Shown one piece after another: positions 1-64,000 of a DNA stretch of 64,000 nucleotides. Source of the stretch: Bacteroidales bacterium (GTDB lineage: Bacteria > Bacteroidota > Bacteroidia > Bacteroidales > UBA932). The notes under the pieces are model-generated. The model did not search any database. It was given only the letters and a program-made list of their open reading frames with translations, and was not told where the DNA came from. The stretch lies in contig JAFRXI010000071.1 in assembly GCA_017437755.1 (NCBI GenBank), positions 145,919 through 209,918 of the forward strand, given 5' to 3'. The stretch's first letter is position 1. The number at the start of each line of letters is the position of its first letter. A program made the position numbers and the translations under genes.

Positions 1-2143
1 CCCCTATCTGGCAGAGTCCGACCCCGTGTCCCCATCCAGACCCGCGGAATATGACACGGTGGTCCTTGAATTCAATGTCAAAGGCCGAGCTCTTAAGGTG
101 TGACCGCGACAGGAAACGCCTGATTATAAGCTCCTTGCCAATATCCATAGTGAGTTTCGTCCCCACTATCCTGAGTTTCTTTATCCGCCCTGACACACCC
201 CTTTCCAGCGGAACGAGGTCCAGTATCGTCCCAAAATCCATCCCGGAACGCTCCTTCAGGATTCCGGACAGTTCGTCCACCCCGTATTCAACCGTCCAGC
301 GGTAGAAATCCCTGGTCTCCAGGTCGTAATCGTTAAGGACCTTGGAGAGGACTGAGTTGTCGGAAGTATTGCACCACGGGTCGTCGACCTCGGCAAGATA
401 CGGATAGTCGATATCTTCCCAGCAGGTTGAAAAGAGTTCGGTCTTTCCTCCGCAGCATTTTGAGAAACGGGCGTCGCATATCTTTCCGCCATAGGTCAGG
501 ACCTCGCCCCAGGTAAGGTCCACAGCCTTCCGGACATTCTCCCCCACCGCCATGGTCAGCCCCTGATAGCGCTGGCAATGGTCGTCGGCACAGACGTCGA
601 ACAGCTTGTGGTCGTCATGGTCGAACCAGCGGACATATTCCCTTACCAGCCCATCCGGTTTTTCCTTTGGCCCGGAGGACGAATCCAGATACGTGACCAG
701 TTCCGGTACATTGTTGAAGGATGGACCCGCGGGGGCGCACCTGCCTGCCTTGCGGGATTCTATCTGGGCCATTACCCACGACCGGGAAATCACGGCATGC
801 GCCTTGAGGAATTCCAGGTCGGAGGTGGATTTCATCTCGGAAGAAATGACGCTCAGAAGATAGTCCTCCACACCTATAACGTTGATTGCCCGGACTTTGC
901 CGTTTTCCACAATGAACTTGAGGGTTCCTGCAAAAACAAGGTCGCGCTTCCTTTCCCAATGGAAGTCGATTCCGATATTAACCCCGTGAAGTATGAACGA
1001 GGGCTCGGCGAACAGGGTCGACCTGGTGGCGGCCTCGAAATAGAGTTCGTCGTATAGGGCCCCGTTGTAGTCCAGCTTGCCTTCCCGGAAAGACACCATC
1101 TGGGGACCGGCCCCGTCGGAAACCACCTCGAACGTTATCCTGTCAGAGAGCATTATGCCCACTTCCAGCTTGGGCTGAGTCCGGGTGAGGCGCCATAGTA
1201 TCATCCTCTCATCTTCCTCGTTTACAGATACTTCCGATAGGATTTCCCGTATTATGGAAGGATTGATCCTGCGATAATCATCCTCGAAGGGAAGTACCAT
1301 GTAGCCGGCCATGTCGGTGCAACCGGGGCTGATGGTAAGACGGTCCTCCCCCCTGGAATAGAAATGGTGCGGCCTGTGCGCGGCCCTTGCTGTGACGATT
1401 GCACGGTACACTTCGCCGGTGGACCAGGCCATTACGTTGAAACGCGGCTCGGACTCGCCTTCCGGGGTGTTCATGCAGTCCAGAAGGCGGTAAAAGAGTT
1501 TTGCCATGGACTTTGCCGTCCTGGCCTCAAGGACGAAAATCCCCCTTGAGAAGCGCCGGAAATGCCAGAGCGAGGCATCCCTCACCGTGGTGACGTGCTC
1601 CATACCGGATGCGCCCCCCCCGGAGGAGGAAAGCAGCCTGTCCACCGTCCTCTCCAGGGGAAGATAGCCCCTGGGGCACGCCTGGAAATGCAGATGGTCG
1701 GGAGCGGAGGCGCCGCAGTGGGGACCGTTGTACATTATCACATAGCCCTCCAGATGGCGCGTCATGTCCAGAAGGTCGGTAAAACGGTGCCAGATAGACT
1801 GGTCGCCATGGGTCTCGGCGCTGATGACCAGGTGACGCTGGAAAATGGGATAGCGGTTCACCAGGATGTCGTACCGGCGCCCCTTCCGGCCCTCCGCCTT
1901 GAGGGACGTCTGTTCCTGGGGGCGCCCAGACTCACACAGGAAGCAGGGCCTGGCCCCTACCGAGGCCTTGTCGGTCCTTGCCGCAGTGGAAACGATCCTC
2001 TGGGGATTATGCTGAAGCGTGACCAGGATCCCGTCCACCTCCACCTGTCTTACCGGGACGCTGCGGAGCAGGCGGTAGTTCCTGGCCGCAACCGGCCAGA
2101 CGGACAACTGGTCAAGGATGAATTTGTCGATATCCTTTATCAT
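1..2143 (-). CDS. DUF4922 (HIT-like) / SpoIID-LytB fusion protein, 3' end outside window
   Basis: The frame is open from an ATG at 2143 to the left edge (about 714 codons). The start overlaps the Nudix stop as ATGA. The N-terminal part (about residues 1-330) resembles DUF4922, related to HIT-type and Ap4A-phosphorylase-like nucleotidyl enzymes: it has PCFLC near residue 68 and GASAPDHLHFQ near residue 145, where His-x-His is the presumed catalytic pair. From about residue 415 a SpoIID/LytB domain follows, with GVEDYLLSVISSEM (the Glu matches the lytic transglycosylase catalytic Glu), FSKCCGGKTE, and GSGWGHGVGLCQ at the edge. No signal peptide is visible although SpoIID acts on peptidoglycan. 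A nucleotide-active domain joined to a wall-active domain is hard to place in one compartment. Domain calls are good; the combined role is unknown. Confidence 0.85.
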   Translation of the reverse strand, partial: MIKDIDKFILDQLSVWPVAARNYRLLRSVPVRQVEVDGILVTLQHNPQRIVSTAARTDKASVGARPCFLCESGRPQEQTSLKAEGRKGRRYDILVNRYPIFQRHLVISAETHGDQSIWHRFTDLLDMTRHLEGYVIMYNGPHCGASAPDHLHFQACPRGYLPLERTVDRLLSSSGGGASGMEHVTTVRDASLWHFRRFSRGIFVLEARTAKSMAKLFYRLLDCMNTPEGESEPRFNVMAWSTGEVYRAIVTARAAHRPHHFYSRGEDRLTISPGCTDMAGYMVLPFEDDYRRINPSIIREILSEVSVNEEDERMILWRLTRTQPKLEVGIMLSDRITFEVVSDGAGPQMVSFREGKLDYNGALYDELYFEAATRSTLFAEPSFILHGVNIGIDFHWERKRDLVFAGTLKFIVENGKVRAINVIGVEDYLLSVISSEMKSTSDLEFLKAHAVISRSWVMAQIESRKAGRCAPAGPSFNNVPELVTYLDSSSGPKEKPDGLVREYVRWFDHDDHKLFDVCADDHCQRYQGLTMAVGENVRKAVDLTWGEVLTYGGKICDARFSKCCGGKTELFSTCWEDIDYPYLAEVDDPWCNTSDNSVLSKVLNDYDLETRDFYRWTVEYGVDELSGILKERSGMDFGTILDLVPLERGVSGRIKKLRIVGTKLTMDIGKELIIRRFLSRSHLKSSAFDIEFKDHRVIFRGSGWGHGVGLCQIG

Positions 2144-2730
2144 AGAAGGGCTTCCAGGGAGGACCGTATCTTCCTGAACTCCTCTTCAAAGTTAGGTGTA
2201 AATAACGACTTCCCCAAATTATCTTCAATTTCCTGCATAGGAATGTACTTCCCTTCAGGGACTTCGTCGTTATGTGGCTCCAGCGGGAAGTTCCCGACCG
2301 TCGCGAACATGCATACCATCTCACGCTCAGTGGAGGATTCCCAGACATAGTTTCCGAGGAACACCGGATTGAACGAAGTGAACCCGAGTTCTTCTTCCGC
2401 CTCTCTGAAAAGCGCCTCCTCAATGCCCTCACCGTAGGAAACATGCCCTCCGACGGCGGTATCCCACCATCCGGGGAATAGGTCCTTGGAGAGGGAACGG
2501 CGCTGGACGAAAAGACGCGAATCCCTGTCCACAATATGCAGATGCACAACCGGATGGAGCAGGTTGGACCCGCCATGGCAATAGCTCCGCGCCGCCTGTC
2601 CCACAACCAGCCCGCTGGGCTCGATTATCGGGAACATTTCCACATCGGGTGCCGGCGGAACGGCCCGGGTCCCTGCCTGGGGACGAGGCAGCACAGGTGC
2701 CGGATATGGAGGATAGAAGAGTTCGTACAT
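2140..2730 (-). CDS. Nudix hydrolase (IDI-like)
   Basis: This is a 196-aa protein. The Nudix box GGHVSYGEGIEEALFREAEEELGF has the family spacing (G-x5-E-x7-R-E-x2-E-E-x-G), so it should cleave a nucleoside diphosphate linked to another group. The surrounding sequence (VVHLHIVDRDSRLFVQRRS, then WWDTAVGGH) resembles the subgroup that includes isopentenyl-diphosphate isomerase-like Nudix proteins. I chose the ATG at 2730, seven bases after the thioesterase stop, because the longer frame from 2778 would run back into the thioesterase gene. Its TGA overlaps the ATG of the DUF4922/SpoIID gene, so the two are translationally coupled. The substrate cannot be read from sequence. Confidence 0.88.
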   Translation of the reverse strand: MYELFYPPYPAPVLPRPQAGTRAVPPAPDVEMFPIIEPSGLVVGQAARSYCHGGSNLLHPVVHLHIVDRDSRLFVQRRSLSKDLFPGWWDTAVGGHVSYGEGIEEALFREAEEELGFTSFNPVFLGNYVWESSTEREMVCMFATVGNFPLEPHNDEVPEGKYIPMQEIEDNLGKSLFTPNFEEEFRKIRSSLEALL

Positions 2731-2737
2731 ATGTCCG

Positions 2738-3505
2738 TCAGTAATCGATCCGGGCGGTGAAAACGGTCTTTCCGTCAACCTTTCCCTCGATTATGTATGA
2801 TACCGTGCCGTCGTCGCCCCTGCTGCAATGACGGAAAAGGTCCACCGATTCGCCGGCGACGGTTTCTTTGCTGAAATTGATATACACATCCCTCACCCTG
2901 CGCCCTGATGTTTCAGCATAGGGTATGCAGTCCATGGACCAGACCATGTACCTGGCATTGTTGGAATGACCGAGGAAGTCCACGTCGGAATATGCAACAG
3001 TATGGCTTGCAATCAGTTCCGGCTCCACTTCCCTGGGCATGGAGACTTTAGGTGCAGGCTCTTCGATGGCATGGCCGGCGCCGGCCGTACCGTAATCGAA
3101 CTTGGCGACAATCTCGGGATCCCTTACCAGGCGGCGGCTCTCCACATCCATCACCAGCCATGAACTGGTACCGGTGATTACAGTATTCCCGGATGCGTCG
3201 TCCAGGCGGAAATCCCTCAGGAAGAAGAGCCCGTCGGAACCCTTGTGCCATGTGTTCAGGCGTACTTCGTCCCTCCAGCGGGGAGGATTGATGTAGTGGA
3301 AATGCATCCGTGAAAGAACCCAGGCAGTGTGGGTCTGTTGAAGGTCGTCATACCCGAAACCAAGGTCCTGAGCCGCCCACATCGCTATTTCCTGGGCCAT
3401 GTCCATGAAGGAAGCAGGCTTGAGGTATTTTGAGGAGTCGGTATAATAGCAAAGGATCCTGAGGTCCTCGTAAAAGAGGTTTCCCTCTCTTTTTACTTCA
3501 TTCAT
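2738..3505 (-). CDS. acyl-ACP thioesterase
   Basis: This is a 255-aa double-hotdog protein of the acyl-ACP thioesterase family (PF01643), which releases free fatty acids from acyl carrier protein in the cytoplasm. Visible signatures are the first hotdog, with WVLSRMHFHYINPPRW and a strand carrying WLVMDVESRRLVR, and the second, with YSDVDFLGHSNNARYMVWSMD, containing the Asp/Asn-His residues typical of the catalytic part. Length fits the bacterial family. It lies 2 bp after the HU-CCDC81 gene and 7 bp before the Nudix gene, so all are probably on one transcript. Confidence 0.88.
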   Translation of the reverse strand: MNEVKREGNLFYEDLRILCYYTDSSKYLKPASFMDMAQEIAMWAAQDLGFGYDDLQQTHTAWVLSRMHFHYINPPRWRDEVRLNTWHKGSDGLFFLRDFRLDDASGNTVITGTSSWLVMDVESRRLVRDPEIVAKFDYGTAGAGHAIEEPAPKVSMPREVEPELIASHTVAYSDVDFLGHSNNARYMVWSMDCIPYAETSGRRVRDVYINFSKETVAGESVDLFRHCSRGDDGTVSYIIEGKVDGKTVFTARIDY

Positions 3506-3507
3506 TC

Positions 3508-4299
3508 CTATTGATTTACAGGGGTTTTGAGGATTTGGAGTTCCTCGGGGGTATAAAGGACGGAATCGGCCCAGTCCGGGAACAGCCTTGCGGCCGCCAC
3601 GAAGACGATAAGGGCAAGGACCGCTGCGGCCGCCAGCGAGAACAATGCCACCAGGAAGGTCCTCCAGAAACTTTTCCCCGGGACCGGCTGTCCGGTGACA
3701 GGTTCCGGGGCCACCCCGGGTTCAGGCACATCCGGTGCCGCTTTGGGTTCAGGCACATCCGGGACCGCGTCCGGCAACGGTTCCGCGGGGGCCTCCTCCG
3801 AGGAAGGTTCAGCGACGGTTCCGGAAATGATTCCGGACAGGCCCTGCAGGGCAGCGGAAACCTCTTCCGGAGTTTCCACATGGGTCTTCATCGACACCGG
3901 TCCGAGTCCTATCCCTTCCGGATAGATGTCCAGGTCTTCGTCGGAGATGAAGAAGAAGTTGTTCTCCCTGGTTGCCCTGAGCCGCCCCAGGCCCGGCATG
4001 GGAACCGTCTTCCTGGAACGCAGGACTTCCTTGAGGCCCGTCATGAAATCTTCCAGGCCATGAAGTGCCTTTTCCTTGGAAATCAAGGCGTTGGCGCTAT
4101 ACAGGTCGACAAGGAGGGTGTCATTTCCGAGCCGCTGGGTAAAGAAAAGCCGCCGGTAGGGAGGATTGATGGTATATCCCCTGTCGGCAAATGACGCCGG
4201 GACCAGTTCGGCCACGAAGGTACCCAGAAGAGGGAGCGTAACCTCATCGTTGTCCATGATGAGGTCCTTTACCATTTTCGACAGAAGATCAATATCCAT
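3508..4299 (-). CDS. HU-CCDC81-type DNA-binding-like membrane protein
   Basis: This is a 263-aa protein starting MDIDLLSKMVKDLIMD. I use the ATG at 4299; the longer frame to 4386 reads through the divergent promoter region. The N-terminal 130 residues look like the paired bacterial HU-CCDC81 domains of Bacteroidetes (LPLLGTFVAELVPA... then VPMPGLGRLRATRENNFFF). A Pro/Glu/Ala-rich linker follows, with repeats of the form PDVPEP. A single membrane helix (WRTFLVALFSLAAAAVLALIVF) is near residue 220, then a short tail. Many relatives end in a SPOR domain; I see none here. A -7 box TACCTTTG (4322-4329, minus) lies upstream but lacks a clear -33. Likely an inner-membrane envelope protein of unknown role. 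Confidence 0.78.
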   Translation of the reverse strand: MDIDLLSKMVKDLIMDNDEVTLPLLGTFVAELVPASFADRGYTINPPYRRLFFTQRLGNDTLLVDLYSANALISKEKALHGLEDFMTGLKEVLRSRKTVPMPGLGRLRATRENNFFFISDEDLDIYPEGIGLGPVSMKTHVETPEEVSAALQGLSGIISGTVAEPSSEEAPAEPLPDAVPDVPEPKAAPDVPEPGVAPEPVTGQPVPGKSFWRTFLVALFSLAAAAVLALIVFVAAARLFPDWADSVLYTPEELQILKTPVNQ

Positions 4300-4352
4300 G
4301 TTGTTTCCCTTTTGGCGTTTGCAAAGGTAATGAAAAAAATCAGCAAAAAATA

Positions 4353-4383
4353 TTTGCATTATCGGAAAAAGGTTGTACCTTTG
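4353..4383 (+). promoter_or_regulatory. Bacteroidetes-type promoter for tRNA-Asn
   Basis: A TTTG at 4353-4356, a 19-nt spacer and TACCTTTG at 4376-4383 match the Bacteroidetes sigma-ABfr consensus (TTTG, about 20 nt, TAnnTTTG). The tRNA begins 29 bases further on, giving a short leader. Confidence 0.75.
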
Positions 4384-4411
4384 CAATCCGCGAACGAAAA
4401 GCGGAAAACAT

Positions 4412-4485
4412 TCCTCAGTAGCTCAGTTGGTTAGAGCACCTGACTGTTAATCAGGGGGTCCTAGGTTCAAGTCCTAGCTGGGGAG
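4412..4485 (+). tRNA. tRNA-Asn (GTT)
   Basis: This is a 74-nt cloverleaf. The acceptor arm TCCTCAG pairs with CTGGGGA (one G-U), the D arm contains AGCTCAGTTGGTTAGAGC, and the anticodon stem CTGAC/TCAGG-like surrounds the loop with GTT at 4446-4448. The T arm CTAGG-TTCAAGT-CCTAG is perfect. The discriminator base is G, followed by CA, so the full CCA end is not encoded. Confidence 0.95.
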
Positions 4486-4492
4486 CAGGATC

Positions 4493-4532
4493 GGACAAAT
4501 TGCAGTTTTGGGCAGTTTGTCCGTTTTTTTTT
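4493..4532 (+). terminator. Rho-independent-like terminator after tRNA-Asn
   Basis: Arms GGACAAA (4493-4499) and TTTGTCC (4516-4522) are perfect complements and are followed by G and a run of nine T. It begins 8 bases after the tRNA. Read-through could reach the glycosyltransferase at 4549. Confidence 0.75.
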
Positions 4533-4548
4533 ACGGGAAAGCAGAGAC

Positions 4549-5709
4549 ATGAAAGTTTTATTCGTAATCAACAATTTCTACCTCAGGGGAAACGGCCTGT
4601 GCGCATCGGCAAGGAGGACCGTTCATTATTTAAAGGAAGCAGGAGTGGACGTCCGCGTCCTGTCAGGCCGGAACAAGGACCCGGAGGGGCCACAGCCGGA
4701 GTATCCCCTCGATGACCTCAACCTGCCATTTGTCAACGGATTGGTGGAAGCACAGGGGTATCAGTTCGCCTCCACCGACAAGGAGACTATCCGCGCAGCG
4801 GTGGACTGGGCCGACCTCGTGCATCTGGAAGAGCCCATGGTCCTGGAGGCCAGGACTGCCATTTATGCAAGGAAGACAGGCAAAGCCATCACCGGAACCT
4901 ATCACCTGCATCCTGAGAACATGTATGCATCCGTGGGATTGGATTATTCCAAAGCAATCAACTGGGCTACCCTCAACCTTTGGAGGGACCTTATTTTCAA
5001 CTACTGCTCCCACATACAGTGCCCCACGCAGAACGTTCTTGACCGGCTTAAGAGGCACAGGTTCAAGGCTACCCTCCACCTTATTTCTAACGGAATCATT
5101 CCCGACCCGGTCCGTTCCACGGCCATGAGGGATCCGGACGACAAGTCCTTCCGCATAGTAAACATAGGCCGCCTCTCCAACGAGAAGGACCAGATGACGC
5201 TTTTGAAGGCCGTGTCATATTCCGGTCATTCCAGGGACCTGCGGCTGATATTTGCCGGGAAGGGGCCTGAAGAGGAGGCTTACCGGAAGAAAGCGGCCGA
5301 ACTCGTGGAGAAAGGCACCCTCCGCTATCCTCCCGAATTCGTATTCCTTGATTCACAGGGACTTAAGGACCTTGCCCATACGGCAGACCTCTTTGTGCAC
5401 TGTGCCTATATAGAAGTGGAGGGCCTGTCATGCCTTGAGTCGCTCAGGGAAGGTGTAGTGCCCCTGATTGCCAGGGGGAAATACTCCGCAACGTCCCAGT
5501 TCGCACTGGACCACCACAGCACCTTCCCGGCAAAGGACCCTAAGGCACTGGCAAGGAAGATCGACTGGTGGATAGAGCATCCTGAGAGGCGGATGCAGAT
5601 GGCGCCCCGCTACGCAGCCCTTGCCGCGGAATACGACATCCACAAGTCCATCGACGCCCTTGTGGACATGTTCCAGAAAGCTATCGGGGAGCAGAATCCG
5701 CATTCCTGA
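4549..5709 (+). CDS. GT4-family glycosyltransferase
   Basis: This is a 386-aa GT-B glycosyltransferase. It starts MKVLFVINNFYLRGNGLCAS, the usual first Rossmann strand and glycine-rich loop. The C-terminal half has FRIVNIGRLSNEKDQMTLLKA, LIFAGKGPEEE and VEGLSCLESLREGVVPLIA, the nucleotide-sugar binding and E-x7-E-type region of family GT4. There is no membrane segment, so it should act at the cytoplasmic face. It is outside the capsule locus, and its last 29 bases overlap the 3' end of the convergent CDF gene. Acceptor and donor are not predictable. Confidence 0.88.
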   Translation: MKVLFVINNFYLRGNGLCASARRTVHYLKEAGVDVRVLSGRNKDPEGPQPEYPLDDLNLPFVNGLVEAQGYQFASTDKETIRAAVDWADLVHLEEPMVLEARTAIYARKTGKAITGTYHLHPENMYASVGLDYSKAINWATLNLWRDLIFNYCSHIQCPTQNVLDRLKRHRFKATLHLISNGIIPDPVRSTAMRDPDDKSFRIVNIGRLSNEKDQMTLLKAVSYSGHSRDLRLIFAGKGPEEEAYRKKAAELVEKGTLRYPPEFVFLDSQGLKDLAHTADLFVHCAYIEVEGLSCLESLREGVVPLIARGKYSATSQFALDHHSTFPAKDPKALARKIDWWIEHPERRMQMAPRYAALAAEYDIHKSIDALVDMFQKAIGEQNPHS

Positions 5710-6601
5710 CCGGGCGGTGCGGCTCCATGTGGATGATGATATGGGTGCTTTTGCCAAAGCGCTCCCGGAGCCTGTCCTCAGCCATGGTGGCCCTGAGATG
5801 AGCCTGTTCCAGGGGCATCCCTCCATCCATCCGGATGTGCACCTCGATGGCTATCCTGTTCCCGATGCGGCGGGTCCTGAGATTGTGGGGCTCGGATAAG
5901 GCCGGATCGGAAAGGAGTATTTCAACTATCTCTTTTTCAGTTTCTTCCGGGAGAGAACCTTCGGTCAGTTCCGAGATTCCAGGCCAGATCAGGTCCCAGG
6001 CCACCTTGACCAGCATGGCCCCTACCACGATCGAGGCAAGGGGATCGAGTACGGTCCACCTGTTTCCAAGCAGGATGGCGCCTCCGATTCCCACGGCCGC
6101 TCCCACGGAGGAAAGGGCGTCGGAACGGTGGTGCCACGCATTGGCCTTGAGCGCCGATGATTCCAGCTTCCGCCCCTTTGCGGCAGTATACTGATACATC
6201 ACCTCCTTGATCACGATGGAAAAGAGTGCCGCCACCAATGCAAGTTTTCCCGGAGCGGGCAGCTGCTCTCCTCCAAGCCATGCGGCGAACTTTACCGACC
6301 CGGATACGACTATCCCGATGGCAGCGGCCGCCAGGGCCATTCCGATGAACAGGCTTGCCACCGTCTCGAACTTTCCGTGTCCGTAATCGTGGCTCTCGTC
6401 CTCCGGCCGGGCACTTATGCCCACAAAGACAAGTACGACTATATCCGTCACAAAGTCCGACAGGGAATGCACCGCATCGGCAATCATGGCCTGGCTGTGG
6501 CCTACTATTCCGCACACGAACTTGAAAGCCAGCAGGAGAAGATTCCCGAAACTGCCCCAAAGCGTGACCCTGTATATCCCCTTTTCCCGAGATTGTTCCA
6601 T
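5681..6601 (-). CDS. cation diffusion facilitator (CDF) transporter
   Basis: This is a 306-aa inner-membrane protein with about six hydrophobic segments. TM2 carries MIADAVHSLSDFVTD and TM5 carries WHHRSDALSS: the paired HD-x3-D motifs that bind the metal in CDF antiporters. A His-rich YGHGKFETVASL follows TM2. The C-terminal cytoplasmic domain (about residue 215 onward) ends with STHIIIHMEPH, the CDF dimerisation fold with metal-binding histidines. The HHxxD form in TM5 is usual in Zn/Fe exporters; the substrate is not proven. It starts 19 bp after the next CDF gene and is probably cotranscribed with it. Confidence 0.9.
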   Translation of the reverse strand: MEQSREKGIYRVTLWGSFGNLLLLAFKFVCGIVGHSQAMIADAVHSLSDFVTDIVVLVFVGISARPEDESHDYGHGKFETVASLFIGMALAAAAIGIVVSGSVKFAAWLGGEQLPAPGKLALVAALFSIVIKEVMYQYTAAKGRKLESSALKANAWHHRSDALSSVGAAVGIGGAILLGNRWTVLDPLASIVVGAMLVKVAWDLIWPGISELTEGSLPEETEKEIVEILLSDPALSEPHNLRTRRIGNRIAIEVHIRMDGGMPLEQAHLRATMAEDRLRERFGKSTHIIIHMEPHRPVRNADSAPR

Positions 6602-6620
6602 TGTATTACGCCCCCGCTAT

Positions 6621-7724
6621 TTACTCGCTGTAATTGTGGTCGATTACGACGGTCACCTTCATATCGGGGACCAAAGCCTGTATCTCGTCCGTAAGCCGGA
6701 TGGAAAGGAAGGCATCGTCGTGACATGAGATGTCGGGCACCACATCCACGGAAAGCATGCGGTCTTTCTCCGAACAATAGAATCCATGGACCTGGACGAT
6801 CTCCTTATGGGTGGCCAGGGCCTTTGTCACCCTGGACTGAAGGTCGGCCCGCTGGTTTTCTCCGGTTGCAACGGCATAGATTCCCACCGTCATGATGATT
6901 CCGTGCCGCTCGAACATCAGCGTGGAGAGCCTGCGGGTCAGGCCATGGATTTCGTGCGCCGACATAGAGTCCAGGACACTGATATGCAACGAGCCTATCA
7001 TCACGTCGGGCCCGTAGTTGTGCAGGATTATGTCAAACACTCCCCTGACGCCGTCAACTTCCATAATCTCCCTCTTGATTTCCTTGATGAGGTCGGGCGA
7101 CACCCGCGCCCCAAGCAGCTCATTTACAGGAGTTGAGAGCATCTCGATGCCTGCCTTGATGATCACGGCGGAGATCAGTGCACCGAGTATGCCGTCCAGC
7201 GAAATGCCCCAGATCAGCATGATGCCGGCCGAAACAAGGGTAGCCGCAGTGATGACGGCATCGAACAGGGCGTCCGACCCGGAAGCCGTCAGGGCATCGC
7301 TCTTCAGCTGTTTGCCTTTCTGCCTGACATACCATCCCAGCAGGAGCTTGACCACGATGGCCACTATTATTACGATGAGTGCAGGAATGGTATAACTCGG
7401 TTCCGTGGGTTCTATGATTTTCTTCACCGACTCGATAAGCGAGGTTATGCCGGCCGACAATACGATTACTGCGATGATGATTGCGCTGAAGTACTCGATG
7501 CGTCCAAAGCCAAAAGGGTGCTCGCGGTCTGCCGGACGCTGCGACAGCTTGGTACCGATGATGGTGATGACGCTTGAGAGGGCGTCGCTCAGGTTGTTCA
7601 CCGCATCCATGACGACGGCCACGCTGCCGGCGATGATGCCTGTCACAGCCTTGAATGCTGCCAGCAGCACATTTGCGACTATCCCGATTATACTTGTGCG
7701 TATGATTTGAGTACTCCGGTCCAT
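6621..7724 (-). CDS. cation diffusion facilitator (CDF) transporter, second type
   Basis: This is a 367-aa protein from the ATG at 7724 (MDRSTQIIRTSIIGIVANV). An upstream extension to 7820 reads into the palindromic repeat and is rejected. TM2 has VVMDAVNNLSDALSS and TM5 has TASGSDALFDA; thus the TM2 motif is N-x3-D-like rather than H-x3-D as in its neighbour, suggesting a different metal. The cytoplasmic domain is long (about 160 residues) and contains GVRGVFDIILHNYGP and VTVVIDHNYSE. A minus-strand -7 box TATCTTTG sits at 7747-7754, but no matching -33 was found. It is probably the first gene of a two-CDF operon. Confidence 0.88.
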   Translation of the reverse strand: MDRSTQIIRTSIIGIVANVLLAAFKAVTGIIAGSVAVVMDAVNNLSDALSSVITIIGTKLSQRPADREHPFGFGRIEYFSAIIIAVIVLSAGITSLIESVKKIIEPTEPSYTIPALIVIIVAIVVKLLLGWYVRQKGKQLKSDALTASGSDALFDAVITAATLVSAGIMLIWGISLDGILGALISAVIIKAGIEMLSTPVNELLGARVSPDLIKEIKREIMEVDGVRGVFDIILHNYGPDVMIGSLHISVLDSMSAHEIHGLTRRLSTLMFERHGIIMTVGIYAVATGENQRADLQSRVTKALATHKEIVQVHGFYCSEKDRMLSVDVVPDISCHDDAFLSIRLTDEIQALVPDMKVTVVIDHNYSE

Positions 7725-7781
7725 AGCAGAATCCGATTTATTTTTGCAAAGATACAAAAAAGAGGGATGAACATATGAAAA

Positions 7782-7820
7782 GTGCTTCCAACGTCCAAAA
7801 AACATGGACGTTGGAAGCAC
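7782..7820. repeat. Palindromic intergenic repeat, copy A
   Basis: A perfect 15-bp inverted repeat (GTGCTTCCAACGTCC, 9-nt loop AAAAAACAT, GGACGTTGGAAGCAC) lies between two minus-strand genes. Read on the minus strand it ends in TTTT and could also terminate the GLUG lipoprotein transcript. Its core TCCAACGTCC, A-rich 9-nt loop and the following TTAAGGAGTGTTT recur, slightly changed, at 28006. Confidence 0.8.
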
Positions 7821-7853
7821 TTAAGGAGTGTTTATCCCCGGAGGGTTCAGGGG

Positions 7854-9902
7854 CTACTTTAGGGTGGGAGTGTCACCGCTGAAGTCCCAGACAGATGAGT
7901 TCCAGCCGAGGGTGGTGGAGGCAAGGGTGGAGAGCTTGGTACCACTTGCCACGTGCTTGCCGTGGTAGGCCCAGCGGCCGTAGTCGCCGGAAATGGACGT
8001 CTCGGTTGCAGGAGCCGCATTGGCTTCAACCAGGTCGGTTCCGATCCGCACGAGCGGGGCTGTTGTCCCGTTGACATTGGGATGGTCGTAGTTTGCGCTG
8101 GGAACCCAGTAGGCAGTGAGTTGCATGTCAGGGTTGCGGTAATTGTCCGTCAGGACGCAGTTGGGATGGGTGACGCCCACCACGGCGCCTGAGCTGTAAT
8201 TGCCCAGGCCGATCTTGGTGGACGGAGGGGCAACCTTTTTGTTCCAGGCAGCGCTTTTGAGGATACTCCCGTTTTTGGTCTGCAGGGTCCCGACGAGGCC
8301 GCCCAGTCCGGCATTTCCCTTGGTGGCGCTGACTTCTCCGGCTGAATAGCAGCGCTCAACCGTGATACTGCCCAAGACGCTCCCCACCAGGCCGCCGATA
8401 AACTGATAACCATGGATCGTACAGGTGGAATAGGAGTCCGTGATGGTGGCACCGCCGGTGTTGATGCCGCCCACCAGTCCGCCCACGTGACGGCCGCTGC
8501 CGGCAGCGGTTGTGACCGTACCGGAGCTGCAGCAGCGCTGGATGGTAACGTTGGGAACATTGATGTAGGCGATAAGTCCGCCGGCATAATGCCCATAACC
8601 ATTTACGGTAATATCTGTTGCAGAGCAGCCGGTCAGCGTCAATGCGGAACAATCCACATCTACTCTTCCTATCAATCCTCCGAACGCGGCGCCGGCTGAC
8701 GTTGAAACGGTGCTGTTCCGGACGGAAACGCCGGTGATCTCAGCCGTGCCCTTGTCTATTGTCCGGCAAAGGACCCCGAAGTAATTCTTTGTGGACGAGA
8801 TTTCCGCATCAGTAATGGTCAGGTCGGACACCTTCCCGTTGAAGAAGGAGAACAACGGTGCTTTCAGTCCGCTGACGGTCTTTCCGTCGCCGTTGAGATA
8901 GACGATCTTGTCGTCATTGCCATCGAGGCTGGTCCATGAGAATCCCGCAAGGTCGATGTCCCTCACAAGTTTGAAGGATTTTTCCGAGTCGGCGTCTTTG
9001 ATTGCCTGGAGCTGGTACTTGTCCGCAATCAGGTAGGGATGAGCGGCCGATCCGTCGTCGGACGCAGAACCGGCATGGGTGGCGGTATTCGTGCAGTCGA
9101 GCGAAATCAGGCTGAGTTTCCCTTCCTTCAGGGAAATGGCCGAAGGTACCTTGTAATAGCGGGTGTAGACGCTGTGGGCCTCATCGGTCGTAGCGAAACT
9201 GACCAGGAGCGTGGTGCCGGCAGGGATGGCGGTCTCTCCGGCAGGAAGAGTGGCGAAGATGTCCAGGATACCGTCGCTGCCGCCGTCGCCCGGGGTGCCG
9301 AGCGTGACGTTCAGGTTCCTGGCTCCGGCGAAGATGGATTCCGAGGCTTCAAGGCTGACCCCGCTGACCACGGCTGCAACACCTTCCGGAAGCGTCGCGC
9401 TCAGGTGGAGGGCGCCGGAGGAGACGAGACTTCCGCCTTTGGACGCCGCCCAGTCGGAGGTGAAGGAAACTTCATCATAGGAATCCACACCCACGAGGCT
9501 GAGCGAATAGCCCAGGTGGTCGGTATTCTTGTCGGCGCTCTGAATCTGGGCGGCAAAGCCGGAGGGCAGATTGCTGTAGAGAATGTCGTAGGAGGAGGCG
9601 CTGAGTGCCTTGCCCTGGAAGACGGCCTCCTTGCCTCCTTCACCGGAAACGAGGGTAAACTCCTCGGAAGCGGCGGAGTTGGCGTGGTCGGAGATGGTAA
9701 TCTTGTCGCCCGAGGCCCAGGTCAGGGCCAGGACGGATCCATCATAGGCGCCGTTAACTTTTGTCATTTCAGGGATGCTGACCTGGATGGTCACGATTCT
9801 GTCCGAAGCCGCCGGTGTGTCATTCTGCGCCGCTTCCTTGCTGCAGGAGAGGGAGAACAGGGTAATAGACAGGGCGAAAAGGATGAGATGATGTGTTCTC
9901 AT
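7854..9902 (-). CDS. GLUG-repeat surface lipoprotein
   Basis: This is a 682-aa exported protein. The signal peptide MRTHHLILFALSITLFSLSCS ends in lipobox LSC. Residues 35-270 are beta-rich with no family I recognise, possibly fimbrillin-like (an ITISDHANSAASEEFTL segment). From about residue 285 (GSAAHPYLIADKYQLQAIKD) comes a parallel beta-helix of GLUG motifs: GGLIGRV, GGLIAYI, GGLVGGI, GGLVGSV and GGLVGTL at roughly 35-50 residue intervals. It ends GWNSSVWDFSGDTPTLK, nearly the same as the end of the 617-aa GLUG protein at 11304. GLUG proteins are usually surface adhesins or glycan-binding proteins; the specific ligand is unknown. Confidence 0.82.
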   Translation of the reverse strand: MRTHHLILFALSITLFSLSCSKEAAQNDTPAASDRIVTIQVSIPEMTKVNGAYDGSVLALTWASGDKITISDHANSAASEEFTLVSGEGGKEAVFQGKALSASSYDILYSNLPSGFAAQIQSADKNTDHLGYSLSLVGVDSYDEVSFTSDWAASKGGSLVSSGALHLSATLPEGVAAVVSGVSLEASESIFAGARNLNVTLGTPGDGGSDGILDIFATLPAGETAIPAGTTLLVSFATTDEAHSVYTRYYKVPSAISLKEGKLSLISLDCTNTATHAGSASDDGSAAHPYLIADKYQLQAIKDADSEKSFKLVRDIDLAGFSWTSLDGNDDKIVYLNGDGKTVSGLKAPLFSFFNGKVSDLTITDAEISSTKNYFGVLCRTIDKGTAEITGVSVRNSTVSTSAGAAFGGLIGRVDVDCSALTLTGCSATDITVNGYGHYAGGLIAYINVPNVTIQRCCSSGTVTTAAGSGRHVGGLVGGINTGGATITDSYSTCTIHGYQFIGGLVGSVLGSITVERCYSAGEVSATKGNAGLGGLVGTLQTKNGSILKSAAWNKKVAPPSTKIGLGNYSSGAVVGVTHPNCVLTDNYRNPDMQLTAYWVPSANYDHPNVNGTTAPLVRIGTDLVEANAAPATETSISGDYGRWAYHGKHVASGTKLSTLASTTLGWNSSVWDFSGDTPTLK

Positions 9903-9930
9903 AATACAAAAAGCATTTAGAATCAGTGTA

Positions 9931-10077
9931 TTAGTCCGAAATGACGGTTTCTTCCTCGAAATCTTCGAGGCCTATGGTTTTGGATGATGCCATCATGGAC
10001 AGGTCATGGACGAGCCGTACTGTCCTCAGGAGAGGAGGCAGATACGTTTTTTGGGTAAGTAAGGTTTTTTCAGACAT
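9931..10077 (-). CDS. Short conserved-type peptide (48 aa) in lipoprotein operon
   Basis: An ATG at 10077 opens a 48-codon frame ending TAA at 9931. It fits exactly between the stop of the phosphodiester-glycosidase lipoprotein (12 bp away) and the start of the GLUG lipoprotein (28 bp away), on the same strand. The product begins MSEKTLLTQKTYLPPLL and ends acidic, DFEEETVISD. The pattern (charged start, Y-x-P-P, hydrophobic middle, acidic tail) resembles the small Tyr-Pro peptides often seen beside Bacteroidales surface-protein operons. This is pattern memory, not a search result. No signal peptide; function unknown. Confidence 0.55.
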   Translation of the reverse strand: MSEKTLLTQKTYLPPLLRTVRLVHDLSMMASSKTIGLEDFEEETVISD

Positions 10078-10089
10078 ATGAAGATGGTT

Positions 10090-11295
10090 TTATTGTGTTT
10101 TGCCTTTCAAGTCGCTCTTGATGTATACGGCATTGCCGGTTGCGCGGAGGCTCGCCTGCGGATGGTCCCAGTCATTGTTATCACAGGGATGGTTGACGAT
10201 TCCCCCGTCGCCCTCGCCGTATACATACATGGCCGTTCCGCCGCCGCCGTCGAAATTCATCGCCTTGTAGCAGCCCAGGCCCATCATCAGCTTTCCAAGC
10301 ATCGGGGTCGACATGCCGATGGCACGCTTTTCAGTATTGGTGCTGGTCCAGCGGCCGTCCACGGCTACCTGAATGACGGTTTTCCGGTCCTTGGAAAAGC
10401 CGATGGCGGTACGGGGATGGGTCGTTATCAAAAAGGCCTCATTGTTCCAGGCGGGATAATCCTGGACTTTGCCTTCCCAGACAAGCAGCGGTCCCGCACA
10501 GCCTACATTCTTGCTGGTGAGCCGCTTGGCCCCGTAGTTGTCTTCCACCTTGACGATATCCGGTACGCCGTCGTCGATTGTGATTGCACAGTTGACTATC
10601 CAGGGATCCTGCTGATTGGCCGCACGCTTGTCCACACCGTCCACCCGGACGAAATGGCAGCAGGCCATGGGCCCGTTGGTTCCGGCGACGGCATCGAGGT
10701 AGAGACATTTCTGGTCCAGGTTCTTCAGGCCCTCGGTGGAATAGTTGTAGTAGATGCCCAGGCTGTTGTGTTCGTTGAGGGTGGTCCGTACGATATTGAT
10801 ATTTCGCACCTGCCCCTCCCATTTGCCATGGAAAGAGGTCCATTCAACTCCCGGTACGATCTGTTTGGTGACGGCACCCGGAAGCTGGAGGGTCGGAGTG
10901 TCGCTCCATGGATCCTCCGGATCTTCGGGAGCGGTGATGAATTCAAGGGTGACAAAGTTCGATTCCTTCCCCCTCACGGACACCCGGATCCTGAGCGTGA
11001 GGACATCCAGGGACGGGGCCGTGAAGACGAGGTGGTCTTCGGAGGACTCGCTCACAGGAAGGGACACCGCGTCCAGTCCCACTCCGTACAGCACCTTATT
11101 CTCTGCGGGGACGGGGCTGAAATTCAGTCCGTTCAGGGTCACGGGTTTTCCGGCTACTGCCTTGCCTCCATACTCGGTGGAAATGCTGGTAATGTAGGGC
11201 TCCGGCGTTTTGTCGTCAGTGCCCTGACCGCCTTTGCCGCTGCAGGACAGCACGGCAACGGCGGATATCAGGATGACGGATAATTTACGGATCAT
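10090..11295 (-). CDS. IPT/TIG plus phosphodiester glycosidase-like lipoprotein
   Basis: This is a 401-aa lipoprotein with signal MIRKLSVILISAVAVLSC. Residues 33-120 form an IPT/TIG Ig-like domain (ITSISTEYGGKAVAGKPVTLNGLNF). The rest resembles the NAGPA/phosphodiester glycosidase domain (PF09992): RTAIGFSKDRKTVIQVAVDG and MMGLGCYKAMNFDGGGGTAMYV match that family's conserved RTAIG and N-D-GGG core. Enzymes of this fold uncover sugars capped through a phosphodiester (for example GlcNAc-1-P-6-sugar). In a SusCD-type locus this suggests removal of phospho-linked groups at the cell surface. It sits in the minus-strand lipoprotein run after the DUF1735/GLUG gene (8-bp gap). Confidence 0.8.
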   Translation of the reverse strand: MIRKLSVILISAVAVLSCSGKGGQGTDDKTPEPYITSISTEYGGKAVAGKPVTLNGLNFSPVPAENKVLYGVGLDAVSLPVSESSEDHLVFTAPSLDVLTLRIRVSVRGKESNFVTLEFITAPEDPEDPWSDTPTLQLPGAVTKQIVPGVEWTSFHGKWEGQVRNINIVRTTLNEHNSLGIYYNYSTEGLKNLDQKCLYLDAVAGTNGPMACCHFVRVDGVDKRAANQQDPWIVNCAITIDDGVPDIVKVEDNYGAKRLTSKNVGCAGPLLVWEGKVQDYPAWNNEAFLITTHPRTAIGFSKDRKTVIQVAVDGRWTSTNTEKRAIGMSTPMLGKLMMGLGCYKAMNFDGGGGTAMYVYGEGDGGIVNHPCDNNDWDHPQASLRATGNAVYIKSDLKGKTQ

Positions 11296-11303
11296 CTGGG
11301 TGA

Positions 11304-13157
11304 TTATTTCAGGGTCGGATAATCCTTGGAGAGATCCCAGATATCGGAGCTCCAGCCCAGAGCCCTTGCCTGAGAGGAGACGGTCCCTTCAGTGCCGAAG
11401 TAATTGCCGCTGAGCGGGACGAGATCCAGAGGGTAGCAGAACGGCAGTTCGGAGACATCCCAGGCGATGAAGCCCGTGCAGGTCACGCTGCTGCCGGCGT
11501 CGCCGCCAAGCACGGTTCCGGAGACATCCTGACGGGAGAGTCCCGTAAGGTTGCAGGTTGTGTAACCGTTCTGGATGACGAGTTTTCCGACGTTCCTGCC
11601 CACAAAACCGCTGCTCCAGCGGAAACCGACGAGTTTGCCGGTCGCGTAGCTGTTGGAAACATTGGCGGAGACGGCAGCCAGTTCCACCACGCCTATCAGT
11701 CCGCCCTCTCCGGATTTACGGGCATCCGAAGTATTGGGGAGGGTCAGGTTCCCGCTGGCATAGCACCGGCTGATATCCGCCGTGGTGGGGATATACTGGC
11801 CGTTGGCGTCCTTTATGGTGGAAAGGACGGCGACAAGGCCTCCGATATAGTGTCCCAGTCCCTCGACATCACCAGTTGCATAGCACTTTTCAATGCTTCC
11901 GCCATGGAATTCGCCCACGAGGCCGCCGGCCCTGGAATAAGTGCTCATGTTGTTGGTAACCTTGACGCCAGCGTGGCAGTTCCTGATTGTCGCATGCTCC
12001 GCATAGGCCACCATGCCGCCTTCGTAATACCCGTCTGAGGTAACGCTGCCGGAAACGGAACAGTTGAGGAGAGAGCCGTTCTCCATGCGGCCGATCATGC
12101 CGCCCGCCTGCTGCTCTCCGCTGGTGACCGTACAGTCAGTTATCTCTACATCTTCGACGATACCATCCATGAACCAGGCTGCCAGGATACCGGTCCTCTT
12201 GTAATCGTTGTTCAGTTTGGAATTCCTGATCTTGACGTTCTTTATCACCACCTCATCGGAATTGGCCGCGGGACCGGCATTGCCCACTAGGACGGCGCCG
12301 ACATTGCCCATGGTGCAATTCACCTCAGCGTTTTCAATCACGAGGTTCTTTATGCTGCCCCTCAGGAAGGCGAACAACGCGCCGCCGGCCTTGAAGTTGC
12401 GGATGGCATGGTTATCTCCGTCGAGGACCATCTTGCGCTTTTCAGCAGCTGCGATTTCCTCATCAGTGGAAGCGTAGTTGATGGGAGTCCAGGGATTTTC
12501 TTCGGTGAAGGTCATACCGGAGAAGTCGATATCCTCCGACAGCTGGAAAAAGGTGGTGGCATCATCCTTCAGCAGGTTCTGGATCTTGAGGAAGGACGCA
12601 GCATCGCTGATAAGATAGGGGTCGGCCTGCGTTCCGCTTCCTTCCTGCTCGGCAGGAAGCATCTTGAAGATGATGTAGGCCGCCTTGTCCTCCGGCGCGG
12701 TATAATTGGTGCCGCCCTGGACGGACTCGACGATCACCGGGAGCAGGTAGGTCTCTTTCCTGTCACAGCCTTCCCCCTTGAGCCTCAGCTCACAGGGTGA
12801 GGATTTGGCGCTGTAACGGGGAAGGATGACCGATGTTGAAATGAACGCGTAGGCTTCAGAAGGAAGGGTCTTGTAGGAAGTCCCATTCTTGCTGTTATAG
12901 GATGCGACCAGGGCCGGATTGGCGGCCAGGGTTATGGTGTAAGCCTCGGACGAAGCCGGTGTGGGGACCACCTCCAGGCTGATGGCCTGGGACTGGTGAT
13001 GGACAACCTCATATATGGGTTGGGCATCCACGACCTGGACAGCGAGCTCGGCGGCATTTTCCTTTTTTCCACCTCCTTCCGTGTTGTTTTCCTTATTGCA
13101 CGAGAAGGTCAGAAGGCAGGAAACAAGAATCAAGACGCATGTAAGAATTCTTTTCAT
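11304..13157 (-). CDS. DUF1735-GLUG surface lipoprotein
   Basis: This is a 617-aa lipoprotein (MKRILTCVLILVSCLLTFSC, lipobox TFSC). Residues about 40-150 look like a DUF1735 domain, with ANPALVASYNSKNGTSYKTLP and a following segment of sheet-forming residues. This domain is common in surface glycan-binding proteins next to SusD. From about residue 190 (GSGTQADPYLISDAASFLKI) a GLUG beta-helix follows, with GGMIGRM, GGMVAYA, GGLVGEF, GGLVAVL and GGLIGVV. It ends LGWSSDIWDLSKDYPTLK. It lies 31 bp downstream of susD and is probably a substrate-binding accessory of the SusCD complex. Confidence 0.85.
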   Translation of the reverse strand: MKRILTCVLILVSCLLTFSCNKENNTEGGGKKENAAELAVQVVDAQPIYEVVHHQSQAISLEVVPTPASSEAYTITLAANPALVASYNSKNGTSYKTLPSEAYAFISTSVILPRYSAKSSPCELRLKGEGCDRKETYLLPVIVESVQGGTNYTAPEDKAAYIIFKMLPAEQEGSGTQADPYLISDAASFLKIQNLLKDDATTFFQLSEDIDFSGMTFTEENPWTPINYASTDEEIAAAEKRKMVLDGDNHAIRNFKAGGALFAFLRGSIKNLVIENAEVNCTMGNVGAVLVGNAGPAANSDEVVIKNVKIRNSKLNNDYKRTGILAAWFMDGIVEDVEITDCTVTSGEQQAGGMIGRMENGSLLNCSVSGSVTSDGYYEGGMVAYAEHATIRNCHAGVKVTNNMSTYSRAGGLVGEFHGGSIEKCYATGDVEGLGHYIGGLVAVLSTIKDANGQYIPTTADISRCYASGNLTLPNTSDARKSGEGGLIGVVELAAVSANVSNSYATGKLVGFRWSSGFVGRNVGKLVIQNGYTTCNLTGLSRQDVSGTVLGGDAGSSVTCTGFIAWDVSELPFCYPLDLVPLSGNYFGTEGTVSSQARALGWSSDIWDLSKDYPTLK

Positions 13158-13188
13158 AATTTATCGTTTTTATGTGTTATCCAGTTAA

Positions 13189-14997
13189 TCAAAAGCTGAG
13201 GCCGTCGTTCCAGCCGGGGTTCTGGGTCAGGGCGCCGCCGGTGAGCGAACGCTGTTCCACCGGGATCGGATAGTAATAATCCTTACCGTCATCCCAGGTC
13301 CATCCAGGACGGGATTTCTGGTGGTTGTCCACACATCCGGAAGTTCCTTCCGAAAGGAGGATCTCGGAGCCTATCCTGTATTTGTTGACGGCGCTGCCCT
13401 GCGGGGCGGAACCACCTATGTAGAGGGTAACGTCGTATACGCCGTCTTCATCCAGGTCGTAATTGCCCTCTCCGGGGAAGTACATGCCCAGGAGAGGCTG
13501 CTCAAAGGCATGGCCTTCCGCCCATCGGATTATGTCGTCATAGCGGAAGCCCTCCTCCAGCAGTTCGATGGACCTTTCCCGGCGGATTTCCAGTATGACA
13601 CCCACGTTGGAGGTGTTTTTGGCCGCCACTTTGGGATAGCCTGTAGCCGGGGCAAGGAGGTACGGGTCGGGAGAGGCGTTGGCCGCCTCCATGTCCAAGT
13701 TGGGCATACCCACCCGGTCACGGAGAAGCTTGATGCTCCTGTCGATGTCCGCCTGGGTAATGGATCCGAGTTCGGCCTTGGCCTCCGCAAAATTCAGGTA
13801 CACTTCCGCCGCACGGAAGAGGATCAGGTCACAGTAGGACTCATTATAGGTATCGTCCTTGGTGCCCATGAAGTATTTGATGGGCGCGTATCCGGTCTCG
13901 CAGTGGTTCAGGTTGGGAGCTATCCTTGTAGTAGTGCCCAGACGGCAGTAGCCAGGGGTCCTGATGCTCTGTGCGAGACGGGGATCCCGGTCTTTGACTT
14001 CTTCGGTGAATACCATCGTCTGCCATCCTTCCCTGTCGGTAAAACGGCTGCCGTCGGCCATAAGATAGGATGCAATGATTTTCCGGGTGACGCCAAAGCG
14101 GCTCAGCGTGGCGCTGATATATTGGTTGTTGGCGGAATGGGTCACGTTATAATTCACATTGTAGTCCCTTGCGAGAATCACTTCCTTGTTGGTCCCTTCC
14201 GAGATATTGTACTTGGTGAAAAGGCCGATGTAATTCTTGTCAGGGGTCTCGCTGCCGTAGATTCCATAGCCGCTGGCCGCAATGAATTTATCCGCCGCAT
14301 CCGCAGCCTGTTCCAGGTAGTAGGAATACGGTTTGGCATCGGCAGGAAGTGTCCTGAGGGTAATGGTTCCGTCGTGGTACTTCCGGAAGGTGCCTTCATA
14401 CAGGCAGAAACGGGATTTGAAGGCCAGGGCCGTCCACTTTGTGATCCGGTAGTCGGAATGGACCGCAGGAAGATGGTCGATGGCGAAATCGATGTCTTCT
14501 ATCATCTTCTGCATCACATAGTCGCGGTTGTCCCGCGGCTTGGACAGGTCGTCACTATCTGAGCCCAGGGTATGGTCGTACCAGGGCACATCGCCGTACA
14601 TCTTGATTTTTTCAAAATAGAAGAAGGCGCGGAAGAAACGGGACAGGCCGATATACTGGTTGCGGAGCGTTTCGTCCTTGCAGTTGCCGGAATACTCCAG
14701 AAAGGTATTGATCCGCCTGAGATAGGTCCAGCTCCAGCCGGCGTCGCCGGAATTGATGGTGCGGGCGCCTTTCAGGGCGTCATCCAGGCTCCGGCCCACG
14801 ATGGCATCGCTCTGGCCGCCGCTCATGAAACCGCTCGGGAGCATGGGATAGAGCGCATCGGTATAGGACCGCATTTCCGTTTCCGTGGCAAAGAAGGTCT
14901 CCGGGGAGAGCGTGTCCTGGGGAAAACGGTCCAGCATTTCCTCGCAGGAGGATAAAGCGAGCATCGTGACCAGGACGGCAAAGATATATTTTTTCAT
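13189..14997 (-). CDS. susD-like: SusD/RagB-family glycan-binding lipoprotein
   Basis: This is a 602-aa outer-membrane lipoprotein (MKKYIFAVLVTMLALSSC, lipobox LSSC). Family signatures include the early FPQDTLSPETFF, TPR-like helices (FFRAFFYFEKIKMYGDVPWYDHTLGS), LYLNFAEAKAELG-type helix (EVYLNFAEAKAEL) and the C-terminal IRRERSIELLEEGFRYDDIIRWAEG. SusD lids the SusC channel and hands over oligosaccharides. I prefer the ATG at 14997; another ATG at 15009 overlaps the susC stop (TAATG), adding MTGT. Coupled to susC upstream. Confidence 0.95.
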   Translation of the reverse strand: MKKYIFAVLVTMLALSSCEEMLDRFPQDTLSPETFFATETEMRSYTDALYPMLPSGFMSGGQSDAIVGRSLDDALKGARTINSGDAGWSWTYLRRINTFLEYSGNCKDETLRNQYIGLSRFFRAFFYFEKIKMYGDVPWYDHTLGSDSDDLSKPRDNRDYVMQKMIEDIDFAIDHLPAVHSDYRITKWTALAFKSRFCLYEGTFRKYHDGTITLRTLPADAKPYSYYLEQAADAADKFIAASGYGIYGSETPDKNYIGLFTKYNISEGTNKEVILARDYNVNYNVTHSANNQYISATLSRFGVTRKIIASYLMADGSRFTDREGWQTMVFTEEVKDRDPRLAQSIRTPGYCRLGTTTRIAPNLNHCETGYAPIKYFMGTKDDTYNESYCDLILFRAAEVYLNFAEAKAELGSITQADIDRSIKLLRDRVGMPNLDMEAANASPDPYLLAPATGYPKVAAKNTSNVGVILEIRRERSIELLEEGFRYDDIIRWAEGHAFEQPLLGMYFPGEGNYDLDEDGVYDVTLYIGGSAPQGSAVNKYRIGSEILLSEGTSGCVDNHQKSRPGWTWDDGKDYYYPIPVEQRSLTGGALTQNPGWNDGLSF

Positions 14998-15008
14998 GGT
15001 GCCAGTCA

Positions 15009-18000
15009 TTAGAAGTTAAGGTCGATACCGAACATGAAGGTCTTCTGCCATGGATAGACAGGTGCCCTCTTGCCGATCTTGGAGGCCTGTTCCGGGTCGA
15101 TGTAGTCACAGTGGAGGCCCGGGGCCAGATAGGCAAGGTTCTCGCCGGAGAAATACACGCGCAGGGATTCAATCATCACCTTCTGCGTGAGTTTCTTAGG
15201 CAGGGTGTAGCCCACGGTAAGGTTCTTCAAGCGGCAGTAGCCGATGTTCTGGAGATAGCGGTCATTGACCGTCGTGAGGGCGCGGTTGACGCCCACGCCT
15301 GCTATATAGGCGCGGGGGCGCGGGAAGTAGGCGTCGGGGTTGTCCGGCGACCAGCACCGGTCCAGGAAGTCCTTCTGGATCCAGGAAGAGAACGGTCTGG
15401 CATAGGGGCCCCAGAAATAACGGGCATCGATGCTGGGATACCAGTCCTGCTTCCCCACGCCCTGGAGGAACATGGAAAAGTCCACGCCATACCAGTTGAA
15501 GCCCAGGGTAAGGCCATACTGGAAACGGGGCTGGTAGTTGCCGATGATCTTGCGGTCGCCCGGCTTGTCAACCGTATCTGCACCGGGGCCGATGATGTTG
15601 TCTCCGTCCAGGTCAAGGTATTTCAGGTCGCCGGCCTTCAGGCCCAGGTCACCGCCGTTCGAGGCGTAGATGATGGTGCAGATGGGAGACTGGTCCACCG
15701 GATAGTTTGCGGCTTCCTCGTCCGAGAGGAAGTAACCTCCGGTGATGTAGCCCCACATTTCACCGTAGCGCATCCCTTCATAATAGGTATCCAGGTTGCG
15801 GGTCGGATTGTCGAATTTGGTGATGTAGCCGATGAAATCGTTGAAGGTGGCTGTGACGTTGAAACCGAATTCGTCACCCAGCAGGGTGTAATGGTCCCGG
15901 TAACCCAGCGACAGCTCATATCCCATGGTCCTCAGGTCGGCATTGTTAGTCCGGGGTGCACTGGCTCCATAGACGGCGGGCAGCGCCTTTCCGGTGGTAA
16001 GCATGTTCCTGGTATCCCTGATGTAGGTTTCGCCGGTGAAGGTGATCCTGTTGCCGAGGAACGAGAGGTCGATGCCCAGGTTTTTCTGCGCCACGGTCTC
16101 CCAGGTCAGGTTGGAAGCGACCGGCGCGCCGAAGGTCGTGATACCGGACCTGTCCCCGCCGAAAAGATAACTCTGCGTACCGGGGTCTACGGAACGGATA
16201 TAGTCGTAGTAACCGACCTGCTGGTTGCCCAGGCTGCCGTAGGAGAAGCGCAGTTTGGCCTCATTCCACCAGCCCTTGAGCGGGGCGAAGAAAGGTTCTT
16301 CGGAGATTCTCCATCCCACGGAAGCGGAAGGGAAGAAACCGTACCTCTGTCCCCTGGGGAAACGGGAGGTCCCGTCGTAGCGGGCGCTCAGTTCCAGGAG
16401 GTACCTCCCCTTGTAGTCGTAGTTTATACGGCCGAAGAAACCGAGCAGGGCATATTCATTCTGACCTCCGGACGTGGTGGTGCGCTTGTTGCCGGCCTCG
16501 TCGGCGCTCACGAGGTTCTGGTCGTTGAGTTCCTCGCTCATCAGGTCGTAGCCCGTTGCCGACAGCTTCTTGTGGCGGTAGGATTCAAACTGGCCGCCGG
16601 CCATGACCTTGAGGTGGTGGGCATCCGCGAAGGTGTCGGAATAGGTCGCATACACGTTGGCCGAATGCAGGTCCACCGTCTGTGCCCCCTCGGAGAGCTT
16701 GTCTTCGTTGTCGTCGGTGGTGAGCGTAACGGTCTGCATGGGCATGGTGCCGGAAAAGGTTCCGTTGACCGAACGGTGCAGGCTGGAAGATGTGTTATAG
16801 GAATAGGTGTAGTTTGCTTTCACTTCCAGCTGCCTGACTGGCTTGACGGTCACCTCGGCCGTATTGGTCAGGTTGCTGGTACGGCTGCGGTTGACGAAGT
16901 TATCGTTGTTGAGGTTTCCCAGGATCGGCTGTCCGCCCGCGCCCGTATTGTTCTGGTAAAGCCAGGTGCCTTCAGGGGTCTGAGGGAGCAGGTAGGAGAA
17001 ATAGCCGGCCGTGCACTGGTAGAAAGTGGCGTCCTGGTCGGAGATGCCAGGATAGGAATAGGTGGCGGAATAGAAAGCCGTATTGTTGCTCACGTTCATC
17101 CAGGGCGTCACGTCAAAGGAGACGTGGGAACGGAGGTTGTACTTCCGGTACTTGTCCGGGTTGATGCGGAAGATTCCCTGCTCCTGGTCGTAATTGGCCG
17201 AGAGGAAATACTTTATGCTCTTGCTGCCGCCGCGGAAGGAGAGGTTGTGGTTCTGCGACGGCTTCCGGTCATTGAAGAAATAGTGCCACCAGTCGGTGTT
17301 CCCATAGTACTTGTAGCCCTTGGCCCGGTCGTAGACGATCCAGGGGCGCTCCGGGTTTTCAGTGACGTCGTTCCGGCGTTCCCAGAGCTCGTACATGTCG
17401 TTCTCGTCGTAGAGGATGTACTGCTGGCCGCTGAAGGCATTCATGAAGAGGTTGGGGATATACACCGAGTAATAGCCGCGGGTTTCCCACTCGGTGCTGG
17501 TAGTTGGGGCGGAAAAGCCCCAGCGTCCTCTGTAACTCACATGGGCGCGGCCTTCCTCTCCTCCTGATTTGGTCGTTACCAGGATGACTCCGAAGGCAGC
17601 CTTGGCGCCGTATACGGCAGCGGAAGAAGCATCCTTAAGGACTGATATGCTCTCCACGTCATTGGGGTTCACCCGGTCCAGGGTACCCACCACACCGTCC
17701 ACCAGCACCAGCGGCGTGCCGCCGGAGTTGATGGAGTTCCATCCGCGGATGTTCAGCGAGACGCCCACTCCAGGCCGGCCGGAAGGGGTCGTGATGGTCA
17801 TCCCCGGCACCGTACCCTGGAGGATACTTCCCAAGTTGGCGTTGGAACGGTTTCCGATTGTCTTGGAGGAGACGACGGAAACGGCACCGGTCAGATTCTC
17901 CTTTTTCTGGACGCCATAACCTACCACCACGGCATCTTCCAGGAACATCATCTCGTCTTCCAGCAAGACTTTGACGTAGCTGCGGCCGGAAACGGCCACT

Positions 18001-18479
18001 TCCTGCGGCTTGTACCCGATGGAAGAGATGGCCAGGGTCGCATTGGGCGCGGCCTGGATTGAAAAGGATCCGTCCACACCGGTGACGGTGCCATGGGATG
18101 TGCCTTTGATGACGACCCCCGCCCCTACTACCGGCTCACCGCCGCTGTCCACCACAAGGCCCTTCAGCGCTGCCGGCTGGGGCGCCGGCTGGGGCCGGAT
18201 GATGACATGGGACTTGTTGAATGAGTAGATGTAACCGGCTTTGGGAAGGATGCTGTCCAGGAGGTTCTTCACGGTGGCCGTCCCTGAAGGAACCGCCACC
18301 AACACGCTGCCGTCGACTGAGCTGGCGTCATAGTCCACCGACAGGCCGGTCTGTCTTTCGATGGCGCTGAAGACCTCGGCGAGGCGCATCTTTCCTCCGG
18401 ACAATTTCACCGGCTGGCTCTGGGCGAAGAGCGACAGGCACAGGAAAAGGCAGAGAAATGCTGCAGAAATTTTCTTCAT
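15009..18479 (-). CDS. susC-like: SusC/RagA-family TonB-dependent transporter with STN domain
   Basis: This is a 1156-aa outer-membrane importer. After the signal peptide (MKKISAAFLCLFLCLSLFAQ) come an STN/secretin-like domain (residues 25-95, MRLAEVFSAIERQTGLSVDYD), which contacts the FecR-type anti-sigma factor, and a carboxypeptidase-regulatory-like beta-sandwich (ALKGLVVDSGGEPVVGAGVVIKG). The plug has the SusC signatures VVVGYGVQKKENLTGAVSVV and LVLVDGVVGTLDRVNPNDVESISVLKDASSAAVYG. A 22-strand barrel makes up the rest. The STN domain, plus sigma and FecR genes directly upstream, indicates substrate-induced transcription by trans-envelope signalling. The substrate is not evident, but neighbouring lyase-like genes suggest a uronic-acid-containing polymer. 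Confidence 0.96.
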   Translation of the reverse strand: MKKISAAFLCLFLCLSLFAQSQPVKLSGGKMRLAEVFSAIERQTGLSVDYDASSVDGSVLVAVPSGTATVKNLLDSILPKAGYIYSFNKSHVIIRPQPAPQPAALKGLVVDSGGEPVVGAGVVIKGTSHGTVTGVDGSFSIQAAPNATLAISSIGYKPQEVAVSGRSYVKVLLEDEMMFLEDAVVVGYGVQKKENLTGAVSVVSSKTIGNRSNANLGSILQGTVPGMTITTPSGRPGVGVSLNIRGWNSINSGGTPLVLVDGVVGTLDRVNPNDVESISVLKDASSAAVYGAKAAFGVILVTTKSGGEEGRAHVSYRGRWGFSAPTTSTEWETRGYYSVYIPNLFMNAFSGQQYILYDENDMYELWERRNDVTENPERPWIVYDRAKGYKYYGNTDWWHYFFNDRKPSQNHNLSFRGGSKSIKYFLSANYDQEQGIFRINPDKYRKYNLRSHVSFDVTPWMNVSNNTAFYSATYSYPGISDQDATFYQCTAGYFSYLLPQTPEGTWLYQNNTGAGGQPILGNLNNDNFVNRSRTSNLTNTAEVTVKPVRQLEVKANYTYSYNTSSSLHRSVNGTFSGTMPMQTVTLTTDDNEDKLSEGAQTVDLHSANVYATYSDTFADAHHLKVMAGGQFESYRHKKLSATGYDLMSEELNDQNLVSADEAGNKRTTTSGGQNEYALLGFFGRINYDYKGRYLLELSARYDGTSRFPRGQRYGFFPSASVGWRISEEPFFAPLKGWWNEAKLRFSYGSLGNQQVGYYDYIRSVDPGTQSYLFGGDRSGITTFGAPVASNLTWETVAQKNLGIDLSFLGNRITFTGETYIRDTRNMLTTGKALPAVYGASAPRTNNADLRTMGYELSLGYRDHYTLLGDEFGFNVTATFNDFIGYITKFDNPTRNLDTYYEGMRYGEMWGYITGGYFLSDEEAANYPVDQSPICTIIYASNGGDLGLKAGDLKYLDLDGDNIIGPGADTVDKPGDRKIIGNYQPRFQYGLTLGFNWYGVDFSMFLQGVGKQDWYPSIDARYFWGPYARPFSSWIQKDFLDRCWSPDNPDAYFPRPRAYIAGVGVNRALTTVNDRYLQNIGYCRLKNLTVGYTLPKKLTQKVMIESLRVYFSGENLAYLAPGLHCDYIDPEQASKIGKRAPVYPWQKTFMFGIDLNF

Positions 18480-18503
18480 TGGTATGTGCTAATAAATCAG
18501 TCC

Positions 18504-18519
18504 ATACTTTTGTAAGTAT
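18504..18519. promoter_or_regulatory. Small inverted repeat upstream of susC
   Basis: ATACTT-TTGT-AAGTAT, with 6-bp arms, lies in the 73-bp gap between the FecR gene and susC, 25 bases before the susC start. It could be an operator or part of the ECF sigma promoter. No standard TTTG-N20-TAnnTTTG promoter is seen here, which fits ECF control, but nothing shows binding. Confidence 0.25.
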
Positions 18520-18552
18520 AGACGGACTTAACGCACAGAAGAAAACGCTTAA

Positions 18553-19440
18553 TCAGAACTGATAGCAGACCCGGTTGCCGTTTATCCTGTAGCTGGATCC
18601 CGGAATGAGCATCTTCAGGATATCCAGGGCATCCTCCAGCGTCTCATCAGGAAGGAAACGGACATTGAGGGCGTTGTTATGCATGTTTACGGAATTGTAG
18701 CTGATTGAGACGTTGAAGCGTCGTTCCAGGGCACCTGCCACTTCCGGGAAGGTAGCATCGGAGAAGGAAAGCACGCCGCTTTCCCAGGAGAGTACCCGCG
18801 CAGCATCCACCTTTGTCGTCTTCACGGATGAATGTTCCGGCGAGAAGACCAGCTGGGTATCAGGCTCCAGGATGTAGGAAGGGTTCTCCGCCGAGGGGAT
18901 GTCCACCTGCACCTTCCCTTCCTTGAGGGTGGTACGGACGGTCGGTTCATTCGCATAGGAATGGACGCAGAAAGTGGTGCCCAGCGCCCGGATGTCCATG
19001 TAAGCAGTCTTTACGATGAACGGATGCTCCGGGTCCCTGGCCACAGAGAAATTGCCCTCGCCGCTCAGGAAGACAATCCGCTTGTCACCGCTGAAAGACT
19101 CCGGATACAGCAGTGTGGAACCGCCGTTGAGACGGACCGTGGTGCCGTCGGGAAGGGTGATGGATGAGATTTCCCCATTCATCACGGTCATGCTCCGGGT
19201 GGCATACAGGGGTGTCTGCACATAGTGCCTGCGTGCAAGCGAAATCCCCACCAGGATAACGGCGGCAACGGAAGCGACTATGGTGAGGACTGAACTGATG
19301 ATCCATCCGCTACGCCTTCTGCGTTCGGCTTTCTCGATCCGCTTTCCCATCCGCACGAATTCCTGGAAAGTCTTGGAGCTGATTTCTCCGCCGCTTTCCT
19401 TCCATACCTCCTCCAGTGACAGTATCTTCTCGTTGTACAT
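18553..19440 (-). CDS. FecR-family anti-sigma factor
   Basis: This is a 295-aa single-pass inner-membrane protein. The cytoplasmic N-terminus (about 1-45) is followed by a membrane helix (GWIISSVLTIVASVAAVILVGISLA). The periplasmic FecR domain has NGEISSITLPDGTTVRLNGGSTLLYPESF and IVFLSGEGNFSVA, and the C-terminal DUF4974-type domain (LSFSDATFPEVAGALERRFNVSI) is that normally contacting the STN domain of the transporter. It lies 13 bp after the sigma gene and just before susC, the standard arrangement for glycan-induced regulation. Confidence 0.95.
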   Translation of the reverse strand: MYNEKILSLEEVWKESGGEISSKTFQEFVRMGKRIEKAERRRRSGWIISSVLTIVASVAAVILVGISLARRHYVQTPLYATRSMTVMNGEISSITLPDGTTVRLNGGSTLLYPESFSGDKRIVFLSGEGNFSVARDPEHPFIVKTAYMDIRALGTTFCVHSYANEPTVRTTLKEGKVQVDIPSAENPSYILEPDTQLVFSPEHSSVKTTKVDAARVLSWESGVLSFSDATFPEVAGALERRFNVSISYNSVNMHNNALNVRFLPDETLEDALDILKMLIPGSSYRINGNRVCYQF

Positions 19441-19453
19441 GACTTGCAGTTAA

Positions 19454-20032
19454 TTAGTTGTAAAACATCAGTCCGGTTACACACAAAAGGATCACGATTT
19501 TTATCACTTTCCTCAGTTCGGAAAGCGCCGCCGTTATGTGATTCTCCACAGTTCTCTTGCTGATTCCCAGCTTACGGGCGATCTGCTCGTTGGGAACGCC
19601 CTGCAGGCGGCTCATGATAAACACCTTGCGCCGTTTCTCGGGCATCCGGTTCACCGTTTTCCAGATCAGGGATTCGGTTTCGTCGGCATACAGGTCCTTT
19701 TCCGAGGACGGGGTTATCCCGGGACCCGACTTGACAGTTTCGCTCCAGAAACGCTGCCTCACGGCCTGCCGGTCAAAATGGTTGTAGCATTTGAACCGGG
19801 CCATCTGGAAGAGATAGGCGGAGAAAGAAGCCACATCCCTGAACTTGCGGCGGGTGGTCCAGATGTCGTAGAATACATCCTGGGCATAGTCGAAGGCCGT
19901 ATGCTCATCTCCGAGCAGGCGCGTGAAGAAGTCCACCAGTTTGGGCTGCCAGATCAGGAACAGCCACTCGAAGGCCTGTTTGTTACCCGAGGCCAGTTCC
20001 TGTAGACAATATTTCTCTTCTTCGGCAGTCAT
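19454..20032 (-). CDS. ECF-type RNA polymerase sigma factor
   Basis: This is a 192-aa sigma-70 family protein. Region 2 has AFEWLFLIWQPKLVDFFTRLLGD and AFDYAQDVFYDIWTTRR. Region 4 has MPEKRRKVFIMSRLQGVPNEQIARKLGISKRTVENHI with a clear helix-turn-helix. A hydrophobic tail (KIVILLCVTGLMFYN) is common in Bacteroidales SusCD-linked ECF sigmas. With FecR it should drive the SusCD operon when substrate occupies SusC. Confidence 0.95.
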   Translation of the reverse strand: MTAEEEKYCLQELASGNKQAFEWLFLIWQPKLVDFFTRLLGDEHTAFDYAQDVFYDIWTTRRKFRDVASFSAYLFQMARFKCYNHFDRQAVRQRFWSETVKSGPGITPSSEKDLYADETESLIWKTVNRMPEKRRKVFIMSRLQGVPNEQIARKLGISKRTVENHITAALSELRKVIKIVILLCVTGLMFYN

Positions 20033-20200
20033 GGCACAAAAGTAATGAGAATTTTCTTAAATATTAGGTGTATTCACAGTGAATGCTTACTTTATTACAA
20101 AAGCTAAATACTTGACAGGGCGCATGGCGCAAGGCACTAGGGGCAGCTTGGGAAGGCATATGGCATGCCGGGCATTTGTAAAATAGTACTCTTAGCAGAT

Positions 20201-22729
20201 ATGAAAATTCAATTGTATTTCAAGTCATCAGTATTATTGGTGTTTTGTTCGTTGATATGCGCATGCCATGTCACCGAACCATCTGCGCAAGGACAGACGG
20301 ACGATCCCGGGGATGATATCGAGGATGTTTTGAACTCGCCGCATCCCAGGATATGGATCACACAGAAGGAACGTCCCGGTTTATTGGAAAAAATAGAGAG
20401 TACTCCCTGGGCGGCAGATCTGGTATCGGAAATGAAGTCCTTCATCAAAGCTGATGTGGAGAATTATTTAAAAGACAGGAATTCGGTTTTGGGAAATATC
20501 CGTGAGCTGGAAAAAGACGACAATATTGCGGAGACGGATTCTTCACCTTTGAATGCCGCGCATACAAAGGTCCTTTTCAAGGCCGAATATGCCGCAATCC
20601 TTTATTTTCTATATCCGGACCGTGAAATGTCAAAGCATTATGCACAGTACGCGGCTGACATAATGATGCATTATTTCCTTCAATTGGAAAAGAGGACTCC
20701 GGAAACCACCACGATCTGTGGCTATGAGTTCTATGACGCGCGCTGCTCCTACGCGAAACTCGCCTTGATTTACGATTTCGTCTATACATATCTGGCCCGG
20801 CGGAATTCCAAGGTTTACAGTTACTCCTCGGGAACTGAAATCGATTATGACAATGAAGTGGCCCAAAAGGCCATAAAGAACATCGTCGGCAATATATTTC
20901 AGGAATATAACAGGCCGGACAGCCATGGAAGGACCGTCAACAATCACCCGATACTGACTGCTCCAGGCGCCCTGTATTCGATCATGTGCGTGCAGGATCC
21001 ATCGGAACAATATCGCCTGCTGAACCTGTTCTGGAATACCGGCACATGGAATCAGGCTTCACTGAGGAACACCATCATACCAATGTTTGGAGAACAGGGT
21101 ATATGGCCGGAATCGGTAAGCTACGGCTTCATGCCGAGCCTCCCTTTGGTATTGGATATTCTGGACAGATATAAACCGGACTGGAATGTCTTCGACGGGT
21201 TTGACAATATACTGGAAGGTAATTTCCTTTTTTACAGCCTGAGGTATCCCGACAGGAGTTTCGTCTCGTTCGGAGACTCCCACAGATATAGCGACGGAAC
21301 CGAGGAACTGTATTGGATAACCCGTGATATAGCCAAACGTAAAGGGAAAACCCAATTGCAGAAGAAAGCGGAAACCGCGTTGACCCAAAGGTATTCATCC
21401 GTTGGCCCTTTTGCGCCGGCTGTTACGGAGAGCACATTTGATGTCATGTCGGTATTGCTTCCGCTGTTCTGGTGCGAGCAATTGCCCGAGAATCAAGGCG
21501 GAAGCATGGATTTTCAAACCCCTACCGTTAATATCAAGCATGCCGGAGTCTCGCTTCAAAGGAATTATGTGGCCGAGGATAATGTGAAATACGGTTTGTG
21601 CGGTTATATCGGTGGAGGATATTATGTCCATAATCAGGTAGCGGGCATATCCATGGAGTTATACGGGGCAGGATGCGTCATGGCACCGTCCGGAGGCTTA
21701 CCCAAAACGGTTGCGGAAAGGAGCATGTCCCCACATAAGGATTACTTTGTCCGTTATGCAGGCAACAATACCGTTATCGTCAACGAAACGTCCCATGGAA
21801 GCCAGGCCAAGGCCTGGAAGTCTAATTGGTACACATATCAGAACACAGCCCTGAATGTTGCCTGCGAGCCAGGACATTTGGAGGATCCCGTAAATGCCAG
21901 CTTCAGTTTCACCACACAGGATCTGGATGATAAGGTAAACGATTGCCTTCAGGAAAGGACCCTGGCCATCCTACGGACAAGCCCGACCACCGGGTATTAT
22001 TTTGACATGTTCCGCTCAAAATCAAATACCGGTCAACAGATCCATGATTATGTTTACCATAATTTGGGCGACAGGGTTGTGGTTACCGGGCAGGACGGCA
22101 AGAGCCTTGATTTTGCATCCACATCCAAATATTCCAATCATGATAATACCACCATGTCTCCAGGGTGGAGACTTTTCGAGGACAAGATGAGTACCGCCGG
22201 AATCACCGATGGAGTCAAAGCCCGATTTGAATTGGTTGGAGCATATATGAACATGTGGATGCCGGGAGGTATGAATCGAGAATATACTACTGCCCTGGGC
22301 CCCGAAACCCGTGACATAGCCAACAAAACGTCGGACATGGCATATCCCTATCTTAAGAAGAAGACTCCGGTCATGGTAATCCGCCAGAACGGATCTGCCT
22401 GGGATAAGCCGTTCATCGCAGTGTTTGAACCTTCACTGACCACCGGTTCGTCTGTAAAATCAGTTGAGAATTGCTATTATAATGACGGAATAGCAGGGTG
22501 TAAAGTGGAAAGCGAAGTGAATGGAAAGACCTTCGTCGATATTATCCTATGCAACGATTCATCAAATGGCTTGTATAAGGATGACGTAATTACGTTCAGG
22601 GGAAGGTTTGCCGTCATCCGTACCTGCAGTGATGGCAGCGGTGAACTGTACATCGGTGACGGCGAGGAATTGACATACAGGAATACGACATTGACGGCAA
22701 GTGGCAGGAAAGGCACAAAGAAGCTGTAA
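20201..22729 (+). CDS. Heparinase II/III-like lyase lipoprotein
   Basis: This is an 842-aa exported protein. I start at ATG 20201 (MKIQLYFKSSVLLVFCSLICAC), which gives a lipoprotein signal; the upstream ATG at 20165 adds a non-signal prefix. The N-terminal half is all-alpha (PHPRIWITQKERPGLLEKIE, HGRTVNNHPILTAPGALYSI, FGEQGIWPESVSYGFMPSLP), matching the toroid of heparinase II/III-type polysaccharide lyases. The C-terminal beta-sandwich has HNQVAGISMELYGAGCVMAPSGG and RYAGNNTVIVNETSHG, close to the usual N-T-V-V/I-V-x-S-x2 strand. It probably cleaves uronic-acid polymers. The gene is visibly AT-richer than its neighbours and divergent from the sigma gene, consistent with later acquisition. 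Exact PL family is not assigned. Confidence 0.8.
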   Translation: MKIQLYFKSSVLLVFCSLICACHVTEPSAQGQTDDPGDDIEDVLNSPHPRIWITQKERPGLLEKIESTPWAADLVSEMKSFIKADVENYLKDRNSVLGNIRELEKDDNIAETDSSPLNAAHTKVLFKAEYAAILYFLYPDREMSKHYAQYAADIMMHYFLQLEKRTPETTTICGYEFYDARCSYAKLALIYDFVYTYLARRNSKVYSYSSGTEIDYDNEVAQKAIKNIVGNIFQEYNRPDSHGRTVNNHPILTAPGALYSIMCVQDPSEQYRLLNLFWNTGTWNQASLRNTIIPMFGEQGIWPESVSYGFMPSLPLVLDILDRYKPDWNVFDGFDNILEGNFLFYSLRYPDRSFVSFGDSHRYSDGTEELYWITRDIAKRKGKTQLQKKAETALTQRYSSVGPFAPAVTESTFDVMSVLLPLFWCEQLPENQGGSMDFQTPTVNIKHAGVSLQRNYVAEDNVKYGLCGYIGGGYYVHNQVAGISMELYGAGCVMAPSGGLPKTVAERSMSPHKDYFVRYAGNNTVIVNETSHGSQAKAWKSNWYTYQNTALNVACEPGHLEDPVNASFSFTTQDLDDKVNDCLQERTLAILRTSPTTGYYFDMFRSKSNTGQQIHDYVYHNLGDRVVVTGQDGKSLDFASTSKYSNHDNTTMSPGWRLFEDKMSTAGITDGVKARFELVGAYMNMWMPGGMNREYTTALGPETRDIANKTSDMAYPYLKKKTPVMVIRQNGSAWDKPFIAVFEPSLTTGSSVKSVENCYYNDGIAGCKVESEVNGKTFVDIILCNDSSNGLYKDDVITFRGRFAVIRTCSDGSGELYIGDGEELTYRNTTLTASGRKGTKKL

Positions 22730-22778
22730 TTGACGTCGTATTTTATTATATTTATACAACTACAAAAGTTTGATCATT

Positions 22779-24959
22779 ATGAAACGTCTGGTTACTGCCT
22801 TGATCCTTCTCCTGATCCTTGTGCCATCATGCCGGAAACAGGAAGAGAAGGTGCCGGAAGAATCAAAACCAACAGACACCGAGGTGCCCACCGACCCCGA
22901 GGTACCCACGGACCCCGAGGATCCACTGGGGCCTGAAGTCCCCGATGATGCCAGGCCTCAGGAGCCGGCCCGGACGGAGGCATTCGACATAGAACTTGTT
23001 TTCCTGTCTTCTCCCGACGCAACGGTTTTCCAATGGCCGTTCGCCACACCTCTGATGTCCGAAATTTCCCCCAGTTATTCCGTTGGCAAGGCTTCCTTCC
23101 CAGAGCAGAAAACCGCCCTGGTCCTTCCGGAAGAAGCCGGAGGATATACATTCCATATCTACGCAACAACCGGAGTGGCGCGCAACGGTGGCGGCGGTCA
23201 GGGTCTCAAGTTCGGAGGGGCCGCAGGCGACTATCTCCAGCTCCCCGCTATCAAGGGCGTTTATCTCACCAAAGTGACATGGGTTTCCGGAGGTGCCAGC
23301 GTAGCCGAACTGGTCCGGTATGACGACGCACCCGTCAATGGAGGCGATCCCATCCCCGGTGGAAACACCCTGGGCAAGGGAATCGCCCACACCTGGACAT
23401 TGTACGGCAGTGAGAAAGAGACGGCATACAAGATACGCACAGCCTCCACCTCGGTGGTCCAGGCCCAGAAGATACTCCTCCACTACGACGTAAACGCCCT
23501 GGATCCCGCAGATGATCCGTCCTCCCAGTTCCAGGAGGTCCTTCCCGACGAGATTCCGGACTTCAGCCGCGTGGGCTACCACTGGGGCGACAAGCCCATC
23601 CCGGATGTCCCGGTGAAGATGACGCTTGAAGCGCCTTCCGACGGCTCGGATGCCCTGGAACTCATCCAGAATGCCATAAATACGGTCCAGACCCCGGGAG
23701 CGATCCTCCTCAAGGCCGGAACCTACCGGCTTTCCGGCATCCTCCAGTTCAACCGCAGCGGAGTCGTTCTCCGCGGGGAAGGCGAGGACAAGACCATCCT
23801 CTACAGCACCGCCACCACCCAGCAGACGACACTTATCCAGATGGGGGCCACCAACAAGTTATCAACGGGAGCCTCCAGCACGATCATCGCAAAATATGTC
23901 CCCGTGGGGCAGATGTGGGTACCAGTCCGGGATCCCGGAATATTCTCGGTCGGGGAGACGGTCTGGATTTACCGTCCCGCGACGGAGGCCTGGCTGGATG
24001 CGCTTCACATGAGAGAGCTTGCCGCCCTGTATTCTGGCCGCCGTGACTGGACTGTGTCTGAATACAGCATGAACTGGGAAAGGAAGATCATGAAGATCGA
24101 AGGGCATAAGATCTGGCTTGACAACCCCGTGGTGATGTGTATCGGAGGGGACGAGAGCTACGGTAAAGGTTCCCTGTGCAAGGGCAGCTGGAACCGCATC
24201 CAAGAGTGCGGAATCGAGAATCTGGCACTCGACACCCGCTATGACGGGAGCAAGAAAAACGGCAACGATTTCATAGATGAAGAACACTGCTGGTCCGGAA
24301 TCACCGTATATGCAGTGGAACACAGCTGGATACGCAATGTTACCACAAAGCATTTCGGGCTCAGCTCAGTAACTCTCAATACGGGCTCAAAAAACATAAC
24401 GGTAAAGAGCTGCACCGCCCTTGAGCCCGTATCGTCCGTGGAAGGAGACAGGCGCTACGCCTTCCATATAGAAAAAGCGCAGCTCAGCATTATGGAAGAC
24501 TGTCTGTGTGATGACGACCGTCACCAGTTCGTCACCGGCGGCCGGGTTCCGGGCCCCAATGTCTTCCTGCGCTGCACCGGAACCAATTCGCGTTCCGATG
24601 CCGGCCCCCATCAGAGATGGGCGACCGGCGTGCTCTTTGACAATGTGAAAGTCAGCGGGCCGATTGATGTCCAGGATCGTGGAGGCATGGGCGGCGGACA
24701 CGGATGGTCCGGGGTCAATTTCGTGTGCTACAACTGTGAAACCCCCTCCACCATCTGTATCCAGAGTCCCTGGGTGACGGGCCAGAACTGGGCAATCGGA
24801 TGCGTCGGGACCAAAGTCAGGCAGGCCGCCGCCTATGCCGACAACCTCGGTATCCGTCCGGACGGCATCTGGCAGTCCAAGGGCACTCACGTCAGCCCCG
24901 CCTCACTCTACGAAGACCAGCTCCAGAAGCGCCATGCCCAGGGAGAATACATCGAATAA
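22779..24959 (+). CDS. Right-handed beta-helix (pectate-lyase-like) lipoprotein
   Basis: This is a 726-aa lipoprotein from ATG 22779 (MKRLVTALILLLILVPSC). A Pro/Thr/Asp/Glu linker with repeated EVPTDP follows the lipid cysteine. Residues about 65-240 form a beta-sandwich-like domain (TFHIYATTGVARNGGGGQGLKFG). From about residue 275 a pectate-lyase-3-type beta-helix begins: SDALELIQNAINTVQTPGAILLKAGTYRLSG and SGVVLRGEGEDKTILYS, then ENLALDTRYDG, WIRNVTTKHFGLSSV and ITVKSCTALEP coils. Conserved His/Asp clusters (CLCDDDRHQFVTGGR) could be catalytic. Likely cell-surface polysaccharide binding or cleavage. It lies 49 bp after the heparinase-like gene. Confidence 0.82.
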   Translation: MKRLVTALILLLILVPSCRKQEEKVPEESKPTDTEVPTDPEVPTDPEDPLGPEVPDDARPQEPARTEAFDIELVFLSSPDATVFQWPFATPLMSEISPSYSVGKASFPEQKTALVLPEEAGGYTFHIYATTGVARNGGGGQGLKFGGAAGDYLQLPAIKGVYLTKVTWVSGGASVAELVRYDDAPVNGGDPIPGGNTLGKGIAHTWTLYGSEKETAYKIRTASTSVVQAQKILLHYDVNALDPADDPSSQFQEVLPDEIPDFSRVGYHWGDKPIPDVPVKMTLEAPSDGSDALELIQNAINTVQTPGAILLKAGTYRLSGILQFNRSGVVLRGEGEDKTILYSTATTQQTTLIQMGATNKLSTGASSTIIAKYVPVGQMWVPVRDPGIFSVGETVWIYRPATEAWLDALHMRELAALYSGRRDWTVSEYSMNWERKIMKIEGHKIWLDNPVVMCIGGDESYGKGSLCKGSWNRIQECGIENLALDTRYDGSKKNGNDFIDEEHCWSGITVYAVEHSWIRNVTTKHFGLSSVTLNTGSKNITVKSCTALEPVSSVEGDRRYAFHIEKAQLSIMEDCLCDDDRHQFVTGGRVPGPNVFLRCTGTNSRSDAGPHQRWATGVLFDNVKVSGPIDVQDRGGMGGGHGWSGVNFVCYNCETPSTICIQSPWVTGQNWAIGCVGTKVRQAAAYADNLGIRPDGIWQSKGTHVSPASLYEDQLQKRHAQGEYIE

Positions 24960-24969
24960 TCAATTCAGA

Positions 24970-25977
24970 ATGAAATCCCTGAAAATACTCTTCCTGGCGC
25001 TTGCCGCCTCAACCTGCCTGCTGACATCCGCAGAGGCGGCAAAGCTCTACAACCGCTACGGCATGGGCCTCGTCCAAGGCAGCGACGGCTCTTACACGAT
25101 AAAAGCCGCCAAAGCATATGAAGCCCTTATAGGAGATCCATACCGGCTCCCCAAGGCGCTCGTCCCATATGTTCCCAAGGTTCCGGCATACAGCAAGTCC
25201 GCCATGGAAACAGTGGTTCCCGAAACCATTGTTTACAAGAAAAGCGTCACCGGCGATGACCTTCCCCTGATGGTATACAGGTCGGGGAAGGACAACTCCC
25301 CCGTTGTATTCATCATCCACGGAGGCGGCTGGTTCTCAGGAAGTTACAAAGGGTCCTCCGCTTTTTGCAAAACCCTTGCGGGCAAGTACGGGATAACCGT
25401 CGTAAGTATTGAGTATACCTTTGCAGGCGCTCCGGGAGTGCTTATGGGCGACACCGTCCAAGACTGTTACGACGCCGTGGAATACGTCCTTTCACGTGCA
25501 CGGGAATTCGGGATCGACCCACAGAGAGTCGGATTCACGGGCGGCTCCGCCGGCGGGCATCTTTCGGCGTGCTGTGCAATGCATTTCCCCCAGACCAAAG
25601 CCTATGCGGGCTGGTGCGGTGCATACGACCTGAAATACACAATGGACAATTATGCCCCTGAATCAAATGCCAGGATGCATCAGTACTACAGCGGGTATAT
25701 GAACGGCTGGGCCCCGGACTACATGTACAGGTTCTCGCCCGTAAAGATGGCGGAGTCCATGAGCGGCCTGTCCTACAAGGCGATACTGTTTACCGGTACT
25801 GCCGACATCACCGTGGGACCGGACAACGCCCGCCGCTACCGGGAGGCCCTCACTGGTGCAGGTATCAAGGATGTCAGGATTGTGACATACAAGAACATCG
25901 CCCACACCATCGGCCGGTCCCATGCCGCAGCGGACATGTATTCAAAGAGCATACGCCTGTTCGCAAAGACACTGTAG
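24970..25977 (+). CDS. Alpha/beta-hydrolase esterase, exported
   Basis: This is a 335-aa protein with a cleavable signal (MKSLKILFLALAASTCLLTSAEAA). It shows the hormone-sensitive-lipase-like signature: oxyanion HGGGWF near residue 116, nucleophile GGSAGGH near 194, acid GTADITVG near 278 and base NIAHTIG near 311. Exported esterases of this type in glycan loci usually remove acetyl or feruloyl groups. It begins 10 bp after the beta-helix gene, so it is probably cotranscribed. I reject the longer frame back to 24835, which lies inside the previous gene. Confidence 0.85.
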   Translation: MKSLKILFLALAASTCLLTSAEAAKLYNRYGMGLVQGSDGSYTIKAAKAYEALIGDPYRLPKALVPYVPKVPAYSKSAMETVVPETIVYKKSVTGDDLPLMVYRSGKDNSPVVFIIHGGGWFSGSYKGSSAFCKTLAGKYGITVVSIEYTFAGAPGVLMGDTVQDCYDAVEYVLSRAREFGIDPQRVGFTGGSAGGHLSACCAMHFPQTKAYAGWCGAYDLKYTMDNYAPESNARMHQYYSGYMNGWAPDYMYRFSPVKMAESMSGLSYKAILFTGTADITVGPDNARRYREALTGAGIKDVRIVTYKNIAHTIGRSHAAADMYSKSIRLFAKTL

Positions 25978-26021
25978 CGTCCATATGTCAGGGCCTGCCT
26001 CTGTCCGAATCCACGGCCCGA

Positions 26022-26053
26022 TTTGCTGGTATCCCCGAAAAACAGTATATTTG
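26022..26053 (+). promoter_or_regulatory. Bacteroidetes-type promoter for the 633-aa lipoprotein
   Basis: TTTG at 26022-26025, a 20-nt spacer and TATATTTG at 26046-26053 match the consensus closely. The start codon is 31 bases further on. This separates the 633-aa gene from the upstream esterase operon. Confidence 0.75.
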
Positions 26054-26084
26054 TTTTTTGAGGAACCATATATAATCCAACGAT

Positions 26085-27986
26085 ATGAAATGGCACTGTA
26101 TTGCGGCGATGACCGTACTCGCCGCATTGTCTTTGGGCGTTTGCGGCTGCAAGAAGGAAAATCCCGATTATACTCAGAAAGGGCCGGTCAAGATGTCGGA
26201 CCTGCTGAAGGAGAACGATATGGCGGCCATCGTCACGTGGTCATATGCAAACGATGCCGAAACCGACCACGCCCTTGCCTATAATACGGCTTCCGCGCAA
26301 TACGAGCGCAACGATTTTCCGATCACCCTCAAATCCAAAGGAAAGCTTCCCGGACTGAAAACCACTGAATCTGCAATGATCAAGGTTACGTCGGTGTATG
26401 ACCGGCTGACCGGAGCGACAGAGGCTCCCGACGGTGTTTTCATCAGTATCGACAACTCCGGCGACGATTATGTGAGATGCGGCATAAGGGGCTTCAAATG
26501 GAACAGGGACTATTCCTTCACGCTAATGTGGGGAGAAAAGGAGATGAAGGGCGTCATTGCCACCGTGGACCGCAACAGGGACGTCATCATCATGGAGATG
26601 CCCGAGTTTGTCCTCACGCTGGGCGGCGGAGAATCATACAACAAGGCCACGGACACATATACCGTCCCGGATTATGATTTCTCAGAGGCCCTTTTCAAGG
26701 AATTCGTCTCGGCCGGGATAATCAATGCCGACCGCAAACAGCCGGATTTCGCCGACGTGGATGCATTTGTGGCGAAGGAAGGGAAACTGAAAGCCAGCCC
26801 CAAGCCGGGAGATTCCGGGCTTATCAGCTTCGGCGACGACCATGCTTCGGCAAAGATTACGCCTTCGTCCAAGCTAAAGGAAGCGCTGGGCAACGGCAGT
26901 ATGCTCGCCAGGCATGTAACTACCTACTGCGGGCAGGAGGTAAGGATATTCCTGCCCCTGTCGGTCATCTATCCCGATTACGACTTCCTCCATCTGAAAT
27001 TTTATACCTTCAATCCCACAAAGGAGAACGAGTTCACCAACAAACTGGATTTCGAGGGCAATGACGGATCGGTCGAGTGGTGGTCCCAAGTCTTTCCGTC
27101 CTATTTCACAACCATAGGCGGCGACCAATACCGCATCTCCAACCGTTATGCCCTGGCGGATTACGATGCCAGCTACATCAATCTGGCTGAGCTGGCTTTC
27201 AATGTCGTTGACGGGAAGGATCAGATCATGGACGAAGCCGCGATCGAGGCCGCGGGTATCACCGTCCGCTTTGAATACGTCGACAAAGGGCTGGGCGACC
27301 AACCTCTCCCTGCCGCTGACGTTACTTCCACGTACAAGACATACAAGGATCTCTGGGTAAATAAATGCGTGTTCTACTACAGGACCAACGAGAAAAAGTA
27401 TATTCCGCTCCGGGGGGTGCTGAGCGTCCACTCGGGGAATGCCGATTTTGAGATTCCAACCCGCTTTGACCGCCCCAAGCCGATGGAAGGCCACAAGGAC
27501 ATCGTGCTGGACTACAGTAAATTCGCACTGGTGGGATGGCAGCCCTTCCTTCAGCCGGAAGTATCTGATATAGAGATTGTTGTGGATGAAAATAAGATCT
27601 ACCGGGTTCCCCTGGTCAAGAATCTCATGGACAACCGTCCGAACGGCGTTTCCTTTAATGTCATCAAGGATGGTCAATGGGTGGTTGGCAACGCGAATGC
27701 TTCCGATAAGGCGTCATCGGGTACCAACGGCTTCATCTCCGGCCGGAAATCGTATCAGGCATACTATATCACCTTATCCTATGATATGGGCAGCGACATC
27801 CCGCAACAGATGAAGCATCTCTTATCCATACAGGATTATAACGGATTCCCGCATCTCTGTTTCGACTATACGTCCCAGATTCAGTTCTCCGGCAGGATCG
27901 ACATTCCCGTCACCGTCACGCTGAAGAGCCCCTGGGCTGTATTGAGCTGCAACTACACAGTTACGATAAAGGGCTGGACGAATTAA
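26085..27986 (+). CDS. Unrecognised 633-aa lipoprotein
   Basis: The signal MKWHCIAAMTVLAALSLGVCGC ends in a plausible lipobox, and Cys is followed by KKENPDY. The rest has no family I recognise. It is beta-rich with segments such as YVRCGIRGFKWNRDYSFTLMWGEKEMKGVIATVDRNRD, LPLSVIYPDYDFLHLKFYTFNP and a C-terminal VTVTLKSPWAVLSCNYTVTIKGW, which looks like an Ig-like strand pattern. Length and export signal resemble surface glycan-binding or fimbrillin-like proteins of Bacteroidales. It has its own promoter, and the only following feature is a palindromic repeat and a convergent gene. Function unknown. Confidence 0.7.
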   Translation: MKWHCIAAMTVLAALSLGVCGCKKENPDYTQKGPVKMSDLLKENDMAAIVTWSYANDAETDHALAYNTASAQYERNDFPITLKSKGKLPGLKTTESAMIKVTSVYDRLTGATEAPDGVFISIDNSGDDYVRCGIRGFKWNRDYSFTLMWGEKEMKGVIATVDRNRDVIIMEMPEFVLTLGGGESYNKATDTYTVPDYDFSEALFKEFVSAGIINADRKQPDFADVDAFVAKEGKLKASPKPGDSGLISFGDDHASAKITPSSKLKEALGNGSMLARHVTTYCGQEVRIFLPLSVIYPDYDFLHLKFYTFNPTKENEFTNKLDFEGNDGSVEWWSQVFPSYFTTIGGDQYRISNRYALADYDASYINLAELAFNVVDGKDQIMDEAAIEAAGITVRFEYVDKGLGDQPLPAADVTSTYKTYKDLWVNKCVFYYRTNEKKYIPLRGVLSVHSGNADFEIPTRFDRPKPMEGHKDIVLDYSKFALVGWQPFLQPEVSDIEIVVDENKIYRVPLVKNLMDNRPNGVSFNVIKDGQWVVGNANASDKASSGTNGFISGRKSYQAYYITLSYDMGSDIPQQMKHLLSIQDYNGFPHLCFDYTSQIQFSGRIDIPVTVTLKSPWAVLSCNYTVTIKGWTN

Positions 27987-28005
27987 AGGAATTCTTGACA
28001 CCACT

Positions 28006-28040
28006 GCGTCCAACGTCCCAAAAAATTGGACGTTGGACGC
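28006..28040. repeat. Palindromic intergenic repeat, copy B hairpin 1
   Basis: Arms GCGTCCAACGTCC and GGACGTTGGACGC (13 bp, perfect) flank the 9-nt loop CAAAAAATT, 20 bp after the 633-aa gene. Core, loop and the following TTTAGGGGGTGTTT match copy A at 7782, with compensating changes outside the shared TCC/GGA. Neither strand has a T-run typical of a terminator. Confidence 0.8.
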
Positions 28041-28061
28041 GTTTAGGGGGTGTTTTCGTGT

Positions 28062-28088
28062 CTAACGTCCCCGTTTTTGGGACGATAG
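28062..28088. repeat. Palindromic intergenic repeat, copy B hairpin 2
   Basis: CTAACGTCCC, loop CGTTTTT and GGGACGATAG form a 10-bp stem with one A-A mismatch. The left arm repeats the TC(C/T)AACGTCC of hairpin 1, so the two hairpins look like a tandem duplication in the convergent gap before the nucleotidyltransferase gene. Confidence 0.6.
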
Positions 28089-28107
28089 GCGCATTGGAAA
28101 CGAAGCC

Positions 28108-29166
28108 TTATTGCATATAGCCGTGAAGCCGTCGCCAAACCCACTGGCTGAGCTTTGAGAAAGGAGCCCAGACCACCTCGCGGGGGTAATACCTGAGATT
28201 TGAAAAGACTCTCCGGTTCTTCCGCAGGAATCGCTTGAGGGCGGATTCGCCCTGATAGGTGTAGTTGCGCGAATCCAGTACCCCGAAATTGCCCATGGCA
28301 ATCATGTCTTCCACAAGTTTCTTTCCGTGGATGCTGTCAGGAGGGCAGAGGAAGAATTCCTCTTCAAGGCCGAAATTATACCGCAGCGCCGCCATGACGC
28401 TGGCGGTGAAGCGCTTCATTCCAAGCTTCCTGAGGGTGTCCATGACCGGTTTGCGAAGGGAAGGGTCAAGGTTCAGCAGCACGTAGTAGTAATCCATCAG
28501 CTGCCTGAGCCCGAGGCCTCCTTCCAGGTAGTGATGGAACATGTGGGCCATGCAGAACACCGCATTGAAACGCATGTCAGGATAAGTGAGAGGGGTTTCC
28601 CCGCCGAACGGTGCCCACCTTTCCAGAACTCGCTGAAGCCTGGAATTAAGGAAGGGATTGTACATCTTGCTGGGGTGGAAATGGATCTCCAGCTCGGTGT
28701 CCGGGAAGATATCAGCTTTCCCCTCCTTGTAGAGGACGTCCCGCAACGGATGGCCCTCCTCCCTGAAAGCCCTGAGGATATCAGAGCGGTTCCCCTTGAT
28801 CCAGAGGTCTATGTCGCCGCATATCCGCTCCGACGGATCGGGATATAATCTTGCGAGCGCCGTCCCCTTGAGAATGCATCCCTGCAGGTGAAGACGCTCG
28901 AGCAGAGTCTCCAGTTCCCTGACATGATCCTCATGCAGGGAGTGTATGGCCGCTATCCGCCCTGCCGTTTCCTTCCAGCGGCCGAGCAACGGCTCGGGAG
29001 GTCTCTGCCCCTGGTCCAGACGGAGGATGCCCCCGTACAGGACCCCCTGGAGGGACTGGCTGCGGGCCATGGAATAGAGCAGCTTCCAATCCTTCTCAGA
29101 GGGCGTTCTGTCGAAGGAGGACGCCCTCCCAAGTGAGATAAGAAGCAGTTTCCGGAACGGATGCAT
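28108..29166 (-). CDS. Nucleotidyltransferase family protein (PF14907-like)
   Basis: This is a 352-aa protein starting MHPFRKLLLISLG, one base after the stop of the WlbA gene. It has the nucleotidyltransferase_5 pattern: LHLQGCILKGTALARLYPDPSERICGDIDLWI, where GT-x-L and the D-I-D pair are the expected metal-binding residues, then ELEIHFHP and MAHMFHHYLEGGLGLRQLMDYYYVL. Proteins of this kind are found in Bacteroidales capsule loci and near GTs, but their substrate is not established. Last gene of the capsule operon. Confidence 0.8.
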   Translation of the reverse strand: MHPFRKLLLISLGRASSFDRTPSEKDWKLLYSMARSQSLQGVLYGGILRLDQGQRPPEPLLGRWKETAGRIAAIHSLHEDHVRELETLLERLHLQGCILKGTALARLYPDPSERICGDIDLWIKGNRSDILRAFREEGHPLRDVLYKEGKADIFPDTELEIHFHPSKMYNPFLNSRLQRVLERWAPFGGETPLTYPDMRFNAVFCMAHMFHHYLEGGLGLRQLMDYYYVLLNLDPSLRKPVMDTLRKLGMKRFTASVMAALRYNFGLEEEFFLCPPDSIHGKKLVEDMIAMGNFGVLDSRNYTYQGESALKRFLRKNRRVFSNLRYYPREVVWAPFSKLSQWVWRRLHGYMQ

Positions 29167-29167
29167 T

Positions 29168-30145
29168 TTAGCGGGAATCTTTCCAGCCGAAAGGATGCGG
29201 GGAAAGAGGGAGGGCGGCCAGGGGGTGATAGTCTCCAACCAGGCCGATGGGCGTCGCTTCCCGGATCCGGCTTACGATCTCTATGCAGGGACGCGACTCC
29301 GCGATACGGAATCCCTCCCCTGAAAGGATCTTCTGGTAGCTCAGCGTATGCAGCTCCGTGAAGCCCTGGCTGAATTCAAACTCTTCTCCGTCTATGCTGA
29401 TGGACCGGTAGGTGCGTTTCTCGCCCTCCACGGCATTGTCGGGCAGACAGTCCGAATTGATGCTGAGGAAGTAACGGACCCTGGCCCGTTTCAGGCCCAG
29501 ATAGCCTGCCACACGGTCGAAACTCATCACGTGGACGATATTCTCGCTCACCGGTCCGAATATCCACTGGAGCATGTCGTAGAAATGGACGCCGATGTTT
29601 GTGGCTATGCCGCCGCTCTTGTGGACATCCCCCTTCCAGGAGGTGTAATACCATTTGCCCCTGGACGTGATATAGGTCAGGTCCACGTCATAGATCTTGT
29701 CCGCGGGTCCCTCGTCTATCTTCTTTTTCAAGGCGGCGATACTGTCGTGCAGGCGGAGCTGCAGTATGGTATATGCCTTATGGTGAGTTTCTTCCTCAAC
29801 CTTCAGCAGGGCGTCCACGTTGTAGGGATTAAGCACCACCGGCTTCTCGCAGATAACGTCGCAGCCCAGCCTGAGCCCGTAGCGGATAAAGGCGTCGTGG
29901 GTGTAGTTGGGTGTGCATATGCTCATCCACTGGAGCGGGTTGGAAGATGCCATCTGCTTGGAGCAGAAACGGTCAAAAAGCTCATGCTCGGTGAAGAACG
30001 AACAGTCCGGGAAGAAACTGTCCAGCCTTCCCACGCTGTCAAAACGGTCATACGCGGCAAGAAGGTCATTCCCCGTATCCTTGATTGCCTTCAGATGCCT
30101 CGGGGCGATGTAGCCCGCAGCGCCGATCAGTGCAAAATTAGCCAT
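29168..30145 (-). CDS. wlbA: UDP-GlcNAcA 3-dehydrogenase (Gfo/Idh/MocA family)
   Basis: This is a 325-aa oxidoreductase. FALIGAAGYIAPRHLKAIKDTGNDLLAAYDRFDSVG is very close to the start of WlbA/WbpB proteins, and CEKPVVLNPYNVDAL is the family EKP motif. WlbA oxidises C3 of UDP-N-acetylglucosaminuronic acid as step two of UDP-2,3-diacetamido-uronic acid synthesis; the other steps are at 56818-59933, 27 kb away at the front of the same operon. It lies 3 bp after wzc. Confidence 0.87.
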   Translation of the reverse strand: MANFALIGAAGYIAPRHLKAIKDTGNDLLAAYDRFDSVGRLDSFFPDCSFFTEHELFDRFCSKQMASSNPLQWMSICTPNYTHDAFIRYGLRLGCDVICEKPVVLNPYNVDALLKVEEETHHKAYTILQLRLHDSIAALKKKIDEGPADKIYDVDLTYITSRGKWYYTSWKGDVHKSGGIATNIGVHFYDMLQWIFGPVSENIVHVMSFDRVAGYLGLKRARVRYFLSINSDCLPDNAVEGEKRTYRSISIDGEEFEFSQGFTELHTLSYQKILSGEGFRIAESRPCIEIVSRIREATPIGLVGDYHPLAALPLSPHPFGWKDSR

Positions 30146-30148
30146 GTA

Positions 30149-32638
30149 CTAAGCTGTTTCAGTGGAGGATTTCTTCCTGCGATGACGGTGCTTCTTCTTG
30201 GACGAGCCGTCACCGGAATCTTCATCATCGTCGTCATACGAGCCATAGCCATACTGCTGGCCGTAACCGTAACCATAGCCGTAGCCGTAACCATAGCCGT
30301 AGCCATAGCCGGAGCCGTAGCCGTAACCATAGCCCCCGTGTTTGGGATAACGGACATCATTGATGATGATGGTCATGTTGGGGAAGGCATTGCTGTCCTT
30401 AAGTTCCTGAAGGTCAGGGAGCATACGCTTGTCAACCAGATTGGACCGAAGGATGAAGACACTCACGTCGGCAAACCGTTTCAGGATGTTCGCGTCGGCC
30501 ACGAGCCCTGCCGGGACTGCATCGATGAGGATGAAATCATAACGCTTGCGAAGGACTTCGAAAATCTCATCCAGCCGCTTGCTGCTCAGGAGCTCCGCAG
30601 GATTGGGCGGAATGGGACCGGAAAGGATGGAATCCACGCCCGGGGCAACCACATCGTGCACGATCAGGGAGTCCAGGTCATTGGTCTTTCCGGAAAGATA
30701 ATTGGAGAAGCCCGGGTTCTTCCTTGACGAGAACTTGTGTGTAAGGGTTCCCTTGCGGAGGTCAAGGTCCAGCAGTATGACCTTCTTCTCAACGAGGGCC
30801 AGACTGGCGGCCAGGTTGGAAGTCAGGAAAGTCTTTCCGGATGACTCCATCAGGGAGAGGAACAGGTAGCAGGTGGCGTTCCCTTCGACATTCCGGGTAA
30901 ACCCGATGTTGCTCCTGAGGATACGGAATGCTTCCGATATGGGATCCCGCTTCTTGTCCTCCACAACGATGTCGCGCTTGTCCTTCTTATCGCGGGAAGG
31001 AATCTCGCCGAGGATGGGGATGTCCACGAAACGCTCCACGTCCTTGCGGTAACGGACCTTGGTGTCCATCATCCTCCTGATGATGAAAAACGCCACGGGA
31101 ATGCACATGCCCAGCAGAAGGCCCAGCAGCAGGCTGCGCTTGGGATTCGGGGCCACAGGGGAAGGGTTGACCCTGGCCCTGTCTATTATCTTGGCGTTGC
31201 CTTCAATTGAAGGCTGGCTGATGAGGAGTTCCTCCCTCTTGCTCAGAAGCGTCAGGTAGAGCTGTTCCTTGATCCCCTGGACCCGGGCGATATTGTCGAT
31301 GTAGAGCTGGCCGGTAGGAACCTGGCTGATCTTGGCGGAAGCCATCTTGCTGAGAGTCTCGGCGCTTCCGAGCTTCTGGGACATTGAACTGATATAAGCG
31401 GAAAGAAGCTGGTTCAGGTTGCTCTTGAGGGTAGCCTGCTCCAGTTGCATGTCCAGTACCAGGGGATTGTTGGTGGTTCCGGCCTCCTTGTATTTGTCCA
31501 GCTTCAGCACCAGGGTGTTGAACCGGCTGATTGTGGACTTGATATTCTCGTCCTCGATGTTGATGGTCATCGGGAAGAGCTGGTTGGACGTGTTGGAGTT
31601 GGTGAACTGCAGGAGGTATTCCGCATGGGATATCTGGGCCTTGAGGGTCTCTATGTCTTCCGATGCCTGGATGCTCTGCTGCATGTAGGACTGGCCGTAA
31701 TCCTGCAGGTTCAGCAGCTGGTTGTCGCGTTTGAACGATGCGATCTGCGACTCCTGCGCCCCTAGTTCGGAGTTGAGCTGGGATATGCGGGTGTTGATGT
31801 ATTCGGAAGTCTGGCGTATGATATCCTGCTTCTCTACGATGGTGCCCTCATTGTAGACGTGTATCAACTCGTTGAGGATATCGGCGGCCCGCTGCGGGGA
31901 GGTGTCCTTGAGCGAGAAGTTGATTATTCCGTCGGAGTCGCTGTTGCGCTCGATGACAACGCGGCCGCGGTAGAAGGCCGCCACGTCGCTGATGCTCCGG
32001 TGCGAGACGGTGATGGGATTGTTGTAGTAGAGATCCCTGAGGGCCCAGGTAGGGTGGATGGAAACGCGGCCGATCCTGGTGGAAAGGGTATCCCCGAGCC
32101 GCCCGGCAACAGGCTCGCCCTCCCCTATCTGCAGTGCAAAGGTGGAATCCCGCTGCAATGTCAGCGTCATGGTGGCATAATCCGATTCCTTCAGGTCCAG
32201 GAAACTGACAATTACGGGCGTATCCTTGTAGAGGTCCTTCTGGCGCTTTACAAGGGCGGTCTGGTACGAGTAAGTGGTACCCAGGTTGAGCCGCTTGGCA
32301 ACTTCCAGCATCGGGGATTCCGAGCGGAGTACGATGATCTCGTCGTTGAGGGCGTTCATCGTGGTGGCCACCCTGCGGTTGGTGATGTTCTCCAGCATGG
32401 AGGCCCCGTTGTCCAGACGGTTGCGGGTTATGGATTTTATGAGGATCCTGGCGTGGCTCTCATAGATGCGGTCCGCACGGTCCGCACGGTACCACGCGAC
32501 GGCACCTCCGATTACAGCGCAGATGATGATCCAGTGGAGGTTGCGCAGGATCGTATAAAGGATATCCTTCCAGGAAAGGGCGTTGGCGTCCTCTTTCTCA
32601 AGGAAGGAAAGGTCGTTGTCAGAGGGTTTGGCTGCCAT
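30149..32638 (-). CDS. wzc: Wzc-like polysaccharide co-polymerase / BY-kinase
   Basis: This is an 829-aa inner-membrane protein. The N-terminal Wzz domain has a helix at about residues 32-50 (LHWIIICAVIGGAVAW) and, after a long periplasmic coiled-coil with GNVR-type helices, a second helix preceded by the PNPKR Pro motif. The kinase domain has Walker A MESSGKTFLTSNLA, Walker A' VILLDLDLRKG and Walker B FILIDAVPAG. BY-kinases regulate capsule length by phosphorylating C-terminal tyrosines; here the tail is an unusual (YG)n run with 14 tyrosines, then DDDDED and a basic end. It lies 15 bp after wza. Confidence 0.93.
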   Translation of the reverse strand: MAAKPSDNDLSFLEKEDANALSWKDILYTILRNLHWIIICAVIGGAVAWYRADRADRIYESHARILIKSITRNRLDNGASMLENITNRRVATTMNALNDEIIVLRSESPMLEVAKRLNLGTTYSYQTALVKRQKDLYKDTPVIVSFLDLKESDYATMTLTLQRDSTFALQIGEGEPVAGRLGDTLSTRIGRVSIHPTWALRDLYYNNPITVSHRSISDVAAFYRGRVVIERNSDSDGIINFSLKDTSPQRAADILNELIHVYNEGTIVEKQDIIRQTSEYINTRISQLNSELGAQESQIASFKRDNQLLNLQDYGQSYMQQSIQASEDIETLKAQISHAEYLLQFTNSNTSNQLFPMTINIEDENIKSTISRFNTLVLKLDKYKEAGTTNNPLVLDMQLEQATLKSNLNQLLSAYISSMSQKLGSAETLSKMASAKISQVPTGQLYIDNIARVQGIKEQLYLTLLSKREELLISQPSIEGNAKIIDRARVNPSPVAPNPKRSLLLGLLLGMCIPVAFFIIRRMMDTKVRYRKDVERFVDIPILGEIPSRDKKDKRDIVVEDKKRDPISEAFRILRSNIGFTRNVEGNATCYLFLSLMESSGKTFLTSNLAASLALVEKKVILLDLDLRKGTLTHKFSSRKNPGFSNYLSGKTNDLDSLIVHDVVAPGVDSILSGPIPPNPAELLSSKRLDEIFEVLRKRYDFILIDAVPAGLVADANILKRFADVSVFILRSNLVDKRMLPDLQELKDSNAFPNMTIIINDVRYPKHGGYGYGYGSGYGYGYGYGYGYGYGYGQQYGYGSYDDDDEDSGDGSSKKKHRHRRKKSSTETA
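30236..30334 (-). repeat. Low-complexity Tyr-Gly coding repeat in wzc tail
   Basis: About 100 bp of 6-nt units (TAC/TAT-GGC/GGT on the coding strand) encode alternating Tyr and Gly broken by Ser, Gln-Gln and Ser. The array could change length by slippage in steps of six, keeping the frame. Confidence 0.85.
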
Positions 32639-32653
32639 ATGGTTCAGGCTTTA

Positions 32654-33454
32654 TTAATCTTTTACCTTCCGGTATATCATGACGGTGAAGAAAGTGGACG
32701 CTAAGCCCACCGCGGTAGATACGATTGACAGCACCGGTCCCCAGTTGCTGTAACTGCTCAGGGCGTTCTTGTACCCGAAGTCGCGGGTGATGATGAAGTC
32801 GTTCTGCTGGAGCATAAAGTAAGGGTCCATGAAGACCTTGGAGGAACGCGGGTCAAGGTACCGCATGACCATCTTCCCGTCCACTTCACGCATAACCGCT
32901 ATCTTTTTGCGGTTGGTGTGGATATTCAGGTCCCCGGACAGCGCAAGCGCCTCCAGGAAGGTGCAGCGCTCGTTGGGAACGGTTATGGCCTTGCCTCCGT
33001 TCGATCCCAGGAAGAATATCTTGAAATCCCTGAAGCGCACCAGGACGAAAGGGTCGTTCAGATAACCGCCGGAAACCAGCATCTTCTCAATCTCTTCCTG
33101 GAGTTTGAGGCGGGTCTTGCCTGCGGCATGGATAGTCCCCAGGACTGGCAACTCTATGTTGCCGTTCTGGTCCACCAGATAGCCTATGTTCTGGTTTCCG
33201 GTTGTACGCATGACATTCTGGGTGATGGCCTGCAGGTTGAACGGCTTGGCCAGCTCGCTGTCATAGCAGGAAATGATCACATCCAGTTCGTCATAGGGGC
33301 TTATTACGGCCTCGAACCGGTTTTCCAGCTGGATCTGCGAGTTATGCTCCATGTCCTGAAGGTAGGCAACCCTTCGGGTGGTCACGCAAGATGCGGTTAA
33401 CATGGCAAGGAGTGCCAGAAGGCATGCCTTTATGATAATGCTCCGGTTTTTCAT
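32654..33454 (-). CDS. wza: Wza-like polysaccharide export outer-membrane lipoprotein
   Basis: This is a 266-aa lipoprotein (MKNRSIIIKACLLALLAMLTASC, lipobox TASC). It has the Poly_export domain (YDELDVIISCYDSELAKPFN ... GYLVDQNGNIELPVLGTIHAAGKTRLKLQEEIEKML) and one SLBB-like segment (KIFFLGSNGGKAITVPNERCTFLEALALSGDL). A C-terminal hydrophobic helix (VLSIVSTAVGLASTFFTVMIY) matches the alpha-barrel helix that crosses the outer membrane. Start taken at ATG 33454. It forms the export channel with Wzc. Confidence 0.9.
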   Translation of the reverse strand: MKNRSIIIKACLLALLAMLTASCVTTRRVAYLQDMEHNSQIQLENRFEAVISPYDELDVIISCYDSELAKPFNLQAITQNVMRTTGNQNIGYLVDQNGNIELPVLGTIHAAGKTRLKLQEEIEKMLVSGGYLNDPFVLVRFRDFKIFFLGSNGGKAITVPNERCTFLEALALSGDLNIHTNRKKIAVMREVDGKMVMRYLDPRSSKVFMDPYFMLQQNDFIITRDFGYKNALSSYSNWGPVLSIVSTAVGLASTFFTVMIYRKVKD

Positions 33455-33478
33455 TGTCAATGCGTTTTATTCAACTTA

Positions 33479-33511
33479 CAAAGATAATCAATTATCTTAA
33501 TTTATCCACAA
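33479..33511 (-). promoter_or_regulatory. Possible internal promoter for wza-wzc
   Basis: On the minus strand TATCTTTG (33479-33486) is a full -7 box, 25 bases before the wza start. A TTG at 33509-33511 would be the -33 but with a 22-nt spacer, which is long. It overlaps the end of wecB. Confidence 0.45.
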
Positions 33512-34616
33512 TCCGCCGGCATGCCATGCCGTCCCCGTAGGGGTTTACGGCCTGACTCATGGCGGTGTAGGCATCATGGTCATCCAGCAGGGTGGAGACC
33601 TCCCTGACAATCTTATCCCGGTCGGTTCCTACCAGTTTCACGGTCCCCGCCTCCACGGCCTCGGGGCGTTCCGTGGTATCCCTCATCACCAGAACCGGCT
33701 TGCCGAGTCCGGGGGCCTCCTCCTGGATACCGCCCGAGTCGGTCAGGACCAGCGTGCTCTCCCTCATAAGGAAGACGAAATCCAGGTAATCCAGCGGCTC
33801 CATGAAATGGAGGTTGCCGGAGGGTGCCTCGCCGAAAATCTCCCTGATGGGCTGCCTGACGTTAGGGTTCAGGTGCATGGGATAAACAAAATCCACGTCG
33901 GGGTATCGTCCGGCCAGCTCCTTGATCGCCAGGCAGATGTTCCTGAAGCCCCCGCCGAAATTCTCCCGGCGGTGACCGGTGATAAGGACCATCCTTTGCC
34001 TGCCGCTCTGAAGGAGCGAAGCGGCGGAAGGATCCCTTGGCTCATACCCCTTTTCCATCACGTTTCCCACCACCCAGTGAAGGGCATCGATGACGGTGTT
34101 CCCCGTTACCGTAATCTTCTCAGGGTCAACTCCTTCCTCAAGCAGGTTCTGCCGGCTCAAGGGGGTTGGCGCAAAATTATAGGTGGCTATCCGGCCCGTA
34201 ATCTGGCGGTTCATCTCCTCGGGCCATGGACTGTAGATATTGCGGGTGCGCAGGCCGGCTTCCACGTGTCCCACGGGAATCTGGCGGTAGAACGACGCCA
34301 GTGCAGCCGCCATGCTCGTGGTCGTATCCCCGTGAACCAGGACCACGTCCGGCCCCACCTCGTCCAATACGCCACGCATGCCGGTCAGGACCTTGGCGGT
34401 CACGTCGTACAGGTCCTGCCCCTGTTTCATTATATTCAGGTCGTAGTCCGGCCTGACATCAAAGATTCCAAGCACCTGGTCCAGCATCTCCCGGTGCTGC
34501 CCGGTAACGCAGACGACAGTCTGGAATTCAGAGGGATTATTCTGGAACTCCTTGACCAGGGGGCACATCTTTATAGCCTCCGGCCTGGTTCCGAAAACGA
34601 TAAGTATCTTCTTCAT
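33492..34616 (-). CDS. wecB: UDP-N-acetylglucosamine 2-epimerase (non-hydrolysing)
   Basis: This is a 374-aa GT-B-fold enzyme. ILIVFGTRPEAIKMCPL, VLVHGDTTTSMAAALASFY, VGHVEAGLRT, ITGHRRENFG and LTDSGGIQEEAPGLGKPVLVMRDTTERPEA are the family's motifs. It converts UDP-GlcNAc to UDP-ManNAc in the cytoplasm. The start ATG at 34616 overlaps the wecC stop (TGATG). Pairing with WecC favours WecB over the WbpI-type epimerase that acts on the diacetamido sugar, but it could serve both. Confidence 0.92.
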   Translation of the reverse strand: MKKILIVFGTRPEAIKMCPLVKEFQNNPSEFQTVVCVTGQHREMLDQVLGIFDVRPDYDLNIMKQGQDLYDVTAKVLTGMRGVLDEVGPDVVLVHGDTTTSMAAALASFYRQIPVGHVEAGLRTRNIYSPWPEEMNRQITGRIATYNFAPTPLSRQNLLEEGVDPEKITVTGNTVIDALHWVVGNVMEKGYEPRDPSAASLLQSGRQRMVLITGHRRENFGGGFRNICLAIKELAGRYPDVDFVYPMHLNPNVRQPIREIFGEAPSGNLHFMEPLDYLDFVFLMRESTLVLTDSGGIQEEAPGLGKPVLVMRDTTERPEAVEAGTVKLVGTDRDKIVREVSTLLDDHDAYTAMSQAVNPYGDGMACRRIVDKLR

Positions 34617-35824
34617 CAAATGTGATATGTTCCGGGTAACGGGCAGATATTATGGCAGTCCAGTATGACCTTGCCCCTGAGCTTGTCCCAGTTCTGCCTG
34701 ATCTGGTCATGCTTGACCATTATCACCACAAGGTCCACATCCTCCAGGAAAGCGTCAAAGTCGTGATATTGATCGGGAACGATATCTTTCCCTATCAGGG
34801 GGTCATAGACCTTCAACGGTTCCGCGAGATGCCGCTCCTGGCATTCAAGCAGCTGCAGGGTGGGACTCTCCCTGACATCATCCACATTCTCCTTGTAGGT
34901 AAGGCCGTAAAGACCCACCCGGCGGGTGTCGCCCAGACCGTTCTCCTTCATGATTTCATGTATGCGGTTGAGAACATAGGCGGGCTGGCTGTCGTTGGTC
35001 TTCATGGACTCGTCGATGACCTTTGCCAACGACGGGTAGTCCCCCACCAGGAACCACGGGTCCACGCTGATGCAGTGGCCGCCCACGCCGGGACCCGGCT
35101 GGAGGATGTTCACCCTCGGGTGCATGTTGCAGATGCGGATGATCTCGTAGACATCCATCCCGTCGTGCCGGCAGATCCGGGCCAGTTCATTGGCAAAGGC
35201 GATGTTCACGGCGCGGAAGGTATTCTCCACCACCTTGGTCATTTCCGCCGTGCGGATGTCCGTGACCACTATTTCGCCCTGGCAGAAACTGGAATACAGG
35301 GCCTTCACCCGCTCGCCCACCGCCCTGTCATCGGCCCCGATGGTGCGGTTGTTATGAAGCAGTTCGTAAACCATGTTCCCCGGGATGATGCGCTCCGGGG
35401 CGTGCACCAGGTTTACGGCCTTGCCGCTCTCCGCAATGACGGGGCGCACCGACTTGTCGATGGTGCCAGGCGAGATGGTACTCTCGATTATGACGGTGGC
35501 GCCGTCCGTGCAGTGCTCCAGCACCGTCCTGACGGCCTTGATGACATACCCGGGATCCACTTTCTTGGAGAACTTGTCGTACGGCGTGGGAACGGACACG
35601 ATGTATGTATCCGTCTTCTGGTACTGCGTGGTGAAGCGGATGCCCTGCCTTACGGCCTGGTTGAAAAGCTCTTCCAGCCCCTTTTCCTTGAAGGTGGTCT
35701 TACCCGCCCTGAGGGTATCGACAAGTTCTTTATTATAGTCAGTACCAATAACTTCCACACCATGGGAAGAGAGCATCAGAGCGGTGGGCAGGCCGATATA
35801 GCCAAGTCCGATAACGTTGATCAT
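34616..35824 (-). CDS. wecC: UDP-N-acetyl-D-mannosamine dehydrogenase
   Basis: This is a 402-aa UDP-sugar 6-dehydrogenase. INVIGLGYIGLPTALMLSSHGVEVIGTD is the NAD-binding start, ESTISPGTIDK the middle, and GPGVGGHCISVDPWFLV contains the catalytic Cys. The motif context is of WecC rather than UDP-glucose dehydrogenase. The product would be UDP-ManNAcA, a capsule precursor. It follows the DUF354 gene by 7 bp and couples to wecB. Here GC rises again relative to the GT genes upstream. Confidence 0.92.
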   Translation of the reverse strand: MINVIGLGYIGLPTALMLSSHGVEVIGTDYNKELVDTLRAGKTTFKEKGLEELFNQAVRQGIRFTTQYQKTDTYIVSVPTPYDKFSKKVDPGYVIKAVRTVLEHCTDGATVIIESTISPGTIDKSVRPVIAESGKAVNLVHAPERIIPGNMVYELLHNNRTIGADDRAVGERVKALYSSFCQGEIVVTDIRTAEMTKVVENTFRAVNIAFANELARICRHDGMDVYEIIRICNMHPRVNILQPGPGVGGHCISVDPWFLVGDYPSLAKVIDESMKTNDSQPAYVLNRIHEIMKENGLGDTRRVGLYGLTYKENVDDVRESPTLQLLECQERHLAEPLKVYDPLIGKDIVPDQYHDFDAFLEDVDLVVIMVKHDQIRQNWDKLRGKVILDCHNICPLPGTYHI

Positions 35825-35831
35825 AGGGTTA

Positions 35832-36896
35832 CTATTTTTTATTCAATACGGAGTCGGGATAGGATTCTATGAACCGGGTCAGGAACTGGGCAAAGTCGAT
35901 TTTCTCAGAGAGCATTTTTCTCCGACGCTCCTGGAAGACCGCCTTTCTGTCCGGCATGGAAAGAAGATTTTTCACGGCCTCGTAAAGCTGATCCGGCTCG
36001 TTGGTCTTAATCCCGAAACCGAGGTGGTATACGTCTTCCAGTTCACGGAGATAGCCGATTCTCCCTACGAAGTCATTGAATCTGACGAAGGGAACTCCAA
36101 GCACACCGGCCTCGGCGGCCATCGTCTGGCTGTCGCCGATATAAAGGTCAGCGAAGGCCATCACGTGGTGCATGTCAATCGGTTTTATATGAATTCTATA
36201 GGGCTCAAACTCCGGTTCCAAGACCCTCTCCGATGAGATGAAGATGCGTCCGTGAGGCTTCAGGATGCGGATTAATTCCCTGGCTATGTCCGTGCTGATG
36301 CCTTTGATGCCGGTGTCGTGATGTGCCTTCAGTTTCGCAAAGCGGATCAGGAAATAAGGCGTGTCAATCGGAAAATACTGCTCAACGATGCTTCGCTCGG
36401 GAGTGAAATTGTCCGGATGAAGATACGCCAGTTCGTGGTAACTGTTGTACTTGATGGATTTATCGTTCCATTTCCCGTTGTCGCATACAGTAGGCGTGAG
36501 AATGACGGTTGCCCACGGATAGCTGAGTTTAGCATATTTGGGCACCACATCGGCATCATCCTCATTGATGTTAATCACCGGGATATGCCGGAGTTTTCCA
36601 ATCAAGGAGTTCTCTACGCTGGTCCCTGTAAGGATGTCGGGCTTGAATTTCGCACAAAAAGCATTCAGCCGCCATGCCCTTTTGAGGGTTCCCCAGAGTA
36701 TGCCGAGTTTAGAATCCTTCCGCCCTTCCTTGAGGATATTATGGTAGGGAATGCCGACATTGTCCAACAGCTCCTGCAGGACGTCTTTCTTCTTGATCAG
36801 GATTTCCACCTCATGCCCGTCCTCCTTGAGTTTGGGGATGACGTTCTTGTAATTATAGAAATGGGCCGGATGGCCGAGGTAAATGAGGATTTTCAT
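35832..36896 (-). CDS. DUF354-family glycosyltransferase-like protein
   Basis: This is a 354-aa protein starting MKILIYLGHPAHFYNYKNVIPKLKEDGHEVEIL, which with TGTSVENSLIGKL, INEDDADVVPKYAKLSYP and GDSQTMAAEAGVLGVPFVRFNDF identifies DUF354. This family has a GT-B-like fold and is found in polysaccharide loci, but the reaction is not settled. ATG 36896 overlaps the upstream stop as ATGA. The gene is AT-rich like the block to its right. Confidence 0.83.
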   Translation of the reverse strand: MKILIYLGHPAHFYNYKNVIPKLKEDGHEVEILIKKKDVLQELLDNVGIPYHNILKEGRKDSKLGILWGTLKRAWRLNAFCAKFKPDILTGTSVENSLIGKLRHIPVININEDDADVVPKYAKLSYPWATVILTPTVCDNGKWNDKSIKYNSYHELAYLHPDNFTPERSIVEQYFPIDTPYFLIRFAKLKAHHDTGIKGISTDIARELIRILKPHGRIFISSERVLEPEFEPYRIHIKPIDMHHVMAFADLYIGDSQTMAAEAGVLGVPFVRFNDFVGRIGYLRELEDVYHLGFGIKTNEPDQLYEAVKNLLSMPDRKAVFQERRRKMLSEKIDFAQFLTRFIESYPDSVLNKK

Positions 36897-38002
36897 AATG
36901 ATTCCGAAAGTGCTTGACGAAGAGCGTTGATATAACCATGCCCGTATTTTAAGCAGGGCTCCATGTAGTTCCCTTCGCCCCATTCATTCCACGACTTGAG
37001 GAAAACGATCTTGTCTTGCTTGTCTTTTATCAGGTCAAAGACTTCCTTGCAGTGAAGATAGAATTGCTGCGGGGTGGCGTCATGCAGGATAAGTGCACCG
37101 GCTTCCCGGCGTGGGGTGTTGTCCCAGTTCGGGAAAAGAACGGGCAGGATTCGTTCTTCGCTATACTCCTTCATGGCCAATTTAGAGCGAATGTCTTTGT
37201 AATTGAACCTATTAAGGGGGATACGGACTGTTTTTGAGACAAAACTTTTGACAAAACTCGACAGTTTCCTGATTTTTCGGGATGATCCGACGGACTCAAT
37301 GTTGTATTTGCCGCTGAGGATGATTCTGTCACAGAACTCGTATGAAGGATGAACGGTGCGCGCATGGTCGTCGGCATAGGCTAGGAACGTGAAAGGCGGC
37401 ACTCCTTCTTTTGCTGCGAGTTCCTGCCATCTGTCCAGAAACAATTTCGCATCGGGCATCTCGTCTACATGGTAAATTACAAAGACGTTTTTTCCGTCAA
37501 TTTTGTAATATCGATTGTCCTTGAAGCAGTCCAGAAGCGAATAAAAATGATTGTCAATGTCTTCCTTCCCCGGGTATTCCTGTTTGACAAGAGGCTGATT
37601 GTTAAGTGTATTCGTGGATGAATCCCAGGTCTTCTTGAACCAAGAATGATTGGCCCAGCAGATACAAAATGGGAAGTCCGGTTCTTTTAGCCGAATTACT
37701 TCATTCAATGGCATTTCCAGTTCTTCTTTGCCGTTTCCAAACCAATAGTGGTAATAGCAAAAAGCGGAAATCCCTGCTTCCTTTGCAAGTTCTGCCTGTT
37801 TTGCCCGAACTTCCGGAATCCGCAGATCATAATACCCCAGATCTGCAGGCACCTTAGGTTGATAATGTCCTTTGAACAAGGGTTTTGCCTTACCGACATT
37901 GGTCCATTCCGTAAATCCGGTGCCATACCACGCATCATTCTCAGGGGTAGGGTAGTATTGCGGAAGATAAAAAGCTATTACTTGTACGTTATTCTCGCTC
38001 AT
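36893..38002 (-). CDS. WbsX-type GH99-like protein
   Basis: This is a 369-aa protein matching the glycosyltransferase-WbsX family (PF14307): VIAFYLPQYYPTPENDAWYGTGFTEWTNVGKAKPLFKGHYQPKVP at the start, FCYYHYWFGNGK, CWANHSW and KSWNEWGEGNYMEPCLKYG at the end. The fold is GH99-like with conserved Trp and Glu. Such proteins are common in O-antigen loci; whether they transfer or trim sugars is unclear. Coupled to neighbours by 4-nt overlaps at both ends. Confidence 0.88.
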   Translation of the reverse strand: MSENNVQVIAFYLPQYYPTPENDAWYGTGFTEWTNVGKAKPLFKGHYQPKVPADLGYYDLRIPEVRAKQAELAKEAGISAFCYYHYWFGNGKEELEMPLNEVIRLKEPDFPFCICWANHSWFKKTWDSSTNTLNNQPLVKQEYPGKEDIDNHFYSLLDCFKDNRYYKIDGKNVFVIYHVDEMPDAKLFLDRWQELAAKEGVPPFTFLAYADDHARTVHPSYEFCDRIILSGKYNIESVGSSRKIRKLSSFVKSFVSKTVRIPLNRFNYKDIRSKLAMKEYSEERILPVLFPNWDNTPRREAGALILHDATPQQFYLHCKEVFDLIKDKQDKIVFLKSWNEWGEGNYMEPCLKYGHGYINALRQALSESL

Positions 38003-38937
38003 TTCTTTTTGTTGAGGACATCTTGATAGATTGCTATCAGTTGTTTGGCAACTTCCGGATTGTCCAATTTCATTGTGTCTATTTTTTGCCTTCCGTCAGA
38101 CCGTTCTCCCGCTTGGATGATCTTCTCGATGCAGCGGGCTATCTCTACGGCGTCAAATCCGGTAACATAAGACTGTGAAACCCCGGAAAGAAGCTCCGGA
38201 ATATCAGCAACACCCGTGGCGACTATAGGACAATTGCAAGCCATTGCCTCTTTGACTACCTGAGGGGAACCTTCACTTTTCGTGGGCAATAAAAACAAAT
38301 CACATCCACACAAAAGTTTATTGACTTGACTGCGGCTATATCCCTTCAACTCAATCAGATTGACGGGGAAAGGTAGCAGACTTACGGCTTCTTTTGCCAA
38401 AGGATAATTCTTTCTTTCATTGGAGAAGGAACCGCCAAAAAGGATGTTGGGCCGGTCCTGTGGCAATCCTAACTCTCGTGCGCTATCTGTTTTCTCACAA
38501 AGGGGAAGCTTCTTCAGGTCTATTCCACACGGGAGAATGCTATATCCGTCGGGAATGGATAAGAGTTTGTCGTGAATATGTTGTGCGACGAAAATATTGT
38601 GAGCACTGAATCGGGCTGCTATGCTAGAAAGGATTCTCCCTTTGGTTGTCAAGGTCTCGCCATTATGGAAAGTTATGATTACAGGGACGGTACGTTGAAG
38701 AACACATAAGGTTCCACAAAGCCCATAATGAGCATGAATCAGGTCGATTCGGTTATCCTTGATGGCCTGCTTCAGTTTGGGTAATGCAGATAAATACCCC
38801 TTCGCTCCTTTCCCAACAACAGAAAAGTAAGACACATGGACACCCAAATCAGTCAAGGCATCGCCTTGTTCCCTGACAAAAGTGTATTCCTGACTGTCTG
38901 AGACAGCGTTCCCGCTATGGACAATCAATACGTTCAT
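37999..38937 (-). CDS. GT4-family glycosyltransferase
   Basis: This is a 312-aa GT-B enzyme. The N-terminal half has MNVLIVHSGNAVSDSQEYTFVREQGDALTDLG and LIHAHYGLCG. The C-terminal half has NILFGGSFSNERKNYPLAKEA and FLLPTKSEGSPQVVKEAMACNCPIVATGVADIPELL, with the E-x7-E region. Probably adds one sugar of the capsule repeat at the inner face of the membrane. AT-rich. Confidence 0.88.
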   Translation of the reverse strand: MNVLIVHSGNAVSDSQEYTFVREQGDALTDLGVHVSYFSVVGKGAKGYLSALPKLKQAIKDNRIDLIHAHYGLCGTLCVLQRTVPVIITFHNGETLTTKGRILSSIAARFSAHNIFVAQHIHDKLLSIPDGYSILPCGIDLKKLPLCEKTDSARELGLPQDRPNILFGGSFSNERKNYPLAKEAVSLLPFPVNLIELKGYSRSQVNKLLCGCDLFLLPTKSEGSPQVVKEAMACNCPIVATGVADIPELLSGVSQSYVTGFDAVEIARCIEKIIQAGERSDGRQKIDTMKLDNPEVAKQLIAIYQDVLNKKK

Positions 38938-40346
38938 TATATCGACCCCCTTCCCTTCAGCTTAAACCAGTTCCATCCCAAGATGATGAAGAATTCGGCT
39001 ATGAGGAAATAGTCAAACCAGGATGCTTGTTTTTTGCTTCGGATACTGTTGATCCCAAGTGAGGCGAAAACCAGTTCTATAGGTAAAACCGGGTGGTGGA
39101 AACGCCCGGATTGGGCGAACGAACTTAACGCCAAGACCATCAGGTATCCAATCAGATAGGCGATGATCATAACATTCCCTTGCCATTGCTTTTTTATGAG
39201 GAGAAGGAATAAGGCAAACAGGCAGAAAAATGAAAGGATGTTCTTGAGGAAATATCCTCCATTCTGCAATTGTTGGATATTTTGCCCCTCGATGCTGACC
39301 ATAGTAGGGAATGGCAACGTAAACATGATGGGGGCAAATGCTGCCTTACTCAGATTGGCAACGAGTTTATTCCCTCCTTTCCGGTTTGCCCGGTACTCGA
39401 AGTTTTGTCCTTCGGAATCAACCTGCTCAAGAAGATCTTCTGTCTGTTCAATGATGGTGCCTCCAAATATCGTTATTCCAGCAAAGCCAAGAACGAGCAG
39501 GATGGTCCATCGTCTGGTTGCCTTCATGACTCTTTCAGAGGAAAACACCAGGGCGCATAGGAAAGCCAGGACGATTACCCAGGCCAAGGCGGTTCGGAAG
39601 AAGGATACCAGTAGGGATAAAATGATAAACTCTATGATGCATAGTACTTTGGAATCGTCCAGCCGAATGGCTTTATCACCTCGCTCCAACGCCCACATCG
39701 CCAGCATCAGCATCAAAGATTCTTTCATGGTTACCCCGGCGTAGAAGAAAAGCTGGGGCAGGAGAAGGGTAAAAATGGCGGCAAGACGACCATTCTTTTC
39801 TCCGAAATTCCTTTTGGCAATCCGGTACGTCAGGATCACGGTCCAGGCATCGAAGAACGCATTCGGCAGCCGGGTCAGAAGAATGTTGTCCTTGATGATG
39901 AAACTCAAAAGGGCCAGGAAAACCGGATATCCGGCGTCGGAGGGATTGGCATATTCCAAATAGGGAGAAATGTCACGCATCCGGATCATTTCGGCCAGCC
40001 ACATAGCCTCGTCATGATATGCATATGAGTCCATGGAAGTACCGATGGGCTGTTCCCAAGGAGTATGCCAGACCGACATGGTAAACCAATAGTAGAGCAG
40101 TATCCACACAATCCGTGAGATGGCGGTGACAGCAAACAGAGTCCTTTCAAAAGACTTCTCCGCCGACTTGCCCCATGAAACCTCCCAGGTGGAGGATAGG
40201 TAATAGAACAGCGTTACCTCCAGCAATCCCATCAGTGCCCAGTACCACTGCATAAAGTGGGAAAAGAGCAATAGCAGAACAACCATCAAAGAGACGATGT
40301 ACAGGATGGTGGCCCTGCGAAGGAAGTATCTATTCAGCGTTTGCAT
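38937..40346 (-). CDS. Polytopic membrane protein, Wzy- or GT39-like
   Basis: This is a 469-aa inner-membrane protein with about 10-12 helices. The first periplasmic loop has YYWFTMSVWHTPWEQPIGTSMDSYAYHDEAMWLAEMI, an acidic, Asp-containing loop after TM pair one as in GT-C enzymes (PMT/GT39). LTRLPNAFFDAWTVILTYRIAKRNFGEKNGRLAAIFTLLLPQLFFYAGVTMKESLMLML resembles the GT39 core too. It could equally be an O-antigen polymerase (Wzy), the role otherwise missing in this locus. The start overlaps the GT32 gene stop by 13 bp. Confidence 0.65.
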   Translation of the reverse strand: MQTLNRYFLRRATILYIVSLMVVLLLLFSHFMQWYWALMGLLEVTLFYYLSSTWEVSWGKSAEKSFERTLFAVTAISRIVWILLYYWFTMSVWHTPWEQPIGTSMDSYAYHDEAMWLAEMIRMRDISPYLEYANPSDAGYPVFLALLSFIIKDNILLTRLPNAFFDAWTVILTYRIAKRNFGEKNGRLAAIFTLLLPQLFFYAGVTMKESLMLMLAMWALERGDKAIRLDDSKVLCIIEFIILSLLVSFFRTALAWVIVLAFLCALVFSSERVMKATRRWTILLVLGFAGITIFGGTIIEQTEDLLEQVDSEGQNFEYRANRKGGNKLVANLSKAAFAPIMFTLPFPTMVSIEGQNIQQLQNGGYFLKNILSFFCLFALFLLLIKKQWQGNVMIIAYLIGYLMVLALSSFAQSGRFHHPVLPIELVFASLGINSIRSKKQASWFDYFLIAEFFIILGWNWFKLKGRGSI

Positions 40347-41065
40347 AGCCTTTCCAAACTTCTCTTTATCTTGATGATACGGATTCTTCCGGATTGAGGA
40401 AACAAACTGAGAATCCGGGATTTCAGCCCCGTTGGTTTGTTGTCCCAGGAGCCCATGAAGTGATGGTCACAATAGGTGTTTTCGGTGATGAGGATCTCGC
40501 CTGTTGTCTGCCTTGGACAGAAATAGTCGGAGGGGAAGACATACATGTCCTTATATACCTGCGCTTGTCCATTCTGCCTAAATCCCTGCTTGGTCATTAT
40601 GCCGGTAATCCTCGTCGGATTTGTCATAAGGTCATAACTCCCGTCGGATTTTTTAAAATGAATGTCATCGTAGGCGTGAAGTTGTTCGCAAACCCACTCC
40701 CCTTTAGCCTGACATGCAATTGTTCCCGTTCCAACGGGGAGGTGTTTCGTTCCGTCAAAACCTATAAAACCAGAGAGGTGAAGGAGGTTGTCATACGATT
40801 TGAGTACCTCAACATCCGTATCCATGTAGATACCCCCTTCATTATATAAAGCAAATAGTCTAACATAATCAGATACGAATGCATACTTCTTGGCTTCATA
40901 GGCCTCACTTACATATTGATTAGAATTGATGTCGAAGTTATCTTCATTCCATAGTTTATATTCGTAATCAGGCAAGTACTTATGCCAGGATTCAATGCAT
41001 TTGAGCGCCAATTCCGGCATCGGCCCGCGTCCGAACCAGCAATAGTGTATGATTCGCGGTATCAT
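40334..41065 (-). CDS. GT32-family glycosyltransferase
   Basis: This is a 243-aa enzyme. MIPRIIHYCWFGRGPMPELALKCIESWHKYLPDYEYKLWNEDNFD and YAFVSDYVRLFALYNEGGIYMDTDVEVL carry the DxD metal-binding motif of the Gly_transf_sug family, related to OCH1 and the toxin glucosyltransferases. I start at ATG 41065, which overlaps the upstream stop as ATGA; an ATG at 41083 is also possible. Confidence 0.88.
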   Translation of the reverse strand: MIPRIIHYCWFGRGPMPELALKCIESWHKYLPDYEYKLWNEDNFDINSNQYVSEAYEAKKYAFVSDYVRLFALYNEGGIYMDTDVEVLKSYDNLLHLSGFIGFDGTKHLPVGTGTIACQAKGEWVCEQLHAYDDIHFKKSDGSYDLMTNPTRITGIMTKQGFRQNGQAQVYKDMYVFPSDYFCPRQTTGEILITENTYCDHHFMGSWDNKPTGLKSRILSLFPQSGRIRIIKIKRSLERLCKR

Positions 41066-42006
41066 AGGTTTCTGATTAACCATTGCTTGATTTCAGATCC
41101 ACATTTCAAGAGAAAACGACGACATTTCAAAATGAAAACAGGCTGTTTATATAGCGCTTGAGTTCTCTTTGATTGCTTGTTCCAGTCAACTTTATTCAGT
41201 TCGGTTTGGGCCGCATCATGGTATTGTCTGGACAAATAGTAGGGTAGCAAACTATATGTCCTAAGGTTGTCAATAAGTTTTTTATAATCAGGATTGGTCA
41301 TTTCCTCAAGTGAGAGATAATCCAGATTCCAAAGCATATGAGTCTTGGGGTCATGTAACTTCCCTACAAGTCTCCATGTTGTGTCTGAGTCCTGATAATA
41401 ATAGGAAAGCGGCTCATTAAGAAAAGCGACCTTATACTTCAAAGCGATTCTAATCCAAAGATCAAAATCTTCTCCCAGTTTCAAGTGAGAACGGAACCCT
41501 CCCATCTCATCAAATACGGAATGAGGGACACAGACAGCGCCCGTCCAGAGGGGCATCTGCATTTTTTCTGCATATACGCGACAATAGTTGATATATCCAG
41601 TCTCGGCAATGGTAACACTTACACTCTGTTTCCCATTTTTGACATAATAGTAGTTAGTTCCGTATATTCCGGCATCCGAGTAAGAGTGAATCAGGTTATC
41701 CATCCTCTCCAGAAAGGTAGGAGCCCACCAGTCATCTGCGTCAAGGAAACAAAGATAATCGCCATGAGATGAAGCAACCCCATTATTCTTGGCGGTGCTG
41801 ACACCGGCATTCGCTTGATAGATCAATTGATAGGGGATAGGGCTCCCCTTTAGAATGGACTCGGCGACTGCATTAGAATCATCCGAACTTCCATCGTCTA
41901 CGACCACTAGCTCAAAGTCCCGCCAGGTCTGCGCCAAAACACTCTCTATTGCTTTTTTGACATAGGGAGCCTTGTTGTAAAGCGGTATGATGACGGAGAA
42001 TCTCAT
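41062..42006 (-). CDS. GT2-family glycosyltransferase
   Basis: This is a 314-aa GT-A enzyme: FSVIIPLYNKAPYVKKAIESVLAQTWRDFELVVVDDGSSDDS, then DYLCFLDADDWW (DxD) and FRSHLKLGEDFDLWIRIALKY, the GED acceptor/base motif of GT2. It is in the AT-rich capsule block. Linkage not predictable. Confidence 0.9.
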   Translation of the reverse strand: MRFSVIIPLYNKAPYVKKAIESVLAQTWRDFELVVVDDGSSDDSNAVAESILKGSPIPYQLIYQANAGVSTAKNNGVASSHGDYLCFLDADDWWAPTFLERMDNLIHSYSDAGIYGTNYYYVKNGKQSVSVTIAETGYINYCRVYAEKMQMPLWTGAVCVPHSVFDEMGGFRSHLKLGEDFDLWIRIALKYKVAFLNEPLSYYYQDSDTTWRLVGKLHDPKTHMLWNLDYLSLEEMTNPDYKKLIDNLRTYSLLPYYLSRQYHDAAQTELNKVDWNKQSKRTQALYKQPVFILKCRRFLLKCGSEIKQWLIRNL

Positions 42007-42851
42007 TGGTAAAGTGTTTGAGCAGAACGTTTCCTCTGTCTCTTTTCAACTTTAAAGAGGCAACGCTCCAAGAACCAGACCAACTTATAGGCCCACGGAT
42101 GACGTTTCAACCGCTTTATCTGGGCGATTGGGAATGCCCATTGGTCATAGTCGGAGAGGACTGTTTGCGGAATCAACTCCTCAAGCACTTTTTTTCTTTC
42201 GGTTTTGTCGAGATCTTTGTTTGTCTCGCTAATGCCGGTCATGTCGAAGAGGGTAACGTCAATGTCGACATAAACAGGCTTTTCTGTGCCGAGTATGATG
42301 GCCTGAAGATACCATTTCCAATCGGATACAATCTTCAAGGATTCGTCATAAAGACCATATTTTTCAAACAGGTCTTTGCGGATATAGGCAGGGGAGTGGT
42401 TCAACGTTCCGGTATAAAAGCCGAGGAAAGTGATGTCCTGACCGGCGAAGCACCTGTCTTTCAGTATTTTGCCATCAGGCATATCTTTGAGCAAGTTCCC
42501 GTATAAGATGGTGGGGCAGGCCTTTTCTTCCAGTGCCGTGAGCATCTTTTCCACCACATCCGGCCCCACCAGGCAGTCACCGCTATTGAGGAACTCCACA
42601 TATTCTCCGGAGGCCATCCCGATACCCTTGTTCATGGCATTGTAGATACCCTTGTCCGGTTCTGAAATCCATTTCAAACGAGGGCCGAAAAGCGCGGCAT
42701 ATTTTTTAATCACATCCACGCTGCCATCCGTACTGGCTCCGTCCACGACCACATATTCAAAGTCGGTAAAGGTCTGGTCGAGGACGCTTTGCATCGTCTT
42801 ATCCAGTCCGGAAGCATTATTGCGGCCAATGGTGATGATGGTAAGAGTCAT
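42003..42851 (-). CDS. GT2-family glycosyltransferase
   Basis: This is a 282-aa GT-A enzyme with the WcaA/WbbD-like pattern: LTIITIGRNNASGLDKTMQSVLDQTFTDFEYVVVDGASTDGSVDVI and GEYVEFLNSGDCL, where NSGD replaces the DxD, typical of this GT2 subgroup. AYIRKDLFEKYGLYDESLKIVSDWKWYL is the acceptor-binding part. Stop overlaps the next GT2 start by 4 nt. Confidence 0.88.
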   Translation of the reverse strand: MTLTIITIGRNNASGLDKTMQSVLDQTFTDFEYVVVDGASTDGSVDVIKKYAALFGPRLKWISEPDKGIYNAMNKGIGMASGEYVEFLNSGDCLVGPDVVEKMLTALEEKACPTILYGNLLKDMPDGKILKDRCFAGQDITFLGFYTGTLNHSPAYIRKDLFEKYGLYDESLKIVSDWKWYLQAIILGTEKPVYVDIDVTLFDMTGISETNKDLDKTERKKVLEELIPQTVLSDYDQWAFPIAQIKRLKRHPWAYKLVWFLERCLFKVEKRQRKRSAQTLYQ

Positions 42852-42857
42852 TATCGT

Positions 42858-43691
42858 TTAAATCGTGTTTTCAGAGTCTGCTTGGGGAATAATGTGTCGC
42901 CAAAACCCATTGAATTCGTATTTCTTCCATGCGTGGCAACCGAAAGGAAGCTTATTTCCGGTTAGTTTGAACAATTCTGATGGGAACCTCTCGAATGAAA
43001 AAAGCATTGCTTCTTCCGGTGAAGGTTTTCTCAGTGCAAAATTGCTCTTATCCAATACACCGCTCCAGAAGTCATCTTCATTGTATCGCCAATGAGCAGC
43101 GAATGAGACCGGTTTGTTTCGCCATCCAAGCGACATGAGTATCCATACAAATATTCTAGTGTAAGGTTTTTTCCGTAGACTTATCCTATGGGCGATATCG
43201 TTTGTCGGGATGACATTCTTTCCGGAGTTGAAGTATGCCAGATAGCTTGATATTTTTCTAAGAGAAAAACCTCCGTTCCCTACTCGCATTACATTGGAAA
43301 ATGCTGTATCTTCAAATTTCCCGATAATTGGAGCTCCAATGAAGTCATATCCTCGTGTGCACCAATACTCCAGTTCATCTCTAAACACAAATACATCCAA
43401 CTGGCAAATCAAGATATAATTATAGTTGGAGAACCTTTCGTAGAAATGACGGGACAATAAGAGTCTGTTGTATCCGGGAATGCCATTGAAATAAGAAGCC
43501 TCAAAGCATTCTTTTTTTATGGTTACACCTTGCTGAGCCGCCAGGTTGTCGTAATTGCTATGGTCAAAGCCACAGGGGCAGACAAGAATGATATCGTGCC
43601 TACCGAGGACTTTAACTGTCTGATTGAAAGATATCTTTTCTTCTTCAGACAATTCGGACAAATATACCGGTATCACAACGGCCGCATTCAT
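42858..43691 (-). CDS. DUF5672-family protein, putative glycosyltransferase
   Basis: This is a 277-aa protein. YILICQLDVFVFRDELEYWCTRGYDFIGAPIIGK, RVGNGGFSLRKIS, SFERFPSELFKLTGNKLPFGCHAWKKYE match DUF5672, a GT-A-like family found in capsule and LPS loci. QLDVFVF supplies a DxD-like site. Reaction unproven. Confidence 0.83.
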   Translation of the reverse strand: MNAAVVIPVYLSELSEEEKISFNQTVKVLGRHDIILVCPCGFDHSNYDNLAAQQGVTIKKECFEASYFNGIPGYNRLLLSRHFYERFSNYNYILICQLDVFVFRDELEYWCTRGYDFIGAPIIGKFEDTAFSNVMRVGNGGFSLRKISSYLAYFNSGKNVIPTNDIAHRISLRKKPYTRIFVWILMSLGWRNKPVSFAAHWRYNEDDFWSGVLDKSNFALRKPSPEEAMLFSFERFPSELFKLTGNKLPFGCHAWKKYEFNGFWRHIIPQADSENTI

Positions 43692-44656
43692 TCAGAGTAG
43701 ATTTTTTTCTTAATGACGAAAGGTGGTTTCTTGTGCAATTTGCGAAAGATATAATTGATGGCTTTCTGCCAGATGGGGCGCTTTTTCTTGCAGAAAGCAT
43801 TATAAAAGGCATTTACGATACGTTTGTCTTCATATACTATGGGCATAAATCGTGGGGTCTCGATAGCTTTGGATAGATCATTATCATAGACCCCTACGAC
43901 CACCCCGGTATGTGTGCCCGTTCCATCAAAGCCAATATTACTGGCATAAGCGTGACAGGGAAGGATCGAAACTGCATGTTGAACAAAGTGCTCAAACCCA
44001 AAACGGACAGCCCAGGAATCTATTTTTCCGTTCTTTTGTAGCAACATCAAATCTGTTAAATCATCCCCACCTCTATTATAAGCCTCAATTTGTTCCGGAT
44101 ATTTCAAAAGCTCTGGTAAATACTCCATTGACCAGTCCACTTTATTCCAGCGATCTTTCCATGTCGCCCACCCCCAACAATAGTTGCGCAGGGATGCAAA
44201 CACATCATACGGGTAATCCTCTGGGATCATCATTCTGTTCTCTGGCGGACGATTGGCAGAAATAGAATAAACGCCGGAATAACTCTCATAATAATCCAAG
44301 GCCGAGTTCATGTATTTAAGGAACCATCTGGATGATAAAATGTCGTCTTCTAATATAATAGCTCGCCCATACGTTTCAATTACTTCAGAAACTCCTGCAA
44401 TAATGCTATTTGCCAGCCCCATGTTCTTCTCTCGTTCCACTACTTTTATGGTCTTGAATCCTTCGGCGTAATGGGCAACGATTCGGTTTTGAGCAATGTT
44501 ATTCTGTTGCTCTTCTGACGCATTCTCTTTCGCCCCGTCGCAAAAAATGAATAAGTCTGATTCAGAGGCCAATTCATTCTTTGAAAGAGCTTCCAATGTC
44601 CGTTTCAGATGGTTAGGGCGATTATAAGAAAAGACGATGATCGGAGCGAAGGTCAT
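43688..44656 (-). CDS. GT2/GNT-I-like glycosyltransferase
   Basis: This is a 322-aa GT-A protein: PIIVFSYNRPNHLKRTLEALSKNELASESDLFIFCDGAK, RAIILEDDILSS (EDD as metal site) and ANRPPENRMMIPEDYPYDVFASLRNYCWGWATWKDRWNKVDW. The last motif is that of bacterial GTs related to HlpA-type and GNT-I-like enzymes. Coupled at both ends through ATGA overlaps. Confidence 0.85.
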   Translation of the reverse strand: MTFAPIIVFSYNRPNHLKRTLEALSKNELASESDLFIFCDGAKENASEEQQNNIAQNRIVAHYAEGFKTIKVVEREKNMGLANSIIAGVSEVIETYGRAIILEDDILSSRWFLKYMNSALDYYESYSGVYSISANRPPENRMMIPEDYPYDVFASLRNYCWGWATWKDRWNKVDWSMEYLPELLKYPEQIEAYNRGGDDLTDLMLLQKNGKIDSWAVRFGFEHFVQHAVSILPCHAYASNIGFDGTGTHTGVVVGVYDNDLSKAIETPRFMPIVYEDKRIVNAFYNAFCKKKRPIWQKAINYIFRKLHKKPPFVIKKKIYSE

Positions 44657-45771
44657 AATGCAATTATATTATATATTTTTTCAACGTCCTCTGTTTTCAG
44701 ATCGTAGAACATGGGCAGTCTGACAAGGGCGTCACTATAGTGGTCGCAATGATGAAGTGTACGACCATCGTGCTTGGGTCGGTAAAAAGGACTGCTGTGT
44801 AGGCTCAGATAGTGAAAGACTGCTTGGATGTCATGTTCTTTCAATCTCTGAATCATTGCCGTTCGCTCTTCAAGTGAGTTGCATACCAAGTAAAACATAT
44901 GCGCATTATTGGTGGCATAAGTTGGTATATCCGGGAGATGGAATCTTCCGGCATCAGCGAGTGGCTTCATGAGGCGGTAGTACTCTTCCCAAAGAGCTTT
45001 CCGTTTACTCTGAATAGAATCCATCTCTTCCAATTGCGCCCATAGGAACGCCGCGATAATATCGCTTGGTAGAAAAGAACTGCCGATGTCACACCATCCG
45101 TATTTGTTGACTTCTCCGCGGAAGAATTCGGCTCGGTTTGTCCCTTTTTCCCAGATGATTTCTGCGCGACGGATGAAACGGTCATCGTTAACAACCAGCA
45201 AACCGCCTTCCCCGGAGATAATATTCTTTGTTTCATGGAATGAGAACGCCGCAAAGTGGCCGATGCTACCTAAAGGACGTCCTTTATAGAAAGAGTCAAT
45301 CGCTTGTGCGGCATCTTCAACGACCAATAAGTGATACCTGTCGGCAATCTCCATGATTCTGTCCATGTCGCAGGCAACACCGGCGTAATGGACGGGGACG
45401 ATCACCTTGGTTTTTGGGGTAATCAATGCTTCAATCTTCTCGGCATCGATATTCGGATTCCGCTCCATGCTGTCCGCAAAGACAATCTTTGCTCCAGCAC
45501 GGACAAACGCAAGTGCTGATGATACAAATGTATAACTTGGGACTATCACTTCGTCTCCCGGCTGAATGTCGCAGAGGATTGCGGCCATCTCAAGAGCGTC
45601 AGTACAACTCGTTGTCAGCAGGCACTTTTTGAATCCGTATTTTTCTTCAAAAAAGTGTTGACAACGTTTTGTAAAGACACCGTTGCCCGAAATCTGGCGG
45701 TAGTCTGTTACTGCCTCTTGAATATATTTTACCTCGTTGCCCGTTAGATGCGGGCGATTGAAATCAATCAT
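44653..45771 (-). CDS. wecE: dTDP-4-amino-4,6-dideoxygalactose transaminase
   Basis: This is a 372-aa DegT/DnrJ/EryC1 PLP enzyme. FSFHETKNIISGEGGLLVVNDDRFIRRAEIIWEKGTNRAEFFRGEVNKYGWCDIGSSFLPSDI is a near-textbook WecE/RffA pattern (given here only as anchors FSFHETKN and FLPSDI, with the PLP-binding Lys in HETKN). It makes dTDP-Fuc4N from the 4-keto sugar. RmlA/RmlB, which supply that sugar, and the WecD acetyltransferase are not in the window. Confidence 0.9.
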   Translation of the reverse strand: MIDFNRPHLTGNEVKYIQEAVTDYRQISGNGVFTKRCQHFFEEKYGFKKCLLTTSCTDALEMAAILCDIQPGDEVIVPSYTFVSSALAFVRAGAKIVFADSMERNPNIDAEKIEALITPKTKVIVPVHYAGVACDMDRIMEIADRYHLLVVEDAAQAIDSFYKGRPLGSIGHFAAFSFHETKNIISGEGGLLVVNDDRFIRRAEIIWEKGTNRAEFFRGEVNKYGWCDIGSSFLPSDIIAAFLWAQLEEMDSIQSKRKALWEEYYRLMKPLADAGRFHLPDIPTYATNNAHMFYLVCNSLEERTAMIQRLKEHDIQAVFHYLSLHSSPFYRPKHDGRTLHHCDHYSDALVRLPMFYDLKTEDVEKIYNIIAL

Positions 45772-46883
45772 ATTACAACTTTACCATTAGATTGATAAAT
45801 CATATAGCCAGATCTGTCTGCACTACATGTAACTGATTTTAAAACCGGGCTTCCCATTTCCATCCGCGTAATACACGGAAGAGATCTTTTTTTTTGGAAG
45901 AAAGGTAGAAGGCGTTCCGTTTCCTTACAGAGAAAGAATACTCCGGAAGAGCACTTTTGCTTGACATCGGGCTCCATAAATTCCCCTAAAGCAACTTGGA
46001 TTACACCCTTGACGAAGTCGTAACCAGTTGATAGTTGGACTAGATCGGAACCGATGAAGTCGCCTCCCATCCTGGCCCCCAGTTCGATGATAAAAACCTT
46101 ACCGTCTTCCGTAATCTTATATTCTGTATGAGAAGCTCCGTTCGTGACTCCTAGCGCATCAAGGGCCCGACTAGTCAGGCTATATAGTTTGTTATACTGT
46201 TCCTGATCTAATTGTGCTGGTTCGTGATGTTCCAGTTCAACGAAATGAGGAGCACCAGTAGTAACTTTATCGGTAATTGATAACGGAAAGTGTCGACCGT
46301 TATAAGAAATGAATTCTACGCTAATCTCCCGGCCTTCGATATATTGTTCTATGATGGCTTCTTTCTTGAAGGAAAGAGCAATCGCGTCTTCGACGCTTTG
46401 CACCAGACAACTTATGTCCGTTATTATTCGTACGCCTAAACTACCTGATCTATCGCAAGGCTTGACGATGAGGGGGAATTCCCAGTTTTCGGATTTAACT
46501 TCGTCTGGACTTGTAACTCGTTTGAATCTGGGACAGGGGATGGCGGCTTTGCAGAACGCTTCCCGCATCAGAAACTTATTATTGGCAATGACACTGGCAG
46601 AGAAGCTATTGCCAATCAGACCCATTTTTTCTGCCACATAAGCTACTGTCGGAGCGGCAACATCAGAAGCAATGGTACAAATGCCATCAATTCTTTCCTT
46701 TCGGCATATCGTCAGGATTTCATCCTTCTCAACAATTGAAACAGGATAAAAGACGTCTGCTTCATCGGCACATACCGCACCCTCTCTCCATGCGAAGCAT
46801 ATAACACGCAGCCGCATCTCTTTGGCCTTCTTGACCAAGGGAAGTTGCAAGTAACTTGCGCCTATTATTGCGAGCGTCCTCAC
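45768..46883 (-). CDS. ATP-grasp ligase-like protein
   Basis: This is a 371-aa ATP-grasp enzyme. The start is taken as GTG at 46883, which overlaps the upstream stop as GTGA; an ATG at 46922 would overlap by 43 bases. The N-terminal Rossmann-like part (RTLAIIGASYLQLPLVKKAKE) is of the PurK/carbamoyl-phosphate type. FPLIVKPCDRSGSLGVRIITD is the ATP-binding loop, IIEQYIEGREISVEFIS and FIIELGARMGGDFIGSDLV carry Mg-ligand residues. Such enzymes join an acid to an amine; here a likely job is attaching an amino acid to an aminosugar or uronic acid of the capsule. Confidence 0.83.
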   Translation of the reverse strand: MRTLAIIGASYLQLPLVKKAKEMRLRVICFAWREGAVCADEADVFYPVSIVEKDEILTICRKERIDGICTIASDVAAPTVAYVAEKMGLIGNSFSASVIANNKFLMREAFCKAAIPCPRFKRVTSPDEVKSENWEFPLIVKPCDRSGSLGVRIITDISCLVQSVEDAIALSFKKEAIIEQYIEGREISVEFISYNGRHFPLSITDKVTTGAPHFVELEHHEPAQLDQEQYNKLYSLTSRALDALGVTNGASHTEYKITEDGKVFIIELGARMGGDFIGSDLVQLSTGYDFVKGVIQVALGEFMEPDVKQKCSSGVFFLCKETERLLPFFQKKRSLPCITRMEMGSPVLKSVTCSADRSGYMIYQSNGKVVI

Positions 46884-48655
46884 GCTTCTATCAGTTTGGT
46901 TGCAGCAAGTACTGATAAACATTGGAGTTTATCATAAACTACGCAATCCTTGAAAAGATGAGTCATATCCGCACCGAGCACCCCGGCAGGGAGGTACTTG
47001 CAATTATCTTCCCAATACTTGTCCAAGAATCCCTTAAACCCCGGATTTGTTGTGTACCAATAGTCGACCGGGTTCATGTTGCTTTTGCTGGGGAGAACCA
47101 TTGTCTTAGGTTTTTGCCCTTTCTTTCGTAGCCCAAGACGGCGTAGAATGAAGCCTCCCGCCCATCTTCTGAATTCAGGATTGGAAAAAGTGGGGATGTC
47201 GTATCCTTTGATATGCCAGTATTTCAATTCTTTATTCACGAAAGGCTCGATCTTTTTTCCTGTATGCTCCCAAATATACTTTGCTGCGTCTGGATATTTG
47301 GACAGAATCCAGTCAATGTATATTTTGTGCCCAAAACGAAGGGATAGTGGAATACTATAACAGTATTCAAGAAAGTCTACGTCAGTAAAAGGGGAGCAGC
47401 TTTCTGAGTTTTCCTGAAAAGTCAGAAGGCCTTGGTTGGCTCCGGTAAAAGCACGTGTATATAGACAAAAAATTTCCTCGTTTTCATATTCATCAACAAA
47501 CTGATAATCTTTGAGTCTTTCGATCAATTCAAAGGAATAAGCGCCTTGTCCGATTTTAACGACTGGATTATATCGATTCTTTTTGAAAAAAGTACCGATG
47601 ACGGCATCGCCGATCTGTCCGGTATGTATAATACCGAAAGGCTCATAATTTATCAGGTCTTCCATGCTCTTGCCATGCGAGAGCCCAAAGAAATGTGCAC
47701 ATCCGTAAGTGAGAGGTGTTATGTCATCTATCTTAGTAATGCAGTCACCTCCATCCAGAGGCTTGAATAGCCAATCATGATGAAGATCGATGGCAATTTG
47801 CTGGGCTATGGAGAAATCCAGATATCCAGATTGGGAATACGTGATGTTGAGTTGGTCGGTATATCCCATCTGGTGCGCCACCCAGGTAGTCATTCGGGAA
47901 TCCAGACCACCACTCAGACAGGATATATGCCTGTAACCATATTCACGGTCTTTCTCAAATTGACGCCTGATGGCCTGACGGAAAAGCGTATCAATAGTTT
48001 CTATGGCCTGTTCTTGTGTGATGCTGTTATCCGGTTTGTTGGAGAATCGATGATATTGGATGACCTCCAGTCCGCCTGAAGTGAGCCGAAGATAATGACC
48101 GGCGATCAACTTGTGAACTTCGCTGACAAGTGTCCTATTTTCGATGCAAAAACCATGGGTTAATGACAGATATGCCCCTGTCTCATCAATGGTTGCAGGG
48201 AGATGGTTGTACTTGAGACCTTCAACCATAAAGCGCATCTCAGAGCCAAAAAGGTACCCGCCTGGTGTTTGGGTATAGAACACCTGTTTTTCGCCAGTTT
48301 GCCCAGTGTAAATCAACCACTTGTTCTCTTTCTTGTCAAAAAGAGCGCCAGAAAAAGATCCTCGGAACGATTTAAAGAAGGATTCTCCTTCTGTCCGATA
48401 CAATCTTATAACACACTGCAGCCACGATTCTGAAGCATACTGCGCCATTAATTCGTGGTTGTTCAAAACCACTCCTTCAACAATGACCAGATACTGTTCA
48501 TCTTCAAAGAAGATCCTGTCGTTCATGAATTTGTCCACGATTCTCCGTTCAACGGAGTATCCGTTGCCGGCAATACTGTCTATTTTCAGTTTTTTTCTTT
48601 TCTCGGGCGGAAAAGCAAAATGCTCCTGTCCGATATGAATAATGAAGCCAGGCAT
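46880..48655 (-). CDS. Asparagine-synthase-like amidotransferase lacking the glutaminase Cys
   Basis: This is a 591-aa two-domain protein of the AsnB family. The N-terminus begins MPGFIIHIG, so the Cys2 nucleophile required for glutamine hydrolysis (MCG in active AsnB) is absent. The synthase domain has the PP-loop SCLSGGLDSRMTTW near residue 248 and GIIHTGQIGDAVIGTF further on. AsnB-like proteins in O-antigen loci (for example WbpS) amidate uronic acids; this one would need free ammonia or another amine donor, or may just adenylate. It is coupled to the ATP-grasp gene (GTGA) and to the WecF-like gene (TAATG). Confidence 0.87.
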   Translation of the reverse strand: MPGFIIHIGQEHFAFPPEKRKKLKIDSIAGNGYSVERRIVDKFMNDRIFFEDEQYLVIVEGVVLNNHELMAQYASESWLQCVIRLYRTEGESFFKSFRGSFSGALFDKKENKWLIYTGQTGEKQVFYTQTPGGYLFGSEMRFMVEGLKYNHLPATIDETGAYLSLTHGFCIENRTLVSEVHKLIAGHYLRLTSGGLEVIQYHRFSNKPDNSITQEQAIETIDTLFRQAIRRQFEKDREYGYRHISCLSGGLDSRMTTWVAHQMGYTDQLNITYSQSGYLDFSIAQQIAIDLHHDWLFKPLDGGDCITKIDDITPLTYGCAHFFGLSHGKSMEDLINYEPFGIIHTGQIGDAVIGTFFKKNRYNPVVKIGQGAYSFELIERLKDYQFVDEYENEEIFCLYTRAFTGANQGLLTFQENSESCSPFTDVDFLEYCYSIPLSLRFGHKIYIDWILSKYPDAAKYIWEHTGKKIEPFVNKELKYWHIKGYDIPTFSNPEFRRWAGGFILRRLGLRKKGQKPKTMVLPSKSNMNPVDYWYTTNPGFKGFLDKYWEDNCKYLPAGVLGADMTHLFKDCVVYDKLQCLSVLAATKLIEA

Positions 48656-49764
48656 TATGAATTCAAGACGTTAACGATTTCCAGGTTTTTTTTGTGCATC
48701 GCATCTTTTCCATAAATTGATGCAATGATCTTACGATTTTGCTCCATTTGGTCGACGGATAAAGGATTTAGAGATGTCGGGTTGTCCGTTTTCAAGTCGT
48801 CTTCAAATGAAAAGATGACAGTTCCAATCCGTTTGAAAAAAGGAAGAAGCGGGTTCCGTTTGCTCAGGTAGACCCTGGTTCCCAACCACAAAGCAGTAAG
48901 GATATTTCCGAAAGCTTGAGGCCGATAATGAGGCATCACAGCAACGGAGCAGCTTTGGATAATATGGTTATAATCGTGTCTCGGGATGAAAGATAGAAGC
49001 GGCAGGAAATGGTCGTTAAACATATGGCGACCTTTTTTTAGCATTGTTTTTCTTATCCAAGGCTCACCGTAGCTGAGCGGCATAACTATTTTGGAGTTGC
49101 CGAGACTGAATTTTTTGAGTCTCCTCATGCCGTCAATATGGTTGCATTCCAAACTACTTGAATTTCCAAGCAGGATGTTATCTCCATTATGTTCTGCGTT
49201 AATCAGTTCACCGATGGTTTCTTCGACAGAATAATAGTTATACCAAAGATCCTTGATATCGGAATTAAGATATTCTTTAACGAACGCGAAATCCTCCGGA
49301 ATGTCTGTCAGGCAGTAATCAATTCTCTGTAATAATTCATAAGGGATTTCATACTTGGACGGCGCCTTCTTTCCTTTGATGAACCTCTTGATATTATGTT
49401 TCCGCTGAAGCCATTGTGACGAGGAAGATAAGTAGTTAGCAGCAATGTCCTTCCGGCCATAGATGTCCCCGCCCCAGAAGACCCAGGCGACTTTCACATG
49501 ATTGGGCACAGTGCGCAGGACGCTCTCCTGCCAGGGATAAAAAAGACCGTGAAGAACAATAGCTTTGTAATCTCCTAAGTGCTGAAGAAGGTTTTGGAAT
49601 TCTTCCCGGTCCTCCAGTACTACCTGGACTCCTTCAAATTTGTGAGAACAATCCGGGGCATTAGAATGTGAAACAATTATAAACTCGGAGTACATCATTT
49701 TCTCCGAGAATTGCCGGATGGCATATTCTCCAAACTTGTCGTCGAATAAAAGATGAAGAATCAT
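48655..49764 (-). CDS. wecF: WecF-like Fuc4NAc transferase (GT56 family)
   Basis: This is a 369-aa protein. MILHLLFDDKFGEYAIRQFSE, VAWVFWGGDIYGRK, ILLGNSSSLECNHIDGMRRL, IVMPLSYGEPWIR and LGTRVYLSKRNPLLPFFK match the 4-alpha-L-fucosyltransferase/TDP-Fuc4NAc:lipid II transferase family. It uses a soluble dTDP-Fuc4NAc donor at the membrane face. Presence with WecB, WecC and WecE recalls enterobacterial common antigen, but here the chain must also include other sugars. Confidence 0.83.
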   Translation of the reverse strand: MILHLLFDDKFGEYAIRQFSEKMMYSEFIIVSHSNAPDCSHKFEGVQVVLEDREEFQNLLQHLGDYKAIVLHGLFYPWQESVLRTVPNHVKVAWVFWGGDIYGRKDIAANYLSSSSQWLQRKHNIKRFIKGKKAPSKYEIPYELLQRIDYCLTDIPEDFAFVKEYLNSDIKDLWYNYYSVEETIGELINAEHNGDNILLGNSSSLECNHIDGMRRLKKFSLGNSKIVMPLSYGEPWIRKTMLKKGRHMFNDHFLPLLSFIPRHDYNHIIQSCSVAVMPHYRPQAFGNILTALWLGTRVYLSKRNPLLPFFKRIGTVIFSFEDDLKTDNPTSLNPLSVDQMEQNRKIIASIYGKDAMHKKNLEIVNVLNS

Positions 49765-51048
49765 TTATAATGATTGAACATTCAATGTCCAAATATTCTC
49801 TCCCCAGTAGTTATGCCATTCGCTAATGGGGGTGCCGTTAATAGTGTCAATCTGAAACGTCAGGGTGTCATAAACAGAATCAAAATACTTGTAGGAAGAG
49901 GTGATATCTCCCTGACCAACCCAGACGTCTAGAATGTATTTCCCCCGTGTGAGATGATGTTCAGGAATGCGAATCTCAAATTCGGCAATATCTTTCCCCT
50001 CCGGCCAAGAGACTTCCGGAGAATAGGCCATGCCGACTCTCGTCCCGCCAAGTGCCACATTGTCAATTAGTGTAGTAAACTGAAAGCTCTTCACTGAAGG
50101 AACATTCCTTCTAACTTTAGCAGTGAAGACAATATCATTATTGCTATCAGATTTAAACGGGATATTTCTGGTTAGTTCCAAAAACTCAATTTCTTTTGTC
50201 GTCACACCTATCCGCTTGAACTCTATTTGATGAGATATATCCCCAATCTCCTGTATATTAGATAAAATATATCTGTTCACTACCTCCCCGACCTCCCCGG
50301 TCATCTTAATTTGGCCATTCTCCAAAAGAATCCCTGTTTTACAAAGATTCTGCACACTCGCCATATTGTGACTCACAAACAATACCGTTCTCCCTTCTCC
50401 GCGGCTGACATCCTGCATCTTGCCGATGGCTTTCTTCTGGAACTCGGCATCGCCAACGGCGAGGACCTCGTCAACAACGAGAATCTCTGGATCGAGGTGG
50501 GCGGCAACGGCAAACCCAAGGCGGACGGTCATACCCGATGAGTAACGCTTTACGGGCGTGTCGATATAACGTTCGCATCCGGAGAAATCCACAATCTCGT
50601 CAAGTTTCCGGGAGATCTCCTGCTTGCTCATCCCCATGATAGCGCCGTTCAAATAGATGTTCTCCCGTCCGGTCATCTCGGGATGGAAGCCGGTACCCAC
50701 CTCAAGAAGGGCACCGATACGGCCACGGGCGCGGATGGTACCGACGGTCGGTCCGGTAATCTTGGAAAGAAGCTTCAGCAACGTGCTTTTCCCTGCTCCG
50801 TTCTTCCCGATGATGCCCACAACATCGCCCTGTTCCACCTTGAAGTCAATATCGCGCAGCGCCCACACATAGTCACTGCTGCCGATTTTTGTGCGGTCAT
50901 TGGTCTCGCCAATTTTCAGGTAGGGGTCCTCCTTCCTTAGAATGGCGGTCTGCCACCAGCGGTTGAGGTCATGGGAAAGCGTCCTCGTGGATACCGTTCC
51001 CAGCCGATATTGCTTCCCGACGTGATTGAACTCTATAGCAGTTGCCAT
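49765..51048 (-). CDS. wzt: Wzt-like ABC exporter ATPase with carbohydrate-binding tail
   Basis: This is a 427-aa protein. The ATPase part (1-250) has Walker A GIIGKNGAGKSTLLKLL, the signature YSSGMTVRLGFAVAAHLD, and Walker B ILVVDEVLAVGD. Residues about 280-427 form the immunoglobulin-like domain that reads the glycan terminus before export (DNVALGGTRVGMAYSPEVSWP, WHNYWGENIWTLNV). The ATPase half is GC-rich like wzm; the tail half is AT-rich, suggesting a mosaic. It is separated from its partner wzm by about 3.7 kb, whereas the two are usually adjacent. Confidence 0.92.
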   Translation of the reverse strand: MATAIEFNHVGKQYRLGTVSTRTLSHDLNRWWQTAILRKEDPYLKIGETNDRTKIGSSDYVWALRDIDFKVEQGDVVGIIGKNGAGKSTLLKLLSKITGPTVGTIRARGRIGALLEVGTGFHPEMTGRENIYLNGAIMGMSKQEISRKLDEIVDFSGCERYIDTPVKRYSSGMTVRLGFAVAAHLDPEILVVDEVLAVGDAEFQKKAIGKMQDVSRGEGRTVLFVSHNMASVQNLCKTGILLENGQIKMTGEVGEVVNRYILSNIQEIGDISHQIEFKRIGVTTKEIEFLELTRNIPFKSDSNNDIVFTAKVRRNVPSVKSFQFTTLIDNVALGGTRVGMAYSPEVSWPEGKDIAEFEIRIPEHHLTRGKYILDVWVGQGDITSSYKYFDSVYDTLTFQIDTINGTPISEWHNYWGENIWTLNVQSL

Positions 51049-51080
51049 ATATAGTCTTAATACAGTTTTGAATTATAGAA

Positions 51081-52079
51081 CTAATGATGAAGGAATCTGA
51101 GGAATTGATATGCAACCATGGGGTGATTACACAAAAAAGACTTTACTATATTCTTGAACCATGATTTAAAAGGCCGGTCGAAGCCTGCCGCACGAATCCA
51201 CTTATAATCAAGTGGATAGCACTTATTTTTCTTGTATTCTTTCAGTAAATTTAAATACTCCGATAAAGAGTAACCGGCGCGGAATGCTGTTTGAGGATGA
51301 CAAACCCAGCGCATATATTTTAGTCTCTCATAGGGTAATGCTTCAGGACAATAATGGCTGACATAACTCCTCCTAATATTCATTGCTAAATAGCTACTCT
51401 CAATCAGTCTCCGCTGCGTGTCTACACTCTGGTTATGAGTTGAGCTATATAATGAGGACCTGACATAACGATACAAGGGAAGATTTGTAACGACCACTTT
51501 ATTTGTATGGCAAAATAGCATCCCACAAAAAACATCATCTTCTCTCAATAGCAACTCTTGACTGAAACGAATCCTGTGTTTGTTAATAGTTGAAGTTCTA
51601 AAGAGCGCGTCAACAACATGATAGTCCGGGATATCGTATCGCAAGAGGGCCTGCCCTGGCCCTACAACTGTTTTAATAGTACAATTGAAATTCTGAACAG
51701 ATTCGGTATCAACAGGACTATCATTACTAACACCAACAATACGAAACGTGACCACATCTGCACAACTACTCTCGGCGATGTCGATAATTCGATTGATTCC
51801 GCCAGGTACCAAATAATCATCAGCATCTATAAACATGACGTACTTACCTGATGCGGATTCTAAACCTAAATTCCTGGCAGAAGAGACACCGCTGTTTTGC
51901 TTCCGGATGAGTTTGACATTGGGGTGGTGGACAGCATACTTGGATACTTTTTGTGCTGTATCATCCTTTGACCCATCGTCAATAACCAGAATCTCAGCCT
52001 CTGGGTAGTCAATGCTCTCAAGGCATCGAATGATAACAGGAGAACAATTGTAAACAGGAATGATTATAGATAGAAGCAT
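51081..52079 (-). CDS. GT2-family glycosyltransferase
   Basis: This is a 332-aa GT-A enzyme: LLSIIIPVYNCSPVIIRCLESIDYPEAEILVIDDGSKDDT and GKYVMFIDADDYLVPGG (DxD). RFSQELLLREDDVFCGMLF carries the downstream ED motif. AT-rich; 32 bp before wzt. Confidence 0.9.
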   Translation of the reverse strand: MLLSIIIPVYNCSPVIIRCLESIDYPEAEILVIDDGSKDDTAQKVSKYAVHHPNVKLIRKQNSGVSSARNLGLESASGKYVMFIDADDYLVPGGINRIIDIAESSCADVVTFRIVGVSNDSPVDTESVQNFNCTIKTVVGPGQALLRYDIPDYHVVDALFRTSTINKHRIRFSQELLLREDDVFCGMLFCHTNKVVVTNLPLYRYVRSSLYSSTHNQSVDTQRRLIESSYLAMNIRRSYVSHYCPEALPYERLKYMRWVCHPQTAFRAGYSLSEYLNLLKEYKKNKCYPLDYKWIRAAGFDRPFKSWFKNIVKSFLCNHPMVAYQFLRFLHH

Positions 52080-52080
52080 A

Positions 52081-53079
52081 CTATTGTTTGAATTTAGAAT
52101 ATATCCGATGCACTCCCTTAAGGCAGGGACCTAAAAGAGACAAGCAGAGGACAGCGGCTTTAGGATGATTGAGCATGAATGTGATGTAAGGTGACCACTT
52201 CATGTCCCTAATACTATCTAACACATCATTTCCAAGATGATTATAAAACAATTGATACTTGTCTGTTTTCCATAGTTTCTTGAAAGCCTTCTCAATATTG
52301 TATCTCCCGTCCGCCTTCATAATTTCTGCGAATGGAGTTGATATAGATGAATAGAGTTTAGAATCACGAATCTTTCTGTATCCAAACTTTACCCAATCTG
52401 CTTTATGTCTCCAACTCTGTCCATGAGTAATAGAGGTTGGATTCATTACCCAACAATAGATGGGGAGTGGCAGATAGTCTATCTTATCCGCATGTATCAG
52501 ATGCCATGCGATCCAGTCAGAGTCTTCCATTAAAACGCCTTCTGCCATGGGATGTGATACTTGTTGTAAAAAGGCACGCCTATATAAATAGCTCCAAGGA
52601 GCAAGACTAAATCCAGGATTAAAACAGGTCTCACAAAAGGTCTTTCCATCAATAGAAAAACTATTATGCCTATCTAACCCTTTCTCGACGGATTCTCCAT
52701 TTTCAAATACTACATCATATTTACATGCGAGCATATCAGGGGATCTTTTCAGTGCCTCCCGCATTGCTATCCTCAGATTATCTGAAATAACATAGTCATC
52801 TTGATCGGCAAAAATGATATATTTGCCGATACTTAAGCGAATGCCTGTATTCTTGGCTCCTCCTTGGCATCTGTTTTCCGGATGCCGGACAATTCTAATA
52901 TTAAGGTGGTTGCAAATATAGTCCGCCAAAACACTCTCAGCAGAGATTGGAGAACAGTCGTCAATAATGATGATCTCAAAACTGTCTCTATCAATCGCAG
53001 TGGAATAGATACTATTCAAACAGCGAACGATTGTATCATGTCCGTTAAAATAAGGAATAATGAAAGAATACTCAGCCAT
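52081..53079 (-). CDS. GT2-family glycosyltransferase
   Basis: This is a 332-aa GT-A enzyme: MAEYSFIIPYFNGHDTIVRCLNSIY, DSFEIIIIDDCSPISAE, GKYIIFADQDDYVISDNLRIAM (DQDD) and MEDSDWIAWHLIHADK. The ATG at 53079 follows repeat copy 1 by only 3 bases, so the gene's translation start sits at the end of the duplicated wzm tail. AT-rich. Confidence 0.9.
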   Translation of the reverse strand: MAEYSFIIPYFNGHDTIVRCLNSIYSTAIDRDSFEIIIIDDCSPISAESVLADYICNHLNIRIVRHPENRCQGGAKNTGIRLSIGKYIIFADQDDYVISDNLRIAMREALKRSPDMLACKYDVVFENGESVEKGLDRHNSFSIDGKTFCETCFNPGFSLAPWSYLYRRAFLQQVSHPMAEGVLMEDSDWIAWHLIHADKIDYLPLPIYCWVMNPTSITHGQSWRHKADWVKFGYRKIRDSKLYSSISTPFAEIMKADGRYNIEKAFKKLWKTDKYQLFYNHLGNDVLDSIRDMKWSPYITFMLNHPKAAVLCLSLLGPCLKGVHRIYSKFKQ

Positions 53080-53082
53080 CAA

Positions 53083-53171
53083 ATCCCTACACCGTATCCA
53101 TAAAACTCTTCTGGACCTTACCCCTCAATCCCCCGGACGGCGTCAAATAATACCTTGGCATTTGCGACTTT
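53083..53171 (-). repeat. Wzm/ATPase 3'-end direct repeat, copy 1
   Basis: These 89 bp match copy 2 (53458-53546) at 82 positions by my count. On the minus strand the block encodes the end of the AAA ATPase (VANAKVLFDAVRGIEG, stop TAA) and then, in another frame, KVQKSFMDTV and stop TAG, the wzm C-terminus. One base in the 32-bp wzm part differs from copies 2 and 3. It ends 3 bases before the GT2 start, and is probably the original wzm end. Confidence 0.9.
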
Positions 53172-53424
53172 TCGCTGACACATTTGTGGTCAAATTTTTT
53201 GATCGCAAATCACACAACTCGTATTTCGTAAGTACCAACAAGTAATCAGAAGGGAATTTGTCGGGATTATTCTTGACAGCCTGGTTAATCTCTCTGGTCT
53301 CAACTCCATACAGCACCGCCACACCAGCATCGGCGATAACCGGTATTTCCCTGATAACGGTTATTATGCTCTCGACCTCGTCGTAGGGAATCATTTCTTT
53401 CTCTTTTTGTCTTGTTTTCTCCAT
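53143..53424 (-). pseudogene. Truncated ORF6N-domain protein
   Basis: This is a 93-aa frame. Residues 25-75 (REIPVIADAGVAVLYGVETREINQAVKNNPDKFPSDYLLVLTKYEL) are the ORF6N domain found in phage and mobile-element proteins. It then goes through LRSKNLTTNVSAKSRK into the sequence of repeat copy 1, where it stops at once. Full ORF6N proteins normally continue with another ~80-200 residues. The break falls in a 17-bp stretch that resembles the ATPase 3' end (GCGAAA, then GTCGCAAATG). Probably a remnant; a short functional domain is not excluded. Confidence 0.72.
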
Positions 53425-53457
53425 AATTTAAGTTGTTATTGAAGTTTATTATTAATA

Positions 53458-53546
53458 ATCCCTACACCGTATCCATAAAGCTCTTCTGGACCTTACCCCT
53501 CAATCTCCCGGACGGCTTCAAATAATACTCCCGCATTTGCGACTTT
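53458..53546 (-). repeat. Wzm/ATPase 3'-end direct repeat, copy 2
   Basis: On the minus strand this holds the last codons of the AAA ATPase (VANAGVLFEAVREIEG) followed by a 32-bp stretch (53463-53494) identical to the end of wzm, coding KVQKSFMDTV then TAG. The first two bases of that 32-bp unit complete the ATPase stop codon TAA. It separates the ATPase gene from the ORF6N fragment. Confidence 0.92.
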
Positions 53547-54704
53547 CGCGTCAAAGGTGTGATTCATCTTCGCAAGCCACAGCTCGAAAAACTTATCCTG
53601 CAGTTTGTAGTGAGAACGGCCTACCTTCGCGACCATATTCAACTTGTCACCACAAAGGTTCCGCAGTGCATTCTGTACCGATGACGCATTGTCAAGACCA
53701 TAGCGCTTCATCGTCGAGGCTGATGTCAGGCCTGTGGCCAGCCCTTCATTGGCAATACAGAACAGCACTCGCCGCTCCTTCTGGTTGTCCAGCCGGTTGA
53801 GATTCTCTCGGAAATCCTTGTCTTTATCGAAGAGGATCAGTTGAATGGTGGCAATAATCGCATCAACATCAACGGCCCTTGTTTTTACCGCACCTGCAAA
53901 TGCTGCCTTCATCACCTGTTGCATATCGTAGGTATTACCGCAGAAAAGATGGTATACAAGATCGATGGCGGTATCCTCTATTTCTTTTCCGTAGAGCCGA
54001 AACATAGATCTGCAGAACTCCCGATAGGACTCGATCGAAATGATATTCAGGTCCATCGATTTTGCACTTTTATAAAAAGGCTCATTGGGCATGTCAAACA
54101 TCTGCGAGAGCAGGTGACGGGAACTGCCGGAGAAGATGAAATGCGTGTTGTTCATCTGCTGTACAAAAGAACGAAGGATGGCAGACATGCGTTCCGGATA
54201 GTATTGAATCTGCTGAAATTCGTCGAAGACAACAATATTGGGTTTGTTCGTTTGCTCCAAAAAATTGAACATTTCCTGCAGGGTGAAACTGATCCGCGTT
54301 TCACCATCAAAGCCAATTCTCGCTCCGCTCAATTCTCCTCCCGGCGTGGTTTGAACCTCGAAATAGAGATTCCGCAACATAGACAGGACTGATTTTCTTC
54401 CTCGCTCAAATTTTGCGAAAGAAGCACTGAGAAAGCCATTTTGAAACTCCCTGATGAAATCGGCTGCGCACTTTGTGCCATAAATGTCGATATAGAGGGT
54501 GTTGTATTGTCCCGCAATCTCAGGCTGGAGGAAAACGTGCTTGATGAGGCTCGATTTCCCAATCCTACGGGGAGATTTCAGCACGATATTGTAGCCGTTT
54601 TTGAGACCATTGATCAAGTCAAGGGTCTCTTTCTTCCTGTCGCAGAAATATTCATCAGGAATGGAGATTGTTGTAAAAAACGGATTTTCAGGTTTTTTGT
54701 TCAT
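53493..54704 (-). CDS. AAA ATPase of the archaeal-ATPase (ATPase_2) type
   Basis: This is a 403-aa P-loop protein: LKSPRRIGKSSLIKHVF (Walker A), NIVVFDEFQQI (Walker B), FIFSGSSRHLLSQMF (sensor) and a C-terminal winged-helix region (STMKRYGLDNASSVQNALRNL). The family is abundant and multi-copy in Bacteroidales and archaea, often with unknown role; the winged helix suggests DNA binding. It has its own promoter at 54712-54743. It is bracketed by wzm-end repeats (copies 2 and 3) and is GC-poor against wzm. Not a capsule enzyme; more likely a mobile cassette gene. Confidence 0.85.
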   Translation of the reverse strand: MNKKPENPFFTTISIPDEYFCDRKKETLDLINGLKNGYNIVLKSPRRIGKSSLIKHVFLQPEIAGQYNTLYIDIYGTKCAADFIREFQNGFLSASFAKFERGRKSVLSMLRNLYFEVQTTPGGELSGARIGFDGETRISFTLQEMFNFLEQTNKPNIVVFDEFQQIQYYPERMSAILRSFVQQMNNTHFIFSGSSRHLLSQMFDMPNEPFYKSAKSMDLNIISIESYREFCRSMFRLYGKEIEDTAIDLVYHLFCGNTYDMQQVMKAAFAGAVKTRAVDVDAIIATIQLILFDKDKDFRENLNRLDNQKERRVLFCIANEGLATGLTSASTMKRYGLDNASSVQNALRNLCGDKLNMVAKVGRSHYKLQDKFFELWLAKMNHTFDAKVANAGVLFEAVREIEG

Positions 54705-54711
54705 GGTTTTG

Positions 54712-54743
54712 CGAAGATACGGATAATTTTCCTTTATTACAAA
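54712..54743 (-). promoter_or_regulatory. Promoter for the AAA ATPase
   Basis: On the minus strand TTTG (54740-54743), a 20-nt spacer and TATCTTCG (54712-54719) give a near-consensus promoter with one mismatch in the -7 box. It lies 7 bases before the ATPase start, so the leader would be very short. It shows that the inserted gene can be expressed apart from the capsule operon. Confidence 0.6.
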
Positions 54744-54767
54744 TTAATAATTAAAATTTAATAAAAC

Positions 54768-55640
54768 TTACACCGTATCCATAAAGCTCTTCTGGACCTT
54801 GTTGAACACGACGATGCCCGCGATCAGGAGCAGGGTCATAAACACGAAACTGTAAATCAGCCAACGCCAGCCGACGAAGTCGCCGCAGCCGAGGAAACCG
54901 TACTTGAAGGTCTCGATGACGGGGGTGACGGGGTTGAGGCACATCAGTTTATGCACGGGGATACCCATCCATTGCATACTCTTGGTCTGGCTCAGCGGGT
55001 ATACGATAGGGGTGGCATACATCCATAGCTGCACGATAAAGGTGAAAAGCACCTGGAGGTCGCGGTACTTGGTGGTCATGGAGCTGATGATGGTGCCGAA
55101 GCCCAGGGCCAGGCCGGCCATCATGGCCAGCAGCAGCGGGAACAGCAGGACATACCAGTTGAGATGGGCCGCGCAGTTCGGGTCAAAGACAGCGTAAATC
55201 GCATAGATAAGCACAAAGAACCCGAACTGTATCCCAAACCGCAGCAGGTTGCTGACCACGTCGGCGATGGGCATCACCAGGCGCGGGAAATACACCTTGC
55301 CAAAGATGCCGGCATTTGTGACAAAGGTGTTGGAAGTCTTTGTGAGGCACTCGGAGAAGTAGTTCCACATGCAGGTACCGGCCAGATAGAACAGCGGCCG
55401 GGGCACGCCGTCGGTAGGGATTCCGGCGATTCCGCCGAAAACGATCATATACATGATCACCGTGAGGGCAGGCTGCACCACGAACCACACCGGGCCCAGG
55501 ATGGTCTGCTTGTACTGCGTGATGATATTGCGTTTGACGAACAGGGAGCACAGGTCCCGGTAGGCCCATAACTCCTTGAAGTCAACCGAAAACAGGTTGT
55601 CCTTAGGTTTGATGACAACGTCCCACTTCTGCTCAGCCAT
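54768..55640 (-). CDS. wzm: Wzm-like ABC-2 polysaccharide export permease
   Basis: This is a 290-aa inner-membrane protein with six helices. LWAYRDLCSLFVKRNIITQYKQTILGPVWFVVQPALTVIMYMIVFG is the conserved amphipathic N-terminus and TM1, and ATPIVYPLSQTKSMQWM and LMCLNPVTPVIETFKYGFLG are typical of ABC-2 O-antigen/teichoic permeases. With Wzt it flips finished lipid-linked glycan. Its final 10 codons are the unit copied downstream. GC-rich. Confidence 0.93.
   Translation of the reverse strand: MAEQKWDVVIKPKDNLFSVDFKELWAYRDLCSLFVKRNIITQYKQTILGPVWFVVQPALTVIMYMIVFGGIAGIPTDGVPRPLFYLAGTCMWNYFSECLTKTSNTFVTNAGIFGKVYFPRLVMPIADVVSNLLRFGIQFGFFVLIYAIYAVFDPNCAAHLNWYVLLFPLLLAMMAGLALGFGTIISSMTTKYRDLQVLFTFIVQLWMYATPIVYPLSQTKSMQWMGIPVHKLMCLNPVTPVIETFKYGFLGCGDFVGWRWLIYSFVFMTLLLIAGIVVFNKVQKSFMDTV
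54769..54800 (-). repeat. Wzm 3'-end direct repeat, copy 3 (in wzm)
   Basis: This is the 32-bp 3' end of wzm itself (KVQKSFMDTV; stop TAA, against TAG in the other copies). It is identical to 53463-53494 and differs at one base from 53088-53119. Upstream of it the wzm sequence is unlike the ATPase tail, so the shared unit ends exactly at AAGGTCC on the coding strand. Confidence 0.92.
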
Positions 55641-55645
55641 ATATT

Positions 55646-56821
55646 CTAGTGCGATCTCTTATGCTTGAACAAAATATTGCCCACAGAGCCCCAGAAGTAA
55701 CGCCAGTCAGTGGCAAAGGGGCGGGTGTGATAAGCCTCTATATATCTTTTTTCCGACTCCTGGACGTCCTCCAGCGAGACGGGAGTGACCTTTTCATAGT
55801 AAAACGGCGGGACCAGCCCAGGCTTCACGCTGGTGTGGAGTTCCTGCATCTGAGGGGTGTACAGGCTGAAATAATGCCGGCTCAGGGGCCGCACCCCCAC
55901 CAGTTTCATCTGCCCCTTCAGGACATTGATCAGCATGGGAAACTCATCCATCCAGGAGCGGCGGAGCAGGCGTCCCCACAAGTTGACGCGGTAGTCATGG
56001 GCGAACTTTCCGCCGTCCTGCAGCCCCTCGTGTTCCAGCATGTAAGGCTGGAGGTACTCGGAGTAAGAGTACATGGTCCTGAACTTATATACCCCGATCA
56101 TGTCGCCGTGATACCCCACACGCCTGAGCTTCACGAGCGCACCGCAGGTGGGGTCGTCGTCCCAGATGGGGTCCTTGATCTTCCGGCCCAGGACAAAGAA
56201 TTCCCCTCCGTGGAAGCGCTCGTCCACGATTTCAAATCCGGCGCGGCAAAGCCGTCCCAGCACTTCCACGCGGCTGTACGTGCGGTTTTTCCCCTTGGTT
56301 ACCCACATGTAGAACCAGCGGGTGGCCCTGAGCTTTGCGCACATGCGGTGCCACAGGTAGTGGAAGGCATACATGACCTTCCCCGAAAAACCGGGATGCT
56401 TCCGGAGGATAATCGCCCGCTTAATACCCGAGGTGCGGGAGTGGCACCACAGGAAACCGCCTTGCACAAGGGCCTCCGACGACTTGTTCAGGAACGTATT
56501 AAGATGCCGTATCCTGTTGAGAGGCAGCTCGTTGACTATCAGTTGAGGCTTTTTGGGCCGAATGATGTCAAGGGCATTGCCGTCGTCGGTATTGACCAGG
56601 TAGGTGGTAGGGGCAAACTCGTCCTCATGTTCATTCAGCCATCTGATCGTTGCGGAAGCCCCGAGTTCCCGCGTGGACTCGAACATGTATTGCATGTCCG
56701 GATTGGTCACGGTATAGCGCTCGAACTTGGCCCCGGTGTCGGAGCCGCCCTCGGTATAGTTCTCCGGTACGTACTGCTCGTCGTACTGGAGTGTCACCCA
56801 GGGTTTCCGGCGTTTTGTCAT
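55646..56821 (-). CDS. Atypical sugar transferase without membrane helix
   Basis: This is a 391-aa protein. The C-terminal ~160 residues have the bacterial sugar transferase motifs: LRRVGYHGDMIGVYKFRTMYS, LLRRSWMDEFPMLINVLKGQMKLVGVRPLS with the Asp-Glu dyad and the PRP/VRP box, then KPGLVPPF. Such enzymes move phosphosugar from UDP-sugar to undecaprenyl phosphate. They normally begin with a hydrophobic reentrant helix (PglC type) or several helices (WbaP type). Here residues 1-210 are polar and end CRAGFEIVDERFHGGEFFVLGRKI, which looks like a methyltransferase C-terminus; I see no membrane segment. Probably the initiating transferase, but how it binds membrane is unclear. Confidence 0.8.
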   Translation of the reverse strand: MTKRRKPWVTLQYDEQYVPENYTEGGSDTGAKFERYTVTNPDMQYMFESTRELGASATIRWLNEHEDEFAPTTYLVNTDDGNALDIIRPKKPQLIVNELPLNRIRHLNTFLNKSSEALVQGGFLWCHSRTSGIKRAIILRKHPGFSGKVMYAFHYLWHRMCAKLRATRWFYMWVTKGKNRTYSRVEVLGRLCRAGFEIVDERFHGGEFFVLGRKIKDPIWDDDPTCGALVKLRRVGYHGDMIGVYKFRTMYSYSEYLQPYMLEHEGLQDGGKFAHDYRVNLWGRLLRRSWMDEFPMLINVLKGQMKLVGVRPLSRHYFSLYTPQMQELHTSVKPGLVPPFYYEKVTPVSLEDVQESEKRYIEAYHTRPFATDWRYFWGSVGNILFKHKRSH

Positions 56822-57951
56822 TTCAGGAATTCTTGTATCGTATTAACGACAAGCCCTGTCTCTTCCTCGCTGATGTAAGGATGCATGGGGAGCGAAAGCA
56901 CCTCCGAGCATAGCCTGGTGGCCACGGGGCACGTCACGGCCTGCTCCGGCCGGCTGTCCTGTGCAAATGCCGTCTGAAGGTGCATCGGCTTGGGATAATA
57001 GACCATCGACGGAATCCCGGCGGCCTTCATGAAGGCCTGGAGGGCATCGCGCGTGGCCCCGTCCCTTAAACGGATTGTGTACTGTGCCCAGCTGGATCTG
57101 AACCCATCCGGAACGACCGGAGTTTCCACGATACCATTCAGAAGGGCGGTATATCTCCGGGCTGCAGCGTTCACCGCATCCAGTTCATACTCCCTGAAAG
57201 CCTTGAACTTGACCTGCAGCACCGCCGCCTGGACGGTATCCAGCCTGGAATTCAGGCCGATCCGGACATTGTCATACTTGAACGAACCCTTGCCATGGAC
57301 CCGGTATGAGGCCATGAGCTCAGCCCACCCGTCGTTATCCGTGAAAACCGCACCGCCGTCGCCGTAGCAGCCCAGCGGCTTGGCAGGGAAGAAGGACGTG
57401 GTGGCGATGTCCCCGAAACTGCAGGCGCGTTTTCCGTCGATGCTGCCGCCAAAGCCCTGGGCACCGTCTTCCAGTATCTTCAGGCCGTACCTGTTGGCAA
57501 CGGCACGGATGGCGGGATAATTGGCCGGAAGACCGAAGAGGTCCACGGCAACAACCACCTTCGGCGTCAGCCTTCCCTCGGCAAGTACCTGGCACACAGC
57601 ACGTTCCAGGTCTGAGGCGTCCAGGTTGAAGGTATCCTCGCAAACATCCACGAACACCGGCGTGGCACCCTCCAGAGGCACCACTTCCGCGGAAGAGAAG
57701 AAAGTGAAATCCGGCACGAACACGGCATCGCCGGGACCGATTCCCCAGGCCTTGAGGGCCAGGGTAAGCGCGTCGGTCCCGTTGGCGCAGGTAAGGCAGT
57801 GCTTCACGCCAACATACTCAGCCAACTCCTGCTCAAGCTCTCGCACCTGCCTTCCCATGATGAACGCGCCTCCTGCCATGACATCCAGGACGGCCGCATC
57901 CATCTGAGACTGAAGGACTCGGTACTGCTGTTTAAGGTCTCTGAACTCCAT
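56818..57951 (-). CDS. wbpE: UDP-3-keto-GlcNAcA aminotransferase (WbpE-like)
   Basis: This is a 377-aa DegT/DnrJ-type PLP enzyme, started at ATG 57951 (MEFRDLKQQYRVLQSQMDAAVLDV) with GGA-rich sequence before it. CANGTDALTLALKAWGIGPGDAVFVPDFTFFSSAEVV, ILEDGAQGFGG and FFPAKPLGCYGDGGAVFT (PLP Lys) are family motifs; the start LKQQY and the DGAQGFGGSIDG match WbpE/WlbC. It would aminate C3 of the WlbA product, third step toward UDP-2,3-diacetamido-uronic acid. Coupled to the sugar transferase as ATGA. Confidence 0.88.
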   Translation of the reverse strand: MEFRDLKQQYRVLQSQMDAAVLDVMAGGAFIMGRQVRELEQELAEYVGVKHCLTCANGTDALTLALKAWGIGPGDAVFVPDFTFFSSAEVVPLEGATPVFVDVCEDTFNLDASDLERAVCQVLAEGRLTPKVVVAVDLFGLPANYPAIRAVANRYGLKILEDGAQGFGGSIDGKRACSFGDIATTSFFPAKPLGCYGDGGAVFTDNDGWAELMASYRVHGKGSFKYDNVRIGLNSRLDTVQAAVLQVKFKAFREYELDAVNAAARRYTALLNGIVETPVVPDGFRSSWAQYTIRLRDGATRDALQAFMKAAGIPSMVYYPKPMHLQTAFAQDSRPEQAVTCPVATRLCSEVLSLPMHPYISEEETGLVVNTIQEFLK

Positions 57952-58053
57952 TCCGTTTCCTATGGGGAAAAGCTTCGCCAATGTACCCCTTATATAGAAT
58001 ACATGGAAGCAATTGAAAATCAATTACTTCAAACCATCCGACGGGCGAACCCC

Positions 58054-58623
58054 CTATTCCTGGCGAAGCGAGGCGTCGGCCCCCTCGCCGGAGAGAATGT
58101 ATCGTCGTCCGCAACTGCAGGCAAGGCTTTCATCGAGCCTTTTCCCGCATTCGCAGACCCAACCTATCCTTCTGGCCGGAACACCGGCGACCAGCGCATA
58201 ATCCGGTACGTCGCTTGTCACAACGGCGCCGGCGGCCACCATGGCGCTCCGTCCGATGGTATGTCCGCAAACGAGCGTGCAATTGGCTCCGAGCGAAGCA
58301 CCTTCACGGACCAGCGTCCCGGTGTAAACCCCGTGCACGGGGAAATGTGCCCTTGGCGTAAGCACATTCGTGAATACGCAGGAAGGTCCGCAGAAAACGT
58401 TGTCCTCCAGCGTTACGCCTTCATAGATGGAGACGTTGTTCTGGATGCGGCAACCGTTCCCGATACGGACTCCCCTTCCCACATTCACATTCTGCCCCAG
58501 CGAGCAGTCCTCCCCTATCCTTGCGCCTTCCTGTACATGGCAGAAATGCCATATCCTGGTTCCGGCACCGATGCTGGCGAGTTCGTCAACATAGCTGCTC
58601 TCGTGCACGAAAACTGTCTTCAC
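58054..58623 (-). CDS. wbpD: Left-handed beta-helix N-acetyltransferase (WbpD/WlbB-like)
   Basis: This is a 189-aa hexapeptide-repeat protein. The start is GTG at 58623, overlapping the wbpA stop as [50 protein letters not shown] and [19 protein letters not shown], then [27 protein letters not shown] are classical. A tail of four cysteines ([19 protein letters not shown]) looks like a zinc ribbon, as in WbpD relatives. It would acetylate the 3-amine of UDP-GlcNAc3NA. The following 102-bp gap to wbpE shows nothing definite. Confidence 0.9.
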
Positions 58624-59933
58624 AATACCTCTATGTTGTGACGGGAGGCAAGCCCCCTCGTTACATTCTTGGTGTCGAAAATGGCTTTGGCATGCTGCTG
58701 CACAAAGCTGTAATCGACGCTAGTGTGAGCGGTTGTAATAACCACTATATCAGCACTTTCTATAAGTTCCTTGGAGAGCGTTCCCTCACCTTCGTACCAC
58801 ACGTCGCCACGGCGGTAGCGAGGGATGTAAGGATCGTAGAAGATCACCTCGGCCCCTTCCTTCCGGAGTCCGTCTATCACCCGTATTGCGGGAGATTCGC
58901 GGTAATCGTCGATGTCCTGCTTGTAGGCAACGCCCAGGACCAGCACTCTGGCCCCGTTCAATGCCTTGGCCTGACGACGGTTGAGCATATCGGAAATCCT
59001 CCCCACGCAGTATTCGGGCATGCGGTCGTTGATCATCATCGACGACTCGATCATCGAGGTGTGGAACCCGTACTCCCTGGCCTTCCAGCTCAGGTAATAG
59101 GGATCCAGCGGGATGCAATGACCGCCGAGGCCGGGGCCCGGATAGAACGGCGTAAAGCCGAAAGGCTTGGTCTTGGCGGCATCTATCACCTCCCATATAT
59201 CAATCCCTATCTTGTTGCAAAGGATTGCAAGCTCGTTGATGAGGCCGATATTGATGTTACGGTAGGTGTTCTCCAGTATCTTGGTCATCTCAGCCACTGC
59301 CGGGGAGGAGGCCCGGAACACCGGACTCTCCAGCACGGCCTCGTACATTGCCGAAATCACTTCCGAGGCATCCTCTCCAAGGCCACCCACCACCTTGGGG
59401 GTGTTCTTGGTCTTGTAGAGGCGGTTGCCGGGATCCACCCGCTCAGGCGAGAATCCCAGGTAGAAATCCACTCCGCAGCGGAGGCCGGAAGACTCCAGTA
59501 TGGGCTTCAGCAGTTCCTCGGTAGTTCCCGGATAGGTGGTGGACTCAAGCACCACCATCATCCCCGGATGCAGATACTCCGCAACCGAGCGGGCCGAGGA
59601 CACCACATAGCTGATGTCCGGCTGCTGGTGCGCATCCAGCGGGGTGGGGACGCAGATGGCCACGAAATCGACATCCTTGATGAAGCCGAAATCCGTGGTG
59701 GCGGAAAGCATCCCCGACGCAACGAGCGCAGAGAGGTCGCTGTCCACCACATCCCCGATATAATTGTGGCCGGCGTTCACCATGTCCACCTTCTGCTTCT
59801 GGACATCGAATCCGATGGTCCGGAATCCGGCCTTGGCCTTTTCAACGGCCAGTGGTAATCCAACGTAGCCAAGGCCAACGACCCCGGCTACGATGGATTT
59901 ATTTTGAATCTTATTTAAAAGATTCTCCTTCAT
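58620..59933 (-). CDS. wbpA: UDP-N-acetylglucosamine 6-dehydrogenase (WbpA)
   Basis: This is a 437-aa NAD-dependent UDP-sugar dehydrogenase. [29 protein letters not shown] is the NAD site, [16 protein letters not shown] the middle and [23 protein letters not shown] holds the catalytic Cys. [24 protein letters not shown] follows. This subgroup makes UDP-GlcNAcA, entry of the diacetamido-uronic acid path. It begins 4 bp after the OmpA-like gene, so it is the first biosynthetic gene of the operon. Confidence 0.92.
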
Positions 59934-59937
59934 GTTG

Positions 59938-61272
59938 TTATTCCGCCTCCTTGATAGAGGATATCATGACGCAGCGGCTGAATTCCTTCTCGTTGAAGAA
60001 CATGTAGTCCACACCGCCCTTGTAGTCGGTAACCAGCTGGTCAGGATTTACACCCAGCTCGTTGACGAGTACATTGTAAACGGCCTTGACACGGTTCTCG
60101 GAGAGGAACAGGTTGTGTGCCGGGTAACTCGTCTGCTTGTCGGCATAACCAACCAGGAGGTACTTGGTGTTAGGCGTGCTCTTGATCACGTCAGCCACAC
60201 TCTGGAGGTTGATGTACTCACGCTTGAGGATATCCCAGCGGTCGATGATGAAGTTGATGTGGAACCACAGGTCGGGAGTATCCTTGACCACTTCCTTCTC
60301 CTTTTTGCTGTTGGCGAGGGAATCGCGCAGGGCCTGGTTCTCTCCGGCGAGGGCGTCGGCAGCATCCTTCCAGCGGTCGCGGTCGGCGTAGATGGCGTCG
60401 TTGTAGTAAACGGTGCTGCTGCGGGTTGCATTCCTCCAGCCGCTCTTCTCCTTGCCGAGTTTCCATGCAAGGCCGAGGGTTGCGCCGACCAGGCCGTCGA
60501 TCTTGAAGTTGTTGTCGTAGTGCTCCTGGTTGGGCTCCTTGAGCGAAGACTCCCCGTCAAAATCATCGGAGAGGAGGGCGCCGCGGAGATTGAGGAGTAT
60601 GCTCAGGCGGTCGCTGACACGGAACTTGTTGGCAAGGCCCGCGTTGAAGCTGGCGCCCCAGGCCTTGTCGGTAATGCCGAAGACGACACCACCGCCGGCG
60701 TATGCGTCAAGCGTGTAGATTCGGGACGGGTTATAGCCGCCGAACAGGGCGCAAACGTCCACATGGGCAAGTGCGAATACGTTGCCGTAGTATCCTCTCT
60801 GCTTGGTGAGCTGGTAATAATCCCATTTGGAGTCGGCTCCGGTATAGGCTTCGTCAGTCTTGAAGCGGGTGGTGAAGTTGGTGTCTTCATGACGGCCCTG
60901 GTACAGACCCTTGAACTGGCTGAAGTTGGCACCGATACCCACACCGAATACGGGGGAAGCCCACTTGGTGATGTAAAGGTCGATTGAAGGGAAAGTGAGG
61001 GTCTCGTACCAATGTCCGACCCTGTAGTCATTCTCTCCCAAGTAAACCTGGGTACCAAGTCCGAGCATCATCTCCCAGTTATATGAGAAACCGTTGGTGA
61101 AAACGGCTTTCTTGTCGATGACGGTGGTTGTGACGACGCGTCCGGCGTCGGTCTTTGTCTCTTCGACCACGGTGATGGTCTTGTCATCTTCTGTCCGCTT
61201 GACCTCCTGGGCAAAACCCGCCATAGGGATGATCATGCAGGCTGCTGAGATCAAAATAAACAACTTTTTCAT
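59938..61272 (-). CDS. OmpA-family outer-membrane protein
   Basis: This is a 444-aa exported protein (MKKLFILISAACMIIPMAGFAQ). Residues about 60-270 are strand-rich with aromatic ends (GFSYNWEMMLGLGTQVYLGENDY, YTLDAYAGGGVVFG), a likely beta-barrel. A short coiled-coil (DRWKDAADALAGENQALRDSLANSKKEKEVVK) leads to a C-terminal OmpA-like peptidoglycan-binding domain: VADVIKSTPNTKYLLVGYADKQTSYPAHNLFLSENRVKAVYNVLV. The usual D/R pair for DAP binding appears as D...R in GYADKQ and SENR. Own promoter at 61315-61346. Confidence 0.85.
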   Translation of the reverse strand: MKKLFILISAACMIIPMAGFAQEVKRTEDDKTITVVEETKTDAGRVVTTTVIDKKAVFTNGFSYNWEMMLGLGTQVYLGENDYRVGHWYETLTFPSIDLYITKWASPVFGVGIGANFSQFKGLYQGRHEDTNFTTRFKTDEAYTGADSKWDYYQLTKQRGYYGNVFALAHVDVCALFGGYNPSRIYTLDAYAGGGVVFGITDKAWGASFNAGLANKFRVSDRLSILLNLRGALLSDDFDGESSLKEPNQEHYDNNFKIDGLVGATLGLAWKLGKEKSGWRNATRSSTVYYNDAIYADRDRWKDAADALAGENQALRDSLANSKKEKEVVKDTPDLWFHINFIIDRWDILKREYINLQSVADVIKSTPNTKYLLVGYADKQTSYPAHNLFLSENRVKAVYNVLVNELGVNPDQLVTDYKGGVDYMFFNEKEFSRCVMISSIKEAE

Positions 61273-61314
61273 GGGCTCTGAGTATTTTCAGATAATTATT
61301 GTAATATAAACATA

Positions 61315-61346
61315 CAAAGTTACTAAAATATTTTCGTCCAAACAAA
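61315..61346 (-). promoter_or_regulatory. Promoter for the OmpA-family gene and capsule genes
   Basis: On the minus strand TTTG (61343-61346), a 20-nt spacer and TAACTTTG (61315-61322) match the Bacteroidetes consensus. It lies between the upxY-like stop and the OmpA-family start, giving a leader of about 35 bases. Confidence 0.75.
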
Positions 61347-61361
61347 CAATACCCCAAAATA

Positions 61362-61841
61362 TTAGCGTCCTGCATGTGAAACAGGCAGGACGTAGCTTCT
61401 TGGGATGCGGATCCTGGCGCAAAGCAGCGACAGGACACGGACGTACAGGTACAGGGCTCCGTCGGTCTCCACTATCTCGCCCTCCACCCCGCGGAAAGGG
61501 CCTTTGGCCACCGTAACGCGGTCCCCCTTCATGAGGGGAACGTCGGTCAGGCACTGCGCATCGGGCGAAAGGTCCAGTATCCGTATAAAGTCCTCCATCT
61601 GTTTCTGGGGAACTTCCAGCAGGGTACGGGTTCCGTGGTCCACCAGGAAACGGGCGTTTATCTCGCCGGAATTGACCAGCGACAGCGCGGTGGGTTTCTC
61701 CGTATGAAGGAAGAGCAGGGTGTTGTAAGTATCTGGAATATAATGTTCTACCCCAAGCTCCCCCAGCCTGTTGGAAATCTTCTTCCACTGGCCGTTCCGG
61801 GTCCGCGCCGCGAACCACCGTATGTTGCCCGCAGGAGCCAT
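61362..61841 (-). CDS. UpxY-like NusG-family antiterminator
   Basis: This is a 159-aa protein. The NGN domain starts RWFAARTRNGQWKKISNRLGELGVEHYIPD and the C-terminal KOW motif is MKGDRVTVAKGPFRGVEGEIVE. Proteins of this subgroup (UpxY) occur at the front of Bacteroidales capsule operons, where they let RNA polymerase read through the long transcript. It is 3 bp after the Big2/FISUMP lipoprotein stop. No UpxZ partner gene follows; OmpA comes instead. Confidence 0.87.
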   Translation of the reverse strand: MAPAGNIRWFAARTRNGQWKKISNRLGELGVEHYIPDTYNTLLFLHTEKPTALSLVNSGEINARFLVDHGTRTLLEVPQKQMEDFIRILDLSPDAQCLTDVPLMKGDRVTVAKGPFRGVEGEIVETDGALYLYVRVLSLLCARIRIPRSYVLPVSHAGR

Positions 61842-61844
61842 CCC

Positions 61845-63044
61845 CTACTGTTTGTCCAGCACAGGCCGGATGGAATGGCCGTAACAGCGGTCACTGTAGC
61901 TGGTCTTGGCTTCCGAAGCGGTGAACTTGAGCATCCAGGCACGGGAGGGCAAGGAGCCATACAGTGAGGAGGTCCAATATACGCCTTCTTTGCCGGGTTT
62001 AGGATTGTAGGATGAAAGGTAGGAGTCGGCAGCGGGAAGGAAGATGGACCTTCCGCTCTTTCCCGTGACAAGGAATCCCGCCTGTCCGTTCCTGGACGAC
62101 CAGGACCAGCTGCACTGGTTCCTCAAGTCGTTCATTTCTTCGACCGTGGGCATCCTCCAGCGGCCGCCAAGTATCTTCCTGGCCGCATCATCATCCTGAG
62201 AAAGCACAGGAGTCGCCGTACCGGTGTATTTTGTCAGGGCCGATTCAATCCCAAAGGCATACGTATCCCACGCAAACTGCGTTTTGGGGGCGGTTTCTCC
62301 CCATGCAAAATAGTCGCCGCAACCTGAGGACGCGTCGGCGCCCACATTGACGTTTGCCCAATAAACCTTGAGCCCCAGGTCCACGGCCATGAGGTCCGCC
62401 TCCACTATGACGCGGCAACTCCCGCGGACACCGCTCCCGTCCCGGGCGATTGCCCAGACCACCGCCTCACCTTCGTCCACGGCCGTTACAAGGCCGTCCT
62501 TGACGGTTGCCACCTTCTCATTGGAGCTCATCCAGGAAACGCTTTTCTCAGTGGCATCCAAAGGCGTTACCGTGGCGGTGAGCCTCACCGGCGAACCGCT
62601 CATCTGGAGGATAAGTTCGTCAGGAGAGAGAGTGATTCCTTTCACAAAAACCGTCCCGTCCTTCACCGTGACAGTGCAGGATGCCTTGAAGTTTCCGTCA
62701 AGGGTCTCCACCGAGATGGTCGCGTTTCCGGGTGCCATGGCCAGTACCGGAATCTCCCCCGCATTGAGGGTGACGGACCTCGCCTTTTCCTCGCCAAGAA
62801 GGAGCACATCGCTATTGGAGGAGGTCAGACGGACGCGCTGCTCCGTGGCATCTTCCGGCGTCAGCGAGACCGTGACCGAACTCTCCGTTCCGGGCGTAAG
62901 CGTCAGCACTGACGGGGATATGTCCACGCCGGTAACCTTGACCTTTCCGTTCCCGTCAGGGCCATCCGGTTTACGGCAGCCAGCCACGAGCATTCCAGCA
63001 ACTGCAAGCAGTGAAGCAATCCGCACTAAATTGAATTGATTCAT
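61845..63044 (-). CDS. Big2-FISUMP lipoprotein
   Basis: This is a 399-aa lipoprotein (MNQFNLVRIASLLAVAGMLVAGC, lipobox VAGC). Two Ig-like Big_2 repeats follow (VTGVDISPSVLTLTPGTESSVTVSLTPEDAT; VKGITLSPDELILQMSGSPVRLTATVTPLDAT, with the WMSSNEKVATV motif). The C-terminal part (AVDLGLKVYWANVNVG ... YFAWGETAPKTQF ... GGRWRMPTVEEMNDL ... YWTSSLYG ... SIRPV) is a FISUMP-type domain. Probably a surface or wall-facing binding protein. It is the first gene before upxY and may be cotranscribed with it. Confidence 0.85.
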   Translation of the reverse strand: MNQFNLVRIASLLAVAGMLVAGCRKPDGPDGNGKVKVTGVDISPSVLTLTPGTESSVTVSLTPEDATEQRVRLTSSNSDVLLLGEEKARSVTLNAGEIPVLAMAPGNATISVETLDGNFKASCTVTVKDGTVFVKGITLSPDELILQMSGSPVRLTATVTPLDATEKSVSWMSSNEKVATVKDGLVTAVDEGEAVVWAIARDGSGVRGSCRVIVEADLMAVDLGLKVYWANVNVGADASSGCGDYFAWGETAPKTQFAWDTYAFGIESALTKYTGTATPVLSQDDDAARKILGGRWRMPTVEEMNDLRNQCSWSWSSRNGQAGFLVTGKSGRSIFLPAADSYLSSYNPKPGKEGVYWTSSLYGSLPSRAWMLKFTASEAKTSYSDRCYGHSIRPVLDKQ

Positions 63045-63082
63045 ATGTCCTATCCTAATATCTTTTCAGCTAATACAGAATG

Positions 63083-63114
63083 CGAATATACGCGCAAACC
63101 CAGAGAAATGCAAA
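63083..63114 (-). promoter_or_regulatory. Promoter for the Big2-FISUMP lipoprotein and upxY
   Basis: On the minus strand TTTG (63111-63114), a 20-nt spacer and TATATTCG (63083-63090) fit with one mismatch in the -7 box. It is 38 bases before the start codon. Confidence 0.6.
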
Positions 63115-63257
63115 TCTTATTATTTGCCCTGATTACTGCAAGAAACGCATAAAACTATAAAGAAACAGAAATTTCTTCAGCTGTGGCGACCAGGGTGATA
63201 CTCACATCAAGGTTTTTATTGCAATCTTTGCCTCCGGCCGGGCCGATGTTTTTGTGT

Positions 63258-63298
63258 AGAAGGGCCGGGGAGGGAGATTGTCAGAGGCCCGGCCTTCT
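63258..63298. terminator. GC-rich inverted repeat, possible terminator
   Basis: AGAAGGGCCGGG (63258-63269) and CCCGGCCTTCT (63288-63298) pair with one bulged base around an 18-nt loop. Only a short T-run (TTT) follows on the plus strand. It could terminate transcription entering from the left or regulate the Rpn gene 25 bases downstream. The rest of 63045-63322 shows only the promoter above. Confidence 0.35.
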
Positions 63299-63322
63299 TT
63301 CCAGGGCCCATTGTGGTTTATT

Positions 63323-64000
63323 ATGGATAACCTTTACATCGGCAAGTATGCCAACATCCTAATGGACAGATGGTTCAAGCGAGCCTTCAAGGAGTACGGA
63401 AACGCCAGGCGGCTTATGCTCCTGTTCCTCCAGGCCCTCATCCCGGAACGGCAGATCGTATCAATCGATTACGCCTCCGAAGAAAGCACCAACCAGAACC
63501 CCGACGGTCGTAACATCCGCGTGGACGTGGAATGCTGCGACTCCGCCGGACGGCGATTCGTGGTGGAAGTTCAGCAGAGCCAGCAGCACTTCTTCTACGA
63601 CAGGGCCGTCTTCAACTCCACATTCGCCATCCAGAGGCAACTCCAGATGGGATCTGACTCCTACCACTTCCTGCCCGTCTACTTCATCGGCATCATGAGG
63701 TTCTCCCTCCATGATGACTCCGAACAGTTCCTCTACAGGTATTCCTTGATGGAGGAATCCACCGGCGAAAAGATGACCGACGACCTCCACTACATATTTC
63801 TGGAAGTCCCCAAGTGCCATCTGAAGGCCGATTCCTCTCTCGTGGAAAAAGTCGGCTGGGCGCTGGACAATATCTCATCCCTGGACGAAAGGCCCGCTGA
63901 ACTCGAGGGTGAGATCTTCGACCTTTTGTTTTCTTCCGCTAATTTGTCTAAATTTACACCCGAGGACAAAATCAAATACCACAACGACATGACCACGGAA
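63323..64000 (+). CDS. Rpn/PDDEXK-family nuclease or putative transposase, 3' end outside window
   Basis: The frame is open from ATG 63323 to the right edge, 226 codons. MDNLYIGKYANILMDRWFKRAFKEYGNARRLMLLFLQALIP is the usual start of the PDDEXK_2 / Rpn family; the nuclease core is NIRVDVECCDSAGRRFVVEVQQ, with Asp and the E-x-Q in place of ExK, as is standard here. SLHDDSEQFLYRYSLMEESTGEKMTDDLHYIFLEVPK follows. Rpn proteins are DNA nucleases linked to recombination; they are frequently multi-copy in Bacteroidales. Divergent from the lipoprotein gene. Confidence 0.88.
   Translation, partial: MDNLYIGKYANILMDRWFKRAFKEYGNARRLMLLFLQALIPERQIVSIDYASEESTNQNPDGRNIRVDVECCDSAGRRFVVEVQQSQQHFFYDRAVFNSTFAIQRQLQMGSDSYHFLPVYFIGIMRFSLHDDSEQFLYRYSLMEESTGEKMTDDLHYIFLEVPKCHLKADSSLVEKVGWALDNISSLDERPAELEGEIFDLLFSSANLSKFTPEDKIKYHNDMTTE

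Follow-up and report, generated by a model that had tools for sequence, protein, structure and literature searches.

Probable nested insertions with long target duplications at the end of a wzm gene in a Bacteroidales genome

The terminal 32 bp of wzm, which encodes an ABC-2 permease for capsule or polysaccharide export, occur three times in the window (the whole stretch of 64,000 nucleotides that was analysed), where they lie around genes for an AAA+ ATPase and a truncated ORF6N protein, in one orientation and on the minus strand. With a probability of roughly 0.7, this arrangement arose by two nested, successive insertions, each of which left a long target duplication. Such events might be a route by which lone accessory genes enter gene clusters without breaking them, as the landing copies the end that was landed in.

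Repeats of the wzm end

The features concerned, in window positions, are the following.

52081..53079, minus strand: GT2 glycosyltransferase gene (PF00535, Glycos_transf_2, E 1.8e-24), putatively the downstream neighbour of wzm prior to the insertions
53082..53171, minus strand: putative target duplication 2, second copy; contains the probable ancestral wzm end (53088-53119) and adjoins the glycosyltransferase gene
53143..53424, minus strand: ORF6N gene, 3′-truncated (PF10543, E 8.5e-18); its frame continues into the duplicated ATPase end
53172..53456, minus strand: putative insert 2, 285 bp, with a leader and about the first 84 ORF6N codons; breakpoints set by the duplicated 90 nt
53457..53546, minus strand: putative target duplication 2, copy at the ATPase 3′ end; 83/90 identical to 53082-53171
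53463..53494, minus strand: putative target duplication 1, second copy; 32/32 identical
53493..54704, minus strand: AAA+ ATPase gene, 403 aa (Pfam PF01637, ATPase_2; PF13173, AAA_14)
53495..54768, minus strand: putative insert 1, 1274 bp, with the promoter region and the ATPase gene through the first base of its stop codon; breakpoints set by the duplicated 32 bp
54768..55640, minus strand: wzm (PF01061, ABC2_membrane, E 5e-15), putative target of insertion 1
54769..54800, minus strand: putative target duplication 1, copy within wzm, 32 bp

The copy beside the ATPase end (copy 2) is identical to the end of wzm (copy 3), and the copy beside the glycosyltransferase gene (copy 1) matches it at 31/32 positions, with one mismatch. 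A search of the whole metagenome-assembled genome, allowing up to 3 mismatches, returned exactly these three matches, and the reversed 32-mer, used as a control under the same conditions, gave zero; an exact 32-mer pair is expected about 1e-10 times in 64 kb at uniform composition. Copies 1 and 2 are alike over a longer stretch of 90 nt, made up of 52 nt of the ATPase end, the 32-mer and GGGATT. An earlier note on this DNA had reported the three copies in a single direction, which the repeat search bears out, and its figure of 89 bp with 82 matching for the stretch shared by copies 1 and 2 was essentially right. As it also claimed, copies 1 and 2 have TAG as the stop codon and copy 3 has TAA, and the final two bases of the ATPase stop codon are supplied by the target.

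Copy 1 is probably the ancestral wzm end and the new end a product of the insertion, as had been proposed; the present TAA of wzm comes from the insertion junction. The claim that the gene end was rebuilt is supported. The exact empty site, with wzm followed by this glycosyltransferase gene, was not found in the genus: the glycosyltransferase occurs at E ≤ 1e-50 in only one of 300 genomes, the window's own, and other genes lie behind wzm in relatives. No ATPase gene was seen behind wzm at 13 other wzm loci, in the up to about 500 nt read 3′ of wzm.

Genes carried by the inserts

The AlphaFold2 model of the ATPase has a mean pLDDT of 90.5, and its predicted fold is like that of ATPases with a C-terminal winged helix. 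Its nearest solved folds are the archaeal ATPase_2 family members 2fna (SSO1545) and 2qen (PABY2304), followed by Cdc6/Orc1; the archaeal proteins are alike in both fold and sequence profile, although these matches are uninformative on mobility. Pfam finds ATPase domains in the protein and no nuclease or recombinase domain. Its tail is about 10 aa shorter than in the related protein of locus L140. Neither the phage records searched nor a first scan of genome contigs with the single protein gave a match.

Insert 2 carries no ATPase gene. The ORF6N reading frame has 93 codons, and similarity stops by residue 88 in 30/30 BLASTP matches, to proteins of 166-343 aa, which confirms the truncation stated in the earlier note. 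It also matches PADLOC candidate PDC-S05 (E 1.9e-25), a candidate phage-defence family. Among ORF6N loci, 5/29 score at least 24 on flank repeats, and a sixth (L135) repeats its own 3′ end. On close reading, the five looked like multi-copy, tandem or promoter-like repeats, and none was counted towards a second cassette family.

The same pattern at other genes

The pattern is also seen at other genes and with other cargo. In a repeat survey of 1.56 Mb, nearly all from the window's own genome, 49 repeat pairs were obtained; 20 were excluded by rule as lying inside paralogous ORFs, and 19 of the remaining 29 were judged by eye to be paralogs or within-gene repeats. In this genome, the end of lgt is duplicated (35 bp) around a gene that resembles an Rhs core, and the start of ispE is duplicated (46 bp) around small ORFs. 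Two further units resemble REP/RAYT, one of them matching Y1_Tnp, and are of known kinds.

Empty sites were seen at three places with the pattern. For lgt, two of the 11 relatives read (L292 and L297) have the site empty, with a TolC-like gene after lgt, and the empty site was not seen in the other nine. In the case of ispE, sufD is immediately upstream in 5/10 relatives read and was not seen there in the other five. The third place is an ATPase locus, L027, where the ATPase is bracketed by the end of an acyltransferase gene (26/26 bp) that adjoins hisG; in L221 and L222, 2/11 relatives read, the acyltransferase gene has a single end followed by hisG, and the remaining nine did not show this. 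Relatives thus show an empty site for one of the bracketed ATPases; that of the wzm-glycosyltransferase pair, for which the earlier note had called, was not found.

ATPases of the same family are bracketed by the ends of other genes at further loci, namely those of a glycosyltransferase (L208, 147/151), hipA (L179, 22/23), an oxidoreductase (L207, 34/35) and a 708-aa gene (L150, 56/60). At L150, an inner 14-bp repeat lies closer to the ATPase (by eye), so that the ATPase may have inserted after the 60-bp pair had formed. Spacer repeats flank the ATPases of L188 (60/68) and L215 (38/38); these may be dispersed repeats, as is the repeat of L055, which was rejected as a target duplication as it occurs at 11 places in its genome. 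In total, duplications at gene ends measure 23, 26, 32, 35, 35, 46, 60, 90 and 151 bp, and the possible ones in spacers 38 and 68 bp. The expectation that the family would be bracketed by other genes' ends holds for some members but not for most.

Of 162 ATPase loci, 11 score at least 13 in a flank-repeat test, against 0.45 expected from swapped pairs, which is beyond chance. L161 (a slicing artefact) and L188 (an ATPase identical to that of L187) were left out of this set. Ten loci remain without L055; among them, L164 is weak and L012, L177 and L198 are hairpin-like, so that these three, although within the 11/162, were not counted as target duplications. The majority of the family shows no bracketing repeat. 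The other 151/162 score below 13, a few of them (for instance, L208) having a repeat that is visible only with wider flanks, and low-scoring loci may hold old duplications that have decayed.

Proposed mechanism and alternatives

In the proposed sequence of events, a foreign fragment with the ATPase gene would have inserted at the end of wzm, leaving 32 bp of that end as flanks; wzm would have stayed whole because these 32 bp remained on both sides. At a later step, the 285-bp ORF6N fragment would have inserted just 3′ of the ATPase gene, duplicating 90 bp that comprise the ATPase end, the wzm end and five bases past the stop. The ATPase presumably arrived before ORF6N, although duplication 2, with 7/90 positions changed against 0/32 in duplication 1 (small numbers), looks older by sequence divergence, opposite to that order. 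The ends of the inserts fall within genes, as in the truncated ORF6N, the shortened ATPase tail and the insert of L208, and look arbitrary. Joining would have been carried out not by the ATPase but by the cell itself, through break repair or replication: either a captured fragment is enclosed as a staggered break is filled in, or replication switches to a foreign template and then returns to an earlier point. The loci with empty sites are places where the joining mechanism could be tested. Gene ends may predominate because a duplication there keeps the target gene intact.

The ATPase had been put forward earlier as a candidate for the mobility function of an element that targets the end of a capsule export gene. 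Targeting of wzm or of capsule genes is not supported, as the targets are unrelated genes that include hipA, an oxidoreductase gene, the acyltransferase gene by hisG, lgt and ispE. The ATPase probably does not drive the insertions, being absent from insert 2 and from the lgt and ispE inserts. As an autonomous single-gene element, it would itself produce the duplications: an initiator-like AAA+ protein would act on repeats near its own promoter, either alone or together with a host nuclease. This very unlikely reading draws on the several independent family members found between copies of a neighbour's end, on the fold near Cdc6/Orc1 initiators, on AT-rich repeated motifs upstream of several ATPase starts (by eye) and on the differing neighbouring ORFs of the seven closest relatives, L140-L146 (by eye). 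At a score of at least 25, 8/150 ATPases have such repeats versus 3/211 neighbouring ORFs, a count that includes L055, L205, which repeats its own ATPase end, and L002, which repeats fnlA-like 5′ pieces, and that omits L188 (identical to L187) and L150 (short flanks). With L055 struck and the ATPase-like ORF of L190 moved, this becomes 8/151 versus 2/210 (Fisher p 0.016). Nevertheless, when the count is confined to repeats copied from the end of a neighbour or from a spacer, the figures are 5/150 versus 2/210 (p 0.11), or 4/149 (p 0.20) with the window removed, so that the enrichment is not robust; the odds of ATPase-driven readings were lowered because dropping L055 weakens it. In addition, the inconstant insert ends, a duplication length that ranges from 23 to 151 bp and the Pfam domains of the ATPase argue against such an element. 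The corresponding proposal for the Bacteroidales ATPase_2 family, that a winged-helix initiator-like protein recognises its own promoter repeats and causes its gene to be copied into the ends of genes while the host cuts, is just as doubtful; if the ATPase were an element, the long target duplications would serve to repair each target gene.

Less improbable, if still unlikely, is homology-facilitated illegitimate recombination with a donor in which the ATPase already lay behind wzm: an anchor in wzm and a non-homologous join slightly upstream of its stop would duplicate the end. According to the cited passages, this process is known from three species with natural competence and, as a rare event, from E. 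coli conjugation (PMC3240628), and a role for it in T6SS immunity arrays has been proposed (PMC5361080). Those accounts share with the window a non-homologous join on one side of the foreign DNA and strings of leftover gene 3′ ends, but the donor homology anchor that they require was not seen here. The insert of L208, which terminates inside a glycosyltransferase-like reading frame, also has the start of such a gene, resembling the glycosyltransferase downstream (by eye), as this process might leave. On the other hand, a donor with each cargo directly behind the same gene would be required, which leaves the first event unexplained, and no such donor was seen in the short stretches read in 11 acyltransferase, 11 lgt and 10 ispE relatives. 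Alternatively, the second step could have begun with the ATPase cassette being duplicated in tandem by way of the 32-bp repeats, after which the ORF6N fragment replaced most of the second ATPase. Copy 1 does resemble a leftover, with its 52 nt of ATPase end plus wzm end, and in L205 the ATPase's own end recurs about 450 bp upstream. Nevertheless, this account needs two events although one would be enough, no further part of a second ATPase copy turned up in the repeat search of 51-57 kb, and the pattern at lgt and ispE is that of a single step; this makes tandem duplication a rather poor candidate. Finally, a circle excised between repeats could be re-inserted by homologous recombination, as the source text proposes for transposed Arabidopsis genes, many of which, as here, are single genes flanked by mostly genic direct repeats that match the target site (PMC2869330). 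Apart from the eukaryotic setting of that model, homology to every new target would be needed, whereas the targets here are unrelated genes, and empty relatives carry one copy of the end; this is extremely improbable.

Comparison with known systems

Integrative elements at the 3′ ends of tRNA or protein genes also duplicate the gene end and keep the gene whole, by means of a recombinase and fixed sites. Site-specific integration of this kind, or of the integron kind, had been suggested by the earlier note and finds no support: the genes read in the window's two inserts are an ATPase and ORF6N, neither of them a recombinase, no constant core was found, the targets are unrelated, inserts end inside genes and the length of the duplications ranges between 23 and 151 bp. 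Likewise, the two genes read in the inserts do not include the transposase of a transposon or insertion sequence, and the duplications lack the short, fixed length of such elements.

The two insertions proposed for the window match insertion with long target duplication, so that the earlier statement that no such system had been described is not supported. Descriptions of this process concern restriction-modification genes; the cited passages, in which Helicobacter pylori serves as the example, deal with small gene units with long, variable duplications on the order of 100 bp and no known mobile element linked, recognised through genome comparison (PMC3031569, PMC3874152 and PMC1643837, citing Nobusato et al. 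2000; Furuta et al. 2010). As far as those descriptions go, the likeness lies in direct repeats derived from the target, tens to more than 100 bp long and variable (the window has 32 and 90 bp, other ATPase loci 23-151 bp, lgt 35 bp and ispE 46 bp), and in the empty sites of acyltransferase-hisG, lgt and ispE. Restriction-modification cargo, which is typical there but not defining, is replaced in the loci read here by the AAA+ ATPase, truncated ORF6N, an Rhs-core-like gene and small ORFs, and the target genes are intact at their ends. The pattern is thereby widened from restriction-modification genes to Bacteroidales and to other cargo.

Repeat structure of the wzm locus

The earlier note had described copies of the end of wzm around an ATPase gene and an ORF6N gene, and this description was borne out with respect to the repeat copies, the longer stretch shared by two of them and the Pfam families at the locus (ATPase_2/AAA_14, ORF6N, ABC2_membrane and Glycos_transf_2). 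Read on the minus strand, the gene order is wzm, ATPase, ORF6N and GT2, and the repeats lie as follows.

54769-54800, minus strand: last 32 bp of wzm, within the gene (copy 3)
53463-53494, minus strand: identical copy of the 32-mer (copy 2)
53088-53119, minus strand: copy of the 32-mer with one change (copy 1)

Copies 1 and 2 share a longer stretch, composed of 52 nt of the ATPase end, the 32-mer and GGGATT, over which 83 of 90 nt are identical. When up to three mismatches are allowed, the 32-mer has three matches in the 2.88-Mb genome to which the window belongs (G000).

A history of two insertions is the simplest for the window. Insert 1, of 1274 bp and with the ATPase gene, is bracketed by a duplicated stretch of 32 bp whose end falls within the wzm stop codon. 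At this junction, the wzm stop is a new TAA, while the two copies nearer to the GT gene carry TAG, and the ATPase stop codon takes its last two bases from the beginning of the duplicated stretch. Insert 2, of 285 bp, is bracketed by 90-bp copies that start in the ATPase end and finish five bases past the wzm stop. Its ORF6N gene is cut, as similarity is over by residue 88 in all 30 BLASTP matches (proteins of 166-343 aa), and the ATPase lacks about ten residues at its tail compared with its closest relative, at locus L140 (58% identical). Thus, the inserted fragments look arbitrary at their 3′ ends. One observation speaks against the proposed order of steps: duplication 1 has no changes between its copies (32/32), whereas duplication 2 has seven in 90.

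The ATPase family at other loci

The ATPase family is present in 121 of 299 family genomes (search at E<=1e-30), and the best 80 of the 587 ATPase loci from a scan of named genomes are all, by their titles, from Bacteroidota. At one locus (L027), the final 26 bp of an acyltransferase gene (PF01757), with its stop codon, occur unchanged on both sides of the ATPase. In two of the 11 acyltransferase relatives read (L221 and L222), a single gene end is followed about 250 bp on by hisG, and no hisG was found behind the acyltransferase in the other nine; these two represent a clear empty site for the L027 insertion. Gene ends are also duplicated at a glycosyltransferase (147/151 bp; L208), where the insert additionally holds the start of a GT-like frame, at hipA (22/23 bp; L179), at a convergent oxidoreductase (34/35 bp; L207) and at another convergent gene (56/60 bp; L150). 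Repeats in spacers at L188 (60/68) and L215 (38/38) are candidate target duplications. L187 and L188 encode an identical ATPase protein, with differing flanking repeat scores, and possibly represent the same gene at different places.

The repeat at L055 (86/90) was struck as a target duplication because it has 11 places in its genome and is thus a dispersed repeat. This repeat of G172, about 90 bp long and with the look of an inverted repeat, includes copies at C27:973-1062 and C27:2332-2421, and two copies flank the L055 ATPase. Separately, AT-rich repeated motifs, differing by locus, lie just upstream of the ATPase start in L027, L179, L188, L208 and L215; they are possible binding sites of the ATPase winged helix.

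Frequency of repeats around ATPases

With 500-bp flanks, a score of at least 25 was reached by 8/150 ATPase loci and 3/211 neighbouring ORFs. Those eight loci take in L055, L002 and L205, none of which is a copy of a neighbour's end, and the L190 ORF, one of the three neighbours, itself resembles an ATPase_2 gene (33.1 bits; cut-off 33.2). When L055 is struck, the counts are 7/150 and 3/211 (p 0.064), and when the L190 gene is also moved to the ATPases they become 8/151 and 2/210 (p 0.016). If the count is restricted to repeats that copy a neighbour's end or a spacer, the figures are 5/150 against 2/210 (p 0.11), or 4/149 with the window left out (p 0.20). With narrower flanks, 11/162 ATPase loci score at least 13, against 0.45 expected from swapped pairs (L161 dropped); without L055, ten loci remain; of these, three look like hairpins and another is weak. 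Together, the comparisons with swapped pairs and neighbouring ORFs indicate that repeats near ATPases exceed chance but do not establish that they are more frequent there than around other genes. With ORFs called mechanically, ATPases lie between convergent genes at 53/153 sites, compared with 58/412 spacers of the window's own genome (p 2e-7) and 77/402 gene neighbourhoods (p 2e-4).

Other cargo in the same genome

A survey of direct repeats 300-5000 bp apart, covering 1,561,773 bases of the window's own genome and including the window, yielded 49 pairs, of which 20 were excluded by rule as lying inside paralogs. By eye, 19 of the remaining 29 are paralogs or within-gene repeats. Besides the window and L002, this left the following cases.

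L261:5304-5338 and 7410-7444 (contig C17): lgt end, 35 bp twice, flanking 2.07 kb with an Rhs-core-like gene
L325:2645-2690 and 4451-4496 (contig C27): ispE start, 46 bp twice, flanking 1.76 kb of small ORFs
Contig C14:27538-29085: HicB-like ORF of 134 aa (by eye, no Pfam match), with 56/58 bp of the preceding gene repeated behind it
L261:559-1737 and contig C8:176841-177957: REP-like repeat pairs, each enclosing a single gene; a Y1_Tnp (RAYT-like) match at one of the two

The Rhs-core-like gene scores 28.8 bits, below the cut-off of 32.5. In two of 11 lgt relatives read (L292 and L297), lgt runs directly into a gene that is TolC-like by eye; in the window's own genome, the copy adjoining the TolC-like gene looks like the native end and the copy inside lgt has been rebuilt. 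The second target gene, which we take to be ispE, has a GHMP kinase Pfam match, and sufD is directly upstream of it in five of ten relatives read. Here the target was duplicated at the start of a gene, which shows that the process is not confined to 3′ ends. At all these sites, the target gene is left whole. At the C14 locus, pieces of the preceding gene's end recur behind the ORF, and a tRNA-like stretch is seen by eye at the junction. The scrambled L002 locus (contig C63) holds the genome's second ATPase between two different 5′ gene pieces, presumably of an fnlA-like gene, with what we assume to be a cupin-like 3′ end in front.

Mechanism and nature of the cargo

The target duplications are long and variable, the insert ends arbitrary and the cargo mixed, and there are empty sites. 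Captured fragments may have been joined at staggered or re-copied ends by host repair or replication; selection would then retain insertions that spare gene integrity. Long target duplications of variable length at insertions of restriction-modification genes are described in PMC3031569, PMC3874152 and PMC1643837, with reference to Nobusato et al. (2000) and Furuta et al. (2010); PMC5361080 and PMC3240628 treat homology-facilitated illegitimate recombination, and PMC2869330 transposed Arabidopsis genes flanked by genic repeats. In titles and abstract starts, the phrase for long-target-duplication insertion combined with Bacteroides matched only a report on a Helicobacter enzyme, and nothing was found on the pattern in Bacteroidales. 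The pattern at wzm matches the kind of insertion known from restriction-modification genes.

The predicted ATPase structure (mean pLDDT 90.5) comes nearest to SSO1545 and PABY2304, followed by Cdc6/Orc1 proteins. The ATPases match PADLOC candidates weakly (7e-7 at best for the window's protein) and the ORF6N protein strongly matches candidate PDC-S05 (1.9e-25), which suggests that the cargo may consist of defence or selfish genes. ORF6N genes are also arrayed in tandem, at intervals of about 500-700 bp, in three other genomes (G020:C110, G065:C114 and G132:C33).
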